DNA of 40,791 nucleotides from a virus. The position numbers were made by a program, and so were the translations under genes. Of the stretch, positions 1 through 40,791 are shown one piece after another (positions within the stretch are counted from its first letter, which is position 1; the number at the start of each line of letters is the position of its first letter). Where the stretch lies: the IMG/VR virus record IMGVR_UViG_3300021963_000262, positions 1 through 40,791 of that record; one strand, 5' to 3'. The notes beneath the pieces are model-generated. The model ran no database searches, was not told where the DNA came from, and saw nothing but the letters and a program-made list of their open reading frames with translations.

Positions 1-2272
1 TATTCCTGGAACTACTATAGTAGCACCTGATCCATCATCATTGTATATCATCGAACCTAGAGTTACTGTAGCAGCACCTACTGAAAGTTCTCCAGCAGTC
101 ACTGGCGGACCATCGGGTGGAACATCTGATGCTGTATATGCTAATGTTAGAGAGACATTTACTAACATTTCTGCGTCCGGCGGTGCTGGTACCGGAGCTA
201 CATTTAATATCACTAGAAATGGGCAGACTTATACAGTTACCCTAAATCAAGCAGGACAGGATTATGCCAACAATGATCTATTAACGATTCTCGGTACATC
301 ACTAGGTGGTGCTACTCCGAGCAATGATTTGAGAATTCGAATAGAAACAGTTGACTCGACTCCAGGACTAGTCGTGGGAGAAATATTAACTTTCTCTTAT
401 GAAGGAAAAGGACGCGGTGGTAACTTTGTATTATTGCCAGCAGCTTCGAGCAATACTGCTTATTATTCAACTGACGGTCTTACATGGTCTACTTCAACAT
501 TGCCAACAACCGCAGTATGGACAGCGATAGCAGCTGGAGATATCAGCAATGTATCTTATGTGGTAGCATTAGGTTCAACAGGAACAACTACCGCTGCCTA
601 CAGTATAGATGGCGGTGTAACTTGGACTGCTTCAAACTTACCTCAGACCAGTGCTGTGACATCTATAGCATTTGGTGGCGGCAGATTTGTCGCAGTTAGA
701 TCAGACTCAGCAACACCTATCGTATCAACAAATGGAACAACCTGGGCGAACGGTGCTAATCCTCTTCCAACTAAAACAAACTGGCCTAGCATTACCTATG
801 GTAAAGGTCGGTTCATGGCTGTTTCTACAGATACTGCTCCCGGTTCTGTGACTGCGGCATATAGCTTAGACGGAATAACTTGGACAGCATCAACAATTCC
901 GGCAGTTGCTAATTGGAACAGCGTTGCATTCGGAAATAACATTTTTGTAGCATTGTCAACAGGCGGAGCTGTGGCAATAAGCAATAATGGAACTACATGG
1001 ACTATAGCGGCGACCGTTTCTACCGCTGACGAAGTTGGCTACGGACAAGGTACTTTCGTAGCTACTAGTAATGGTTCTTCAGCAGCACATTATAAATCAC
1101 AAGACGGTATAACTTGGACACAGGGAACTGCAGCGTTTACTACCACAGGAAGACCAATATTTGGTAATCCTAATAGGTCCCCACTTTGGGTAATTACAAA
1201 CACTTCGGCAGCACCTTCAGCGTTGGTCACAGGAACTCGTGCGTATGTACGTGCTAGAATCGCTGACACTAAGATCGTAGAGTTTAGAGTTGTTGAGCCA
1301 GGCAGCGGATATAGCTCTGTTACACCACCGGCAGTGACAGTCACAGATCCAAACAATACCTACGAAGCACCACATACTGTGCGTGTAGGCAACGGTGTAC
1401 TGGCTAACCCAACATTTATCACCAGAGGTGCTGATTGGGAAGTGGCTACAGGTTCTGTTGTCGGAGACGGCTACGCCGATCTATTCCAAAATGGCAGCTA
1501 TGTTGACGTTAAGGGATTATATTCTATACCGGTACCAGGATCAAACGTAGAATTTACTAGTTTGCCTGGACAATTTTATAAATTAGTTACTGTTACACAA
1601 CTACTAGGAGCAGGACCTTATACAGCTAGATTACAGGTAAGTCCTCCAATTGAGATCCCAGAAGCAGTTCCGCATGAGGATCCTTTCGAAATTAGGATCA
1701 GATATTCACAGGTTCGACTGACAGGACACGACTTCTTGGATATAGGTACAGGTAATTTTACCAGCACTAACTATCCAAATTTACCGTTGATTGATCCTAT
1801 CCCGGCAAATGAAACCGTTGAAAGCAACGGTGGACGAGTATTCTATACTTCAACTGACCAAGACGGTAACTTCCGAGTCGGCGGTCTGTTTACAGTTGAA
1901 CAGAGTACAGGTACTGCTACACTAAACGCAGATGCGTTTAATATCGCAGGTCTACAAGAGCTCAGCTTGGGCTCTGTTGAATTGGGCACAGGGGGTGCTA
2001 CAGTTACTGAATTCAGTACAGATCCGTTCTTTACACAGGATTCAGATTCAGTTATTCCTACTCAGAGAGCTATCAAAGCCTATATTGCTTCACAAATTGG
2101 CTCTGGTTCAAGTACCTTGAACGTAAATACTCTCACAGCAGGACAGATATTTGTAGCTAGCGACTACATTACTACTACCACAGGGGGCCGTATCAACGTT
2201 ACAGCTCCGATGAATTTCATTGGCGGTATTAATGGAGTCCCAGTAGCTATGAACTTATTTTTACATAGTTAA
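1..2272 (+). CDS. Large tail-fibre/virion structural protein, 5' end cut by the window
   Basis: The frame is open from base 2, so this is the C-terminal part (at least 756 aa) of a longer gene. Near the start (about 170-360) lies a Gly/Thr-rich module ending in a LGGATPSND-like stretch, which also occurs four times in the giant protein at 11670. About 455-1130 encode six motifs of the form S-x-D/N-G-x-T-W (near 470, 600, 720, 862, 975, 1095), spaced like Asp-box blades of a beta-propeller. After a linker, a segment with FYTSTDQDGNFRVGGLFTVE resembles the C-terminal part of fibre proteins of T4-like marine phages. Likely role: adsorption structure on the virion. The exact fibre position is unknown; the family resemblance is from memory, not a search. 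Confidence 0.75.
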   Translation, partial: IPGTTIVAPDPSSLYIIEPRVTVAAPTESSPAVTGGPSGGTSDAVYANVRETFTNISASGGAGTGATFNITRNGQTYTVTLNQAGQDYANNDLLTILGTSLGGATPSNDLRIRIETVDSTPGLVVGEILTFSYEGKGRGGNFVLLPAASSNTAYYSTDGLTWSTSTLPTTAVWTAIAAGDISNVSYVVALGSTGTTTAAYSIDGGVTWTASNLPQTSAVTSIAFGGGRFVAVRSDSATPIVSTNGTTWANGANPLPTKTNWPSITYGKGRFMAVSTDTAPGSVTAAYSLDGITWTASTIPAVANWNSVAFGNNIFVALSTGGAVAISNNGTTWTIAATVSTADEVGYGQGTFVATSNGSSAAHYKSQDGITWTQGTAAFTTTGRPIFGNPNRSPLWVITNTSAAPSALVTGTRAYVRARIADTKIVEFRVVEPGSGYSSVTPPAVTVTDPNNTYEAPHTVRVGNGVLANPTFITRGADWEVATGSVVGDGYADLFQNGSYVDVKGLYSIPVPGSNVEFTSLPGQFYKLVTVTQLLGAGPYTARLQVSPPIEIPEAVPHEDPFEIRIRYSQVRLTGHDFLDIGTGNFTSTNYPNLPLIDPIPANETVESNGGRVFYTSTDQDGNFRVGGLFTVEQSTGTATLNADAFNIAGLQELSLGSVELGTGGATVTEFSTDPFFTQDSDSVIPTQRAIKAYIASQIGSGSSTLNVNTLTAGQIFVASDYITTTTGGRINVTAPMNFIGGINGVPVAMNLFLHS

Positions 2273-2284
2273 TGGAGATACTAA

Positions 2285-2605
2285 ATGGCAACAGGTAGAT
2301 TAGGTGCTAACGATCTAGCAGCAGCTACAAATACAACAGTTTATACAGTGCCCTCTGACACATTTTCAGTGGTTACTTTATCGATCTGTAATCGAGGCAA
2401 CCAAGCGGTTGCTATTAGAGTAGCTGTATCAGCTGCTGCAACGCCCACAGCAGCAGAATGGATCGAATACGACACAGAAGTATTGGGCAAGGGTGTTCTA
2501 GAACGCACAGGTATTGTTATGGACGCAGGCAGATTACTAGTAGTTTACTCTAGTGCAGCCAACGTCAGTGCTGTAGCGTTCGGCATAGAAACACCGACAG
2601 CATAA
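2285..2605 (+). CDS. Small virion-associated protein, 106 aa, function unknown
   Basis: Starts 12 nt after the fibre gene, with a GGAG ribosome site just upstream. The protein is Ala/Val/Thr-rich with alternating hydrophobic residues, which suggests a small beta-sandwich (YTVPSDTFSVVTLSICNRG, then EWIEYDTEVLGKGVLERTG). Proteins of this look sit beside fibre genes in marine T4-like phages and are usually called structural. It has no signal peptide or membrane segment. Its position between fibre and adhesin genes supports a tail decoration or fibre-attachment role, but this is inference. Confidence 0.6.
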   Translation: MATGRLGANDLAAATNTTVYTVPSDTFSVVTLSICNRGNQAVAIRVAVSAAATPTAAEWIEYDTEVLGKGVLERTGIVMDAGRLLVVYSSAANVSAVAFGIETPTA

Positions 2606-2608
2606 ATA
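2602..2608 (+). promoter_or_regulatory. T4-type late promoter core (ATAAATA), leadered
   Basis: ATAAATA overlaps the stop codon of the 106-aa gene and lies 20 nt before the ATG at 2629. T4 late geometry predicts a start near 2614 and a short leader that contains the AGGGG ribosome site. Confidence 0.55.
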
Positions 2609-2628
2609 TACATTGACAGGGGATTTAC

Positions 2629-2961
2629 ATGGGACGATATATCACAACAACAGGCACAGCGAATAACGTTATTCGTGAAGTTTCTGCGGCCTTCAATGCT
2701 TCAGTCAATGATCGCATTTTAGCTAACAGCGGTGGCGGTGCTTTTACAATCACACTACCAAACGTTTCTACGCTACTACTCAACGATACGATACAGATTA
2801 TCGATATCGGCGGTGTAGCAGCTACCAACAATATCACGGTAGGGAGAAACGGTGCTAAAATTCAAAACATCAGCGACGATTTAACCATCGACGTTAATGG
2901 TTCGATCATTACTTTAGTATACACAGGTTCTACCTACGGATGGGTAGTATCATCTGCTTGA
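2629..2961 (+). CDS. Small virion-type protein, 110 aa, function unknown
   Basis: Begins MGRYITTTG and is preceded by an AGGGGAT ribosome site and a late promoter core. The sequence is rich in Thr, Ile and Asn with short beta-strand-like runs and a Gly-rich turn (ANSGGGAFTITLPNVSTL), and it ends in an aromatic Y-G-W-V. It looks like a small beta-structured, possibly trimeric, fibre-associated protein. I do not recognise a named family. Lying directly upstream of the adhesin genes, it may attach or cap them (inference). Confidence 0.55.
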   Translation: MGRYITTTGTANNVIREVSAAFNASVNDRILANSGGGAFTITLPNVSTLLLNDTIQIIDIGGVAATNNITVGRNGAKIQNISDDLTIDVNGSIITLVYTGSTYGWVVSSA

Positions 2962-2981
2962 TGATTTAAACAGGAAGAAAC

Positions 2982-3950
2982 ATGCCGACATCATTTAGAA
3001 ATCTAGTATCGATCAAAGGAGACGGGATCTACGCTACTGAGGAACACCTCGAGCGTGGTCGCATCTGGGTCTTTACTCCGGGCAGTAACTATACCAACTA
3101 TCAGATCTGTTGGAAAGCACCCGCAAGAGGTACAGCAGTCATTGAAATTTGGGGTGCTGGAGGATCCGGTGCTAAAATGTGCTGCTGCGGTGGCGGTCTT
3201 CCTGGCAACGCAGGTGCTTATTCTAAAAAAGCAATAAAAGTCGAATCAGGCTGTTATATCTGCGGAGCAGTAGGCCTGAGCTGTGGTAACGCAGATGCTA
3301 TCTGTTTCCGAGGCTGCTCAGATCCAACTGGAGTAACATGGACAGGAAACTGCGGTGCTTCGGGCTGTATGTGTGCTCAAGGTGGAGCAGGTGGTAGAAG
3401 TTTCTGTACTACAGGATCATCATTATATTGTTGTTTTGCTGCCAACGGCTACTGTGCTCGTGGACCATACAACGACAACTGCGGAACAATCTGTAATTAT
3501 TTTGGCGGCATCTGGATCGCCTGCGGTTACGGCGGCGACGTTAATCGCTGCGGCGGATTTTCATGTACAGCATTCTTAGGATGCCAAGGTCCATGTATTT
3601 GTTCTTATACCTATCATGTGGCAACACCTCCAGGGTACGTATCTAAATGCGGCGGCGTTGTGGTATTTGGTACAGAAAACAACAATGAATTTTCAAACTG
3701 GTCGGGCCAAGGTGCTCACCAACATCAATCAGCACTAAACGCACAGTCGCGCCAACCAACACACGGCATCCCATGGGCCTATTGTTGGGGGTTTGGAGGC
3801 GGCTGCGGCTGTTACGAAAACGAAGGTTGCTACACTTATGTAGGACCAGGATATCCAGGAATGGCACCTCATCCATGTGGCGATGTTAGAGACCACGCTC
3901 GACGTGGCGGACACGGTGCTATCCGTATTAGATTTATAGAAGGACAATAA
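2982..3950 (+). CDS. Cys/Gly-rich putative adhesin, copy 1 of 3
   Basis: 322 aa with about 30 cysteines (roughly 9 percent) and many GG pairs. The N-terminus MPTSFRNLV is shared with the next two genes. A Gly-rich core follows (IEIWGAGGSGAKM, CCCGGG, PGNAGAYSKK), then many C-x(2-8)-C spacings, an NWSGQ motif, and a C-terminal VRDHARRGGHGAIRIRF. The IEIWGAGG block resembles the glycine-rich domain of many phage fibre-tip proteins; glycine-rich adhesins such as T-even gp38 are known receptor binders. Such a cysteine load is odd for a cytoplasmically assembled virion protein and suggests bound metal or disulfides formed after lysis. Start chosen at ATG 2982 with AGGAAG upstream. Receptor binding is inferred from composition, paralogy and location. 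Confidence 0.7.
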   Translation: MPTSFRNLVSIKGDGIYATEEHLERGRIWVFTPGSNYTNYQICWKAPARGTAVIEIWGAGGSGAKMCCCGGGLPGNAGAYSKKAIKVESGCYICGAVGLSCGNADAICFRGCSDPTGVTWTGNCGASGCMCAQGGAGGRSFCTTGSSLYCCFAANGYCARGPYNDNCGTICNYFGGIWIACGYGGDVNRCGGFSCTAFLGCQGPCICSYTYHVATPPGYVSKCGGVVVFGTENNNEFSNWSGQGAHQHQSALNAQSRQPTHGIPWAYCWGFGGGCGCYENEGCYTYVGPGYPGMAPHPCGDVRDHARRGGHGAIRIRFIEGQ

Positions 3951-3951
3951 G

Positions 3952-4947
3952 ATGCCAACATCATTTAAAGGTCTTGTCCAAGCAAAATTACCGTTTATTG
4001 CCTACGAAGAAGAAAATCTCGAGCAAGGTCGTATTTGGGCCTACACTCACGGTAACGTCCGTACTAAAATGTGCGGGGAAGTTTGCTGGGTATCACCAGG
4101 TAACGGTATCGCAACTATCGAAATTTGGGGTGCTGGTGGTTCGGGTGCTAAAATGTGCTGTTGCGGTGGAGGAATCCCAGGAAACCCTGGTGCGTATTCG
4201 AAGAAAACTATCTGTGTAGCTTCGGGCTGCTTGATCACAGGATCGGTCGGCTTCAGTTGCGGTAACTCAAACGATTTATGCTTTAGGGGTTGCTCAGAAG
4301 CAACTGGTGTATGTTGGAGATCAACAACTACAAACGGATGTATGTGTGCCCAAGGCGGCCGTGGAGGAACAACTTATTGTTCAACAGGAACATCCTTGTG
4401 GTGCTGTTTTTATGCTGCAGGCTTCTGCGGCACAGGACCATTTAACGCTAACTGCGGTATTATCTGTAATTATGGTAGTGCCACAGCTTCCTGTTGTGCT
4501 GATGCGTTTGGCGGCGATGTAAATTCAAGAGGCGGATTTAGTCGTGCTAGCTTTTTTGGCTGTACACCTAGTTGTCCGTGTTCAACAATATTCCACGTGG
4601 CAACTCCTCCAGGATATTATTCCGACTGCGGTGGAGAAATTACCTATACCAACGAAGGTGACAGCGGACATTCTAACTGGAGTGGGATGGCTCTAAACGG
4701 ATTTCTGTATGGTCTGAACGTAGCTGGTCGACAACCTGGCATGGGACTTAATCCCGCTCACTCGTGTTGGACTGGTAGCAGAACCTGCGGCTGTTACGAC
4801 GGCAACGGCTGTGTTCAATTTGTTCCGCCCGGATTTCCAGGCCTGCCACCATTTCCATGTCCCGACGTTCGAGATCATGCTTATCGTGGAGGCCATGGTG
4901 CTATCCGTATCAGATTCGTACAAGATGGTACAGTAAGAGACTTATAA
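3952..4947 (+). CDS. Cys/Gly-rich putative adhesin, copy 2 of 3
   Basis: 331 aa with about 30 cysteines, beginning one base after the stop of copy 1. It keeps the same framework (MPTSFKGLV, IEIWGAGGSGAKM, CCCGGG, AYSKKTICV, CMCAQGG, NWSG, CGCY, VRDHAYRGGHGAIRIRF) while the loops between differ. It has a short extra tail (VQDGTVRDL). The AAGGA ribosome site lies in the end of copy 1, so the two are probably translationally coupled. The conserved frame with divergent loops fits a duplicated receptor-binding protein under diversifying selection. Confidence 0.7.
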   Translation: MPTSFKGLVQAKLPFIAYEEENLEQGRIWAYTHGNVRTKMCGEVCWVSPGNGIATIEIWGAGGSGAKMCCCGGGIPGNPGAYSKKTICVASGCLITGSVGFSCGNSNDLCFRGCSEATGVCWRSTTTNGCMCAQGGRGGTTYCSTGTSLWCCFYAAGFCGTGPFNANCGIICNYGSATASCCADAFGGDVNSRGGFSRASFFGCTPSCPCSTIFHVATPPGYYSDCGGEITYTNEGDSGHSNWSGMALNGFLYGLNVAGRQPGMGLNPAHSCWTGSRTCGCYDGNGCVQFVPPGFPGLPPFPCPDVRDHAYRGGHGAIRIRFVQDGTVRDL

Positions 4948-4958
4948 GAGATAAAATA

Positions 4959-5927
4959 ATGCCTACATCGTTTCAAAACTTAGTTAGATCTAGAACTACT
5001 GGTAGAGTAGAAGAAAATTTAGAAACCGGAAGGATCTATGTTTTTACTCCCGGTACCATGTACACAAATTTCTGTAACGGATTTTGTTGGAACCCTCCGT
5101 CGACCGGTAAAGCGGTCATAGAAGTTTGGGGTGCTGGTGGGTCAGGTGCTCAGATGTGTTGCTGCGGTGGAGGTACTCCAGGAAACGCCGGTGCGTATTC
5201 GAAGAAAACTATCTGTGTTAGCACAGGCGATTTTGTTAGAGGCACAATTGGTAATAGCTGTGGCAACAGTTCAGCATTATGTTTTAGAGGCTGTTCGGAC
5301 CCAACACAGGTATGTTGGACAGCCTGTAACAATACACAAAACAGTTGTATCTGTGCCCAAGGTGGAGCAGGTGGCCGCGGTATGTGTTCGACAGGAACAT
5401 CATTGTTCTGTTGTTTTGTAAACCAAAGTCATTGCTATACAGGGCCATTTAACGACAACTGCGGTATCATCTGTAACTATTTCAACGGTATATGGATTGC
5501 TTGTAGCTACGGCGGCGATGTAAACTGTTGCGGTCACTTTAGTTGTTCTGTATTCTTTGGCTGCTTGCCACAATGTCCTTGCTGTTTCCAATATCACGTA
5601 GCATCGCCTGCAGGATTTTATAGCTGCGGAGCAAACAACGTAGCAGCGTTCGGAGCAGAAGATGACAACAGACATTCAAACTGGTCAGGTCAACCATTGA
5701 TGCAGTTAACAAATGCGTTCTCTGCGATGCGTAGATCACCTACAATGGGTATCGGACATAACTATTGCTGGAGATCAGATAGAAAATGCGGATGTTACGA
5801 GATGCAGGGATGTATGCACTATGCTCCCCCAGCAACTGGCGGATATCCAACTAGCCCATGTCCAGGCGTTCGTGACCATGCTGGTCGTGGCGGCTGGGGT
5901 GCTGTTAGAATTAGATTCTTTACATAA
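4959..5927 (+). CDS. Cys/Gly-rich putative adhesin, copy 3 of 3
   Basis: 322 aa with about 33 cysteines. The frame stays open upstream to about 4857, but homology to copies 1 and 2 begins exactly at MPTSFQNLV, so the ATG at 4959 is used here. Shared blocks are IEVWGAGGSGAQM, CCCGGG, CICAQGGAGG, NDNCGIICNYF, NWSGQ and VRDHAGRGGWGAVRIRF. Copies 1 and 3 share NGIWIAC/GGIWIAC and NDNCG segments that copy 2 lacks or changes, so 1 and 3 look closer to each other. Likely a virion-tip adhesin or decoration; function inferred only. Confidence 0.7.
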   Translation: MPTSFQNLVRSRTTGRVEENLETGRIYVFTPGTMYTNFCNGFCWNPPSTGKAVIEVWGAGGSGAQMCCCGGGTPGNAGAYSKKTICVSTGDFVRGTIGNSCGNSSALCFRGCSDPTQVCWTACNNTQNSCICAQGGAGGRGMCSTGTSLFCCFVNQSHCYTGPFNDNCGIICNYFNGIWIACSYGGDVNCCGHFSCSVFFGCLPQCPCCFQYHVASPAGFYSCGANNVAAFGAEDDNRHSNWSGQPLMQLTNAFSAMRRSPTMGIGHNYCWRSDRKCGCYEMQGCMHYAPPATGGYPTSPCPGVRDHAGRGGWGAVRIRFFT

Positions 5928-5930
5928 ATA
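5924..5930 (+). promoter_or_regulatory. T4-type late promoter core (ATAAATA), leadered
   Basis: ATAAATA overlaps the stop codon of adhesin copy 3 and lies 16 nt before the ATG at 5947. Predicted start near 5936; an AGAGGA ribosome site follows. Confidence 0.5.
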
Positions 5931-5946
5931 GTGTTAGAGGAAGATT

Positions 5947-6594
5947 ATGAGAAAAAATTTTACATTTTTACTACCAGATGAGCCATACAAAAACACCACG
6001 GCTCTAAACAAGGTACAGAATGCGGTCTACACAGGTCCGCGTTATTTCGCTATCTGTGTTATCGACGCAACAGGCGAAATCAAATACGTTGCTAGACGCG
6101 GAGAAACCGAAGCTGAATTAGATTTTGATAATCTTACAGACGACGATCCAGCAACTACTTTTTATAAGATTGATGCCGGTCAACATCCGTTCGCTGCGGC
6201 CTATCTTTTACACAGCTACGAAACAGGGGAAGTCCCAAACTTCGTAGATAATCTAACAGATGCCGACGGTAACACATGGTCCTATGAATATCATTACGAT
6301 GATAACACAGGAGCGATCGGACAATGTTTTTATGGTCAGTCATTAAAATATGTTAACAATCAATTTGTTGGTCCTGAATACAGATTACATGCTGTAACCA
6401 AAGCAAGCATGATTGAAAATTATCTAAGAATGGCTAATCAGATTGAACAGAGTCTACAGGCTAACGACTACTCAGACGAGGATCGCGAAGCACTTGAAGA
6501 ACATGTAGCATGGTTGCGTGATTTGGAAAGACGATACGCAGGAATCGATCATTGGAAAATCCCATTTTCAAATAATATACCAACATATTATTAA
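5947..6594 (+). CDS. Unknown 215-aa protein following the adhesins
   Basis: Soluble and acidic, with no signal peptide or membrane segment. The N-terminal half is mixed (FTFLLPDEPYKNTTALNKV, a YFAICVIDATGEIKYVARRG strand-turn-strand). Residues about 140-200 are helical and charged (MIENYLRMANQIEQSL, EALEEHVAWLRDLERRY), and the C-terminus reads IDHWKIPFSNNIP. It sits directly after the adhesin array, where T-even phages often carry a fibre assembly factor. A chaperone or fibre-attachment role is therefore possible, but I recognise no family. A late promoter core overlaps the preceding stop. Confidence 0.6.
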   Translation: MRKNFTFLLPDEPYKNTTALNKVQNAVYTGPRYFAICVIDATGEIKYVARRGETEAELDFDNLTDDDPATTFYKIDAGQHPFAAAYLLHSYETGEVPNFVDNLTDADGNTWSYEYHYDDNTGAIGQCFYGQSLKYVNNQFVGPEYRLHAVTKASMIENYLRMANQIEQSLQANDYSDEDREALEEHVAWLRDLERRYAGIDHWKIPFSNNIPTYY

Positions 6595-6601
6595 AAAACC
6601 A

Positions 6602-6631
6602 TTGAACCAAGATTAGGTTCTGTGTTATTAT
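6602..6631 (+). promoter_or_regulatory. Possible sigma70-type promoter for the GT9-carbamoyltransferase pair
   Basis: TTGAAC at 6602-6607 and TATTAT at 6626-6631 are 18 bases apart, giving a predicted start near 6638. It overlaps the left arm of the hairpin at 6614-6660. No TAAATA core precedes this operon. The -35 matches 4 of 6 and the -10 matches 5 of 6 consensus bases. Confidence 0.35.
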
Positions 6632-6664
6632 TGTAGTGATACATAGTAAGACAGAACCTATTTT
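6614..6664 (+). terminator. Hairpin with 10-bp perfect arms and T run
   Basis: TAGGTTCTGT (6614-6623) pairs perfectly with ACAGAACCTA (6651-6660), and TTTT follows. The 27-base loop is long for a simple terminator. It separates the adhesin operon from the sugar-transfer operon and may combine termination with control of the downstream gene at 6677. Confidence 0.55.
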
Positions 6665-6676
6665 CTTGGAGTTTAA

Positions 6677-7618
6677 ATGGAACAACGCTCTAAAGCATTT
6701 TTTCTAAACGGTGGTGCGGGCCGTATGTTATGTGCAATACCCGCATTTGAATTATACGAAAAAGAATCCGGCGATAAAGATTTTATCATAATCTGCGAAG
6801 GCGGCACTGATGTGTTCAAAGGACATCCTACATTAGACAGCCGCACCTACGATGTTTGGCATAAAAATCTATTCGCAGAAAAGATTAAAAATCGAGATAT
6901 CGTGAGTCCAGAACCTTACAGAATCTGGGAATATTACAACCAACAGTGTTCAATAGCACAGGCATTTGACATTGAGATTAATAAGAAAGGTATAAGAAGT
7001 TTACCTAAACCCACCCTAGTCTTAAGCAAGGACGAGCTACTTACAGGAAGAAAGCTAATCGGTGATGTTAAGAAACAGCTGAAGAAAAGCAAGATCGTTA
7101 TATTCCAACCTTTTGGTAGAGGCATACAAGTAGTTGATGATTCTCTAGTCGACCCTACTTCTAGAAGTATCGAATTCAAGGATACCAAAGCCCTAATTAA
7201 AAAACTTCAAGAAAAAGACTACGGCGTGATCTTAATGAGTGAATTTAAAATAGACTTTACTGATGAAAAATTCAAAGATGAAATCGCTATGCCAGAGAAC
7301 GTTTCTATGCGTCAATGGGCAGCTATTATCAAATATGCTGATCATTTCCTAGGCTGTGATAGTCTTGGTCAACATTTAGCCTACTGCGTTGACAAACCAT
7401 CTACTGTGTTATTCGGATCTACATATCCGATCAATGTATCATACCCAGACAGTAAACTTTTCACTGTGCTTGATATGGGCGAAGAAACTAGAGAATATAG
7501 CCCTATTAGAATTACTATGGATGAAAGAGTTGATAGAAAACACGAATCTATCATGGCCATGACTCCAGAAATACAAACGTATGTTGTAGAAGCTGTCCAA
7601 GGAAAACATAAAAAATGA
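6677..7618 (+). CDS. GT9-family glycosyltransferase (ADP-heptose:LPS heptosyltransferase-like)
   Basis: 313 aa with a two-Rossmann GT-B look. The N-terminus FFLNGGAGRMLCAIPAFELYE matches the GxGD/GGxGR start of glycosyltransferase family 9. After a middle linker, KSKIVIFQPFGRG begins the C-terminal nucleotide-binding half. The family signature D-S-x-G-x-x-H is seen as DSLGQH at residues 228-233, followed by KPSTVLFGSTYP. Known GT9 enzymes move L-glycero-D-manno-heptose from ADP-heptose onto LPS core. The ADP-heptose genes at 19796-22448 make that donor plausible. The acceptor (host LPS, phage protein or other) cannot be read from sequence. GGAG ribosome site; overlaps the next gene by 4 nt (ATGA), so both are likely co-translated. 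Confidence 0.78.
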   Translation: MEQRSKAFFLNGGAGRMLCAIPAFELYEKESGDKDFIIICEGGTDVFKGHPTLDSRTYDVWHKNLFAEKIKNRDIVSPEPYRIWEYYNQQCSIAQAFDIEINKKGIRSLPKPTLVLSKDELLTGRKLIGDVKKQLKKSKIVIFQPFGRGIQVVDDSLVDPTSRSIEFKDTKALIKKLQEKDYGVILMSEFKIDFTDEKFKDEIAMPENVSMRQWAAIIKYADHFLGCDSLGQHLAYCVDKPSTVLFGSTYPINVSYPDSKLFTVLDMGEETREYSPIRITMDERVDRKHESIMAMTPEIQTYVVEAVQGKHKK

Positions 7619-9423
7619 ACGAACCGAAACTTAATTCAGGCTGGATCGCAGCCATAGCACGTGGGCATAACGCAGGTGTATGCCTTTTTAAAGACGGAGA
7701 AATCGTTTTTTCCATCGAAGAAGAACGATTAACAAGGCAAAAGTATGACGGAGGTCCGTTGGCCTCTATGGTTAAAATACTCGAGTATACCGATAAACTA
7801 GATTATCTTGTAGTCGCTCACACACAAAAATTACAGGACACTGCTGGAAGAATTGATTTTAGCGGTGACGATGTCTACACAGGCCTAGCAAGAAAGCTAG
7901 GTTTGATCAGCCGTAAAGAGGACAATTATAATCATCCTCAAGTAGTTGATTTAAGTTTCATGCATCATAAATTACATGCCGCTTGTGCTTTTTATCGCAG
8001 CGGCTTTGACGATGCTGTAGCATTGATTGTCGACGGTGCCGGTACATTCATCCAATTGATGTACGGCAATGAACCTCTTTGGGTATGGGAAGTTGAATCA
8101 ATCATTGACTGCGGCTATCCATCACAGTTTAAAACGCTTTATAAAAATTACGGCGCCAAAGAACCAGTCGCTGGAACACACATGGACCAGTGCCCATCGG
8201 ATCAGTTCGGAGAAGCTGGAGATTTTCATGAAGCATGGCTTTCGGATAGAGCAGGTATAGTTAAGACCTACGAGGCTGTCACCGAATATTGTGGGTTTTC
8301 GTCTATCGAAGCAGGAAAAACCATGGGTCTATTTCCTTATGGTCAAGCCAACGATAAGATTCCTAAGTTGTTCGATTTTACTTCGAAGGTTCCGTTGTCT
8401 AATAGGAATCTAATCGTGCCTGCCTATCCATCTTCTTCTATCGTCAATAGTGCTTTGTTTGACTATCTTGACGAATTACCTAAAGAAGGCGAGGATGTTA
8501 CCAAGCTACAGAGTCGCAGAGATCTTGCCTATGCTTGTCAGACACAGACACAGGAACAGGTTGTCCGCTTAATTAAAAAAGCAGTAGCACTAAGCGGAAA
8601 GAAAAATGTTGTAATCAGTGGCGGTTACGGTCTAAACTGTGTGGCTAACTATCATTATCTCGAGCAGCTCAAAGATGAAGGAATTAATCTTTATGTTGAA
8701 CCGATCAGTAATGACGCTGGCACAGCTATGGGGGCTGGCATGATGTTCTGGAGAGCTTTGTCAGACAGTAGAGAAAAACAAAAGCTAGACACGCTGTACC
8801 TAGGCCCACAATACACTTATACCGAAAGAGAAATCAAAGAAAAAGTACAATATGCTGGCGGTGAAGTCTTAGATGCTACTAACAAAGATGTTGTTAAACT
8901 TCTACGTGAAAAGAATATTGTTACTATATTCCAAGGGCGTTCAGAAAATGGGCCACGTGCTTTGGGTAATCGTTCTGTGCTATTTGACCCAACTTTTGAA
9001 GATGGCAAGGACTTTGTAAACACGGTTAAACGTCGTGAATATTTCCGCCCATTCGCTGGATCTATCATACATGAACATGTTCATGAGTGGTTTGATCTAC
9101 GCGGTATGGACGAAACTCCTCACATGATGTATGCAGTAAATTGTAAGCCTGGTGTAGCTGAAAAGATTCCGAGCATTATACACGTGGACGGTACTTGTAG
9201 GATACAGACTGTGAAACGCGACCAGAATCCTCATTATTACGATCTAATCAAAGAATTTTATGATCAAACAGGCATTCCTATCGTGTTTAATACTAGCTTT
9301 AATCTAGGTGGTGATCCTTTAGTAGAAACGCTAGACGATGCCATTGAAACGCTGGTAAAAAGTGATATAGAATATCTTTTCTTGCCTGAATATGGTAAGC
9401 TGATAAAGATAGTCAATAGCTAA
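7615..9423 (+). CDS. NodU/TobZ/CmcH-family O-carbamoyltransferase
   Basis: 602 aa, full length for the family. N-terminal Kae1-like domain: GHNAGVCLFKDGEIVFSIEEER (about residues 18-38), metal-ligand pattern HHxxH at 117-121 (HHKLH), and LIVDGAG around 138-143. A GGYGLNCVAN block follows in mid-protein, then GRSENGPRALGNRS from residue 441 and the C-terminal carbamoyl-transfer domain with REYFRPFAGSI and FNTSFNLGGDPLVE. Family enzymes make carbamoyl-AMP from carbamoyl phosphate and ATP, then carbamoylate a sugar or Nod-factor hydroxyl. A relative, WapO, is linked to 7-O-carbamoyl-heptose in Pseudomonas LPS core. Overlap with the GT9 gene suggests that the transferred sugar is carbamoylated (inference). 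Confidence 0.88.
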   Translation: MNEPKLNSGWIAAIARGHNAGVCLFKDGEIVFSIEEERLTRQKYDGGPLASMVKILEYTDKLDYLVVAHTQKLQDTAGRIDFSGDDVYTGLARKLGLISRKEDNYNHPQVVDLSFMHHKLHAACAFYRSGFDDAVALIVDGAGTFIQLMYGNEPLWVWEVESIIDCGYPSQFKTLYKNYGAKEPVAGTHMDQCPSDQFGEAGDFHEAWLSDRAGIVKTYEAVTEYCGFSSIEAGKTMGLFPYGQANDKIPKLFDFTSKVPLSNRNLIVPAYPSSSIVNSALFDYLDELPKEGEDVTKLQSRRDLAYACQTQTQEQVVRLIKKAVALSGKKNVVISGGYGLNCVANYHYLEQLKDEGINLYVEPISNDAGTAMGAGMMFWRALSDSREKQKLDTLYLGPQYTYTEREIKEKVQYAGGEVLDATNKDVVKLLREKNIVTIFQGRSENGPRALGNRSVLFDPTFEDGKDFVNTVKRREYFRPFAGSIIHEHVHEWFDLRGMDETPHMMYAVNCKPGVAEKIPSIIHVDGTCRIQTVKRDQNPHYYDLIKEFYDQTGIPIVFNTSFNLGGDPLVETLDDAIETLVKSDIEYLFLPEYGKLIKIVNS

Positions 9424-9424
9424 T

Positions 9425-9450
9425 AAAAACCCCCGATTTAGGGGGTTTTT
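9425..9450. terminator. Strong bidirectional-type intrinsic terminator
   Basis: AAAAACCCCC (9425-9434) and GGGGGTTTTT (9441-9450) form a 10-bp stem with a 6-base loop. The T run follows directly after the carbamoyltransferase stop. Confidence 0.9.
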
Positions 9451-9468
9451 ACTTTATATAAAAATCAG

Positions 9469-9475
9469 TTAAATA
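9469..9475 (+). promoter_or_regulatory. T4-type late promoter core (TTAAATA), leadered
   Basis: TTAAATA sits between the terminator at 9450 and the ATG at 9497, 21 nt before the start. This places the fibre genes 9497-19757 in a new late transcription unit. Confidence 0.5.
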
Positions 9476-9496
9476 TAAGATAACACGAGCGTAACT

Positions 9497-11062
9497 ATGA
9501 CTGATTTTACCAAATATTTTGGCCCTGGAGTTAAGAATACACTGTTCTTAAAAAACGGTGTGAATTTTTACAACAGGGGCCCTTGGCGTCAAATTTTTGA
9601 AAACACTGAAATTGACAGATGGTATGTCGGTGATTTCGCTGCCGCACATTACATTGTTTCGATAGAATTTAATTCTCAGAAAAAAGAAACAATGTCCATC
9701 CTAGTAGTAGCTAGGCCCGATCAGGCCAGCTATACTATCTATGGCCGTGCTTCGATAGACGATCCACTAGTTACTGTTTCTGCTACGGTCAGCGACAGTT
9801 ACCTAAGTCTAAAATTATCTCCTATAATTCCGGAATACGAAGGTGTTCGTGCTATTTACTTTGCTCAATATTTTGCTACCCTAACTGATCTAGATAGACC
9901 AGTAGCGCCGACTTATCTCGTTGATGAAGATGATCTCGGTGGTGGTGGCAGTGGTGGCAGTATACCCGGGGGCGGTAATTCTGGCGGCGGAGCAGATCTT
10001 TCTGCTATTGGTACTACATTAACTCCAACTGTCGATGGATCATTTGATGTCGGTATAGCTCTAAGAAGATTTAGAGATCTTTATTTAAAAAATACCATCA
10101 ATATAGACGGCGCAACAATATCAAAGAACTCAAATGGCGGAATAGAGCTTCCAGAAACTACCACTGTCGGCGGCTATGAAATTAAGTCATTTGGCACTAT
10201 TTCTGTATCAGGCGAAAATGATGTTGAAAGTATATCATTAAACGATAATCTAACACTTATCGCCGGCTCGGGGATGACAATAACCACCAATTCTTCAAAT
10301 CGAAGTATTACGTTGGCTAGTTCTGGTGGCGGCAGTGGTGGCGGCGTATCTGCCAATGCGTTCGGTGCGATTAGTGTAGCAGGACAGTCGACTATTCGAG
10401 CAGATTCGGCATCGGATACTTTGACTTTTGTAGCAGGATCGGGAATATCAATAACTACTAATTCTACCAGTGATAGGATTACTATTACTAACACCGGCAG
10501 TTCTGGAGGAGGAAGTGGCACTGGCGGAACTGCTACAGAAATTATTGTTACCGAAGTAATCGATGGTATATATCCGATGGTAATAGCGGAAGGAACAGAT
10601 ACTATTACCGGACAGAGCCTCTATGCCAGTTCTGGTGTAACACTAGATGTTGTTACCAGCACACTTAATGTTACCGCAGCAACGGCAAAATGGGCGGACT
10701 TGGCAGAAAAATATTTGGCAGACCGCGCCTATGAACCAGGCACAGTCTTAGAATTTGGCGGCAGCAAAGAAGTAACATTAGCAGAAGACGCCACTCGGCG
10801 TGTCGCTGGTGTTGTATCTACAGATCCTGCGTTCGTGATGAACGATGAGCTAAGAGGAGAGACCGTTGTAAAATTAGCACTACAGGGAAGAGTTCCTTGT
10901 AAAGTTAGAGGAAAAATATCTAAAGGCGACATGTTGATTAGTGGTGGTAATGGTTACGCTAGACCGTCCACTGATCCTATATTAGGAACAGTAATTGGAA
11001 AAGCCCTCGAAGATTTTGACGGCATAGAAGGCGTCATTGAAGTTGTAGTGGGCAGATTATAA
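9497..11062 (+). CDS. Fibre/structural protein with C-terminal Peptidase_G2-like domain
   Basis: 521 aa. Residues 1-145 form an attachment-type head (MTDFTKYFGPGVKNTLFLKNG). A flexible Gly/Ser linker is followed by a segment with FRDLYLKNTINIDG, typical of fibre shafts, and two Gly-rich repeated blocks (LTLIAGSGMTITTNS and LTFVAGSGISITTNS). From about residue 396 (KWADLAEKYLADRAYEPGT...RVAGVVSTDPAFVMN...LALQGRVPCKVRGKISKGDML) it matches the C-terminal domain of many phage fibres that is annotated as Peptidase_G2/intramolecular-chaperone type and can self-cleave during trimer assembly. I did not identify the catalytic residues. Likely a trimeric fibre of the tail or whisker. Confidence 0.75.
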   Translation: MTDFTKYFGPGVKNTLFLKNGVNFYNRGPWRQIFENTEIDRWYVGDFAAAHYIVSIEFNSQKKETMSILVVARPDQASYTIYGRASIDDPLVTVSATVSDSYLSLKLSPIIPEYEGVRAIYFAQYFATLTDLDRPVAPTYLVDEDDLGGGGSGGSIPGGGNSGGGADLSAIGTTLTPTVDGSFDVGIALRRFRDLYLKNTINIDGATISKNSNGGIELPETTTVGGYEIKSFGTISVSGENDVESISLNDNLTLIAGSGMTITTNSSNRSITLASSGGGSGGGVSANAFGAISVAGQSTIRADSASDTLTFVAGSGISITTNSTSDRITITNTGSSGGGSGTGGTATEIIVTEVIDGIYPMVIAEGTDTITGQSLYASSGVTLDVVTSTLNVTAATAKWADLAEKYLADRAYEPGTVLEFGGSKEVTLAEDATRRVAGVVSTDPAFVMNDELRGETVVKLALQGRVPCKVRGKISKGDMLISGGNGYARPSTDPILGTVIGKALEDFDGIEGVIEVVVGRL

Positions 11063-11067
11063 CACCA

Positions 11068-11074
11068 ATAAATA
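11068..11074 (+). promoter_or_regulatory. Late promoter core (ATAAATA), very short leader
   Basis: ATAAATA ends 10 nt before ATG 11085. T4 geometry predicts +1 at about 11080, a 5-base leader with no room for a ribosome site. Confidence 0.5.
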
Positions 11075-11084
11075 CTAGGTAAAA

Positions 11085-11660
11085 ATGACAGTAACTACAA
11101 AACAATTTAGAACAGAGTTTGGATTTAGAAGTCCGGGATTCTTGGTAGATCGAGAAGGTGATCTAACGGCATTAACTGTTACCACATCGAACATCAACTC
11201 AACTACGATTAGTATCGCAGGTGCTAGTGTTATCGAAGCAGGTAGGATAACAGAAAATATCAGAGACAGTAGTTTAGAAACACTAGGAATATTACAAAAT
11301 TTAACAGTAAACGGAGATGTTCTTTTAAAGAAAAACAACATCAATCGTTTATCAATAATAAATGGCAGGGTTGTGATCAATAGCTTGACCACAGGAAGCA
11401 TAGACAATGTCGATATAGGGCAAACAACTCCTGGCAAGGTTGATTCATATCAGATCAACCTTGTGGAAAATAATGGAGCTAGCGGTGAGTTTGTCGCAGA
11501 TGGTGCGAACATATCATTTGATGCTGCCACTATTACCGGTACAGTGACCTATGTAGAAAATATTTCGATAAGTGCGGTTCCGACATCAGGAGAGCACGCC
11601 ACTCGAAAAGATTATGTAGACAATTCAGTTATCGCATTCGCAGTAGCGTTTGGGGCCTAA
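11085..11660 (+). CDS. Fibre-type structural protein, 191 aa
   Basis: Thr/Ser/Asn/Ile-rich, with a repetitive shaft-like pattern (LTVTTSNINSTTISIAGASVIEAG, NLTVNGDVLLKK). It ends in the motif ATRKDYVDN followed by IAFAVAFGA, a C-terminal tag common to tail-fibre proteins of T4-like phages. It lies between a fibre gene and the giant structural gene in the same orientation, so it is probably part of the same fibre or its connector. Exact role unknown. Confidence 0.65.
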   Translation: MTVTTKQFRTEFGFRSPGFLVDREGDLTALTVTTSNINSTTISIAGASVIEAGRITENIRDSSLETLGILQNLTVNGDVLLKKNNINRLSIINGRVVINSLTTGSIDNVDIGQTTPGKVDSYQINLVENNGASGEFVADGANISFDAATITGTVTYVENISISAVPTSGEHATRKDYVDNSVIAFAVAFGA

Positions 11661-11669
11661 GGATAAAAG

Positions 11670-14600
11670 ATGGCAAAGAAAAAAATAGACAATTATACAT
11701 TTAGACCAGGTATCAGTTACCTAGGTAATCTATATCCGGATGAATGGCAGAGCTTTAGTGATAATGTTCCTTTTATCAAAGCAGAGCTAACAGCATATTT
11801 AAATTATAGAATTGACATTGACACAGGTGTTAATTTATATCCTAATGCTGTACGTTTATTAGAAAATAATGTCAATTTTATCAAAGAAGAAGCTACGGCA
11901 TGGATCGCTGCTCAAGTCACAGCAAGTGTTCCTGGATTCATTGGTTACACCTATGATAGTGCTAAATGTAAACGAGACATTGGCTACGTTCTAACTGCCT
12001 ATATACACGATGTTCGTTACGGGGGCAATGAGGATACTAGAGTTGTTGTGGGAAAATATTGGATCAACGACGAACCACAAGTTGACGGTGACAGGCAAGC
12101 TGAAGTATTAACACACGCATTCATTAGAGATCTAATCACTGACTACATTCTGCCTCGAAATACATATACGCCGTTACAGGGTTCTGTAGCAATATACAAC
12201 ACAGCACCTTCAGCTGAAACTACTGCAGCATCTCGAATAGATACTCTAGCAGCGATCACAACCACAGTGATTGCTAATGGTTTATCATCTATGCCTGCTA
12301 TTTCTTATAAGACAGCTCCTTACGAAAATTACACGTTTAATTCTGAAAAATGTCAGCGAGATCTCGGTTATGTTCTTGATGCTTACTTACATGATCTTAG
12401 ATACGGTGGTAATGAAGAAACAAGAAAGACTATACAAAAATATTATGCCAACGGTGTTTTACAAGTTGATGGTAGTGGACAGGCCGAAGTCGAAGGACAC
12501 TTATTTGTAAGAAACCTAATAATCAACAGTGTAATGCAAAATCAGGCAGGTGTAACACTATATCCCGAAGCTGTTCGATTATTAACTCTTAATAAATCCT
12601 ATCTACAAAATGAAATCGTAGGGTGGATCGCAAACGAAATTACAGAAGCTACTAAGTGTGAAAGAGACATCGGTTATCTAATCGACGGAGCAAAATATGA
12701 TATCGCACTGGGCACAAATTATAATGCTTTATTCCTAGGTCTAGCAGAATATAATTCTTTAGACAATGATTTCTTTGTTGTTGACACCATACAGAGAACA
12801 AAGGCAGCGATAGCAGCATTGCCAAACGTTGCTGCTAGTACTGCCGCAGTAGCAAGAAATAATTCTTTCTTTAACGAAGTTGTTGATATCATACAAAACG
12901 GTCGAGAAAGTGCTAACGAATTAATATTAGCTGAGCCTAGCAATGCTACAGCTAGCAGGATAGCGGCTAAAAATCAACTAATCGCAAACAAAAATTTCTT
13001 AGCTGCTGAAGTAAATGCGTGGGTAGCAGAACAATATCCCGATGCCGATCACGACCCTATCAAATGTTCTCGTGATGTTAAGTATGCCATTGATGCGATT
13101 TGTTATGACATATTGTATGGTGGAAATTCAGCGACCTACGATCAAGCTAAATTTTTCTTCTACGGTTTTTCAAATGGTGCGTCTGGCATCGATCCAACAC
13201 ATAGATTACAGACTGTTGCTGCCTATGTGCATTTAAAACAAGTCATTGGTCAGATTGTACAGAATCAATTTGTGGCAAAAACCACAGGAAATACCCTAAC
13301 ACAAAATCAAACTTTCCCTGCTGCTAGTTCTAGTGATGCTATTTTCTGTCAAAATCTAGTCCAGATTACTGCTGACGTTGTGGCAGCTACTACACAGACA
13401 CAGGCAAACACTATTTTGTCTGGCATTGTTAGAACTGTACCTAGCATTACATTTGCTACATCGGCATTACAGACAGCATTTAATGCCATAACAACTGGTA
13501 AGACATCAGTTATCGATGAAGTTGTAGTGTTTAAAGGCTATACCTATGATTCGGCAAAATGTATTAGAGATTCTGGTTATGTTATTGACGCTTTAATCTA
13601 TGACTTGGAAAATAATGGTAACGAAGAATCTAGACGGATCGCACAAAAATATTATATCGATGGAGTATTCCAAGTTGACGGTTCTAGGATTCCCGAGATT
13701 GCCAGCTATACATTCTTACAGAATTTAATTAAAGAATTTATTTTTACACGCCTATCTGCTGATTCATATCAGATAGTCTATCCCCAAATTAAAACAGCAC
13801 CATCTGCTGAAACGGGTTCATATGCTAGAATAACCGAATTAACAAATATCTTTATCAACTTTTTAGAGACTGGACCTAGCTCGTTACCCGCAGTTTCACC
13901 AAGAACCGTGCCTTATCAAACTGTAGAAGAACAGATCGTAGATACTACTAAATCCTATGATTCTGAAGCTGGCACAATTATTACTACACTTTCAAACAAT
14001 CTAGTTGATATAATAGAAGACGGTGAAGACAGTTTACCGGCTAAAGCATCGGCTGGATATGGTTTGATTAAATTCCAAGGTCCTATCAAATTAGAAGATC
14101 TTTTATTGATCACTAACACTACTAAAAACGTTGTTATATACAATTTTTCAAGCAACACAGCAGGCGGTAGCATTACTCCTGAATTTGATGGCGACGACGA
14201 TTTTGTATCATTCAAGCAGACTACTGATAGAGTTATACATCTAAGATTAAACTCTGATACATCAACGATGGACGAAACAGATGAATTACAGATATTCTAC
14301 GAATCTCCAGAGATGACTGTTAGACCCTATGACTTCGGTACAGATGCTATCGAACGTCACAGAGTCGCAGCACCCCAGTCTATGCTTGACGCTGACTTTG
14401 AATACGGACTACAACCAACTAAATGGCAGGCAATTGGTATAGCTAGAGGATATCCGTCGGTATACGAAATCCCTGGATCTGATTTCCAGGTTACTGCGAT
14501 CATTACAGACGCTTCTTTTCCAAACAACGGTGTAGGTGCTTCCACGATCACAGTGACCACGGCTGCTCCACACGGTCTAAGTGTTGGAACTCCGGTTACT

Positions 14601-17600
14601 GTTGCTGGTTTAAATACAGCGATTTCTGGTATTAGCAGAGCAGAAGGTTCATTCGTTATTGTTACAACTCCTACAACCAGTACTTTTACCTTTTATGCGA
14701 AATCAAGAGTTGGCACTAGTTCAGGAACATCTCTATTAACAACATATACGCAGATTAGAAAAGGCGGATTCTATACAGGGGCATCGATTGGACTTCCAAC
14801 TATTAACCTGTTGTCTAACGGTACTTCGGGATCATTTGTAACACAATATGCTAGTCCTGCTGCAACAGCGAGATTCGCAGTAGCCAGCGGAACTATTCCA
14901 AGTGTCGGATCTCCGATGAATACTGCTGTCGGCATCGGCTTTGGTGCTCAAGTCACTGCTGTCGTAGGTGCTGGAGGTATTGTAATAACACCTACGGTGT
15001 TAGGTGATTATGCTCCAACACTACTAGGTCTAACCACATTAACAGTAGCCAGCACCACAGGAATCGTAATTGGTTTAGGAGCAGATGATCAAACAGGATC
15101 GGCAACTTTTGTGGAATCTATCGCAGGCACCGATGTAACATTTACTAGACCATTCAGCGGTGCCATCATCGGCAATACAACAACATATACGGGCCTCGAA
15201 GGAACTAACGAAGTATCAATCGGATCTGCTGCGACATTTAACGTAGTTGGTAGTTCAGCCGGATATCTTTCTGTGGCTGTAAACAGCGGCGGATCGGATT
15301 ATCAAGTTGGCGATGTGTTACGAATCCTAGGTTCAGATCTTAGTGGAACAACGCCAGCGAATGATTTACTAATAACAGTTGCTACAGTGTCTAGCGGTGC
15401 TATTTTAACAGCTGATGTTATCTCAGGAACTAGCGTTTTATCATCCCCAGATCAAACAGTTAATGGTGTTGACAATACATCTTACACAGCAACTAGTCCA
15501 GATAGTACACTTGGATCGAGTGCGACATTTGACATAACTAGATCAGGAACAGGGTTCAGTTCTGTTATTAATGCTGCAGGAACAGGCTATGTTAAAGGCA
15601 CCGAATTCCTTATTTTAGGAACTGTGTTTACTGCTAATACTACTCCAGCCAACGATGTGACGATTGAAGTCACACAGACTACACAGGCATTTACTGGACT
15701 ACTACAGAATTCTACTACATTATCTGGTAGCCTAGCACAATTTAATATAACAAGAGTAGGAGCTACCTACACCAGCCTAGTAGTATCATTTGCCGGCAGC
15801 GGTTATGCTTTAGGTGAAATAGTAACCATATACGGCACACAGCTAGGCGGTAACAATCCAGAACACGATCTACAGATCCAAATTGATAACGTAGGTGGTT
15901 CGGGAGAAATTGTCGCAGCATCCTTAGTCAGCGGACTTTTAGCCAATGATGCTGCTCCAGGCGTGATTTCTCAGATTACCACCGCAGGTACTGGTGATGA
16001 TCGTATAACTGTTAATAATGTTCCGGTAGTTATCGTGCCCGGTTCAGGTATTAACGGAGAATTTACACTAACAAGAACAGCTGGCGGATATACCGATGTT
16101 GTTATTACCGATGGCGGTACAGCCTACTTGCCAGGTAATAGGATTAGAATACTAGGCAGCGACCTAGGCGGAGCAAATACCACAAATGATGCTATCGTTT
16201 CTGTAACTTCGGTTAATCTGTCAACAGGTGCTATCACAGCGGCCACAGTAACAGGAACTGGTGTAACTGGTATAGATCTTGATTTATATTCATCAGTGAC
16301 TGTCAGTGAATTTAACACAGCCACTATCGCATCCGGCACGTCATTGGGTTTTGGAACATTAGCAACCCTACAGATAATTTTCCAAGAGCCGCACGGAATT
16401 CCTCCAGGGGGATCATTTATCGTAACAGTGAGTTCAGACAACGGATCAAACAATCATGCGTTGGCTAATGGATCATTCTCTGCTACACAGATTCCTACCA
16501 GAAATACTATCACATTCCAAGCTAGATCCCCAGGTATCATAACTGGAGCACCAATTACTGGTGTAATATATCCAAGACCGGACAGCTTCTTTACACATCG
16601 ACCATTTGACGGCGGTGTACAACTAGGTACAGGTGGCCCACAACACGGTGTACAGGCCATACGTCAGAGTAAAAAATATATTCGTTATCAGTCTGGTAAA
16701 GGTGTCATGTATACAACTGGTGCGTTATTTGCTCCTAGCTATGATGTGTTGACTATTTTAGCCACAGACGTCGAAGTTGGTGCTACTATCGAAATTACTT
16801 TAGGTGACAACGACCACGGTCTACAACGGGGTGCTGTGATACGTCTTAGCGGAGTAACAACAGGCGGGTATGATGGAGACTATGAAGTAGACGAAATCGT
16901 CACTGAACGTACATTTAGGATCATTGCCACAAAGCGTGTTGGTTCGAGAAAACCTACACTGAGTTTTAGCTGCCAAGTTTCTACACTACGGTGGAAAGGT
17001 GCTGTCGTTCGTGCTGGAGTATTCGACGATCAAAACGGTATTTTCTGGGAATATGACGGTCAAACATTATGGGCTGTTCAAAGAACATCGACTAGACAAT
17101 TAGCCGGCACTATTTCAGTTAACGCAGGCTCTAATAGAATAACAGGTCTAAACAGCCGATTCAGAGATCAAGTAAAGGCAGGCGATTCAGTGACCATTCG
17201 TGGAATGACTCATATAGTCACACATGTTGATAGTCAGACTTCGATGACTGTTAACCCCGATTATCGTGGTGTTAACAATGTATCTAATGCCAAGATGAGT
17301 TTGATTAGTGAGGTAAGAGTTAAACAATCAGATTTCAATAAAGATCGATTAGACGGAACCGGACCGAGTGGTTACGATCTCGATATTGTCAAGATGCAGA
17401 TGATCGGTATTCAATACAGCTGGTACGGTGCTGGTTTTATTGATTTCATGCTACGGGGATCCGATGGTAATTATGTGTTTGCCCACCGTATGAGAAATAG
17501 CAACGTTAACACTGAAGCGTATATGCGTACTGGTAACCTTCCTGTTCGTTATGAAGTTTCAAACTATGGGGCTACTAGCAGATTGGTTTCTAATCTAAGT

Positions 17601-19757
17601 AATACTGGAACTGAAGTATTTTTAGAAAGTGTAGCAGGGTTTCCGAATACTGGTATAATCTACGTCGACAACGAGATGATCGCTTATACTGGATTAGACA
17701 CTGACCTTAACAAGTTAACAGGCTGCTCTAGATCGGCACAATTAGATCTGTTTATCGCAGGTGCTACTAGAAACTTTACCGCAGGAACTGCCGCCGATCA
17801 CTCGACAGGCACCGGAGTTATATTGCTAAACAACACAACGACTCCATTAATTAGCCACTGGGGTTCTGCGTTCTTAACAGACGGTCTATTTGACTTTGAT
17901 CGTGGATACATTTTTAACTATGCGTCTACTGGTATTAGTGTTAGTACAACCAAATCAACTGCTTTCTTGATCCGCTTGGCACCTAGTGTTTCAAATGCCG
18001 TAGTGGGCGACCTTGGTGAGAGAGAATTGTTAAACAGAGCTCAATTGTTATTGAAAGAAATCGCTGTTACATCTGATACAGGCACAGGTGGTATCATCGT
18101 TGAAGGTGTATTGAATCCTCAAAACTACCCATCTAATCCCAGTGATATTATCTGGAGCGGACTATCAGGCGTTGCTTCTGGTGGACAGCCAAGCTTCGCA
18201 CAGATCGCCCCGGGCGGTTCTGTAAACTGGGGCGGTGGCGTAGCACAGCCAACATCGACAGCTACTGCTCTGAATACAACTACAGCCAACGTAACAGTAC
18301 CGAATAAGACAGCATTTAACAGGTCGTCGGGGTCATCTTTTGTGTACGCTACACAGACCAGCTGGAACGCATCTGGTGCGGCTGCTGGATTCGCTATTTC
18401 GACCACAGATACTAAATTCCAATCTGGAACAACTGTGTCCTCGGTCGCTACAAGTCCAAGCCCTATCGCTACTACGCTGGCTTCTCAGACCGGATCGATG
18501 TCTACATTCTTTAGATCCTTTAGTACTACATTTGCCCAAGGGAACGGAGTTACAGCTACATTATTCTTTAATAACCCGGGATATGCGCCATTCCCAGTTA
18601 ACTCACGAATTACAGTATCTGGCGTACAGCCGAATCAATACAATGGAACTTATCTTGTAACAGGTTCTGGTAATAACTTTGTTCAATTTAACTCGACAGC
18701 CACTGGATTTAATAATAACGGAACGATTTCTACTGCCTACGTCGCTGGTCAAACTTCGTTGAATATTACAGAAGCTAGTTGGAATGCCATGACCAATCCT
18801 GTAACTGCTACCGGGTTCTCAGTGACCTCAGCATTTCCAGCAAGTACTACAGTAACAGCAGTATCGGCTGTACAAGGAACCTCACCGAACAGATACTATA
18901 CTGTGACGATGGACCAGGGGTTGAGTTCCGATCTTCCGCTAAGTTCGCAGACGATCAACACAGCATTTGGCGGTGCGAGAACGACCACAAATAATTTATT
19001 CTTTACCGCAGCCAGTTGGACAGCACTGCCCGTTGATGTTCCTGTAGTAGGAACACTAACTAACGATTCTGGTAAATTTACTGGCGGAACTACGATCACA
19101 AGCATTAGCAGTTTACGGACTTTTAATTCAGTAGGCTATTATTCAGTGACGTTTAGCAATAACTGTATTGGAACACTTTCTGGGTCCGAGAACATAACCT
19201 TTGATACAATTCCATACTACACATTATTCTTGAGTAGGACTACTGCTTCGGCAGTCAATGCTAATAATACAATAACAATGTCACTGTCTCAAAATACCGC
19301 AGTTACAAACTTTGTTTATTTTACACAAGCATCGTGGGAAACGCTCGTTAGCACCTATTCAGCAGGTGCTGGTACGGAGGTATCTGATGCTAAATTTGCT
19401 GCTGGTACTCGAGTAGCATCGGTTAGTGCCCTACGAACATTCGGTGGTACTGGTTACTATACTGTAACGTTCACCCAGACATCGAATGCTGTGGTAGCAG
19501 GAGCCAGCACGATAACATTCAAGTTTGGACAACCACCATATGCCCTGCCAGGCGAACAGGTATTCTCATTCATCAGCTTACCAGGAAATTCAGACCAATT
19601 GGATCTTTCAGAACTCAAAGAATTGACTAATACTACACTGGGCGGTCGCGGAACCTTTCCAAACGGCCCAGATGTTTTAGCTGTCAATATCTATAAGGTT
19701 TCGGGGGCTGCTGTTAACGCCAACGTTATTTTACGTTGGTCTGAAGCACAAGCCTAA
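11670..19757 (+). CDS. Giant repeat-built virion structural/fibre protein, 2695 aa
   Basis: The longest gene here, with an AAGGA ribosome site. N-terminus FRPGISYLGNLYPDEW resembles giant structural proteins of marine T4-like phages. Three repeat families are visible. (a) Five units of C-x-RD-x-GY-x(2)-A/DA-x(2)-D-x-x-YGGN type, near 11942, 12329, 12651, 13055 and 13535. (b) Four units of about 58 aa ending in LG-S/T-x-LGG-x-x-P-A-ND, between about 15220 and 16210. (c) Four units around F-x-TQASW...GTxxSVSALRTF...YYTVTF between about 18330 and 19480. A fixed, non-repeated block lies between (RPDSFFTHRPFDGGVQLGTGG, about 16570-18130). It is probably a long fibre or tail-surface protein; whether proximal or distal is not readable. 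No protease or glycosidase motif seen. Confidence 0.78.
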   Translation: MAKKKIDNYTFRPGISYLGNLYPDEWQSFSDNVPFIKAELTAYLNYRIDIDTGVNLYPNAVRLLENNVNFIKEEATAWIAAQVTASVPGFIGYTYDSAKCKRDIGYVLTAYIHDVRYGGNEDTRVVVGKYWINDEPQVDGDRQAEVLTHAFIRDLITDYILPRNTYTPLQGSVAIYNTAPSAETTAASRIDTLAAITTTVIANGLSSMPAISYKTAPYENYTFNSEKCQRDLGYVLDAYLHDLRYGGNEETRKTIQKYYANGVLQVDGSGQAEVEGHLFVRNLIINSVMQNQAGVTLYPEAVRLLTLNKSYLQNEIVGWIANEITEATKCERDIGYLIDGAKYDIALGTNYNALFLGLAEYNSLDNDFFVVDTIQRTKAAIAALPNVAASTAAVARNNSFFNEVVDIIQNGRESANELILAEPSNATASRIAAKNQLIANKNFLAAEVNAWVAEQYPDADHDPIKCSRDVKYAIDAICYDILYGGNSATYDQAKFFFYGFSNGASGIDPTHRLQTVAAYVHLKQVIGQIVQNQFVAKTTGNTLTQNQTFPAASSSDAIFCQNLVQITADVVAATTQTQANTILSGIVRTVPSITFATSALQTAFNAITTGKTSVIDEVVVFKGYTYDSAKCIRDSGYVIDALIYDLENNGNEESRRIAQKYYIDGVFQVDGSRIPEIASYTFLQNLIKEFIFTRLSADSYQIVYPQIKTAPSAETGSYARITELTNIFINFLETGPSSLPAVSPRTVPYQTVEEQIVDTTKSYDSEAGTIITTLSNNLVDIIEDGEDSLPAKASAGYGLIKFQGPIKLEDLLLITNTTKNVVIYNFSSNTAGGSITPEFDGDDDFVSFKQTTDRVIHLRLNSDTSTMDETDELQIFYESPEMTVRPYDFGTDAIERHRVAAPQSMLDADFEYGLQPTKWQAIGIARGYPSVYEIPGSDFQVTAIITDASFPNNGVGASTITVTTAAPHGLSVGTPVTVAGLNTAISGISRAEGSFVIVTTPTTSTFTFYAKSRVGTSSGTSLLTTYTQIRKGGFYTGASIGLPTINLLSNGTSGSFVTQYASPAATARFAVASGTIPSVGSPMNTAVGIGFGAQVTAVVGAGGIVITPTVLGDYAPTLLGLTTLTVASTTGIVIGLGADDQTGSATFVESIAGTDVTFTRPFSGAIIGNTTTYTGLEGTNEVSIGSAATFNVVGSSAGYLSVAVNSGGSDYQVGDVLRILGSDLSGTTPANDLLITVATVSSGAILTADVISGTSVLSSPDQTVNGVDNTSYTATSPDSTLGSSATFDITRSGTGFSSVINAAGTGYVKGTEFLILGTVFTANTTPANDVTIEVTQTTQAFTGLLQNSTTLSGSLAQFNITRVGATYTSLVVSFAGSGYALGEIVTIYGTQLGGNNPEHDLQIQIDNVGGSGEIVAASLVSGLLANDAAPGVISQITTAGTGDDRITVNNVPVVIVPGSGINGEFTLTRTAGGYTDVVITDGGTAYLPGNRIRILGSDLGGANTTNDAIVSVTSVNLSTGAITAATVTGTGVTGIDLDLYSSVTVSEFNTATIASGTSLGFGTLATLQIIFQEPHGIPPGGSFIVTVSSDNGSNNHALANGSFSATQIPTRNTITFQARSPGIITGAPITGVIYPRPDSFFTHRPFDGGVQLGTGGPQHGVQAIRQSKKYIRYQSGKGVMYTTGALFAPSYDVLTILATDVEVGATIEITLGDNDHGLQRGAVIRLSGVTTGGYDGDYEVDEIVTERTFRIIATKRVGSRKPTLSFSCQVSTLRWKGAVVRAGVFDDQNGIFWEYDGQTLWAVQRTSTRQLAGTISVNAGSNRITGLNSRFRDQVKAGDSVTIRGMTHIVTHVDSQTSMTVNPDYRGVNNVSNAKMSLISEVRVKQSDFNKDRLDGTGPSGYDLDIVKMQMIGIQYSWYGAGFIDFMLRGSDGNYVFAHRMRNSNVNTEAYMRTGNLPVRYEVSNYGATSRLVSNLSNTGTEVFLESVAGFPNTGIIYVDNEMIAYTGLDTDLNKLTGCSRSAQLDLFIAGATRNFTAGTAADHSTGTGVILLNNTTTPLISHWGSAFLTDGLFDFDRGYIFNYASTGISVSTTKSTAFLIRLAPSVSNAVVGDLGERELLNRAQLLLKEIAVTSDTGTGGIIVEGVLNPQNYPSNPSDIIWSGLSGVASGGQPSFAQIAPGGSVNWGGGVAQPTSTATALNTTTANVTVPNKTAFNRSSGSSFVYATQTSWNASGAAAGFAISTTDTKFQSGTTVSSVATSPSPIATTLASQTGSMSTFFRSFSTTFAQGNGVTATLFFNNPGYAPFPVNSRITVSGVQPNQYNGTYLVTGSGNNFVQFNSTATGFNNNGTISTAYVAGQTSLNITEASWNAMTNPVTATGFSVTSAFPASTTVTAVSAVQGTSPNRYYTVTMDQGLSSDLPLSSQTINTAFGGARTTTNNLFFTAASWTALPVDVPVVGTLTNDSGKFTGGTTITSISSLRTFNSVGYYSVTFSNNCIGTLSGSENITFDTIPYYTLFLSRTTASAVNANNTITMSLSQNTAVTNFVYFTQASWETLVSTYSAGAGTEVSDAKFAAGTRVASVSALRTFGGTGYYTVTFTQTSNAVVAGASTITFKFGQPPYALPGEQVFSFISLPGNSDQLDLSELKELTNTTLGGRGTFPNGPDVLAVNIYKVSGAAVNANVILRWSEAQA
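11942..13700 (+). repeat. Five-fold protein repeat in the giant gene, N-terminal family
   Basis: Units begin near 11942, 12329, 12651, 13055 and 13535 with the pattern (YTYDSA)KC-x-RD-x-GYV-x-DA-x-x-HD-x-RYGGNEE(T/S)R. Units 1, 2 and 5 continue with KYY-x-G-V-x-QVDGS; units 3 and 4 are shortened and more divergent. Confidence 0.75.
15220..16215 (+). repeat. Four-fold ~58-aa protein repeat in the giant gene, also present at 170-360
   Basis: Each unit has the order G-x-x-ATFNI-T-R (or similar), Y-x-S-VVV, G-x-GY-x-x-G-D, ILG-S-x-LGG, PANDL and a closing I-x-V. Starts are near 15220, 15510, 15720 and 16040. A fifth copy lies in the partial gene at 170-360, so the two fibre genes share a module. 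Confidence 0.7.
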
Positions 19758-19761
19758 AAGG

Positions 19762-19796
19762 TTGACAAACAGACTCGTGACTGTATAATTACAGCA
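19762..19796 (+). promoter_or_regulatory. Consensus sigma70 promoter producing a leaderless mRNA
   Basis: TTGACA at 19762-19767 and TATAAT at 19784-19789 are both perfect hexamers, 16 bases apart. Only TACAGC separates the -10 from the ATG at 19796, so +1 should fall at or next to the A of the start codon. There is no room for a ribosome site. This is the strongest host-type promoter in the window and drives the heptose cassette. Confidence 0.8.
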
Positions 19797-20188
19797 TGAG
19801 TCTGATTTTTGTTAATGGAACTTTCGATATTCTTCATCCCGGTCACGTCGAACTTTTAAATTACGCTAAAAGTTTAGGTGGCCATCTCATGGTCGGGATC
19901 GATTCAGACGAACGAGTACGACAACTAAAAGGACCACAGCGTCCAATCAACAACCAAAAGCATAGAGCATTTATGCTTGAAAATTTAAAAGCAGTTGACG
20001 AAGTTGTTGTTTTCAATAATGATGTAGAACTTATTAACCTAGTCGCAGCCTGCGACATTATGGTCAAAGGCAGTGATTATATGGGCAAGCCCATAGTTGG
20101 TGACATTGTCTGTGACGAAATCGTATTTTTTGATATATTAGATGACTATTCAACAACCAAGATCATACAAAATATTGCTAATCGGTGA
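19796..20188 (+). CDS. hldE-C: Heptose-1-phosphate adenylyltransferase (HldE C-terminal domain homologue)
   Basis: 130 aa, the size of a single nucleotidyltransferase domain. GTFDILHPGHVELL at residues 8-21 is the classic GTFDxxHxGH signature; H14 and H17 form HxGH, which binds the nucleotide. Later VGIDSDERVRQLKGPQRPI and YSTTKIIQNI (compare the ISSTxII motif) complete the cytidylyltransferase-like fold. Known role: D-glycero-beta-D-manno-heptose 1-phosphate + ATP to ADP-heptose. In most bacteria this is the C-terminal half of bifunctional HldE; here it is a separate gene lying before the kinase. A related glycerol-3-phosphate-type nucleotidyltransferase is the alternative, but the neighbours favour heptose. 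Start is at a leaderless promoter. Confidence 0.85.
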   Translation: MSLIFVNGTFDILHPGHVELLNYAKSLGGHLMVGIDSDERVRQLKGPQRPINNQKHRAFMLENLKAVDEVVVFNNDVELINLVAACDIMVKGSDYMGKPIVGDIVCDEIVFFDILDDYSTTKIIQNIANR

Positions 20189-20891
20189 TGACTGTGTTGA
20201 TGTGTACCAGTATGGTACAGTTGATCGCATCAGCCCAGAAGCACCAGTTCCGGTGTTTAAGTTCGAGTATGAAGAACGCAAGCCGGGCATGGCAGGCAAT
20301 GTGGCCCGTAATCTAGAAGCCTTAGACTGTGAAGTAAATTATCTCCACGGAGAAACTTCTACAAAAACAAGACTAGTAGACATTCGCAGCAAACAACAGA
20401 TCGTTAGGATAGATACTGATCTAATATCGCCACCGATTGAATTCGAAACTGCGATACCTAAAGTTTATGATGCTATCGTTATCAGCGACTATAACAAAGG
20501 AACTGTTTCCTACGACATAATCGAAGAGGCAATAGCTACAAGGATTCCTGTTTTTGTTGACACGAAAAAAACGGATCTAGAAAGATTACAAGGTGCGTGG
20601 GTTAAAATCAATGAACTAGAATATAGTAAAATAAAAAGCGAATGCTCGGGACTTATTGTTACCCGAGGAGGCAAAGGGGCTAGAGCAGTATTTCATGAGT
20701 TTTCTACGTCTGCCCCCAGCGTTGAAGTTGTTGACGTTACCGGAGCAGGAGATACATTTTTAGCAGCCCTCGCCTACGGATATCTAAACACTAACAATAT
20801 TAAATCAGCTATGGAGTTTGCCACCGTAGCTGCGAGTATAACAGTACAGCATGTAGGATGCTATGCTCCAAGATTAGAGGAAATAAAATGA
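20142..20891 (+). CDS. hldE-N: Heptose-7-phosphate kinase (HldE N-terminal, PfkB/ribokinase family)
   Basis: 249 aa. Starts inside the adenylyltransferase gene (47-nt overlap, different frame), so translation is likely coupled. Family motifs: IGDDCVDVYQYG near the N-terminus, PGMAGNVARNLEAL at 48-61 (PfkB signature 1, HldE-like), SDYNKG at 115-120, and DVTGAGDTFLAAL at 198-210 with D204 as expected catalytic base. Reaction: heptose 7-phosphate + ATP to heptose 1,7-bisphosphate. It is shorter than the roughly 310-320-aa bacterial kinase domain, with shortened loops between 65 and 110 and around 160, but all signatures remain. No separate ribosome site is evident. Confidence 0.85.
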   Translation: MTIQQPRSYKILLIGDDCVDVYQYGTVDRISPEAPVPVFKFEYEERKPGMAGNVARNLEALDCEVNYLHGETSTKTRLVDIRSKQQIVRIDTDLISPPIEFETAIPKVYDAIVISDYNKGTVSYDIIEEAIATRIPVFVDTKKTDLERLQGAWVKINELEYSKIKSECSGLIVTRGGKGARAVFHEFSTSAPSVEVVDVTGAGDTFLAALAYGYLNTNNIKSAMEFATVAASITVQHVGCYAPRLEEIK

Positions 20892-21256
20892 CACAAAGAC
20901 TAACAGGTAAAGTTGATAAGGGCTGGGGCTTTGAAATAATTTGGGCCACCAATGATCACTACTGCGGCAAGATTCTAGTTTTTGAAAAGGCAGGAAATAA
21001 ATTTTCTATGCACTTTCATAGAGCCAAAGATGAAACTTGGTTCGTAAATTCTGGAAAATTTAAACTACGTTGGATTGACACCCGAGACGCTAAAATCTAT
21101 GAACAAGAATTAAATGAAGGCGATACGTGGCACAATCCACCACTCCAACCTCATCAGCTGGAAGCAATGACTGACGGTGCCATGATATTTGAAGTCAGCA
21201 CAGCAGATTCAGTCGAAGACAATTTTAGACTAGCTCCAGGAGACAGCCAAAAATGA
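20888..21256 (+). CDS. Single-domain cupin, possible sugar isomerase or epimerase
   Basis: 122 aa from ATG 20888, which overlaps the kinase stop (ATGA) and has GAGGAAAT upstream. The open frame back to 20858 is ignored because the cupin fold starts at KGWGFEIIWA. Cupin motif 1 is HFHRAKDETWFVNSG, with ligands H42, H44, E49 and turn G56. Motif 2 is around GDTWHNPPLQPHQLEA. Its closest look is the mannose-6-phosphate-isomerase-like cupins that occur in sugar-nucleotide clusters; the tail SVEDNFRLAPGDSQ is typical of these. Substrate unknown. It lies between kinase and phosphatase in a heptose operon, so action on a heptose phosphate or heptose nucleotide is plausible but unproven. Confidence 0.8.
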   Translation: MTQRLTGKVDKGWGFEIIWATNDHYCGKILVFEKAGNKFSMHFHRAKDETWFVNSGKFKLRWIDTRDAKIYEQELNEGDTWHNPPLQPHQLEAMTDGAMIFEVSTADSVEDNFRLAPGDSQK

Positions 21257-21561
21257 TTTTTATTGTTGACATCGATGGTACTATTTGTTCTATGGAATTT
21301 GACAGCAACGGTAATGTAGACTATGCTAAAACAAAACCTTACATGGATAGAATAGCTAAAATCAATCAGCTATTCGATGAAGGTCACGAAATACATTACT
21401 ACACAGCACGTGGGTCACGTTCGGGGATCGATAGGACTGAAATCACGCATAAACAGATGAACGACTGGGGAGCAAAGTATACTAGTCTTCAACTACGTAA
21501 ACCACACTATGATGTATGGATCGATGATAAGTCTGTTCATCCGGAGCATTTTTTTAAATGA
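21253..21561 (+). CDS. Minimal HAD-family phosphatase, candidate GmhB substitute
   Basis: 102 aa. All four HAD motifs are visible: DIDGT with D6 and D8 (motif I), T51 in YYTARGS (motif II), K83 (motif III) and IDDK with D91/D92 (motif IV). It has no cap domain and is about half the size of bacterial GmhB. ATGA overlaps with both neighbours make it part of the operon. In the ADP-heptose pathway heptose 1,7-bisphosphate must lose its 7-phosphate before adenylylation; this gene sits where that enzyme would be expected. Small HAD proteins of this type also occur in capsule loci with unclear substrates, so the specific reaction is inference. Confidence 0.75.
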   Translation: MIFIVDIDGTICSMEFDSNGNVDYAKTKPYMDRIAKINQLFDEGHEIHYYTARGSRSGIDRTEITHKQMNDWGAKYTSLQLRKPHYDVWIDDKSVHPEHFFK

Positions 21562-22448
21562 TAGTCGTAACTGGTGGAGCGGGATTCATTGGCTCTAATA
21601 TTGTTAAAAGATTGAACAGTCGATATGTCTCTGATATTTTAATAGTAGACGACATTAATCAAGATAAAGAATCTAACTTAAAAAATTTAACATTTACTGA
21701 TATAATGTCAACTGATGATTTTTATGGTAGATTCAATCATTGGTTAAAAGTGGAAGCTATCTTCCACGAAGGAGCGATATCTTCCACTACTGAAAAAGAC
21801 CCATTGAGGATTGATCAATATAATCTACAACCTAGTTATTGGTTAATTGACCAAGCAGTACAGAATAATTTATTTTTATCCTATGCTAGTTCAGCATCGG
21901 TATACGGAGATAGCAATACTTTCCAAGAAAATCAACCGCTGATGCCCAGATCTTTATATGCTTCTAGCAAAATGAGAATAGATCAGTATGTGTATTCGAC
22001 ACTATTAGATTATCCGGGTGCTCGAATACAAGGGTGGAGATATTTTAATGTATATGGCAACAATGAAAATCACAAAAAAGATCAGGCCAGTCCTGTGACA
22101 AAATTTAGACATCAAGCCGAGACCACAGGAAAAATCAAAGTATTTAGAGGCAGTGAAAACTTCCAAAGAGATTTCATCTGTGTTGATGATGTAGTTGATG
22201 TTAAATTAAAATCTTTTGATTTAAATTTTAATGGGATTTTTAACCTAGGAACTGGTTCTGCTGTTTCATTCCGACAGGTAGCCGAAGCAGTGGCTGAAAA
22301 ATATTCAGCAGATATAGAAGAAATTGATTTTCCTAGAGAACTAATAAATCAATATCAAAAATACACCTGCTCAGACAACACAAGGTTGTTAAGTATGCTA
22401 GGAGATTATCAGTTTAAGACTGTTGAATCTTTTCTTTCAACGACATAA
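21558..22448 (+). CDS. hldD: ADP-L-glycero-D-manno-heptose 6-epimerase (HldD)
   Basis: 296 aa extended short-chain dehydrogenase. NAD(P) site GGAGFIGS at 6-13; SSASVYG with the active-site Ser near 111-114; Y134-x3-K138 catalytic pair. HldD-specific features are the segments HEGAISSTTEKD, WRYFNVYGNNENHKKDQASPV (K173 matches the second catalytic lysine region of E. coli HldD) and SENFQRDFICVDDVVDV, plus the closing FKTVESF. It converts ADP-D,D-heptose to ADP-L,D-heptose, the donor for LPS heptosyltransferases. Start overlaps the HAD gene by ATGA. Its 3' end overlaps the convergent minus-strand gene by 35 nt. Slightly shorter than the bacterial enzyme (about 310 aa). Confidence 0.9.
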   Translation: MIVVTGGAGFIGSNIVKRLNSRYVSDILIVDDINQDKESNLKNLTFTDIMSTDDFYGRFNHWLKVEAIFHEGAISSTTEKDPLRIDQYNLQPSYWLIDQAVQNNLFLSYASSASVYGDSNTFQENQPLMPRSLYASSKMRIDQYVYSTLLDYPGARIQGWRYFNVYGNNENHKKDQASPVTKFRHQAETTGKIKVFRGSENFQRDFICVDDVVDVKLKSFDLNFNGIFNLGTGSAVSFRQVAEAVAEKYSADIEEIDFPRELINQYQKYTCSDNTRLLSMLGDYQFKTVESFLSTT

Positions 22449-22671
22449 TTTTCTTCTCGATGTCGATTCTTAAAGATTTTAATTTGTTTCTTTCTTGAGA
22501 AGTGTTTGAAAGATTTGCGATAGAATCTGTTGAAGCATCCATCGATCGTGCCTGAGACACAAATCTTCTATAAAGGCTATCAAGTTCTGTGTCTTTGGTT
22601 TCTTTGATCGCTTTTTCGTAACGACGACAGTCTTCTATGAAGTTTTTGCTTTTAGTAATAGTCAGTTTCAT
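22414..22671 (-). CDS. Unknown 85-aa coiled-coil-type protein
   Basis: Highly charged and helical throughout (FIEDCRRYEKAIKETKDTELD, then ERNKLKSLRIDIEKKIMSLKEKIQ), with likely coiled coil in the last 30 residues. It starts by ATGA overlap with the Nudix-like gene and is the last gene of the minus-strand gp14-gp15 operon. It ends inside hldD on the other strand. Family not recognised; the start and frame are supported by coupling. Confidence 0.6.
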   Translation of the reverse strand: MKLTITKSKNFIEDCRRYEKAIKETKDTELDSLYRRFVSQARSMDASTDSIANLSNTSQERNKLKSLRIDIEKKIMSLKEKIQQS

Positions 22672-23069
22672 AAAGAATTTCCTATCAATAAAATAGTATC
22701 AATTTTAGTTTTGATAATTTTATCAGTCAGGGTATTTTTTAATCCTGAATGTAGACCTTTTGGCAGAACGTCTATTGTTGACCAGCAGAACGTTTGATCA
22801 GAAGAAGGGACGAATTCTTCTTCGACTAAGCATATATAGGTTGAAAATTCAAATCCCTTATCTTGGCTAAGATATAATTCTACAGGGACCAGTCTTGCGG
22901 GTTTTCCGTAAAAATGTTCGATAATCTTTCCAGCATCTTCAACTACGGATTTTTCTCTGGCAAAACTAGGAACAGTCCATTTGAGATCTTCTAGAACCAT
23001 TAGAATTCTAGAAGTTTTTTTAGACATAAACAGGATTCCGGCATATTTCTGCATGCCTTTATATATCAT
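22668..23069 (-). CDS. Nudix-like protein with degenerate Nudix box
   Basis: 133 aa. MQKYAGILFMSKKTSRILMVLEDLKWTVPSF has the strand-turn-strand pattern that opens Nudix hydrolases, and WSTIDVLPKGLHSGLKNTL resembles the C-terminal helix region. Between them, where GX5EX7REUXEEXGU is expected, the sequence is SFAREKSVVEDAGKIIEHFYGKP. The catalytic REUXEE glutamates are not preserved, so activity is doubtful. Start taken at the ATGA overlap with gp15; an internal ATG at 23054 would give MQKYAGIL and is also possible. It is co-transcribed with neck/sheath-terminator genes, which hints at a structural use of the fold. Fold assignment by eye only. Confidence 0.5.
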   Translation of the reverse strand: MIYKGMQKYAGILFMSKKTSRILMVLEDLKWTVPSFAREKSVVEDAGKIIEHFYGKPARLVPVELYLSQDKGFEFSTYICLVEEEFVPSSDQTFCWSTIDVLPKGLHSGLKNTLTDKIIKTKIDTILLIGNSL

Positions 23070-24496
23070 CCTTCTAGATCAAAACTCCAATATCCGGCAG
23101 TATATTCTCCCTCAAAAGATTTTAACCATTGATTGTCTTCCCACTTATATTGGATTCCAGTTTTGAGATTTTTTATGTAATAAGTTCCAGTGTGTTCGAC
23201 TGTGGGATCAAAAATGATATTCCAATCGTCGCCATCCCATTCGACTATAGAATTAGCAGGAGCTACAAAATCAGTGTCGTCAGAATTCTTCCACGCATCG
23301 GCACCGTCCATATTTGATATTGAACCTATATCTTCTAATATTAGATATTTCATCCCTGTTAGTAGATTGCTTCTAGGATCAAATGTTTGTGGATTTATAA
23401 TAGCATTGATGATCAAATCTGTTTGTGGTTCCGAATCTGAATCAAAATCTACTACTAGGAATTGAGAATCAACTTCGTTGATAGTAAATGTTCCTACTAA
23501 TTCGTAACCACTAGGCTGTAAAAATCTTATTCTGCTGATACCAGGACGGTACTTTCCATATTGAGGAACGATCTTGTTCCAATCAATAACCGCTCCACCT
23601 TTTCTAGGTATATCTAGGCCGCTTTCGACAACAGCCTCGTTGGGATCTAGAGCACTAATATAATAAGAACCTGTCTCAACGCCAGTAACTGTTTTCGATG
23701 ATAATAATAAAACTCCAAAATTTCCAGGTGTTGTGATTACAGATGTAGTTTTAATATCTTTGGCATCGGCGGGATCATTAAATGCTAGTTCTGCTAACGG
23801 CTTTAATTGACCATCATCGTCAAACATATTCATGATAATGTTTTGTACCACGCCTAGTTTCTTGACTTTAACTGGCGGACTGATGTAAATTGGCATTTCA
23901 AAATCTAGAGAACAGATATCTATATCTACTTCTGTACCTTGTGGAATAGATCGTGAAGTAAATGTAGAAGCTACTAGTTCTATTACACTAAGACTGGTCC
24001 AATCTATATAGTTGTCTGTGGTCTGTACTTCTAGGCTAGGATTAAACAGAACCATGATTTGTTCTAACAATTGAAGTTTTTGATCGGTATTGCTGGTCCA
24101 TATGTCTGCTCGCATACTCAGCTTGAATGGAGTGGGCATTAGGCGTTCTACTGTATAACCTCCGCCTTGTGTATTATCGTACACTGGCTCTCCTGTTTCA
24201 TCATCAAATGATTCGTAGGACCTTCCTCTAATGCTGATCTTGCTAACATAGCTAGCATCAGCTAATCTTGCTCTATCTAGTTCTATACCAGTTATATAGC
24301 AGGCGATTTTAGGAACGCTTGCTAATTTATTTTCAGAATTTTCTTTGATAATCTGTGCTACCTGTTTTGTTAAATCTCCGTAGGCAACAGGCACCTGTTT
24401 CAGTGTGCCATCACCGGATTGAAATTTAAAACCAATAAAGATCCTCATGAACTGAGTCACGTATCTTCTTATCTGGCCATCGTAGAAAAAATCCAT
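23066..24496 (-). CDS. 15: Tail sheath stabilizer/completion protein, gp15-like
   Basis: 476 aa. The N-terminal 250 residues match T4 gp15 in order: FFYDGQIRRYVTQFMRIF, then VPVAYGD, ISKIS, TPFKLSMRADIWTSN, LLEQIMVLFNPSLEVQ, SLDFEMPIYISPPVKVKKLGV. In T4, gp15 caps the contracted-tail sheath and joins tail to the neck. T4 gp15 is 272 aa; the extra 220 residues here (ending WLKSFEGEYTAGYWSFDLE) look like an added beta-rich domain seen in marine relatives. Start ATG 24496 overlaps the gp14 stop by one base (TAATG), so translation is coupled. Unusually it lies opposite to gp13 and gp16-gp19. Confidence 0.85.
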   Translation of the reverse strand: MDFFYDGQIRRYVTQFMRIFIGFKFQSGDGTLKQVPVAYGDLTKQVAQIIKENSENKLASVPKIACYITGIELDRARLADASYVSKISIRGRSYESFDDETGEPVYDNTQGGGYTVERLMPTPFKLSMRADIWTSNTDQKLQLLEQIMVLFNPSLEVQTTDNYIDWTSLSVIELVASTFTSRSIPQGTEVDIDICSLDFEMPIYISPPVKVKKLGVVQNIIMNMFDDDGQLKPLAELAFNDPADAKDIKTTSVITTPGNFGVLLLSSKTVTGVETGSYYISALDPNEAVVESGLDIPRKGGAVIDWNKIVPQYGKYRPGISRIRFLQPSGYELVGTFTINEVDSQFLVVDFDSDSEPQTDLIINAIINPQTFDPRSNLLTGMKYLILEDIGSISNMDGADAWKNSDDTDFVAPANSIVEWDGDDWNIIFDPTVEHTGTYYIKNLKTGIQYKWEDNQWLKSFEGEYTAGYWSFDLEG

Positions 24497-25716
24497 TATT
24501 CGTCTGCCTTAGGTCGTAGTGCTTTGCTCAAGCTCTGTTTTTCTTTAACCAATTTGCCGTCTATCATACGTTCATTAGTGTTATTGATAAACGTGCCTTT
24601 TTGGTTTTGTCTTGTATCTCTGCCTTCGAATCTTTCTCCAGACTCGGTGTCAGTAGTTCCTAGATTACTCATTGTCATGCGTACATTGTCTTCGTACTTA
24701 ACCCATCTGCGGCCATTGAATCTAAATAATCTCTTAGGAAAATAATCTGTACGTAGACAAAATTGTCCGTCTACAGGATTACCAGGAAATGTAATACCAC
24801 TAGTGAACGGAGCCCCATTAGGTGTTGCTCCATCTTCATGATAGTTTTGATACCCGTCTTTGGTTGGTGTAGCGATAATCACGCTAGCATCTACACCGCT
24901 GCCGTCATTACTAGCTTCGATATCGCCGGTATCAGTAGTGACTAATTTAACATTTCCTTCTTCGTCCAACGGAACGGTATAGTACATCGTAGTATCGTAG
25001 CCGCTCTTAGGTGCGTCTGACTCTGCTTGATCTAACACCGCTTCTGTGATTCTCATCTCAGTTTCGTAGGTGCTCATTATGTCACGTAGAGTTGTATTAG
25101 TGTCCTCGCCAGAATCATCGGCAAGACCATCTAGTATCTGTTTGAATTCCTGACTGTCAACTAATGGAGTGCATTTAGCACGATATAAGTGCGGATACCA
25201 AGTCGATGAAAATCCTTCTGCTGCCCTGTTAACTTCCTCAATAACATAGAATCGTTTTAAGGCAAATTTTAAATCGTTGAGTGCGTGGTAATCTTTTAGA
25301 TGCGGCAATTCTATGACATCACCTGCGATCAATTTTCTTCCTAATTTTTCTACGGTGTCATTGATATGGAAAGTGATAAAGATTGTGTCGTTTTGTAAAA
25401 ATAATCCAAACTGTGTTAGATTAAAGTCTAGATCTGTTATATTGTATACACCTCTAAGAATGTACACATCGGGATCATATTTTCTATCTCGATTTTCTAA
25501 AAATAAAAGATCTTGTATTTGTAGCTCAGGAATTCCGCCCGAATATATAGGTGTAGTAGGCGTACTAGCACCAGGTAATGGATCACCTGGGCCTGCATAT
25601 TTGTGTACTAAAACATCAACACCGCCTACCTGGAACATTTCCCAGACGGTTTTATCGATAAATTTGTAATCATTGCCCTTTTCTGGGCGATAAAGCGAAA
25701 GTCTTGGCATAGTCAT
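24496..25716 (-). CDS. 14: Neck protein gp14-like
   Basis: 406 aa from ATG 25716 (a second ATG at 25710 gives MPRLSLYRPEKGNDY, the usual N-terminus of marine gp14). The frame is open to a TTG at 25752, but that would run into gp13 and is rejected. Core: FQVGGVDVLVHKY, IQDLLFLENRDRKYDPDVYILRGVYN, IAGDVIELPHLKDYHAL, FYVIEEVNRAAEGFS. The C-terminal 160 residues are polar and end EKQSLSKALRPKADE. Known role: with gp13 forms the neck that seals the filled head and binds the tail. Longer than T4 gp14 (256 aa). Divergent from gp13 with only 27 bases between starts. Confidence 0.85.
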   Translation of the reverse strand: MTMPRLSLYRPEKGNDYKFIDKTVWEMFQVGGVDVLVHKYAGPGDPLPGASTPTTPIYSGGIPELQIQDLLFLENRDRKYDPDVYILRGVYNITDLDFNLTQFGLFLQNDTIFITFHINDTVEKLGRKLIAGDVIELPHLKDYHALNDLKFALKRFYVIEEVNRAAEGFSSTWYPHLYRAKCTPLVDSQEFKQILDGLADDSGEDTNTTLRDIMSTYETEMRITEAVLDQAESDAPKSGYDTTMYYTVPLDEEGNVKLVTTDTGDIEASNDGSGVDASVIIATPTKDGYQNYHEDGATPNGAPFTSGITFPGNPVDGQFCLRTDYFPKRLFRFNGRRWVKYEDNVRMTMSNLGTTDTESGERFEGRDTRQNQKGTFINNTNERMIDGKLVKEKQSLSKALRPKADE

Positions 25717-25717
25717 A

Positions 25718-25724
25718 TATTTAC
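25718..25724 (-). promoter_or_regulatory. Probable late promoter core for gp14-gp15 operon (GTAAATA)
   Basis: On the minus strand GTAAATA ends 7 nt before the ATG at 25710. T4 spacing gives a 2-base leader for the MPRLSL start and places the ATG at 25716 upstream of +1, so the promoter favours the second ATG if real. Confidence 0.45.
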
Positions 25725-25731
25725 CGCTACG

Positions 25732-25743
25732 ATAAATACTAGC
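25732..25743 (+). promoter_or_regulatory. Leaderless late promoter of gp13 (ATAAATA-N5-ATG)
   Basis: ATAAATA at 25732-25738 is followed by exactly 5 bases and then ATG 25744. T4 late promoters have TATAAATA at about -13 to -6, so +1 would be the A of ATG. No ribosome site is present. Confidence 0.65.
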
Positions 25744-26508
25744 ATGAGCCAATTAGATCAAGAAAAACAGAAGGTGTTTGACTACTGCCGTTTAATGCTA
25801 GGCGACGGCATGGTTGACGTAGAACTAGACCCGCAGCACTACGAAACGGCGTTTCAGCGAAGTCTAGGAGTTTTCCGCCAGCGTGGTGATAATTCTGTAG
25901 AAGAAAGTTTTGCTTTCCTAACACTCTCAGAAGATCAAAACGAATACATTTTACCGCCCGAAATACAGGTTGTTAGAGAAATATATCGTAGAAGTATTGG
26001 ATCTAGATCAGGTGGTGGAAATGGTGGTACTGTTTTTGAACCGTTCAATCTAGCCTATACAAATACCTATCTTTTGAGTTCTACAAACATGGGAGGTCTT
26101 TTAACCTACGAACTTTTCGCAGGCTATCAAGAACGTGTAGGTAAAATGTTTGGTAGTTTTATACAGTTTACTTGGCATGCCCAATCTCATAAATTAACCA
26201 TACATCAGCGTCCTAGAACTGACGAAGAAATCATGCTTTGGTGCTACAACACAAGACCAGATGTGGCGATCCTTGTTGATACCTATGCTGGGCAATGGAT
26301 CAAAGACTACACATTAGCTAACTGTAAAATGATGCTAGGACAGGCACGTGAAAAATTTGCTCAAATTGCTGGCCCACAGGGCGGTACTAGCCTAAACGGT
26401 GCTACACTCAAACAAGAGGCACAAGCCGACATTGATCGATTAACCGCAGAACTAGTCAATTATGTCCCAGGTCATGCTAATGCCGGTTACACCTTTGTAA
26501 TCGGTTAA
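25744..26508 (+). CDS. 13: Neck protein gp13-like
   Basis: 254 aa. Typical gp13 features: N-terminal helix LDQEKQKVFDYCRLMLG, VELDPQHYETAFQRSLGVFRQR, then EYILPPEIQVVREIYRRSIG and FTWHAQSHKLTIHQRP, and AGQWIKDYTLANCKMMLGQAREKFAQI near the C-terminus. Slightly shorter than T4 gp13 (309 aa). Works with gp14 to close the portal vertex after DNA packaging. It stands alone on the plus strand, divergent from gp14, although the two proteins assemble together. Predicted leaderless late mRNA. Confidence 0.88.
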   Translation: MSQLDQEKQKVFDYCRLMLGDGMVDVELDPQHYETAFQRSLGVFRQRGDNSVEESFAFLTLSEDQNEYILPPEIQVVREIYRRSIGSRSGGGNGGTVFEPFNLAYTNTYLLSSTNMGGLLTYELFAGYQERVGKMFGSFIQFTWHAQSHKLTIHQRPRTDEEIMLWCYNTRPDVAILVDTYAGQWIKDYTLANCKMMLGQAREKFAQIAGPQGGTSLNGATLKQEAQADIDRLTAELVNYVPGHANAGYTFVIG

Positions 26509-26518
26509 TTCTTAATCG

Positions 26519-26554
26519 TTGACCTAATATCAAAAATCTGCTATAATATCTTTA
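26519..26554 (+). promoter_or_regulatory. Sigma70-type early promoter of the dNMP kinase gene
   Basis: TTGACC (26519-26524), 17-base spacer, TATAAT (26542-26547); start near 26554. The AGGAGA ribosome site follows before ATG 26570, so this transcript has a normal short leader. No TAAATA core is present. Confidence 0.75.
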
Positions 26555-26569
26555 TCGTTAGGAGATATT

Positions 26570-27229
26570 ATGATTATTGGAGTATGCGGATTTATCGGCA
26601 GCGGTAAAGATACTATCGCTGATTACCTAGTTAATTTTCACGAATTTAGACGAGAGTCATTTGCCAATACATTAAAGGACGCAGTAGCAGCAGTTTTTGG
26701 TTGGGACCGGACTATGCTAGAAGGGCGTACTAAGGAAGCCCGAGAGTGGCGAGAGCAAGTGGATCCATGGTGGGCAGCTAGACTAGATATGCCTACACTT
26801 ACTCCTCGATGGGTCCTTCAATATTGGGGTACAGAAGTTTGCCGTAAAAGTTTCCATGACGACATCTGGATCGCTAGCCTAGAAAATAAAATCCGTAACT
26901 CCAAAGATAATGTAGTGATATCAGACTGTCGTTTCCCTAACGAAATAGCCAGTATTAAAAACGCCGGAGGAATTGTAGTACGTGTAGTTCGTGGTCCTGA
27001 GCCTGACTGGTACCAAGATGCAGTAGCGGTAAATGCGGGTCCTAAACACATGAACTGGGCGTTAAGCAAGGACAGGTTAGCACAATTTAAGATACACGCT
27101 TCAGAAACTGCTTGGGTGGGAACTAAGTTCGATGCTGTGCTAGATAATAACGCTGATATATCAGATCTATTTGAAAAACTTGAAACTCTGATTAAAAGTC
27201 AGCCACAAGATCGCCTTGTTTCCACTTAA
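26570..27229 (+). CDS. 1: Deoxynucleoside monophosphate kinase, T4 gp1-like
   Basis: 219 aa. P-loop GFIGSGKDT (residues 7-15); then FRRESFANTLKDAVAAVFGWDR, LTPRWVLQYWGTEVCRK, VVISDCRFPNEI (DxRFPNE motif of this family) and VVRVVRGPE. Known T4 gp1 phosphorylates dGMP, dTMP and (hydroxymethyl-)dCMP for phage DNA synthesis. Slightly shorter than T4 gp1 (241 aa). It has its own early-type promoter and AGGAGA ribosome site, and is embedded among late structural genes. The 3' end overlaps the convergent HNH gene by 38 nt. Confidence 0.88.
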   Translation: MIIGVCGFIGSGKDTIADYLVNFHEFRRESFANTLKDAVAAVFGWDRTMLEGRTKEAREWREQVDPWWAARLDMPTLTPRWVLQYWGTEVCRKSFHDDIWIASLENKIRNSKDNVVISDCRFPNEIASIKNAGGIVVRVVRGPEPDWYQDAVAVNAGPKHMNWALSKDRLAQFKIHASETAWVGTKFDAVLDNNADISDLFEKLETLIKSQPQDRLVST

Positions 27230-27527
27230 TGCCTTCTTTGGCTAGAACACGCTGGCAGTTAGCACATACTGTTTTAAGATTCGATATTTTACAATTATCT
27301 AAATCTTCATCAACGTGATAGACTGAAAAAATCTCAGGGTGGAGCGACTTAAAGCCGCACTTATCACACTGATTTTTCTTACGATACCCGGCTCTATGCC
27401 ACCTAGGTATTCCGTGATATTTTCCATGCTTTAGACATATTTCACATAGGGATCTATAATAGATCTTTTTTCCCTTGCGATAATTAATCGCAGCAAGCCT
27501 ATATCCACATTTACAAAGGGGTCTCAT
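27192..27527 (-). CDS. HNH-type, zinc-finger-containing nuclease-like protein
   Basis: 111 aa. Zinc-type pairs CKCG (5-8) and CEIC at the front, then CDKCGF and CANC around an HNH-like core: VYHVDEDLDNCKISNLKTVCANCQ. The first His and central Asn of HNH are present, but the usual last His (C-x-x-C-H) is Gln. Small HNH proteins of this sort are free-standing homing endonucleases in T4-like phages. Convergent with gp1 and divergent from gp18. Predicted leaderless late mRNA (TTAAATA-N5-ATG). Activity uncertain because of the His to Gln change. Confidence 0.65.
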   Translation of the reverse strand: MRPLCKCGYRLAAINYRKGKKIYYRSLCEICLKHGKYHGIPRWHRAGYRKKNQCDKCGFKSLHPEIFSVYHVDEDLDNCKISNLKTVCANCQRVLAKEGIKWKQGDLVADF

Positions 27528-27539
27528 ACTAGTATTTAA
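27528..27539 (-). promoter_or_regulatory. Leaderless late promoter of the HNH gene (TTAAATA-N5-ATG)
   Basis: On the minus strand TTAAATA (27539-27533) then CTAGT then ATG at 27527: the same 5-base spacing as on the plus strand. Confidence 0.6.
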
Positions 27540-27602
27540 AGATATTGGACCTTTTTCGCCCCTTTTCCTATGGTTTAAATACAGTGTTTTTTGGTTTGCC
27601 GA

Positions 27603-27609
27603 ATAAATA
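27603..27609 (+). promoter_or_regulatory. T4-type late promoter core (ATAAATA) of gp18
   Basis: ATAAATA with predicted start near 27615. A 30-base leader carries the AGGAG ribosome site at 27632-27636 before ATG 27645. Highly expressed gp18 thus keeps a conventional leader. Confidence 0.65.
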
Positions 27610-27644
27610 TTAATACAAGATTTAAACCATCAGGAGATAACGGA

Positions 27645-30600
27645 ATGGCACTAAATTCACCAGGCGTAGAAGTTACAGTAATTGATGAGAGTTTTTATAC
27701 CCCAGCTGAAAGCAGCACAACTCCATTGATCGTAATTGCTACAGCAGAAAACAAATCAAACGCTAGCGGAACAGGAACCGCACAAGGAACACTTGCCACC
27801 AATGCTGGTAAAGTGTATAAAGTTTCTAGTCAGAGAGAACTTGTTGATTTCTTTGGCGTACCATCATTTAAGAGAACAATTTCAGGTTCGCCTATACACG
27901 GCGGCGAACAGAACGAATACGGACTACAGGCTGCTTACAGCTTCTTGGGGTCAGCTAATACTGCCTACGTCGTGAGAGCAGCAGTAAACCTAGACGATCT
28001 AACAGCAAAGTCAGAAACTCCAGGATCCGAAGCCACAAGCGGCCAATGGTGGCTAGACACTCAAAGTACAAACTGGGGTATTTTTGAGTGGGACTCTGCT
28101 CCTGCTAATTTATCAGGACAGAAATTTAATAATAAATCTCCTATCGTTATCACCGCAGAAGATACAGAAAGCCTAAACGGTAATGAACCAGCCACAGGTG
28201 TTGGTCGTGTAGGCGATTATGCTGTTGTAGCGGCTTCTGATGTTATTAGAATCTATTACAAAGGCAAAGATTATACAGCAGTAGGAGAGCCAATTTCTTG
28301 GGAACTATTAGGAACCAGCGAATGGCGTAAGTTTTGGCCTGCGTTTACAGCAGAAATCGACGGCCATTCTTCTCAAACTACAGGAACAACATTTGTTATC
28401 AATGGTGTACAGATCAACGTACCAGCGTATACAACAGTTGAAGGCATGGTAACATTGATCAATAACGCACTGATACAAGGTGTTAGAGCAGCCAGCGTTA
28501 ACGGGTTTGTAACTTTATTCATCACAGACACCACAGACGACATGGTCGGTGATTCTACTGGCAGCAATGCTATTGTTTTACAAGACGGGTCAGCTACAAT
28601 CTCTACACTGTTTGGCATTGCGGCTGGAACATATTATGGTCCAGAACTAACAATGTCTCCACACACTCAAGTTCCACAGTGGAAATCGAACGCAGCTATT
28701 GCCAGACCAAGTGGTTCTATCTGGGTTAAGACTACAGATCCTAATCTAGGTGCTCGTTGGAGAATAAAGCGTTGGAATTCTGCTTCAAAATCTTGGTTAG
28801 AAGTAGCTGCTCCTTTGGCAGCAAACGCTCAAGGTGCTATCTATGGTGTAAACAAAACCGGGGGCGGATCAAGCATCGATAAAGATACTGTGTATGTACA
28901 ATACAACTATACTGAAGATACTGGCTACGACAGCACACCTCAAACAGCTAGCTTCAAGATTTTCGTTAGAAAAATCAAAGGTGCTACATCAGTAACATCG
29001 GATACTATTGGTGCGGGGACATTTAGCGGAACATACACTTTCAGCATGAGAGAAAGTCTTGTAAACAGTTCAGCCCTTTCAAGTCCTGTATCGATATCGT
29101 TTACAGCAGCAGGTACTGGTGCTGATGCTAATACATTACGCCAAGCTATTAACAACTCCGATTTAGTCAATGTTGAAGCCACAGTAGTTGATGGTAAACT
29201 AACTATTACTCACACATTAGGCGGTGAAATTCGAATCATCGACGGCGACGATCTATTCGCAGACGCTGGTTTTATCGAATATGATATCACTGATGCTACC
29301 GGCACAGCTAATTTTTACGGTTCGCCTAGCGTTAGCAGTGACTTTGATTATGTAATCAGTAATTACATACCAATGTCTGGAACTGCTACAGGATATGTAG
29401 CAGCAGCTGATGCTCCATTAAATGATCCTGCAGACGGACAAAGATGGTTCAGCAGTATCATCGACGAGCCAGATATTATGATTCATAACGGTTCGGCCTG
29501 GGTCGGATATCGATACAGCGGTAGTGGCGGAATCTCTACAACAGCATCTCCGTTCTACTCTAACGGAACAGATCAACTAGGCCCAATCGTTTCTACAACA
29601 AGACCATTAGTACAAAACGATGGTACAGCACTAGTAACAGGTGATCTATGGATCGACACCAGCGATCTCGAAAACTATCCTGTAATTTACAAATATCAAG
29701 ATGGTTTAACAGACCAAACAGCAAACAATTGGGTATTAATAGATAAAAAAGACAGCACATCTGAGGATGGAATTATATTTGCTGATGCTAGATGGGATTT
29801 AAATGGCGAATCAAAAGATCCAGCTACTATCGTAGACTTGTTGTCTAGCGACTTTGTTGATTATGATGCTCCAGATCCTGACTTGTATCCAAGGGGAATC
29901 TTGTTATTCAACACACGTAGAAGCGGATTTAACATTAAAAAATATGTAAGGAATCATGTCAACACAGCTAGTGACAACGGTCGCTATGGTGATGAATCGA
30001 TGATAGATTACGAACCAGCACGTTGGGTATCCGATTCAGGTGAAGAGTTTGGTCGAAAGGCACAGCGTCAAGTTGTTGTAACATCACTAAAAGGATTAGT
30101 GAATTCGAACAGAGAAATTAGAGAAGATGAAATAAGGAATTTTAATCTTATATCATGTCCTGGATATCCTGAACTAATTCAAAATATGATCGAACTCAAC
30201 ATTGACAGAGGTACTCCAGCGTTTATCGTTGGTGATTCACCTTTCAGACTAACCTCTGAAACCAATACATTAAATGATTGGGGATTAAATCTAAACAGCG
30301 CCACTGATAACGGAGATACAGGACTAATAAGTGCTGATCCGTATGCTGGCGTATTTTATCCTTCCGGTTTAACTAGCGATAACAGCGGTAATACAATCAT
30401 GGTACCAGCAAGTCACATGATGTTACGTACTATTGCGTTGAACGATCAAGTAGCGTATCCTTGGTTTGCTCCTGCTGGTATTAGAAGGGGCGGAATCACT
30501 AATGCTACTTCAGTCGGTTATCTAAACGGTCGTACAGGTGAGTTTGTTCCAGTAGCTTTAACAGAAGGACAACGAGACACTTTATCAACAGTTAAAATTA

Positions 30601-31004
30601 ACCCACTGACTTTTTTCAACGGAGTTGGATTAGTTAACTACGGTCAAAAAACTCTAAGTGCCGGTACATCAGCACTAGATAGAATTAACGTAGCGAGATT
30701 GGTAATTTATCTACGCAGCCAGCTAAGTAAACTCGCTAAACCGTTTGTATTTGAACCTAATGACAAGTTAACAAGGGATGAAGTTAGACAGGCTGTTGAA
30801 AGTTTATTGCTAGAGCTTGTAGGTCTACGTGCTATCTATGACTACGCAGTAGTTTGTGATGAAACAAACAATACTCCAGCAAGAATTGATCGAAATGAAT
30901 TATATGTAGATATCGCAATTGAACCAGTAAAAGCAATCGAATTTATCTACATACCATTAAGATTGAAGAACACAGGAGAGATAGCAGCGTCAAGAGCGTC
31001 TTGA
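27645..31004 (+). CDS. 18: Tail sheath protein gp18-like
   Basis: 1119 aa from ATG 27645, chosen over the upstream 27591 start because of AGGAG and the typical MALNSPGVEVTVIDESFY N-terminus. The C-terminal third has the hallmark sheath core: SCPGYPELIQNMIELN, VPASHMMLRTIALNDQVAYPWFAPAGIRRGGI, INPLTFFNGVGLVNYGQKTL, RINVARLVIYLRSQL, PVKAIEFIYIPLRLKNTGE. The middle 400-500 residues are an insertion relative to T4 gp18 (659 aa), presumably surface-exposed domains with reiterated TAS/DWW patterns (RPSGSIWVKTTDPNLGARW). It forms the contractile outer tail and is followed by gp19 as expected. Confidence 0.92.
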   Translation: MALNSPGVEVTVIDESFYTPAESSTTPLIVIATAENKSNASGTGTAQGTLATNAGKVYKVSSQRELVDFFGVPSFKRTISGSPIHGGEQNEYGLQAAYSFLGSANTAYVVRAAVNLDDLTAKSETPGSEATSGQWWLDTQSTNWGIFEWDSAPANLSGQKFNNKSPIVITAEDTESLNGNEPATGVGRVGDYAVVAASDVIRIYYKGKDYTAVGEPISWELLGTSEWRKFWPAFTAEIDGHSSQTTGTTFVINGVQINVPAYTTVEGMVTLINNALIQGVRAASVNGFVTLFITDTTDDMVGDSTGSNAIVLQDGSATISTLFGIAAGTYYGPELTMSPHTQVPQWKSNAAIARPSGSIWVKTTDPNLGARWRIKRWNSASKSWLEVAAPLAANAQGAIYGVNKTGGGSSIDKDTVYVQYNYTEDTGYDSTPQTASFKIFVRKIKGATSVTSDTIGAGTFSGTYTFSMRESLVNSSALSSPVSISFTAAGTGADANTLRQAINNSDLVNVEATVVDGKLTITHTLGGEIRIIDGDDLFADAGFIEYDITDATGTANFYGSPSVSSDFDYVISNYIPMSGTATGYVAAADAPLNDPADGQRWFSSIIDEPDIMIHNGSAWVGYRYSGSGGISTTASPFYSNGTDQLGPIVSTTRPLVQNDGTALVTGDLWIDTSDLENYPVIYKYQDGLTDQTANNWVLIDKKDSTSEDGIIFADARWDLNGESKDPATIVDLLSSDFVDYDAPDPDLYPRGILLFNTRRSGFNIKKYVRNHVNTASDNGRYGDESMIDYEPARWVSDSGEEFGRKAQRQVVVTSLKGLVNSNREIREDEIRNFNLISCPGYPELIQNMIELNIDRGTPAFIVGDSPFRLTSETNTLNDWGLNLNSATDNGDTGLISADPYAGVFYPSGLTSDNSGNTIMVPASHMMLRTIALNDQVAYPWFAPAGIRRGGITNATSVGYLNGRTGEFVPVALTEGQRDTLSTVKINPLTFFNGVGLVNYGQKTLSAGTSALDRINVARLVIYLRSQLSKLAKPFVFEPNDKLTRDEVRQAVESLLLELVGLRAIYDYAVVCDETNNTPARIDRNELYVDIAIEPVKAIEFIYIPLRLKNTGEIAASRAS

Positions 31005-31006
31005 TA

Positions 31007-31030
31007 ATTGGGGGATAAAAATCCCCCGAT
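31007..31030. terminator. GC-rich hairpin between gp18 and gp19
   Basis: GGGGGAT (31010-31016) pairs with ATCCCCC (31021-31027) around an AAAA loop, extendable to about 10 bp. There is no T run, so it may slow transcription or protect the gp18 mRNA 3' end rather than terminate strongly. Confidence 0.55.
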
Positions 31031-31038
31031 GTCAAGAG

Positions 31039-31045
31039 ATAAATA
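31039..31045 (+). promoter_or_regulatory. T4-type late promoter core (ATAAATA) of gp19
   Basis: ATAAATA, then a leader with CCGGAGC before ATG 31068. Leadered, as for gp18. Confidence 0.6.
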
Positions 31046-31067
31046 ACATTATCCGGAGCATAAGAAT

Positions 31068-31700
31068 ATGGCAATTTCAACACTATCAAAATTAACAGTA
31101 CCTCTAGCAACAGACGCTTCGTCTAGTGCTCAAGGCCTGTTGATGCCCAAGCTAAAGTACAGATTTAGGGTCGTCTTACAAGGCTTCGGGGCAAATGGAA
31201 CAGTAGCAACTGAATTAACAAAACAGGTAAATGACATTACCCGACCTAAAATCAACTTTGAAGAAATCGAACTTCCAGTTTATAATTCGAGAGTTTACTT
31301 AGCGGGTCGTCATAACTGGGAACCAGTTACTCTAAACGTCAGAGATGATGCAACAGGGTCTATACAAAGATTGTGCGGCGAACAAATCCAGAAGCAGTTC
31401 GATTTCTTCGAGCAGTCTGGGGCAGCGTCAGCACAGGACTATAAATTTACCACATTAATCGAAGTACTCGACGGCGGTAACGGAGCACAGACACCTAACG
31501 TGCTAGAAACGTTTGAATTGTATGGTTGTTTTGTACAAAATATCGATTACGGCGATTTAAACTATACATCAAATGAGCCAGCAATGATCGCTCTAGCAAT
31601 GCGTTACGATAATGCGATCCAATACAAAGGCGGCGGCATCGATGGCATTGGTAGAAATATTGGTGCTAGAACAGTCGGTAGCCTAGCTACAGGTAGTTAA
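31068..31700 (+). CDS. 19: Tail tube protein gp19-like
   Basis: 210 aa, close to the usual gp19 size (T4 163 aa; marine relatives slightly longer). Core motifs: MPKLKYRFRVVLQGFG, NDITRPKINFEEIELPVYNSRVYLAGRHNWEPVTLNVRDD and GCFVQNIDYGDLNYTSNEPAMIALAMRYDNAIQ. It polymerises inside the gp18 sheath as the DNA conduit. Gene order gp18-gp19 is conserved. Followed by a strong terminator. Confidence 0.9.
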   Translation: MAISTLSKLTVPLATDASSSAQGLLMPKLKYRFRVVLQGFGANGTVATELTKQVNDITRPKINFEEIELPVYNSRVYLAGRHNWEPVTLNVRDDATGSIQRLCGEQIQKQFDFFEQSGAASAQDYKFTTLIEVLDGGNGAQTPNVLETFELYGCFVQNIDYGDLNYTSNEPAMIALAMRYDNAIQYKGGGIDGIGRNIGARTVGSLATGS

Positions 31701-31717
31701 GGTCTTAACAAAAAATC

Positions 31718-31743
31718 AAGCCCGGATAATCCGGGCTTTTTTT
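31718..31743 (+). terminator. Strong intrinsic terminator after gp19
   Basis: AAGCCCGGA (31718-31726) and TCCGGGCTT (31730-31738) form a 9-bp stem with a 3-base loop and run into seven Ts. The next promoter core begins five bases later. Confidence 0.9.
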
Positions 31744-31747
31744 ATCA

Positions 31748-31759
31748 CTAAATAATATT
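31748..31759 (+). promoter_or_regulatory. Leaderless late promoter (CTAAATA-N5-ATG)
   Basis: CTAAATA at 31748-31754, then ATATT, then ATG 31760. No ribosome site is possible: the upstream bases are the terminator T run. Confidence 0.65.
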
Positions 31760-32944
31760 ATGGCAGACCAATTTACACGATTCCTTCAAGGTGCCGGGCA
31801 AGGCATTAGTAATCCCAAAGGCAACTTAGGTGATTTTAGACACGCGGCTAGATTATATCTCGATAATCAGTTTTCTCGCGCCCCTAGAACGAAATTCCTT
31901 TATCACGTTCAATTTAATATAAACACGCCGGCCCTTGCTATTAGTGACTTTGCTAGAAAACATGGCCCAGCAATCAATATGTTAGTCAAGCAAGCTGATT
32001 TGCCTAAAGTAACATTTGAACACGACGTAAAAAATGAATATAATAGAAAAAGAATAGTCTATAAAGATATAAAATATGAACCACTAAATCTTGTGTTCCA
32101 TGATGATAATTTAGGAATCATTAATGCGTTATGGGCTCAATACCTGTCATATTATTCCTCCGAAAGAGATGGCGTCGCGGAAGCATGGAGGCACAGTGGG
32201 AATAATCTGTACGATAAGACAGTCACGCCTCTCGACGGTAAAGAATCGAAAGTGGAAAGTTATCGGTATGGTCTGGATGTTGACAAAAGTAAGGCCGGTG
32301 TTCAGGCATTTTCTGGGCCTTTTTTTAGCTCTATTACTCTTTTTACATTAAGCCGAAAGAAATTTAATTCTTACTCATTAATAAATCCACATATTTTAAG
32401 TTGGAATCACGGTAATGTTGATCAATCGTCTAATAACGGCACTATAGAATCGACTATGAACATTGCTTATGAAACAGTTTTTTATGGTACTGGCTCTATA
32501 GTTAGAGGAAATGTTCCACGAGGTTTCGGAGATTTATATTATGATGCTGTACCTAGTCCGCTGACCATCGGGGGAGGAACATTAACCAGTGTGTTTGGTC
32601 CTGGCGGTCTTTTTAATTTTTCCAGTGGAATTATTGATAATGCTAAAAGCATTTACGGTGATCGAAACGTTCAAGGTGAAGTTGGTGGCGGCAACTTGTT
32701 TACATTAGCCAATGCTGTAAAAGCAGTTAATTTTTATAAAAGTTTACGCAGCCTAACTCCACAAAATCTTATAGCAGAAGCTACAAATATTCTATTAACA
32801 CCGCAGGGAATTCAAAATGTGACCAGCGGAATACCAGGAGTGTCTTTTGGCGCATCTAATGCTCCACCGGCTACTCGATTCCCAACAAAGGAAGCTCTAC
32901 CACTCGGGTTTGAACGATTTAATAATCCCACCCGCCTAGATTAA
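31760..32944 (+). CDS. Tail tube/baseplate-associated structural protein, 394 aa
   Basis: The N-terminal part (NPKGNLGDFRHAARLYLDNQF, APRTKFLYHVQFNINTPAL, INMLVKQADLPKVTFEHDVKNEYNRKRIVYKDIKYEPLNLVFHDD) has the layout of tail-tube-fold proteins such as gp19, gp48 and gp54: a strand, a long loop, PKxxFE, then YNRKR and a strand pair. Residues about 195-250 continue with SLINPHILSWNHGNVDQSS and MNIAYETVFYG. The C-terminus is Gly/Ser-rich and ends TRLD. Relatives are common after gp19 in marine T4-like phages. Tube initiator/cap (gp48/gp54) or tube terminator are options; I cannot choose by eye. Confidence 0.65.
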   Translation: MADQFTRFLQGAGQGISNPKGNLGDFRHAARLYLDNQFSRAPRTKFLYHVQFNINTPALAISDFARKHGPAINMLVKQADLPKVTFEHDVKNEYNRKRIVYKDIKYEPLNLVFHDDNLGIINALWAQYLSYYSSERDGVAEAWRHSGNNLYDKTVTPLDGKESKVESYRYGLDVDKSKAGVQAFSGPFFSSITLFTLSRKKFNSYSLINPHILSWNHGNVDQSSNNGTIESTMNIAYETVFYGTGSIVRGNVPRGFGDLYYDAVPSPLTIGGGTLTSVFGPGGLFNFSSGIIDNAKSIYGDRNVQGEVGGGNLFTLANAVKAVNFYKSLRSLTPQNLIAEATNILLTPQGIQNVTSGIPGVSFGASNAPPATRFPTKEALPLGFERFNNPTRLD

Positions 32945-32947
32945 ATT

Positions 32948-33325
32948 ATGAATGATATTTTAACTAATTTGCCGCCGACACAGTCTACTGACAGTGCAGA
33001 TAGAACTAAGGTCTATCTAAACAATTACAGAGAAACAGGTGAAGAATATCTTAGCGCCGATGTTGATGCTACTGTCGGTTTTTTGACAAAAAGAGGATTT
33101 GCCCTAGAAGCCGCTACAGTTAGTGGCATGGTGTTACTTCAGCAGGCCAAGAGAGATGGAATATCGGCACTGACCTTATTAGAGACTTTAGGATCATTAC
33201 AAAATTTACAGTTATCTGCTCTTGTAGCTGAAATATTAAATCAAAACAGATCACAGACTTCGAGATTAGGATATCGGTCCTCATCAACGGCTAATCAGAT
33301 TAAACTAAGAAACATCAGAGCATAA
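32948..33325 (+). CDS. Unknown 125-aa protein between tube protein and gp4
   Basis: Predicted mostly helical: TVGFLTKRGFALEAATVSGMVLLQQAKRDGISALTLLETLGSL then QLSALVAEILNQNRS. The C-terminus is basic and polar (RLGYRSSSTANQIKLRNIRA). Its ATG comes 3 bases after the previous stop and its stop overlaps the gp4 ATG (TAATG), so it is in a tight late operon. Position suggests a tail or head-completion accessory protein; family not recognised. Confidence 0.6.
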   Translation: MNDILTNLPPTQSTDSADRTKVYLNNYRETGEEYLSADVDATVGFLTKRGFALEAATVSGMVLLQQAKRDGISALTLLETLGSLQNLQLSALVAEILNQNRSQTSRLGYRSSSTANQIKLRNIRA

Positions 33326-33765
33326 TGGTTAGATTTGCCCAGGGAAAATTCGAGATGAAAAATCCCGACAAATACATCGGGAAGAAAACACCATTGGCTA
33401 GAAGTAGTTGGGAATTTGTTTTTATGAGGATGCTTGATGAACATCCAGGAGTACAGAATTGGGCCAGCGAAAGCATACAGATACCCTATAGAGATCCGTT
33501 AACAGGAAAGTATACCATATACGTTCCTGATTTTTTTATAGTCTACAATGACAAGTCCGGAAAGAAACACGCTGAAGTAGTTGAAGTTAAACCCAGCAAT
33601 CATACCTTTCTAGAAAAAGTCGGAAAAAGCAGATATAACCAAGAACAGTATGTGAAAAATCTAGCCAAGTGGGAAGCTGCCACTGCTTGGTGTAAACAGC
33701 AGGGGATCCGATTTAGAGTAGTCAACGAAGAAGATATTTTCCACAAAGGCTCAAAACGTAGATAA
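33325..33765 (+). CDS. 4: Head completion protein gp4-like, nuclease fold
   Basis: 146 aa (T4 gp4: 150). GKFEMKNPDKYIGKKTPLARSSWEFVFMRMLDEHPGVQNWASE followed by IPYRDPLTGKYTIYVPDFFIVY and VVEVKP gives the PD-(D/E)xK-type signature (D in VPDFF, E-x-K in VEVK), then KNLAKWEAATAWCKQQGIRFRVVNEEDI. In T4, gp4 completes filled heads so that tails can join and is thought to trim or bind the DNA end. Immediately upstream of gp16/gp17, consistent with DNA-packaging termination. Start overlaps the previous stop by one base. Confidence 0.88.
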   Translation: MVRFAQGKFEMKNPDKYIGKKTPLARSSWEFVFMRMLDEHPGVQNWASESIQIPYRDPLTGKYTIYVPDFFIVYNDKSGKKHAEVVEVKPSNHTFLEKVGKSRYNQEQYVKNLAKWEAATAWCKQQGIRFRVVNEEDIFHKGSKRR

Positions 33766-33772
33766 GTATTGT
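33762..33772 (+). promoter_or_regulatory. Possible variant late promoter of gp16 (ATAAGTA-N4-ATG)
   Basis: ATAAGTA at 33762-33768 overlaps the gp4 stop and is 4 nt from ATG 33773. One mismatch to the core and one base off the 5-base spacing, so it is weaker evidence than the other sites. Confidence 0.35.
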
Positions 33773-34255
33773 ATGACTAAAAAACTTGAAGAATTATTCA
33801 ATCTAGAAGATTCAAAGGCTGTTGAAGCTAAGATCCCTGTTATCGAAGAATCCAAAGATGAAGTCCGAGATCTCGAAAGAAGTTATAGAGAAGTTGATGC
33901 TATCGCTGGTAGATTACCAGATATAGCTGATCTAGATACACTAGGGGAAAATGAGCTTGACGCACTAGCGAAAAAAGCCGAAGACGCCTATGACGATCTA
34001 ATGGATCTAGGCATGAACGTAGAAGTACGCTACAGCGGACGTATTTTTGAAGTAGCTGGTACTATGCTAAGAAACGCTATAGATGCCAAATCTGCTAAAA
34101 TTGATAAAAAGTTAAAAGCCATAGACGCTAAACTTAAAAAGTTAAAAATCGACAAAGATGCTGGAGATGATGACGCTAACAGTATGTTAAGCGGTCAGGC
34201 ATTTGTGATCACTGATCGCAATGAGCTCTTGAAGAAACTCCAAGGAAAGGAATAA
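33773..34255 (+). CDS. 16: Terminase small subunit gp16-like
   Basis: 160 aa (T4 gp16: 164). Acidic N-terminus LEELFNLEDSKAVEAKIPV, then DLERSYREVDAI, the central helical hairpin DAYDDLMDLGMN...GRIFEVAGTMLRNAIDAKSAKIDKKLKAIDAKLKKLK (coiled coil that forms the ring) and the C-terminal AFVITDRNELLKKL, which aligns with T4 ATVFMGSPTELMDEI. It stimulates the gp17 packaging ATPase and recognises DNA. The gene lies two genes upstream of gp17 rather than directly adjacent as in T4. No clear ribosome site. Confidence 0.8.
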   Translation: MTKKLEELFNLEDSKAVEAKIPVIEESKDEVRDLERSYREVDAIAGRLPDIADLDTLGENELDALAKKAEDAYDDLMDLGMNVEVRYSGRIFEVAGTMLRNAIDAKSAKIDKKLKAIDAKLKKLKIDKDAGDDDANSMLSGQAFVITDRNELLKKLQGKE

Positions 34256-34263
34256 ATACTGAT
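34252..34263 (+). promoter_or_regulatory. Leaderless late promoter (ATAAATA-N5-ATG)
   Basis: ATAAATA at 34252-34258 overlaps the gp16 stop, then CTGAT, then ATG 34264. A purine run (AAGGAAAGG) upstream is 13 or more bases away and would lie outside the predicted transcript. Confidence 0.6.
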
Positions 34264-34827
34264 ATGAAAACATTCAAAGAATATCTATCCGAAAGTAAAA
34301 AAACCTACGGTTTCCGTATTAAGGTCGCTGGTCCATTGCCCGAAGGGTTTGAAGAAAAAGCCAAATCTAAGATGGGCAAATACGGCTGCGGAAAATTTGA
34401 AAAAGTAGCTACTACACCTATACAAAAAACAGCTCTAGAATTCCTAGATCTTAGCAATGTTGAAGTAACAGTGTTTGAGTGTGAATGCTCATATCCAGTG
34501 ACTCCGCAACAGGTACAGGTTGATGTACACGAATCTACAGGCGTTTCTAACACACACCTACGTGTAAGAAATGTTAATGATCCATTCGAACAAGCAGAAC
34601 CCGCAGACGAACCTACAGGTAAAGCTCTGTTAAATGACAGCGAACTCAAAGACAGCGAAAAGATCAAACATAAAGAAAATTTTGGTAACGAATTTACAGC
34701 ATCGTTCCTAAAAGATCTTGCTAAAGCTAGCAAGGATCGAGTAAAAGAAACAAATCAGGGCGAATATAAAATGCCCAAAGCACCTAAACAAGACAAAGCA
34801 GGCACTAAAAGTGCCCTAGGGAGTTAA
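34264..34827 (+). CDS. Putative head-associated protein, 187 aa, starts MKTFKEYL
   Basis: The N-terminus MKTFKEYLSES is a short amphipathic tag seen on several virion or prohead proteins of marine T4-like phages. Next comes a globular part with GFRIKVAGPLPEGFEEK, MGKYGCGKFEKVA and VEVTVFECECSYPVTPQQVQVDVH, then an acidic/basic disordered tail ending KQDKAGTKSALGS. Lying between gp16 and gp17, it may be a packaged or core protein processed by the prohead protease. Named family not recognised; role is inference. Confidence 0.6.
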   Translation: MKTFKEYLSESKKTYGFRIKVAGPLPEGFEEKAKSKMGKYGCGKFEKVATTPIQKTALEFLDLSNVEVTVFECECSYPVTPQQVQVDVHESTGVSNTHLRVRNVNDPFEQAEPADEPTGKALLNDSELKDSEKIKHKENFGNEFTASFLKDLAKASKDRVKETNQGEYKMPKAPKQDKAGTKSALGS

Positions 34828-34828
34828 T

Positions 34829-35386
34829 ATGGATTTTAAAGCTATACTAGAAAAGATGGCCGAGCTGGAAGCCAGCGAGGTATCAGAGGAGTGTGGCATG
34901 CCCATGTCAACACCCGCTGCTACTCCTACACCTACAGCACCGCCATCAATGAGCATCAATTTAAATGCTCAGGGATTAGACAATATCGAATCATTGATGA
35001 AGTTGATCAATAAGGTCAATCCTAGCATGACCCCAGGCAGCGATACCAGTGAGCCAACATTGCCGATGTTGAAACCAGAACCATCGATGGCTTCTCTTAG
35101 AGATAAGCTACTACCAAAAGCACCTTCTGCTATGGCAGACAACGATATTGATCCTACAGATGATCCTATGTCAAAAGTAGATTCTGAAGAAGAGTCATTT
35201 GCTAATACACCAGACGGTGGCAGTGATCCAGAAATCAAACCCGTCAGTGCTGCGATCCCGAACGGCGACGATCTAAATCGTAAAAAGAGCCAATATCCTG
35301 CTACACAATTAGGCGACAATCCTATGGCTGTGGAAAGCATTAAAGCACAATTAGAAGCATTACTAGCAGAAATCAAAGCAAAGTAA
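34829..35386 (+). CDS. Acidic low-complexity protein, 185 aa
   Basis: Starts one base after the previous stop, with GGGAG upstream. The N-terminal helix MDFKAILEKMAELEASE is followed by a Pro/Thr/Met-rich disordered region, an acidic stretch (DNDIDPTDDPMSKVDSEEES) and a C-terminal helix SIKAQLEALLAEIKAK. Composition suggests a scaffold-, core- or assembly-type protein. No catalytic motif. It is followed by a terminator, so 33773-35386 form one unit. Confidence 0.6.
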   Translation: MDFKAILEKMAELEASEVSEECGMPMSTPAATPTPTAPPSMSINLNAQGLDNIESLMKLINKVNPSMTPGSDTSEPTLPMLKPEPSMASLRDKLLPKAPSAMADNDIDPTDDPMSKVDSEEESFANTPDGGSDPEIKPVSAAIPNGDDLNRKKSQYPATQLGDNPMAVESIKAQLEALLAEIKAK

Positions 35387-35402
35387 TCGTTTAGAAAATC
35401 CA

Positions 35403-35429
35403 AATAGGCTCTTCGGAGCCTATTTTTTT
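35403..35429 (+). terminator. Intrinsic terminator with UUCG tetraloop before gp17
   Basis: AATAGGCTC (35403-35411) / GAGCCTATT (35416-35424) close a C(UUCG)G tetraloop and continue into a T run to 35429. The next promoter core starts at 35432. Confidence 0.9.
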
Positions 35430-35431
35430 CA

Positions 35432-35443
35432 TTAAATAAATGT
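35432..35443 (+). promoter_or_regulatory. Leaderless late promoter of gp17 (TTAAATA-N5-ATG)
   Basis: TTAAATA at 35432-35438, then AATGT, then ATG 35444. No ribosome site; the upstream bases are the terminator T tract. Confidence 0.6.
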
Positions 35444-37030
35444 ATGGCAAAATCATTAGACGGTAATCTGATCAAGAAAGCCCATGCTCAGATCAAATAC
35501 ACGCTCGAAGAAGTCAAACATCTAGAAGCATGTATGGATCCTGTAACAGGGCCTTTGTACTTCTGTAGAAACTTTTTAAAGATACAACATCCGGTACGAG
35601 GATCGATTCCGTTTGAACCTTACGAATATCAAGAAAGGCTGATACAGGCCTATCATGAAAACAAACAGTGTATCGCCATGTTACCACGCCAGATGGGCAA
35701 GACTACCTGTGCCACAGGTTATCTATTATGGTATACGATGTTCGTTCCAGAAGCACAGGTGCTGATCGCAGCACACAAATACGAAGGTGCTCAGGACATC
35801 ATGAATCGTTATCGCTATGGTTATGAAAATTTACCTGATTTTATCCGTGCTGGTGTATATTCTTATAACAGGAATACTATTGAATACGATAACGGTGCTC
35901 GTATCCAAGCAACCACAACTACTGAAAACACAGGTCGTGGTAAATCGCTATCCTTGATTTACTGTGACGAGTTTGCGTTCGTTCAGCCGCCAGAGAAAGC
36001 CAAAGAATTCTGGACTGCCTTATCACCTACACTGTCCACCGGCGGTAAATGTATTATCACTTCAACACCAAACTCAGACGAAGATCAGTTTGCGTTGATC
36101 TGGACAGAAGCTAATAAAAAATTCGACGAATTTGGTAATGAACAAAAATTAGGTGCTAACGGATTTTGTTCATACTTCGCCCACTGGGCAGAACATCCGG
36201 ATCGCGACGAAGAGTGGGCTAAAGTAGAACGTGCTAAAATCGGTGACGAGCGTTTCCGTCGTGAGTTCGATTGCGAATTCTTGATTTTTGATGAAACTCT
36301 AATCAACGCAGTAAAATTAGCAGAACTTAAAGGTGTTGAACCTAAAATGACTATGGGACAGACCCGTTGGTACAAAGAAATCAACCCCCATGCTACATAT
36401 CTTGTGGCCTTAGACCCTAGCCTAGGCACAGGCGGCGACTACGGTGCTATACAAGTTTATGAAATGCCATCTATGGAGCAGGTAGCAGAATGGCGACACA
36501 ATCTTACACCTATACAGTCGCAGGTCAAGCATATGAGAGAAATCTTAAAATATATTCAGGACCGCGCCCAGGAACTAGGCGGACAGCCGCAGATATATTA
36601 CAGCGTAGAAAATAACACGCTGGGAGAAGCAGCACTGATCGTAATACGAGATATTGGCGAAGAAAACTTCCCCGGACTTTTCTTAAGCGAACCGATACGT
36701 AAAGGGCATGTTCGAAAATTCCGCAAAGGATTTAACACCACCCATCGAACCAAAGTCACTGCTTGCAGTCAGTTAAAAAATATGCTGGAAACCTACAAGA
36801 TGAAAATATACAGCAAACCTCTAATTTCAGAATTAAAAACATTCGTAGCCCATGGTGTAGGTTTTGGGGCAAAAACCGGAGAACACGACGACCTAGTTTC
36901 AGCTACTTTGTTAGTTATACGCATGGCCGCAGTTTTATCCGATTGGGATCCACAGATCTACGAAAAAATGACAGAACGTCTATCAGAAGATCAGCTACCT
37001 ATGCCCATTTATGTAAGTTCTATATATTAA
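35444..37030 (+). CDS. 17: Terminase large subunit gp17-like (packaging ATPase/nuclease)
   Basis: 528 aa (T4 gp17: 610). Walker A-like MLPRQMGKTT at 79-88 (the R/K-x-Q-x-GKT variant of terminases); Walker B LIYCDEFAF with D175/E176; coupling region TSTPNSDEDQF. The nuclease domain has ALDPSLGTGGDYGA with first acid D324, SVENNTLGEAAL with the middle acid, and GEHDDLVSATLLVIRM with D482/D483. It translocates DNA into the prohead and cuts headful ends. The shorter length is mostly a missing N-terminal stretch. Predicted leaderless start, cleanly insulated by a terminator upstream. Confidence 0.95.
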   Translation: MAKSLDGNLIKKAHAQIKYTLEEVKHLEACMDPVTGPLYFCRNFLKIQHPVRGSIPFEPYEYQERLIQAYHENKQCIAMLPRQMGKTTCATGYLLWYTMFVPEAQVLIAAHKYEGAQDIMNRYRYGYENLPDFIRAGVYSYNRNTIEYDNGARIQATTTTENTGRGKSLSLIYCDEFAFVQPPEKAKEFWTALSPTLSTGGKCIITSTPNSDEDQFALIWTEANKKFDEFGNEQKLGANGFCSYFAHWAEHPDRDEEWAKVERAKIGDERFRREFDCEFLIFDETLINAVKLAELKGVEPKMTMGQTRWYKEINPHATYLVALDPSLGTGGDYGAIQVYEMPSMEQVAEWRHNLTPIQSQVKHMREILKYIQDRAQELGGQPQIYYSVENNTLGEAALIVIRDIGEENFPGLFLSEPIRKGHVRKFRKGFNTTHRTKVTACSQLKNMLETYKMKIYSKPLISELKTFVAHGVGFGAKTGEHDDLVSATLLVIRMAAVLSDWDPQIYEKMTERLSEDQLPMPIYVSSIY

Positions 37031-37031
37031 G

Positions 37032-37043
37032 ATAAATATAAAC
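37032..37043 (+). promoter_or_regulatory. Leaderless late promoter (ATAAATA-N5-ATG)
   Basis: ATAAATA at 37032-37038, then TAAAC, then ATG 37044. The upstream bases are A/T-rich with no ribosome site. Confidence 0.65.
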
Positions 37044-39182
37044 ATGGAAGATAATATCAAAAGTGTAAGCACTGACCTTTTTTATAAAATAAGAAGCCGC
37101 TTTTCTGGCCTAAAATTAGGTTCAGATCTTGGTGAAGTAACCATCAATCCAGAAGAAGCTGTCTTCTTCGATTTTGACTACATGGAAGGCGAAAAGCCTG
37201 TAGGACATGTTAGCATCAGCCTAGCAGAACCCGGAAACATGAAAGTCTATTATAGTACAGGCATTACTGAGAATATGGATGCTGTACAAAAAGATTCGTG
37301 GTACGATTTCCTAAGAGGACTTAGAGAATTCGCCAAACGTAGATTGATGAGTTTTGACACACGTGATATTACTAAAGATAATCTAGACCAAAGAGACTTC
37401 AGTTTCTTAAGTCAATACGCGACTAACACGCCCGTCGGAGAGGGAATTATGAAAGAAGGAATGTACGGTACTAATAAAACCAGTTACCAAAAACTGGAAA
37501 ACACTAGATTGATTATTAAACATAATCATCAAGTAGATGAAACCAGCCCAGGTGCTAGAACTAGAAATATTGGTGCTATGTTCATCGAAAACGGCGACGG
37601 AGAGAGATTCAAATATCCGTTCATCCACCTAGCAGGCGCTCGTGCTATGCAGAGACACGTACAAGAAGGTGGCATGCCTTACGATGATATCGGCAAGCAC
37701 ATCATCGGGATCAGTGAAAAAATCGCACACCTAAAGAATTTTGGAAATTATGTAGTACGTAACGATCTTATGAACTCCGAAACTAATGATATCGTTTCAC
37801 GTGCCCAAGACACTCTAGACAATCTAAGAGAAACTGTTAAGAAACTTGCTAAAAAATCTCACTACGAACAATTTAAATCTCAGTTCCAGGCAGAACAAAT
37901 TTCCGAAGTTCCGGAAGAATTTATCGAAGACCTAACTAACAAGTTTACAGTAAAGAATTTTAAAGAAGACATCAAGGCCGCATTTCCTATTATCTATAGC
38001 CTGATGCAGACCAAAGAAGATATACATTATGACGACATAGTCGCAATGACCCAACCAACCAACGAAGAAGTAGAACTTGACCTAGAAACAACAGAAGAGT
38101 TTAACGATCCATTTACAAAATTTGAAGCATGGGCTATGAATCTAGGCGAAGACAACGCTATTACCAGTCAAGACGAAGATGAAAAGGCAGCGGCTGTTGA
38201 CAAGCTTCAATCATTAGTTGGTGAACATTTCCCAGCAGGTGTAGATGGACAGAATGCTATCAGCAGCCTTAAAGGCATCATTGACGATCCAAGACTAGCA
38301 CAGGAAATCAAATCAGCAGCCAAAGAAGATGCTGATACTTGTGTACGTCCACTAGTATATCAATGGTTAGAAAATAATGCTCCTGACGTAGTTGGAGAAT
38401 TAGATTTTGGTGATATGGATATGCCTGCTCAAGAAGAAGTTCAAGAAGAAGCTGACTCTTTAGAATCAAAGGTTGCAGAAATTCTAAGAAAGTTTGACGA
38501 ACAAATGAACGAAATTGGCGGTTATGGCGATCCAGATCAAAACAAGATTGTTGAATTATTAAAACAAGGCGACTGGGACGGTGCTACCGAAGTAGTATGG
38601 TATGCTTATGGTGATCAAGACGGCGGCGAACTTCGTAACATGGATTCTTATATTGAAGATATCGAATACGAGTTCAAAGAACTTGCCCAAGGTGGCGATG
38701 AGGACGAAGGCGGAGAAACTGATGATAGTTATGCTCTAGCATCAGCAGGTCATGGTTCAGACGAAGACTATGGAGATTTTGGTAACGAATACGAAGCCAA
38801 CGATCCTAATCACCCAGAATATGATAAACAAGATGACTACGATTTACCTCCTAGTATGAGAGGAAAAGGCACAGACAAATATCGTTTACCAGACACTGAC
38901 AAGCATGACGACAGGCACGCTAGAGACTTCCGCAAACGCTCTGGCCAAGAAGAATCCGTGAATGTTCAAGAAGTAGCTGAATTTATGTTCAGCGGATATG
39001 ATCCAGCACAACAGACATTCCCTAAAGGTCCAGAAGCAATGTGTACGATGGTGGGTAAAAAGTTCGGACCAAAGGCCGAATCAGTAGCTCGTCAATTTGT
39101 AGAGCGTATGGCTCCGAATCAAAACACACAGGTTCCTCAGGTAAGTGAACTAGCACGTATCAAAGAACTATCAGGACTATAA
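37044..39182 (+). CDS. Large acidic protein, 712 aa, function unknown
   Basis: N-terminal 130 residues look globular (LFYKIRSRFSGLKLGSDLGEVTINPEEAVFFDFDYMEGEKPVG, then WYDFLRGLREFAKRRLMSFDTRDITKDNLDQRDFSFLSQ). A middle domain (about 130-300) has LIIKHNHQVDETSPGARTRNIGAMFIENGDGERFKYPF and a helical coiled-coil-like part. From about 350 on it is very acidic and repetitive (EEVELDLETTEEFND, GGDEDEGGETDD). The C-terminus reads VSELARIKELSGL, a tag recurring in marine phage head-type proteins. It lies between gp17 and replication genes. A packaged internal or portal-region protein is possible; no family recognised. Confidence 0.65.
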   Translation: MEDNIKSVSTDLFYKIRSRFSGLKLGSDLGEVTINPEEAVFFDFDYMEGEKPVGHVSISLAEPGNMKVYYSTGITENMDAVQKDSWYDFLRGLREFAKRRLMSFDTRDITKDNLDQRDFSFLSQYATNTPVGEGIMKEGMYGTNKTSYQKLENTRLIIKHNHQVDETSPGARTRNIGAMFIENGDGERFKYPFIHLAGARAMQRHVQEGGMPYDDIGKHIIGISEKIAHLKNFGNYVVRNDLMNSETNDIVSRAQDTLDNLRETVKKLAKKSHYEQFKSQFQAEQISEVPEEFIEDLTNKFTVKNFKEDIKAAFPIIYSLMQTKEDIHYDDIVAMTQPTNEEVELDLETTEEFNDPFTKFEAWAMNLGEDNAITSQDEDEKAAAVDKLQSLVGEHFPAGVDGQNAISSLKGIIDDPRLAQEIKSAAKEDADTCVRPLVYQWLENNAPDVVGELDFGDMDMPAQEEVQEEADSLESKVAEILRKFDEQMNEIGGYGDPDQNKIVELLKQGDWDGATEVVWYAYGDQDGGELRNMDSYIEDIEYEFKELAQGGDEDEGGETDDSYALASAGHGSDEDYGDFGNEYEANDPNHPEYDKQDDYDLPPSMRGKGTDKYRLPDTDKHDDRHARDFRKRSGQEESVNVQEVAEFMFSGYDPAQQTFPKGPEAMCTMVGKKFGPKAESVARQFVERMAPNQNTQVPQVSELARIKELSGL

Positions 39183-39200
39183 TAATCGCTTAATAGGCAA

Positions 39201-39224
39201 ATTGGGCACTTCGGTGCCCTTTCT
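39201..39224 (+). terminator. UUCG-tetraloop terminator after the 712-aa gene
   Basis: GGGCAC (39204-39209) and GTGCCC (39214-39219) close a UUCG loop, followed by TTTCTCTT. Confidence 0.8.
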
Positions 39225-39327
39225 CTTGACCAATCTTATCGATCCATGATTGTCTACCACGAGTTATCAGCGTTAATATATACAGTTGCTGATTATTTCA
39301 GCAATATAACAAAATGGAGATTTTTAT
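39225..39327 (+). promoter_or_regulatory. Structured leader of the small secreted protein, two exclusive hairpins
   Basis: TTGACC at 39226-39231 could be a -35, but no good -10 follows at the right spacing. ATCAGC (39266-39271) can pair with GCTGAT (39288-39293). Alternatively TTGCTGA (39286-39292) can pair with TCAGCAA (39298-39304). The two pairings share bases and exclude each other. The GGAG ribosome site is at 39316-39319. This suggests a conformational switch or attenuation; no riboswitch class recognised. Confidence 0.4.
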
Positions 39328-39522
39328 ATGAAATCGATCGTAGTATTAACTGCTGCCCTTTTCGCAGCCACCACAGCATTTGCTCAAGCACCTGCTAAGA
39401 AAGAAACGGACAAGGATGTAAAGACAGTAGCACCTAACGCTTCTAAACCTACAAATGCTAAAGCAGAACCAACTGCTCCTGCTAAGAAAGAGGACAAAAA
39501 GAAAGACGCAGCTAAGAAATAA
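39328..39522 (+). CDS. Small secreted Lys/Ala/Pro-rich protein with Sec signal peptide
   Basis: 64 aa. A textbook signal peptide: MK start, hydrophobic SIVVLTAALFAATT, and an AFA cleavage site at 17-19, leaving a 45-aa mature part with 13 Lys, 7 acidic residues, many Ala and Pro, and no Cys. It looks unstructured and cationic and would reach the periplasm. Similar small Ala/Lys-rich secreted proteins exist in proteobacteria, so a host origin is possible. It stands alone between two terminators, just before gp32. Function unknown: envelope modification, superinfection control or help in lysis are guesses. Confidence 0.7.
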   Translation: MKSIVVLTAALFAATTAFAQAPAKKETDKDVKTVAPNASKPTNAKAEPTAPAKKEDKKKDAAKK

Positions 39523-39533
39523 TCTGTGTGTAA

Positions 39534-39565
39534 GAAAGGGTCCTAAATTAGGGCCTTTTCTTTTG
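39534..39565 (+). terminator. Intrinsic terminator after the secreted protein
   Basis: AAGGGTCCTA and TAGGGCCTTT form a roughly 10-bp stem with two G-U pairs and a 3-base loop, followed by a T-rich tract. Confidence 0.75.
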
Positions 39566-39589
39566 GCGAAAAAATATTTCAGAAATATC

Positions 39590-39618
39590 TTGCTTTTACT
39601 AAATAAATCACGCATAAT
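39590..39618 (+). promoter_or_regulatory. Dual promoter of gp32: sigma70-type with late core inside the spacer
   Basis: TTGCTT (39590-39595), 17-base spacer, CATAAT (39613-39618). Within the spacer lies CTAAATA at 39599-39605, a late core. This would allow early and late expression of gp32, as is known for T4 gene 32, which has several promoters. Confidence 0.5.
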
Positions 39619-39621
39619 AAC

Positions 39622-39654
39622 AATATGCGTAAGGCATACATTTTAAGGCATATT
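39622..39654 (+). promoter_or_regulatory. Inverted repeat in gp32 leader, possible autoregulation site
   Basis: AATATGC (39622-39628) pairs with GCATATT (39648-39654) just upstream of the AAAGGAGG ribosome site (39655-39662). The region from there to the ATG is unstructured A/T-rich. T4 gp32 represses its own translation through a leader pseudoknot plus an unstructured tract; this layout is similar, but a pseudoknot is not demonstrated. Confidence 0.4.
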
Positions 39655-39671
39655 AAAGGAGGCAATTTAAA

Positions 39672-40643
39672 ATGGCAACATTAGCAGAAATCCGTGCGAA
39701 ACTTCAAGAAGCACAATCACGCCAAGGCGGCGGTTCAACAGGCGGCGGCGACAACGCAATCTATCCACACTGGAACATGGCAGAAGGTAAAGAAGCAACT
39801 ATTCGTTTCTTGCCCGATGGCGACTCATCTAACACTTTTTTCTGGATTGAACGAGCAATGATCAAATTGCCATTCGCTGGAATCAAAGGTGATACTAGTA
39901 GTAAACCAGTACAAGTACAAGTACCTTGTATGGAAATGTGGAACGAAACCTGCCCTATCCTAAGCGAAGTACGTGGTTGGTTCAAAGACAAGAGTCTTGA
40001 AGACATGGGCCGTAAGTATTGGAAAAAGCGTTCATACATTTTCCAAGGCTTCGTTGTTAAGAATCCTATCGCAGAAGATACAACTCCAGAAAATCCAATC
40101 CGTAGATTTATCATCGGACCTCAGATCTATCAGATCATCAAGAGTGCGTTGATGGATCCGGAACTCAACGAACTGCCAACTGATTTCTCACATGGTGTTG
40201 ATTTCAGAATTGCTAAAACTAGCAAAGGTGGCTATGCGGATTATTCTACATCTAAATGGAGTCGTGTTGAACGTGCTCTTGGCGATGAAGAACGTGCCGC
40301 AGTTGAAGCACATGGTCTTTTCAATCTAAAAGACTTCCTACCAAAGAAACCCACAGACGTAGAACTCAAAGTTATCAAAGAGATGTTTGAAGCATCTGTT
40401 GACGGAGAAGCCTATGACATGGATCGTTGGGGCCAGTATTTCAAACCAGCAGGTATGAGTCAAGCAACAGGCGATCCTGTAGCTCGTCGTAATGATGACC
40501 TTGCCTCAAGTGAGGATGACGAACCAGCAGCAGCACCGGCACCAAAGGCAACGGCAGCACCAGCAGCACCAGCTTCAAGTGGTGACAGCAACAGCAGAGC
40601 ACAAGACATCCTAGCGATGATCCGCTCACGCCAAAGCCAATAA
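39672..40643 (+). CDS. 32: Single-stranded DNA-binding protein gp32-like
   Basis: 323 aa (T4 gp32: 301). N-terminal cooperativity region MATLAEIRAKLQEAQ; core with IRFLPDG, VPCMEMWNETCPILSEVRGWF and YWKKRSYIFQGFVVKNP; C-terminal acidic/Ala-Pro-rich tail (SSEDDEPAAAPAPKA) that recruits partners, then a terminal helix AQDILAMIRSRQ. Coats ssDNA in phage replication and recombination. In T4 the core zinc is held by one His and three Cys; here only C86 and C94 are near that place and the CPxC second Cys is Leu (CPIL). Very strong ribosome site AAAGGAGG. Followed by uvsX, its recombination partner. Confidence 0.92.
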   Translation: MATLAEIRAKLQEAQSRQGGGSTGGGDNAIYPHWNMAEGKEATIRFLPDGDSSNTFFWIERAMIKLPFAGIKGDTSSKPVQVQVPCMEMWNETCPILSEVRGWFKDKSLEDMGRKYWKKRSYIFQGFVVKNPIAEDTTPENPIRRFIIGPQIYQIIKSALMDPELNELPTDFSHGVDFRIAKTSKGGYADYSTSKWSRVERALGDEERAAVEAHGLFNLKDFLPKKPTDVELKVIKEMFEASVDGEAYDMDRWGQYFKPAGMSQATGDPVARRNDDLASSEDDEPAAAPAPKATAAPAAPASSGDSNSRAQDILAMIRSRQSQ

Positions 40644-40652
40644 AAAACGATA

Positions 40653-40671
40653 GGAGGGGTTCATCCCCTCC
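40653..40671 (+). terminator. GC-rich hairpin between gp32 and uvsX
   Basis: GGAGGGG (40653-40659) and CCCCTCC (40665-40671) form a 7-bp stem with a 5-base loop. There is only a weak T-rich tail (ATTCCATTT), so it may be a partial terminator tuning uvsX below gp32 or a 3' stabiliser. Confidence 0.6.
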
Positions 40672-40699
40672 ATTCCATTTCTGTGAGGACTAAAAAGTA

Positions 40700-40791
40700 A
40701 TGACAAAAGCATTTGATATTTCAAAGTTTAGAAAAAGCCTCACCAAGAGTATTGAAGGTCTTGGTATAGGTTTTAATGATCCAACTGATTG
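40700..40791 (+). CDS. uvsX: RecA-like recombinase UvsX, 5' end only
   Basis: The first 30 codons read MTKAFDISKFRKSLTKSIEGLG then IGFNDPTD, matching the N-terminus of UvsX in T4-like marine phages. The gene runs off the window before the Walker motifs. A GTGAGGA ribosome site lies at about 40683-40689. UvsX drives strand exchange in recombination-dependent replication and works with gp32 next door. Confidence 0.85.
   Translation, partial: MTKAFDISKFRKSLTKSIEGLGIGFNDPTD

Follow-up and report, generated by a model that had tools for sequence, protein, structure and literature searches.

The analysed stretch of DNA (the window) is an entire virus record of 40,791 bases, IMGVR_UViG_3300021963_000262, and it carries a gene for a GT9-fold glycosyltransferase (GT9) followed by one for a NodU/TobZ-type O-carbamoyltransferase (CARB). 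This pair recurs in viruses as a unit beside Cys/Gly-rich proteins that resemble receptor-binding fibres. The reading that we favour, and to which we would give slightly less than an even chance, is that the phage glycosylates itself with carbamoyl-heptose and that the acceptor is its own Cys/Gly-rich fibres.

The terminase large subunit (TerL) is closest to those of PA5oct/MIJ3, Phosso and Atu_ph07, which are jumbo phages that infect Pseudomonas, Sinorhizobium and Agrobacterium. No psbA was found in 25 related viral contigs of up to 365 kb, in a search that was positive in P-SSM2 and S-SSM7. We therefore rejected a cyanophage identity, and the window probably represents a jumbo-type phage. 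Known phages gave no nucleotide match to the window, and the T4 late promoter motif TATAAATA does not occur in it.

Table 1. Features of the window relevant to the proposed glycosylation module
Feature	Positions	Strand	Basis
Cys/Gly-rich receptor-binding-fibre-like protein 1	2982..3950	+	phrog_4205; 9% Cys, 19% Gly; AF2 model
Cys/Gly-rich fibre-like protein 2, paralogue	3952..4947	+	alignment, composition
Cys/Gly-rich fibre-like protein 3, paralogue	4959..5927	+	alignment, composition
Conserved protein of 215 aa, upstream of GT9	5947..6594	+	phrog_9740
GT9-fold glycosyltransferase, 313 aa	6677..7618	+	phrog_8954; invariant GGxGR motif (Arg16)
ATGA stop/start overlap, 4 bases	7615..7618	+	sequence
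CARB, NodU/TobZ-type O-carbamoyltransferase, 602 aa	7615..9423	+	both Pfam domains
Intrinsic-terminator-like hairpin	9424..9451	+	11 pairs, strong, directly after CARB stop
HldE-C-like D,D-heptose-1-phosphate adenylyltransferase	19796..20188	+	TIGR02199, 127 bits
HldE-N-like (PfkB) D,D-heptose-7-phosphate kinase	20142..20891	+	TIGR02198, 158 bits
Cupin, alternative start 20888	20858..21256	+	in 76/80 HldE-C-seeded loci
Short HAD phosphatase, probable GmhB substitute	21253..21561	+	weak HAD match
HldD-like ADP-heptose 6-epimerase	21558..22448	+	TIGR02197, 272 bits (cut-off 274.6)

A recurrent pair of genes

The original prediction described the transferase as fused by overlap to the carbamoyltransferase, with a shared terminator. 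The ATGA overlap and the terminator-like hairpin are both present (Table 1), but there is no fusion, GT9 and CARB being two separate ORFs. That the two genes act together, as was also proposed, agrees with their travelling as a unit in about 70 viral loci, a recurrence that makes a chance pairing untenable. A scan of viral contigs with GT9 returned 76 loci; CARB adjoins GT9 in nearly all of them, usually with an overlap of 1-17 bases, and the GT9 proteins of the roughly 70 paired loci form 37 clusters at 90% identity. Five loci (L049, L050, L057, L059 and L078) have one insert of 0.8-1 kb between the two genes, and ten (L037, L040-L046, L048 and L058) have a second GT9 copy 3' of CARB. Among annotated phages, GT9 at 39% identity or more was found in 23 records, and CARB at 44% or more in exactly those 23, while more distant carbamoyltransferases also occur without GT9.

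The pair is common to jumbo phages and cyanophages; in P-SSM2, S-CAM1 and S-CAM3 the heptose genes directly follow it, between tail-fibre genes. A genome scan for cellular GT9 homologues returned only seven MAG contigs, which we judged likely to be phage. LPS clusters in cyanophages are already known (PMC3037559; PMC7378029); the literature searched contained no description of the GT9-CARB-fibre module as such, and no paper joining cyanophage, carbamoyltransferase and heptose.

Supply of ADP-heptose

The claim that this phage can plausibly make ADP-heptose largely holds: homologues of HldE-C, HldE-N, a HAD phosphatase and HldD are encoded in the window, but GmhA is missing. For the HldE kinase, the HldE adenylyltransferase and HldD, the respective NCBIfam model is in each case the best match, with all three scores below the strict equivalog cut-offs. 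HldD also conserves the catalytic motifs of E. coli HldD, in a comparison where the E. coli stretch used began inside the gene and was completed by its first five residues. Neither the window nor its relatives have GmhA (SIS_2, PF13580), which was absent in 112 records that include the complete genomes of P-SSM2, S-SSM7 and S-CAM1; the host could supply this step.

Alternatively, the linked cupin may be a sedoheptulose-7-phosphate isomerase replacing GmhA, as we infer. Three of the four HldE-C-seeded loci without the cupin are cut by contig ends and, conversely, cupin-seeded loci contain HldD (80/80), HldE-N (76/80) and HldE-C (75/80). The metal-binding His/Glu residues of the cupin are conserved, and weak matches were obtained to Lyx_isomer (18/42), GMP_PMI (6/42) and MannoseP_isomer (5/42). 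The isomerase role is nevertheless tentative, since by profile the cupin matches oxalate decarboxylases best in the PDB and D-lyxose isomerase less well.

The short HAD protein probably does the job of GmhB, because the two are nearly exclusive: among 122 clusters, a true GmhB occurs alone in 44, the short HAD alone in 26, both in one and neither in 51 (Fisher p 2e-5, a value that overstates independence since the loci are related).

GT9 is tied to these genes, being present in all 19 cupin-seeded heptose-cluster records of at least 40 kb, and a strong HldD match occurs in 19 of 27 GT9-seeded or reference records. Seven cultured cyanophages have the heptose cluster without GT9, and that of S-SM2, S-T4 and Bellamy forms part of large polysaccharide-type clusters. 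The Bellamy cluster contains a glycosyltransferase and then a carbamoyltransferase, an arrangement that, for Bellamy, speaks for a polysaccharide as target. Thus, the heptose can serve other uses.

Fibre-like neighbours and the probable acceptor

Adsorption proteins had been noted on both sides of the pair, and we indeed find tail-fibre PHROGs upstream and downstream of it as well as three fibre-like proteins upstream. The latter are tandem paralogues (9-10% Cys, 15-19% Gly); for the third, the mechanical ORF start is at 4857, while the internal ATG at 4959 suits the family. The protein between them and GT9 is possibly a fibre-assembly chaperone, judging by position and size only. The model of fibre-like protein 1, with a pLDDT of only 76, matches the Pam3 fibre (7ypx) with Z 15.5 over 193 residues and shows the TNF-like plus glycine-rich domain fold of the Pam3 gp24 type. 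It also resembles the Bxb1 tail tip and the glycine-rich domain of ALK (Z 8-10.6 for ALK), and a likeness to ALK has been reported for Pam3 gp24 itself (PMC9608196). By sequence there was no match in the PDB, and tblastn against phages gave none either, probably owing to the low-complexity filter.

Of the GT9+CARB loci, 70 have 4 kb or more of upstream sequence; every one of these contains one to three Cys/Gly-rich proteins next to GT9, and 63 contain three, as opposed to none in seven CARB-only or GT9-only loci. Among complete genomes, S-CAM1 has exactly three, whereas S-SM2, P-RSM4, S-T4 and S-SSM5, all of which lack GT9, have none. In the reverse scan, starting from the fibres, both enzymes were nearby in 59 of 78 loci, many of the misses being truncated loci. 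A separate lineage has a single Cys-rich fibre gene beside capsid genes, with no GT9 in the fragments examined.

The original prediction left the target as either host LPS or the phage's own structures, and the evidence now leans towards the phage fibres, both because they are always present beside GT9-CARB and on account of the conservation of GT9 itself. Its acceptor-side N-lobe is better conserved than its donor lobe (0.64 vs 0.54), whereas WaaC/WaaF show the opposite (0.23 vs 0.34), and the GT9 N-lobe remains conserved between cyanophages and jumbo phages. In LPS heptosyltransferases the acceptor-binding N-lobe is the most variable part (PMC5713226). An LPS acceptor common to hosts so different is unlikely, and a lobe conserved across their phages therefore points to a phage-encoded acceptor.

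One may also consider that carbamoyl-heptose is added during infection to the LPS of the host or to a different glycan of its envelope, where it would mask the receptor that the neighbouring fibres recognise, blocking superinfection or re-adsorption. The fibre linkage would then match a receptor-binder with a receptor-modifier, the two being inherited together; the linkage could otherwise result from hitch-hiking within a conserved module. A precedent exists in P. aeruginosa, where WapO places a carbamoyl group on the LPS heptose HepII; here the literature (PMC8005017) backs what had been proposed. Moreover, the TerL relatives infect Gram-negative hosts, the heptose clusters without GT9 and the Bellamy gene pair fit a glycan target, and published authors interpret such genes as LPS genes (PMC3037559; PMC7378029). 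However, the LPS of cyanobacteria and of the other hosts should differ in a way that the conserved acceptor lobe does not reflect, and the pair is located in a fibre module with Cys/Gly-rich proteins. We thus prefer the fibres as acceptor and consider modification of the host surface rather unlikely, though it is the strongest of the alternatives.

The glycosyltransferase

Membership of GT9 in its family is clear from its fold (GT9/GT-B) and from Pfam (Glyco_transf_9, 25 bits, cut-off 22); the match to phrog_8954 reaches 455 bits. The AF2 model (pLDDT 90.7) matches 3tov (Z 23.0), WaaF (20.8), TibC (19.8) and WaaC (19.5), followed by chloroplast NDH subunits (Z 18-19) and, after a clear gap, by non-GT9 GT-B folds at only Z 11.8. 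Its characterised fold neighbours are therefore heptosyltransferases, WaaF, TibC and WaaC, in line with the original prediction. PDB searches by sequence, single or profile, gave nothing meaningful.

What is not supported is that GT9 is an ordinary heptosyltransferase. The catalytic Asp of the characterised enzymes (D13 in WaaC, D110 in TibC; PMC4358343 for the latter) is absent, and all 64 GT9 sequences have Arg16 at the alignment position of WaaC Asp13, as do relatives in Vibrio and Aeromonas phages. Since hhalign with WaaC/WaaF aligned the C-lobe only, this N-terminal correspondence comes from MAFFT and from the structural alignment, whose ranges begin at residue 4 of the GT9 model and residue 1 of WaaC/WaaF. 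Asp13 is the proposed general base of WaaC, and D13A cuts activity 4688-fold (PMC5713226). GT9 thus cannot simply be equated with the enzymes of the LPS core, and with Arg16 it may use another sugar or mechanism.

This substitution is an argument for a different view, that GT9 is not a heptosyltransferase and either transfers another sugar or is a non-catalytic partner or scaffold, with CARB targeting a different hydroxyl and the heptose genes serving another glycan. The occurrence of the GT9 fold in chloroplast NDH-complex subunits, and of the heptose cluster without GT9, would agree with it. On the other hand, the donor site in the C-lobe is kept, with Asp228 for WaaC D261, His233 for H266 and Arg163 as a conservative change at K192, and GT9 strongly co-occurs with ADP-heptose genes. 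We regard this view as unlikely; on the basis of genomic context GT9 is likely an ADP-heptose transferase. Carbamoyl-heptose, the product originally proposed, is still the best reading of the pair: the pairing, the ADP-heptose genes, the GT9 fold and the CARB motifs speak for it, while the missing catalytic Asp, with Arg16 in its place, is a caveat.

Arg16 would be explained if GT9 were a protein S-heptosyltransferase acting on the Cys thiols of the fibres, with CARB then carbamoylating each heptose, since a thiol needs no Asp base. However, 21 Cys columns of the fibre proteins are strictly conserved, which favours structural cysteines over S-heptosylated ones, and this variant is improbable.

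The carbamoyltransferase

Both Pfam domains of CARB were detected (Carbam_trans_C 195 bits, Carbam_trans_N 93 bits), and its nearest solved relatives in the PDB are 7xb6, GdmN and TobZ. Across 55 homologues 135 positions are invariant; His118, His121, Asp140, Asp367 and the motifs GPRALGNR and KxREYFRPFA are invariant or nearly so, and align with the PDB relatives at putative metal and carbamoyladenylate sites. We take the roles of these residues to be as in TobZ. CARB thus appears intact as judged from its residues, and its active-site motifs are those of the NodU-type sugar carbamoyltransferase that it had been called.

A phage carbamoyltransferase that makes 5-carbamoyloxymethyl-cytosine does exist (MetaGPA; PMC8670742), and CARB might likewise act on DNA, with GT9 as a DNA-base glycosyltransferase. 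Yet the DNA-active clade adjoins thymidylate synthase, while carbamoyltransferases of unmodified contigs adjoin glycosyltransferases (PMC8670742), and the thymidylate-synthase/dCMP-hydroxymethylase homologue that would be needed was found in none of 34 records, including four complete phages, so that we hold DNA-base carbamoylation to be very improbable. Equally hard to credit is that the two are stuffer genes on which no function is selected, a possibility that Sullivan et al. 2010 raised in the case of large LPS clusters (PMC3037559): dozens of residues are invariant across homologues down to 40% identity, and the gene order is fixed, which speaks for purifying selection and stable linkage.

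Comparison with known systems

With WaaC/WaaF the phage enzyme shares the GT9 fold (Z 19.5-20.8), the C-lobe Asp and His motif and the association with ADP-heptose genes; it differs in Arg16 for Asp13, in an acceptor lobe that is conserved rather than variable, in its carbamoyltransferase partner and in its place within a fibre module. The heptosyltransferases of autotransporter adhesins, TibC/BAHT, a family with an iron finger and a dodecameric assembly, are similar in their GT9-like fold (Z 19.8), in lying beside an adhesin gene and in using ADP-heptose, the presumed donor for the phage. In contrast, the phage GT9 has no equivalent of Asp110, is shorter (313 vs about 400 aa), and stands beside Cys/Gly-rich fibres with an extra carbamoyl step. 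WapO, compared by description rather than sequence, is also a carbamoyltransferase, and CARB would yield the same kind of product, carbamoyl-heptose, but WapO is encoded on the host chromosome and acts on LPS HepII. TobZ, GdmN and NodU have the same two domains and active-site motifs as CARB, whereas their substrates are small molecules or Nod factors and the phage clade is paired with GT9. The MetaGPA enzyme is likewise phage-borne but linked to thymidylate synthase, which was not found for CARB (0/34 records). We know of no heptose or carbamoyl group reported in the virion glycosylation of mycobacteriophages, whose transferases and subunits are other than those described here. The likeness is that there, too, the decorated structure is the capsid or tail of the phage itself (as cited in PMC12619734).

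Proposed pathway and its meaning

From the gene content, order and linkage, the predicted folds and the conserved residues we infer the following steps, sugar and acceptor. ADP-heptose would be made by the phage HldE-N, HAD, HldE-C and HldD, with the host, or possibly the linked cupin, carrying out the first isomerisation. GT9 would move the heptose onto the acceptor, with Arg in place of the general base, unlike LPS heptosyltransferases. The co-translated CARB would then use carbamoyl phosphate and ATP to form carbamoyl-adenylate, and carbamoylate one hydroxyl of the transferred heptose. Most probably the acceptor would be the neighbouring Cys/Gly-rich receptor-binding fibres, and the module would serve to glycosylate the phage's own adsorption apparatus, with the pair performing the last two steps.

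Two puzzles of enzymology emerge: how a GT9 family works when the catalytic Asp is missing, and whether a cupin has taken over from GmhA. If thiol heptosylation were true, the fibre would be armoured with carbamoyl-heptose. If the favoured reading is right, a widespread module in aquatic jumbo phages and cyanophages makes and places a modified heptose, probably on the phage's own receptor-binding fibres. This would give a purpose to fibre-adjacent heptose genes, and name a testable target for genes that model cyanophages, P-SSM2 and S-CAM1 among them, have annotated merely as 'hypothetical' and 'Nol-like carbamoyltransferase'.

Genes in and around the GT9-carbamoyltransferase module

The three tandem fibre-like paralogues upstream of the GT9 glycosyltransferase gene contain about 30 Cys per protein, and in their alignment 21 Cys columns reach 90% conservation or more; such a content is unusual among phage proteins, and disulfides or metal binding may be important in them. 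Some loci carry an inserted gene between the GT9 and carbamoyltransferase genes, whose protein starts M(K/R)RLFxFGCSYTS and had no NCBIfam family match, and one viral contig encodes, close to the module, a homologue of 5-aminolevulinate synthase with a strong score of 546 bits.

The genes around cyanophage carbamoyltransferases without GT9 (L170, L256, L257, L258) include several 2OG-Fe(II) oxygenases and a 'ferrochelatase', as well as other fibre-like genes; this may be a further module, one that would hydroxylate and then carbamoylate. In Bellamy, a glycosyltransferase gene of another type directly precedes a carbamoyltransferase gene within a heptose/polysaccharide cluster.

Coordinates of the features discussed
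Feature	Window	Related loci
Fibre-like paralogues	2982-5927	
Inserted gene		L049:11018-11938, L050:2263-3213, L057:2573-3409, L078:10993-11829
5-Aminolevulinate synthase homologue		L068:10879-12063
Bellamy glycosyltransferase-carbamoyltransferase pair		L340:14606-17130
Short HAD protein	21253-21561	L079:19027-19371, L173:15916-16239
Cupin	20858-21256	L089-L254

Heptose clusters

Several cyanophage records label the short HAD protein 'phosphoheptose isomerase', a name that looks wrong, since the protein's matches were to models of HAD phosphatases, with none to a SIS domain. The cupin, annotated in cyanophages as 'cysteine dioxygenase' or 'nucleotidyltransferase', is linked near-constantly to phage HldE/HldD (ADP-heptose) clusters lacking the SIS-domain isomerase GmhA, and is a candidate non-orthologous sedoheptulose-7-phosphate isomerase.

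Follow-up and report, generated by a model that had tools for sequence, protein, structure and literature searches.

How a phage could make ADP-L,D-heptose while encoding no recognisable GmhA is the question raised by a compact cassette in the window, that is, the whole 40.8 kb IMG/VR viral fragment analysed here (40,791 nucleotides). The ADP-heptose pathway depends on GmhA, an isomerase, and on GmhB, a phosphatase. The structural genes of the window are T4-like and include tail sheath, tail tube and gp14/gp15-type connector genes, accompanied by a terminase and an ssDNA-binding protein. The cassette consists of five overlapping ORFs, all on the + strand; it is flanked on one side by the gene for a 2695-aa structural-like protein and on the other by a gp15-type block in the opposite orientation. 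The preliminary description had placed five tightly overlapping genes at 19796-22448, exactly where we found them. Homologues keep synteny on many contigs, hence the gene order is not due to chance. The features considered here are the following.

2982..5927, + strand: three tandem Gly/Cys-rich paralogues, adhesin-like (PHROG 4205), which might be neighbours or targets of the glycan module
6677..7618, + strand: glycosyltransferase with the GT9 heptosyltransferase fold, 313 aa (PF01075, PHROG 8954, AF2 fold)
7615..9423, + strand: NodU/Nol-type carbamoyltransferase, 602 aa (PF16861, PF02543, PHROG 1601)
19762..19789, + strand: promoter-like site of sigma70 type, TTGACA-16-TATAAT, directly upstream of the cassette, a 12/12 consensus match only
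19796..20188, + strand: HldC-like D-glycero-D-manno-heptose-1-phosphate adenylyltransferase (RfaE domain II), 130 aa (TIGR02199, PHROG 7878)
20142..20891, + strand: HldA-like D-glycero-D-manno-heptose-7-phosphate kinase (PfkB), compact, 249 aa (TIGR02198, PDB 4e84)
20888..21256, + strand: cupin, predicted sedoheptulose-7-phosphate isomerase replacing GmhA, 122 aa (AF2 model, active-site residues, HldA linkage)
21253..21561, + strand: small HAD phosphatase, 102 aa, at the place expected for GmhB (motifs DxDGT and DDK; weak match to EcbF-BcbF; PHROG 1238)
21558..22448, + strand: HldD, ADP-glyceromanno-heptose 6-epimerase, 296 aa (TIGR02197, PDB 1eq2, Y134/K138/K173)

The best start of the cupin gene is at 20888, after AGAGGAAATAAA; the longest ORF begins at 20858. 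The nucleotidyltransferase (NTase) gene is likewise preceded by TTGACA and a TATAAA-type box in L003-L005, which are close relatives.

Three of the five proteins resemble heptose enzymes throughout. The NTase matched TIGR02199 in a profile search with E 6.3e-37 and 126.6 bits, far above the 58.8 bits obtained with the glycerol-3-phosphate cytidylyltransferase model, and PHROG 7878 with 1.8e-41. The TIGR02199 score is below the curated equivalog cut-off of 181.5, and we call the protein HldC-like. The kinase scored 157.9 bits (E 3.1e-46) against TIGR02198, where the curated cut-off is 345, and is named HldA-like rather than filed as an equivalog. Its best PDB match is HldA from B. cenocepacia (4e84, 2.7e-20), with which the heptose-kinase N-terminal block RISPEAPVPV aligns. 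The kinase is 249 aa long as against 315, about 50-60 residues of HldA being absent; Asp204 of the GAGD motif, the PfkB catalytic Asp, is invariant (61/61). HldD reached 272.4 bits (E 4.5e-81) with TIGR02197, for which the cut-off is 274.6, and matched PDB 1eq2 with 5.8e-60. Tyr134, Lys138 and Lys173 align with Tyr140, Lys144 and Lys178 of the E. coli enzyme, and all three are invariant in 59 of 59 non-redundant phage HldDs. We take Tyr140 and Lys178 to be the acid/base residues of E. coli HldD, which would give this role to Tyr134 and Lys173 in the window. The preliminary description had assigned the adenylyltransferase, the kinase and HldD to the heptose type and had noted HldD-specific blocks. 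These assignments were borne out, as the closest matches in profile and PDB searches were heptose enzymes, and neither the NTase nor the kinase fell into another sugar family by profile search.

Every catalytic activity in the cassette is a prediction from sequence comparison, and the scores below the equivalog cut-offs for the NTase, the kinase and HldD, the compact kinase and the lack of an assigned function for PHROG 8133 and 8954 would also suit a different activated sugar (e.g., a CDP- or ADP-pentose or hexose) destined for DNA or glycan modification, with the heptose resemblance retained by descent. We consider this very unlikely, because heptose enzymes are the best matches at every step, including an HldD with the second acid/base residue Lys173, the glycosyltransferase has the GT9 heptosyltransferase fold, and GmhB-like proteins occupy the same slot in relatives.

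The small HAD protein carries DxDGT and DDK motifs. Its profile matches are weak (EcbF-BcbF, 4e-4; PHROG 1238), and the profile search gave no match to TIGR00213, the GmhB family. In relatives, the phosphatase slot is filled by three HAD types, one per locus: the small window-type HAD in 6 loci, a GmhB-like protein of ~215 aa in 26 (TIGR00213, about 1e-26) and an NT5C-like protein in at least 12; no recognised phosphatase was found nearby in 36 of 80 loci. The repeated replacement of HAD types within one slot indicates that the phosphatase step is needed, and the gene position supports a phosphatase role for the window HAD. Of the earlier view that a full-motif HAD plausibly covers this step, the motifs and the position therefore stand, whereas membership of the GmhB family is ruled out by profile. 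Identity with GmhA is likewise ruled out, since the SIS domain (PF13580) is absent, and the PHROG label “phosphoheptose isomerase” on the HAD is a misnomer. We did not accept PHROG names as function.

A GmhA-type SIS domain (PF13580) was absent from 27 of 27 phage records, including complete cyanophage genomes and contigs of 340-364 kb. The cassette is present in at least 80 IMG/VR loci. Among 55 well-flanked loci, with at least 3 kb on either side of the kinase and with near copies included, so that independent cases are fewer, the kinase is linked to the NTase in 55, to the cupin in 54 and to HldD in 53. The preliminary description had rightly included the cupin in the cassette without assigning it a role; the missing isomerase is probably this protein.

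In profile searches the cupin matched generic cupin models only. Across phages and cells it keeps an invariant pattern of a KWGxE-type start, YCxK, HxHxxKxE, a second His, E[VF]ST, Asp and Arg. The AlphaFold (AF2) model (pLDDT 91.6) matched the CapF cupin domain (Z 15.6), the archaeal cupin phosphomannose isomerase (Z 14.8) and D-lyxose isomerases (Z 13.5). As one cupin fold looks much like any other, the fold match by itself proves little; sequence identity among these structural matches is highest for the D-lyxose isomerases, at 24-26%. The cupin profile aligns to the D-lyxose isomerase of B. subtilis through YCxKxL, HxH and KxETF. D-lyxose isomerases accept mannose and fructose, and their C1-C2 chemistry, from ketose to manno-aldose, is the same as that of the conversion of sedoheptulose-7-phosphate (S7P) to D-glycero-D-manno-heptose-7-phosphate. 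In the Thermofilum D-lyxose isomerase the sugar is bound by K62, H75, H77, K86, E88, H143, E156 and D163; activity is abolished when the equivalents of K86, E156 and D163 are mutated (PMC8378251). K28, H42, H44, K47, E49, H89 and E102 of the cupin are the invariant counterparts of K62, H75, H77, K86, E88, H143 and E156, respectively; Asp163 has no exact counterpart in the window cupin, the equivalent being shifted in its subfamily. Against PF07385 (D-lyxose isomerase) the cupin scored 17.5 bits, below the gathering score of 20.8, and we propose that it may work like a D-lyxose isomerase without filing it as a family member. With the D-lyxose/D-mannose isomerase cupins (2y0o, 7nzo, 3kmh) it has in common the fold, HxH, KxE, the second His and Glu, and the YCxKxL segment. 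Unlike them, it is short (~120 aa), has its own conserved motifs (KGWGxE and E[VF]ST..D..R) and is linked to heptose-phosphate genes. Assignments as an oxalate decarboxylase, a quercetinase or a cysteine dioxygenase were rejected: the top raw matches are generic cupins, and the context and HxHxxKxE favour an isomerase.

We also scanned GTDB genomes with the cupin. In DPANN archaea and one Nomurabacteria genome there is an operon cupin-hldD-hldA-gmhB-hldC with no gmhA inside it. The archaeal sample comprised 188 genomes of one class, 26 of them with HldA at 200 bits or more. The cupin adjoins HldA in four archaeal genomes, and in four it shares a single open frame with HldA; translation gave in-frame HldA-cupin fusions of 439-443 aa in three of the latter, while the fourth is truncated where its contig stops. 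At 100 bits or more, the cupin was found in 10 of the 26 genomes with HldA versus 0 of 46 without (p 1e-5). GmhA, at 100 bits, was found in none of these 10 cupin genomes versus 7 of the 16 other HldA archaea, in five of the 7 directly beside HldA. Three of the 10 cupin genomes were originally picked up by way of the cupin; without them the values, calculated by hand, are 7/23 versus 0/46 (p about 2e-4) for the cupin and 0/7 versus 7/16 (p about 0.05) for GmhA. The exclusivity test involves few genomes (p about 0.02-0.05) and uses incomplete MAGs. Two further archaeal genomes have the operon and also a GmhA elsewhere, clustered with a GHMP-type kinase, and the exclusion is not absolute over all genomes seen. 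Among 30 Binatota-type genomes chosen for the cupin, all have HldE, 26 lack GmhA at 100 bits and none reaches the curated GmhA cut-off; in L129, L175 and L148 the cupin is near HldE. Some KGWG cupins elsewhere stand beside PRPP synthetase or GMD, or alone. In the tree, the phage cupins are nearer to a few of these other-context cupins than to the HldA fusions, and phage and archaeal hld-linked cupins fall on opposite sides of the midpoint root.

Non-homologous replacement commonly shows in genomes in two ways, by fusion with a product-using enzyme and by substitution for the known isomerase. In some archaea the cupin is fused to HldA, which would use its product, and among archaea it swaps with GmhA, pointing to a non-homologous GmhA replacement. 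It could instead act later, in C3/C5 epimerisation or another sugar modification, with the host GmhA isomerising S7P and ADP-heptose still being made: RmlC-type cupins function in Campylobacter heptose modification (PMC7949155), cupins are functionally diverse, and some hosts will possess GmhA. We regard this as improbable given the archaeal fusion to HldA and the swap with GmhA, the conserved metal ligands and the conservation of Lys47 and Glu49 of aldose-ketose isomerases; for a C3/C5 epimerase, moreover, the cassette holds no 4,6-dehydratase to supply the substrate. It is likely, in our judgement, that the KGWG cupin represents a new, non-SIS class of S7P isomerase in T4-like phages, DPANN archaea and Binatota, with which a phage could produce ADP-heptose even where the host is devoid of the whole pathway. 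A literature search, with most subscription journals outside its scope, returned no paper linking a cupin with phosphoheptose isomerase or assigning this cupin. The novelty would lie in the cupin as the GmhA replacement, a proposal built on comparative genomics, and not in the cassette itself.

With the cupin as isomerase, we consider it quite likely that the five genes cover the whole route of five steps leading to ADP-L,D-heptose and that the GT9 enzyme and the carbamoyltransferase use the product. The cupin would convert S7P to D-glycero-D-manno-heptose-7-phosphate in place of GmhA, the HldA-like kinase would phosphorylate position 1, the HAD phosphatase would remove the 7-phosphate in place of GmhB, the HldC-like enzyme would adenylylate and HldD would epimerise at C6. 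The phage GT9 enzyme would then transfer the heptose, and the NodU-type enzyme would carbamoylate the glycan; fibre/adhesin proteins of the virion or the host surface are the most likely sites. The identity of the genes, the conservation of their catalytic residues, the folds, the linkage and the exchange of GmhA for the cupin in cellular genomes are established here, and the catalytic activities, the sugar product and the acceptor are predicted from them. The earlier reading of a near-complete route held for the kinase, adenylylation, epimerisation and transfer families, but the cupin makes the route plausibly complete from S7P. Compared with the E. coli GmhA-HldE-GmhB-HldD pathway, the kinase, adenylyltransferase and epimerase are homologues that keep the catalytic residues, whereas a cupin stands for GmhA and a small HAD for GmhB, the kinase and adenylyltransferase are separate genes, and the set is phage encoded. 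If true, an enzyme for the first step of a core sugar pathway has gone unrecognised, and it would explain heptose synthesis in archaea, Binatota and phages without GmhA.

The GT9 enzyme noted earlier at 6677 was corroborated both by profile (PF01075, 25.1 bits, cut-off 22) and by fold. A search of the PDB gave no sequence match; the AF2 model (pLDDT 90.2) matched 3tov (GT9, Z 23.4), WaaF (20.5), TibC (19.8) and WaaC (19.4), with the next other GT-B enzyme at Z 11.9. The carbamoyltransferase alongside it had been passed over in the preliminary description. It matched PF16861 (7e-58), PF02543 (4e-26) and PHROG 1601 (1e-165), with both the N and C domains of Carbam_trans present (92.7 and 195.4 bits). 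The two genes adjoin in 10 of 10 records and lie within 1.1 kb of each other in 75 of 75 scorable loci, and homologues of the Gly/Cys-rich paralogues are beside GT9 in 56 of 76. The pair at 6677-9423 belongs to the same module as the cassette. In Pseudomonas, the LPS core heptose carries a carbamoyl group added via WapO, a putative carbamoyltransferase (PMC8005017). Together, the GT9 fold, the carbamoyltransferase linkage and the WapO precedent make a carbamoylated heptose glycan the likely product. The GT9 heptosyltransferase fold and a NodU-type carbamoyltransferase are common to our module and to Pseudomonas WaaC/WaaF with WapO (7-O-carbamoyl heptose of the LPS core); unlike the latter, the module is phage-borne, and in almost every locus its GT9 has the carbamoyltransferase as partner.

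The same pathway could serve host LPS or another host surface glycan, leading to superinfection exclusion, rather than a virion glycan. GT9 enzymes and WapO-type carbamoyltransferases do act on the LPS core, rfaE in pelagimyophages has been classed among LPS genes (PMC7029224), and the consensus sigma70 promoter-like site could permit early expression. Nevertheless, cyanobacterial LPS contains no heptose (PMC4390846), yet cyanophages carry the same module; the module is situated among tail-fibre/adhesin genes, and the GT9 fold resembles that of TibC, which is a protein heptosyltransferase, no less than that of WaaC. We rate a host-surface acceptor as a serious possibility that falls somewhat short of probable. 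Several cassette phages infect cyanobacteria with heptose-free LPS, so the sugar probably goes elsewhere, e.g., to the virion, which may well be the acceptor in cyanophages.

A cyanobacterial host for the window phage itself is unsupported, as psbA/psbD were not found in 22 IMG/VR relatives. Cultured cyanophages with the same genes include the Prochlorococcus/Synechococcus phages P-SSM2, S-CAM1 and S-SSM7 as well as S-CAM3, S-SM2, P-TIM68, Sf-FS3 and others. In consequence of these phages and the IMG/VR loci counted above, the earlier suggestion that a self-contained route is unusual in phages does not hold; carriage of these genes, as LPS-type genes, was already known. In most of these cyanophages the genes run in the order GT9-like, carbamoyltransferase, NTase, kinase, HAD, cupin, HldD, with neck genes close by. 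Annotation is piecemeal: the HAD is labelled phosphoheptose isomerase, and cysteine dioxygenase or nucleotidyltransferase is the label given to the cupin. An isomerase role for the cupin, if true, would correct the misleading labels cysteine dioxygenase and phosphoheptose isomerase in many phage genomes, and the long-assumed, unproven role of the cyanophage “LPS genes” would become testable. The cyanophage “LPS” cluster (P-SSM2, S-CAM1, S-SSM7, Sf-FS3) contains the same seven genes at about 36-62% identity. That cluster is contiguous, with HldD on the opposite strand, whereas in the window the genes, which are all on the + strand, are split into two blocks separated by 10 kb, with GT9 and the carbamoyltransferase upstream of the cassette.

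Relative to HldA, the kinase encoded in the window (20142-20891) and its phage homologues are missing ~ 50-60 residues after the N-terminal block and ahead of the TKxRL segment. These proteins are predicted to represent a natural minimal heptose kinase. The database labels of two neighboring genes should also be noted. PHROG 1238, to which the window HAD (21253-21561) belongs, carries the label phosphoheptose isomerase, despite the HAD identity, and PHROG 7851, that of the cupin (20888-21256), is labeled cysteine dioxygenase; RefSeq phage records show both labels.

In several relatives (L023, L038-L047), a sequence resembling a tRNA 3' end was located immediately upstream of the cassette, ahead of the nucleotidyltransferase gene, hinting that the cassette adjoins tRNA genes in these phages. 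In P-TIM68 (L085), the heptose genes are immediately preceded by two genes (4689-6913), one resembling a transketolase and the other an alcohol dehydrogenase; the former could be related to the sedoheptulose-7-P supply. Beside the GT9 glycosyltransferase gene, the window contains:

a tandem array of three Gly/Cys-rich paralogues of PHROG 4205, each about 320-356 aa long (2982-5927)

Such paralogues are common across large aquatic phages.

We also observed apparent phage contigs within GTDB MAG bins (L101, L102, L153-L158), recognized by the cassette together with phage structural genes or phage-like synteny. The MAGs were assigned to Neomarinimicrobiota, Rhodobacteraceae, Bifidobacterium breve, Planctomycetaceae, and others. 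Moreover, two archaeal genomes (G027 and G029) contained, besides the cupin operon, a second heptose-type cluster (L181 and L180, respectively) with GmhA and a GHMP kinase, and in L180 additionally GmhB. These second clusters likely represent a GDP-heptose route.
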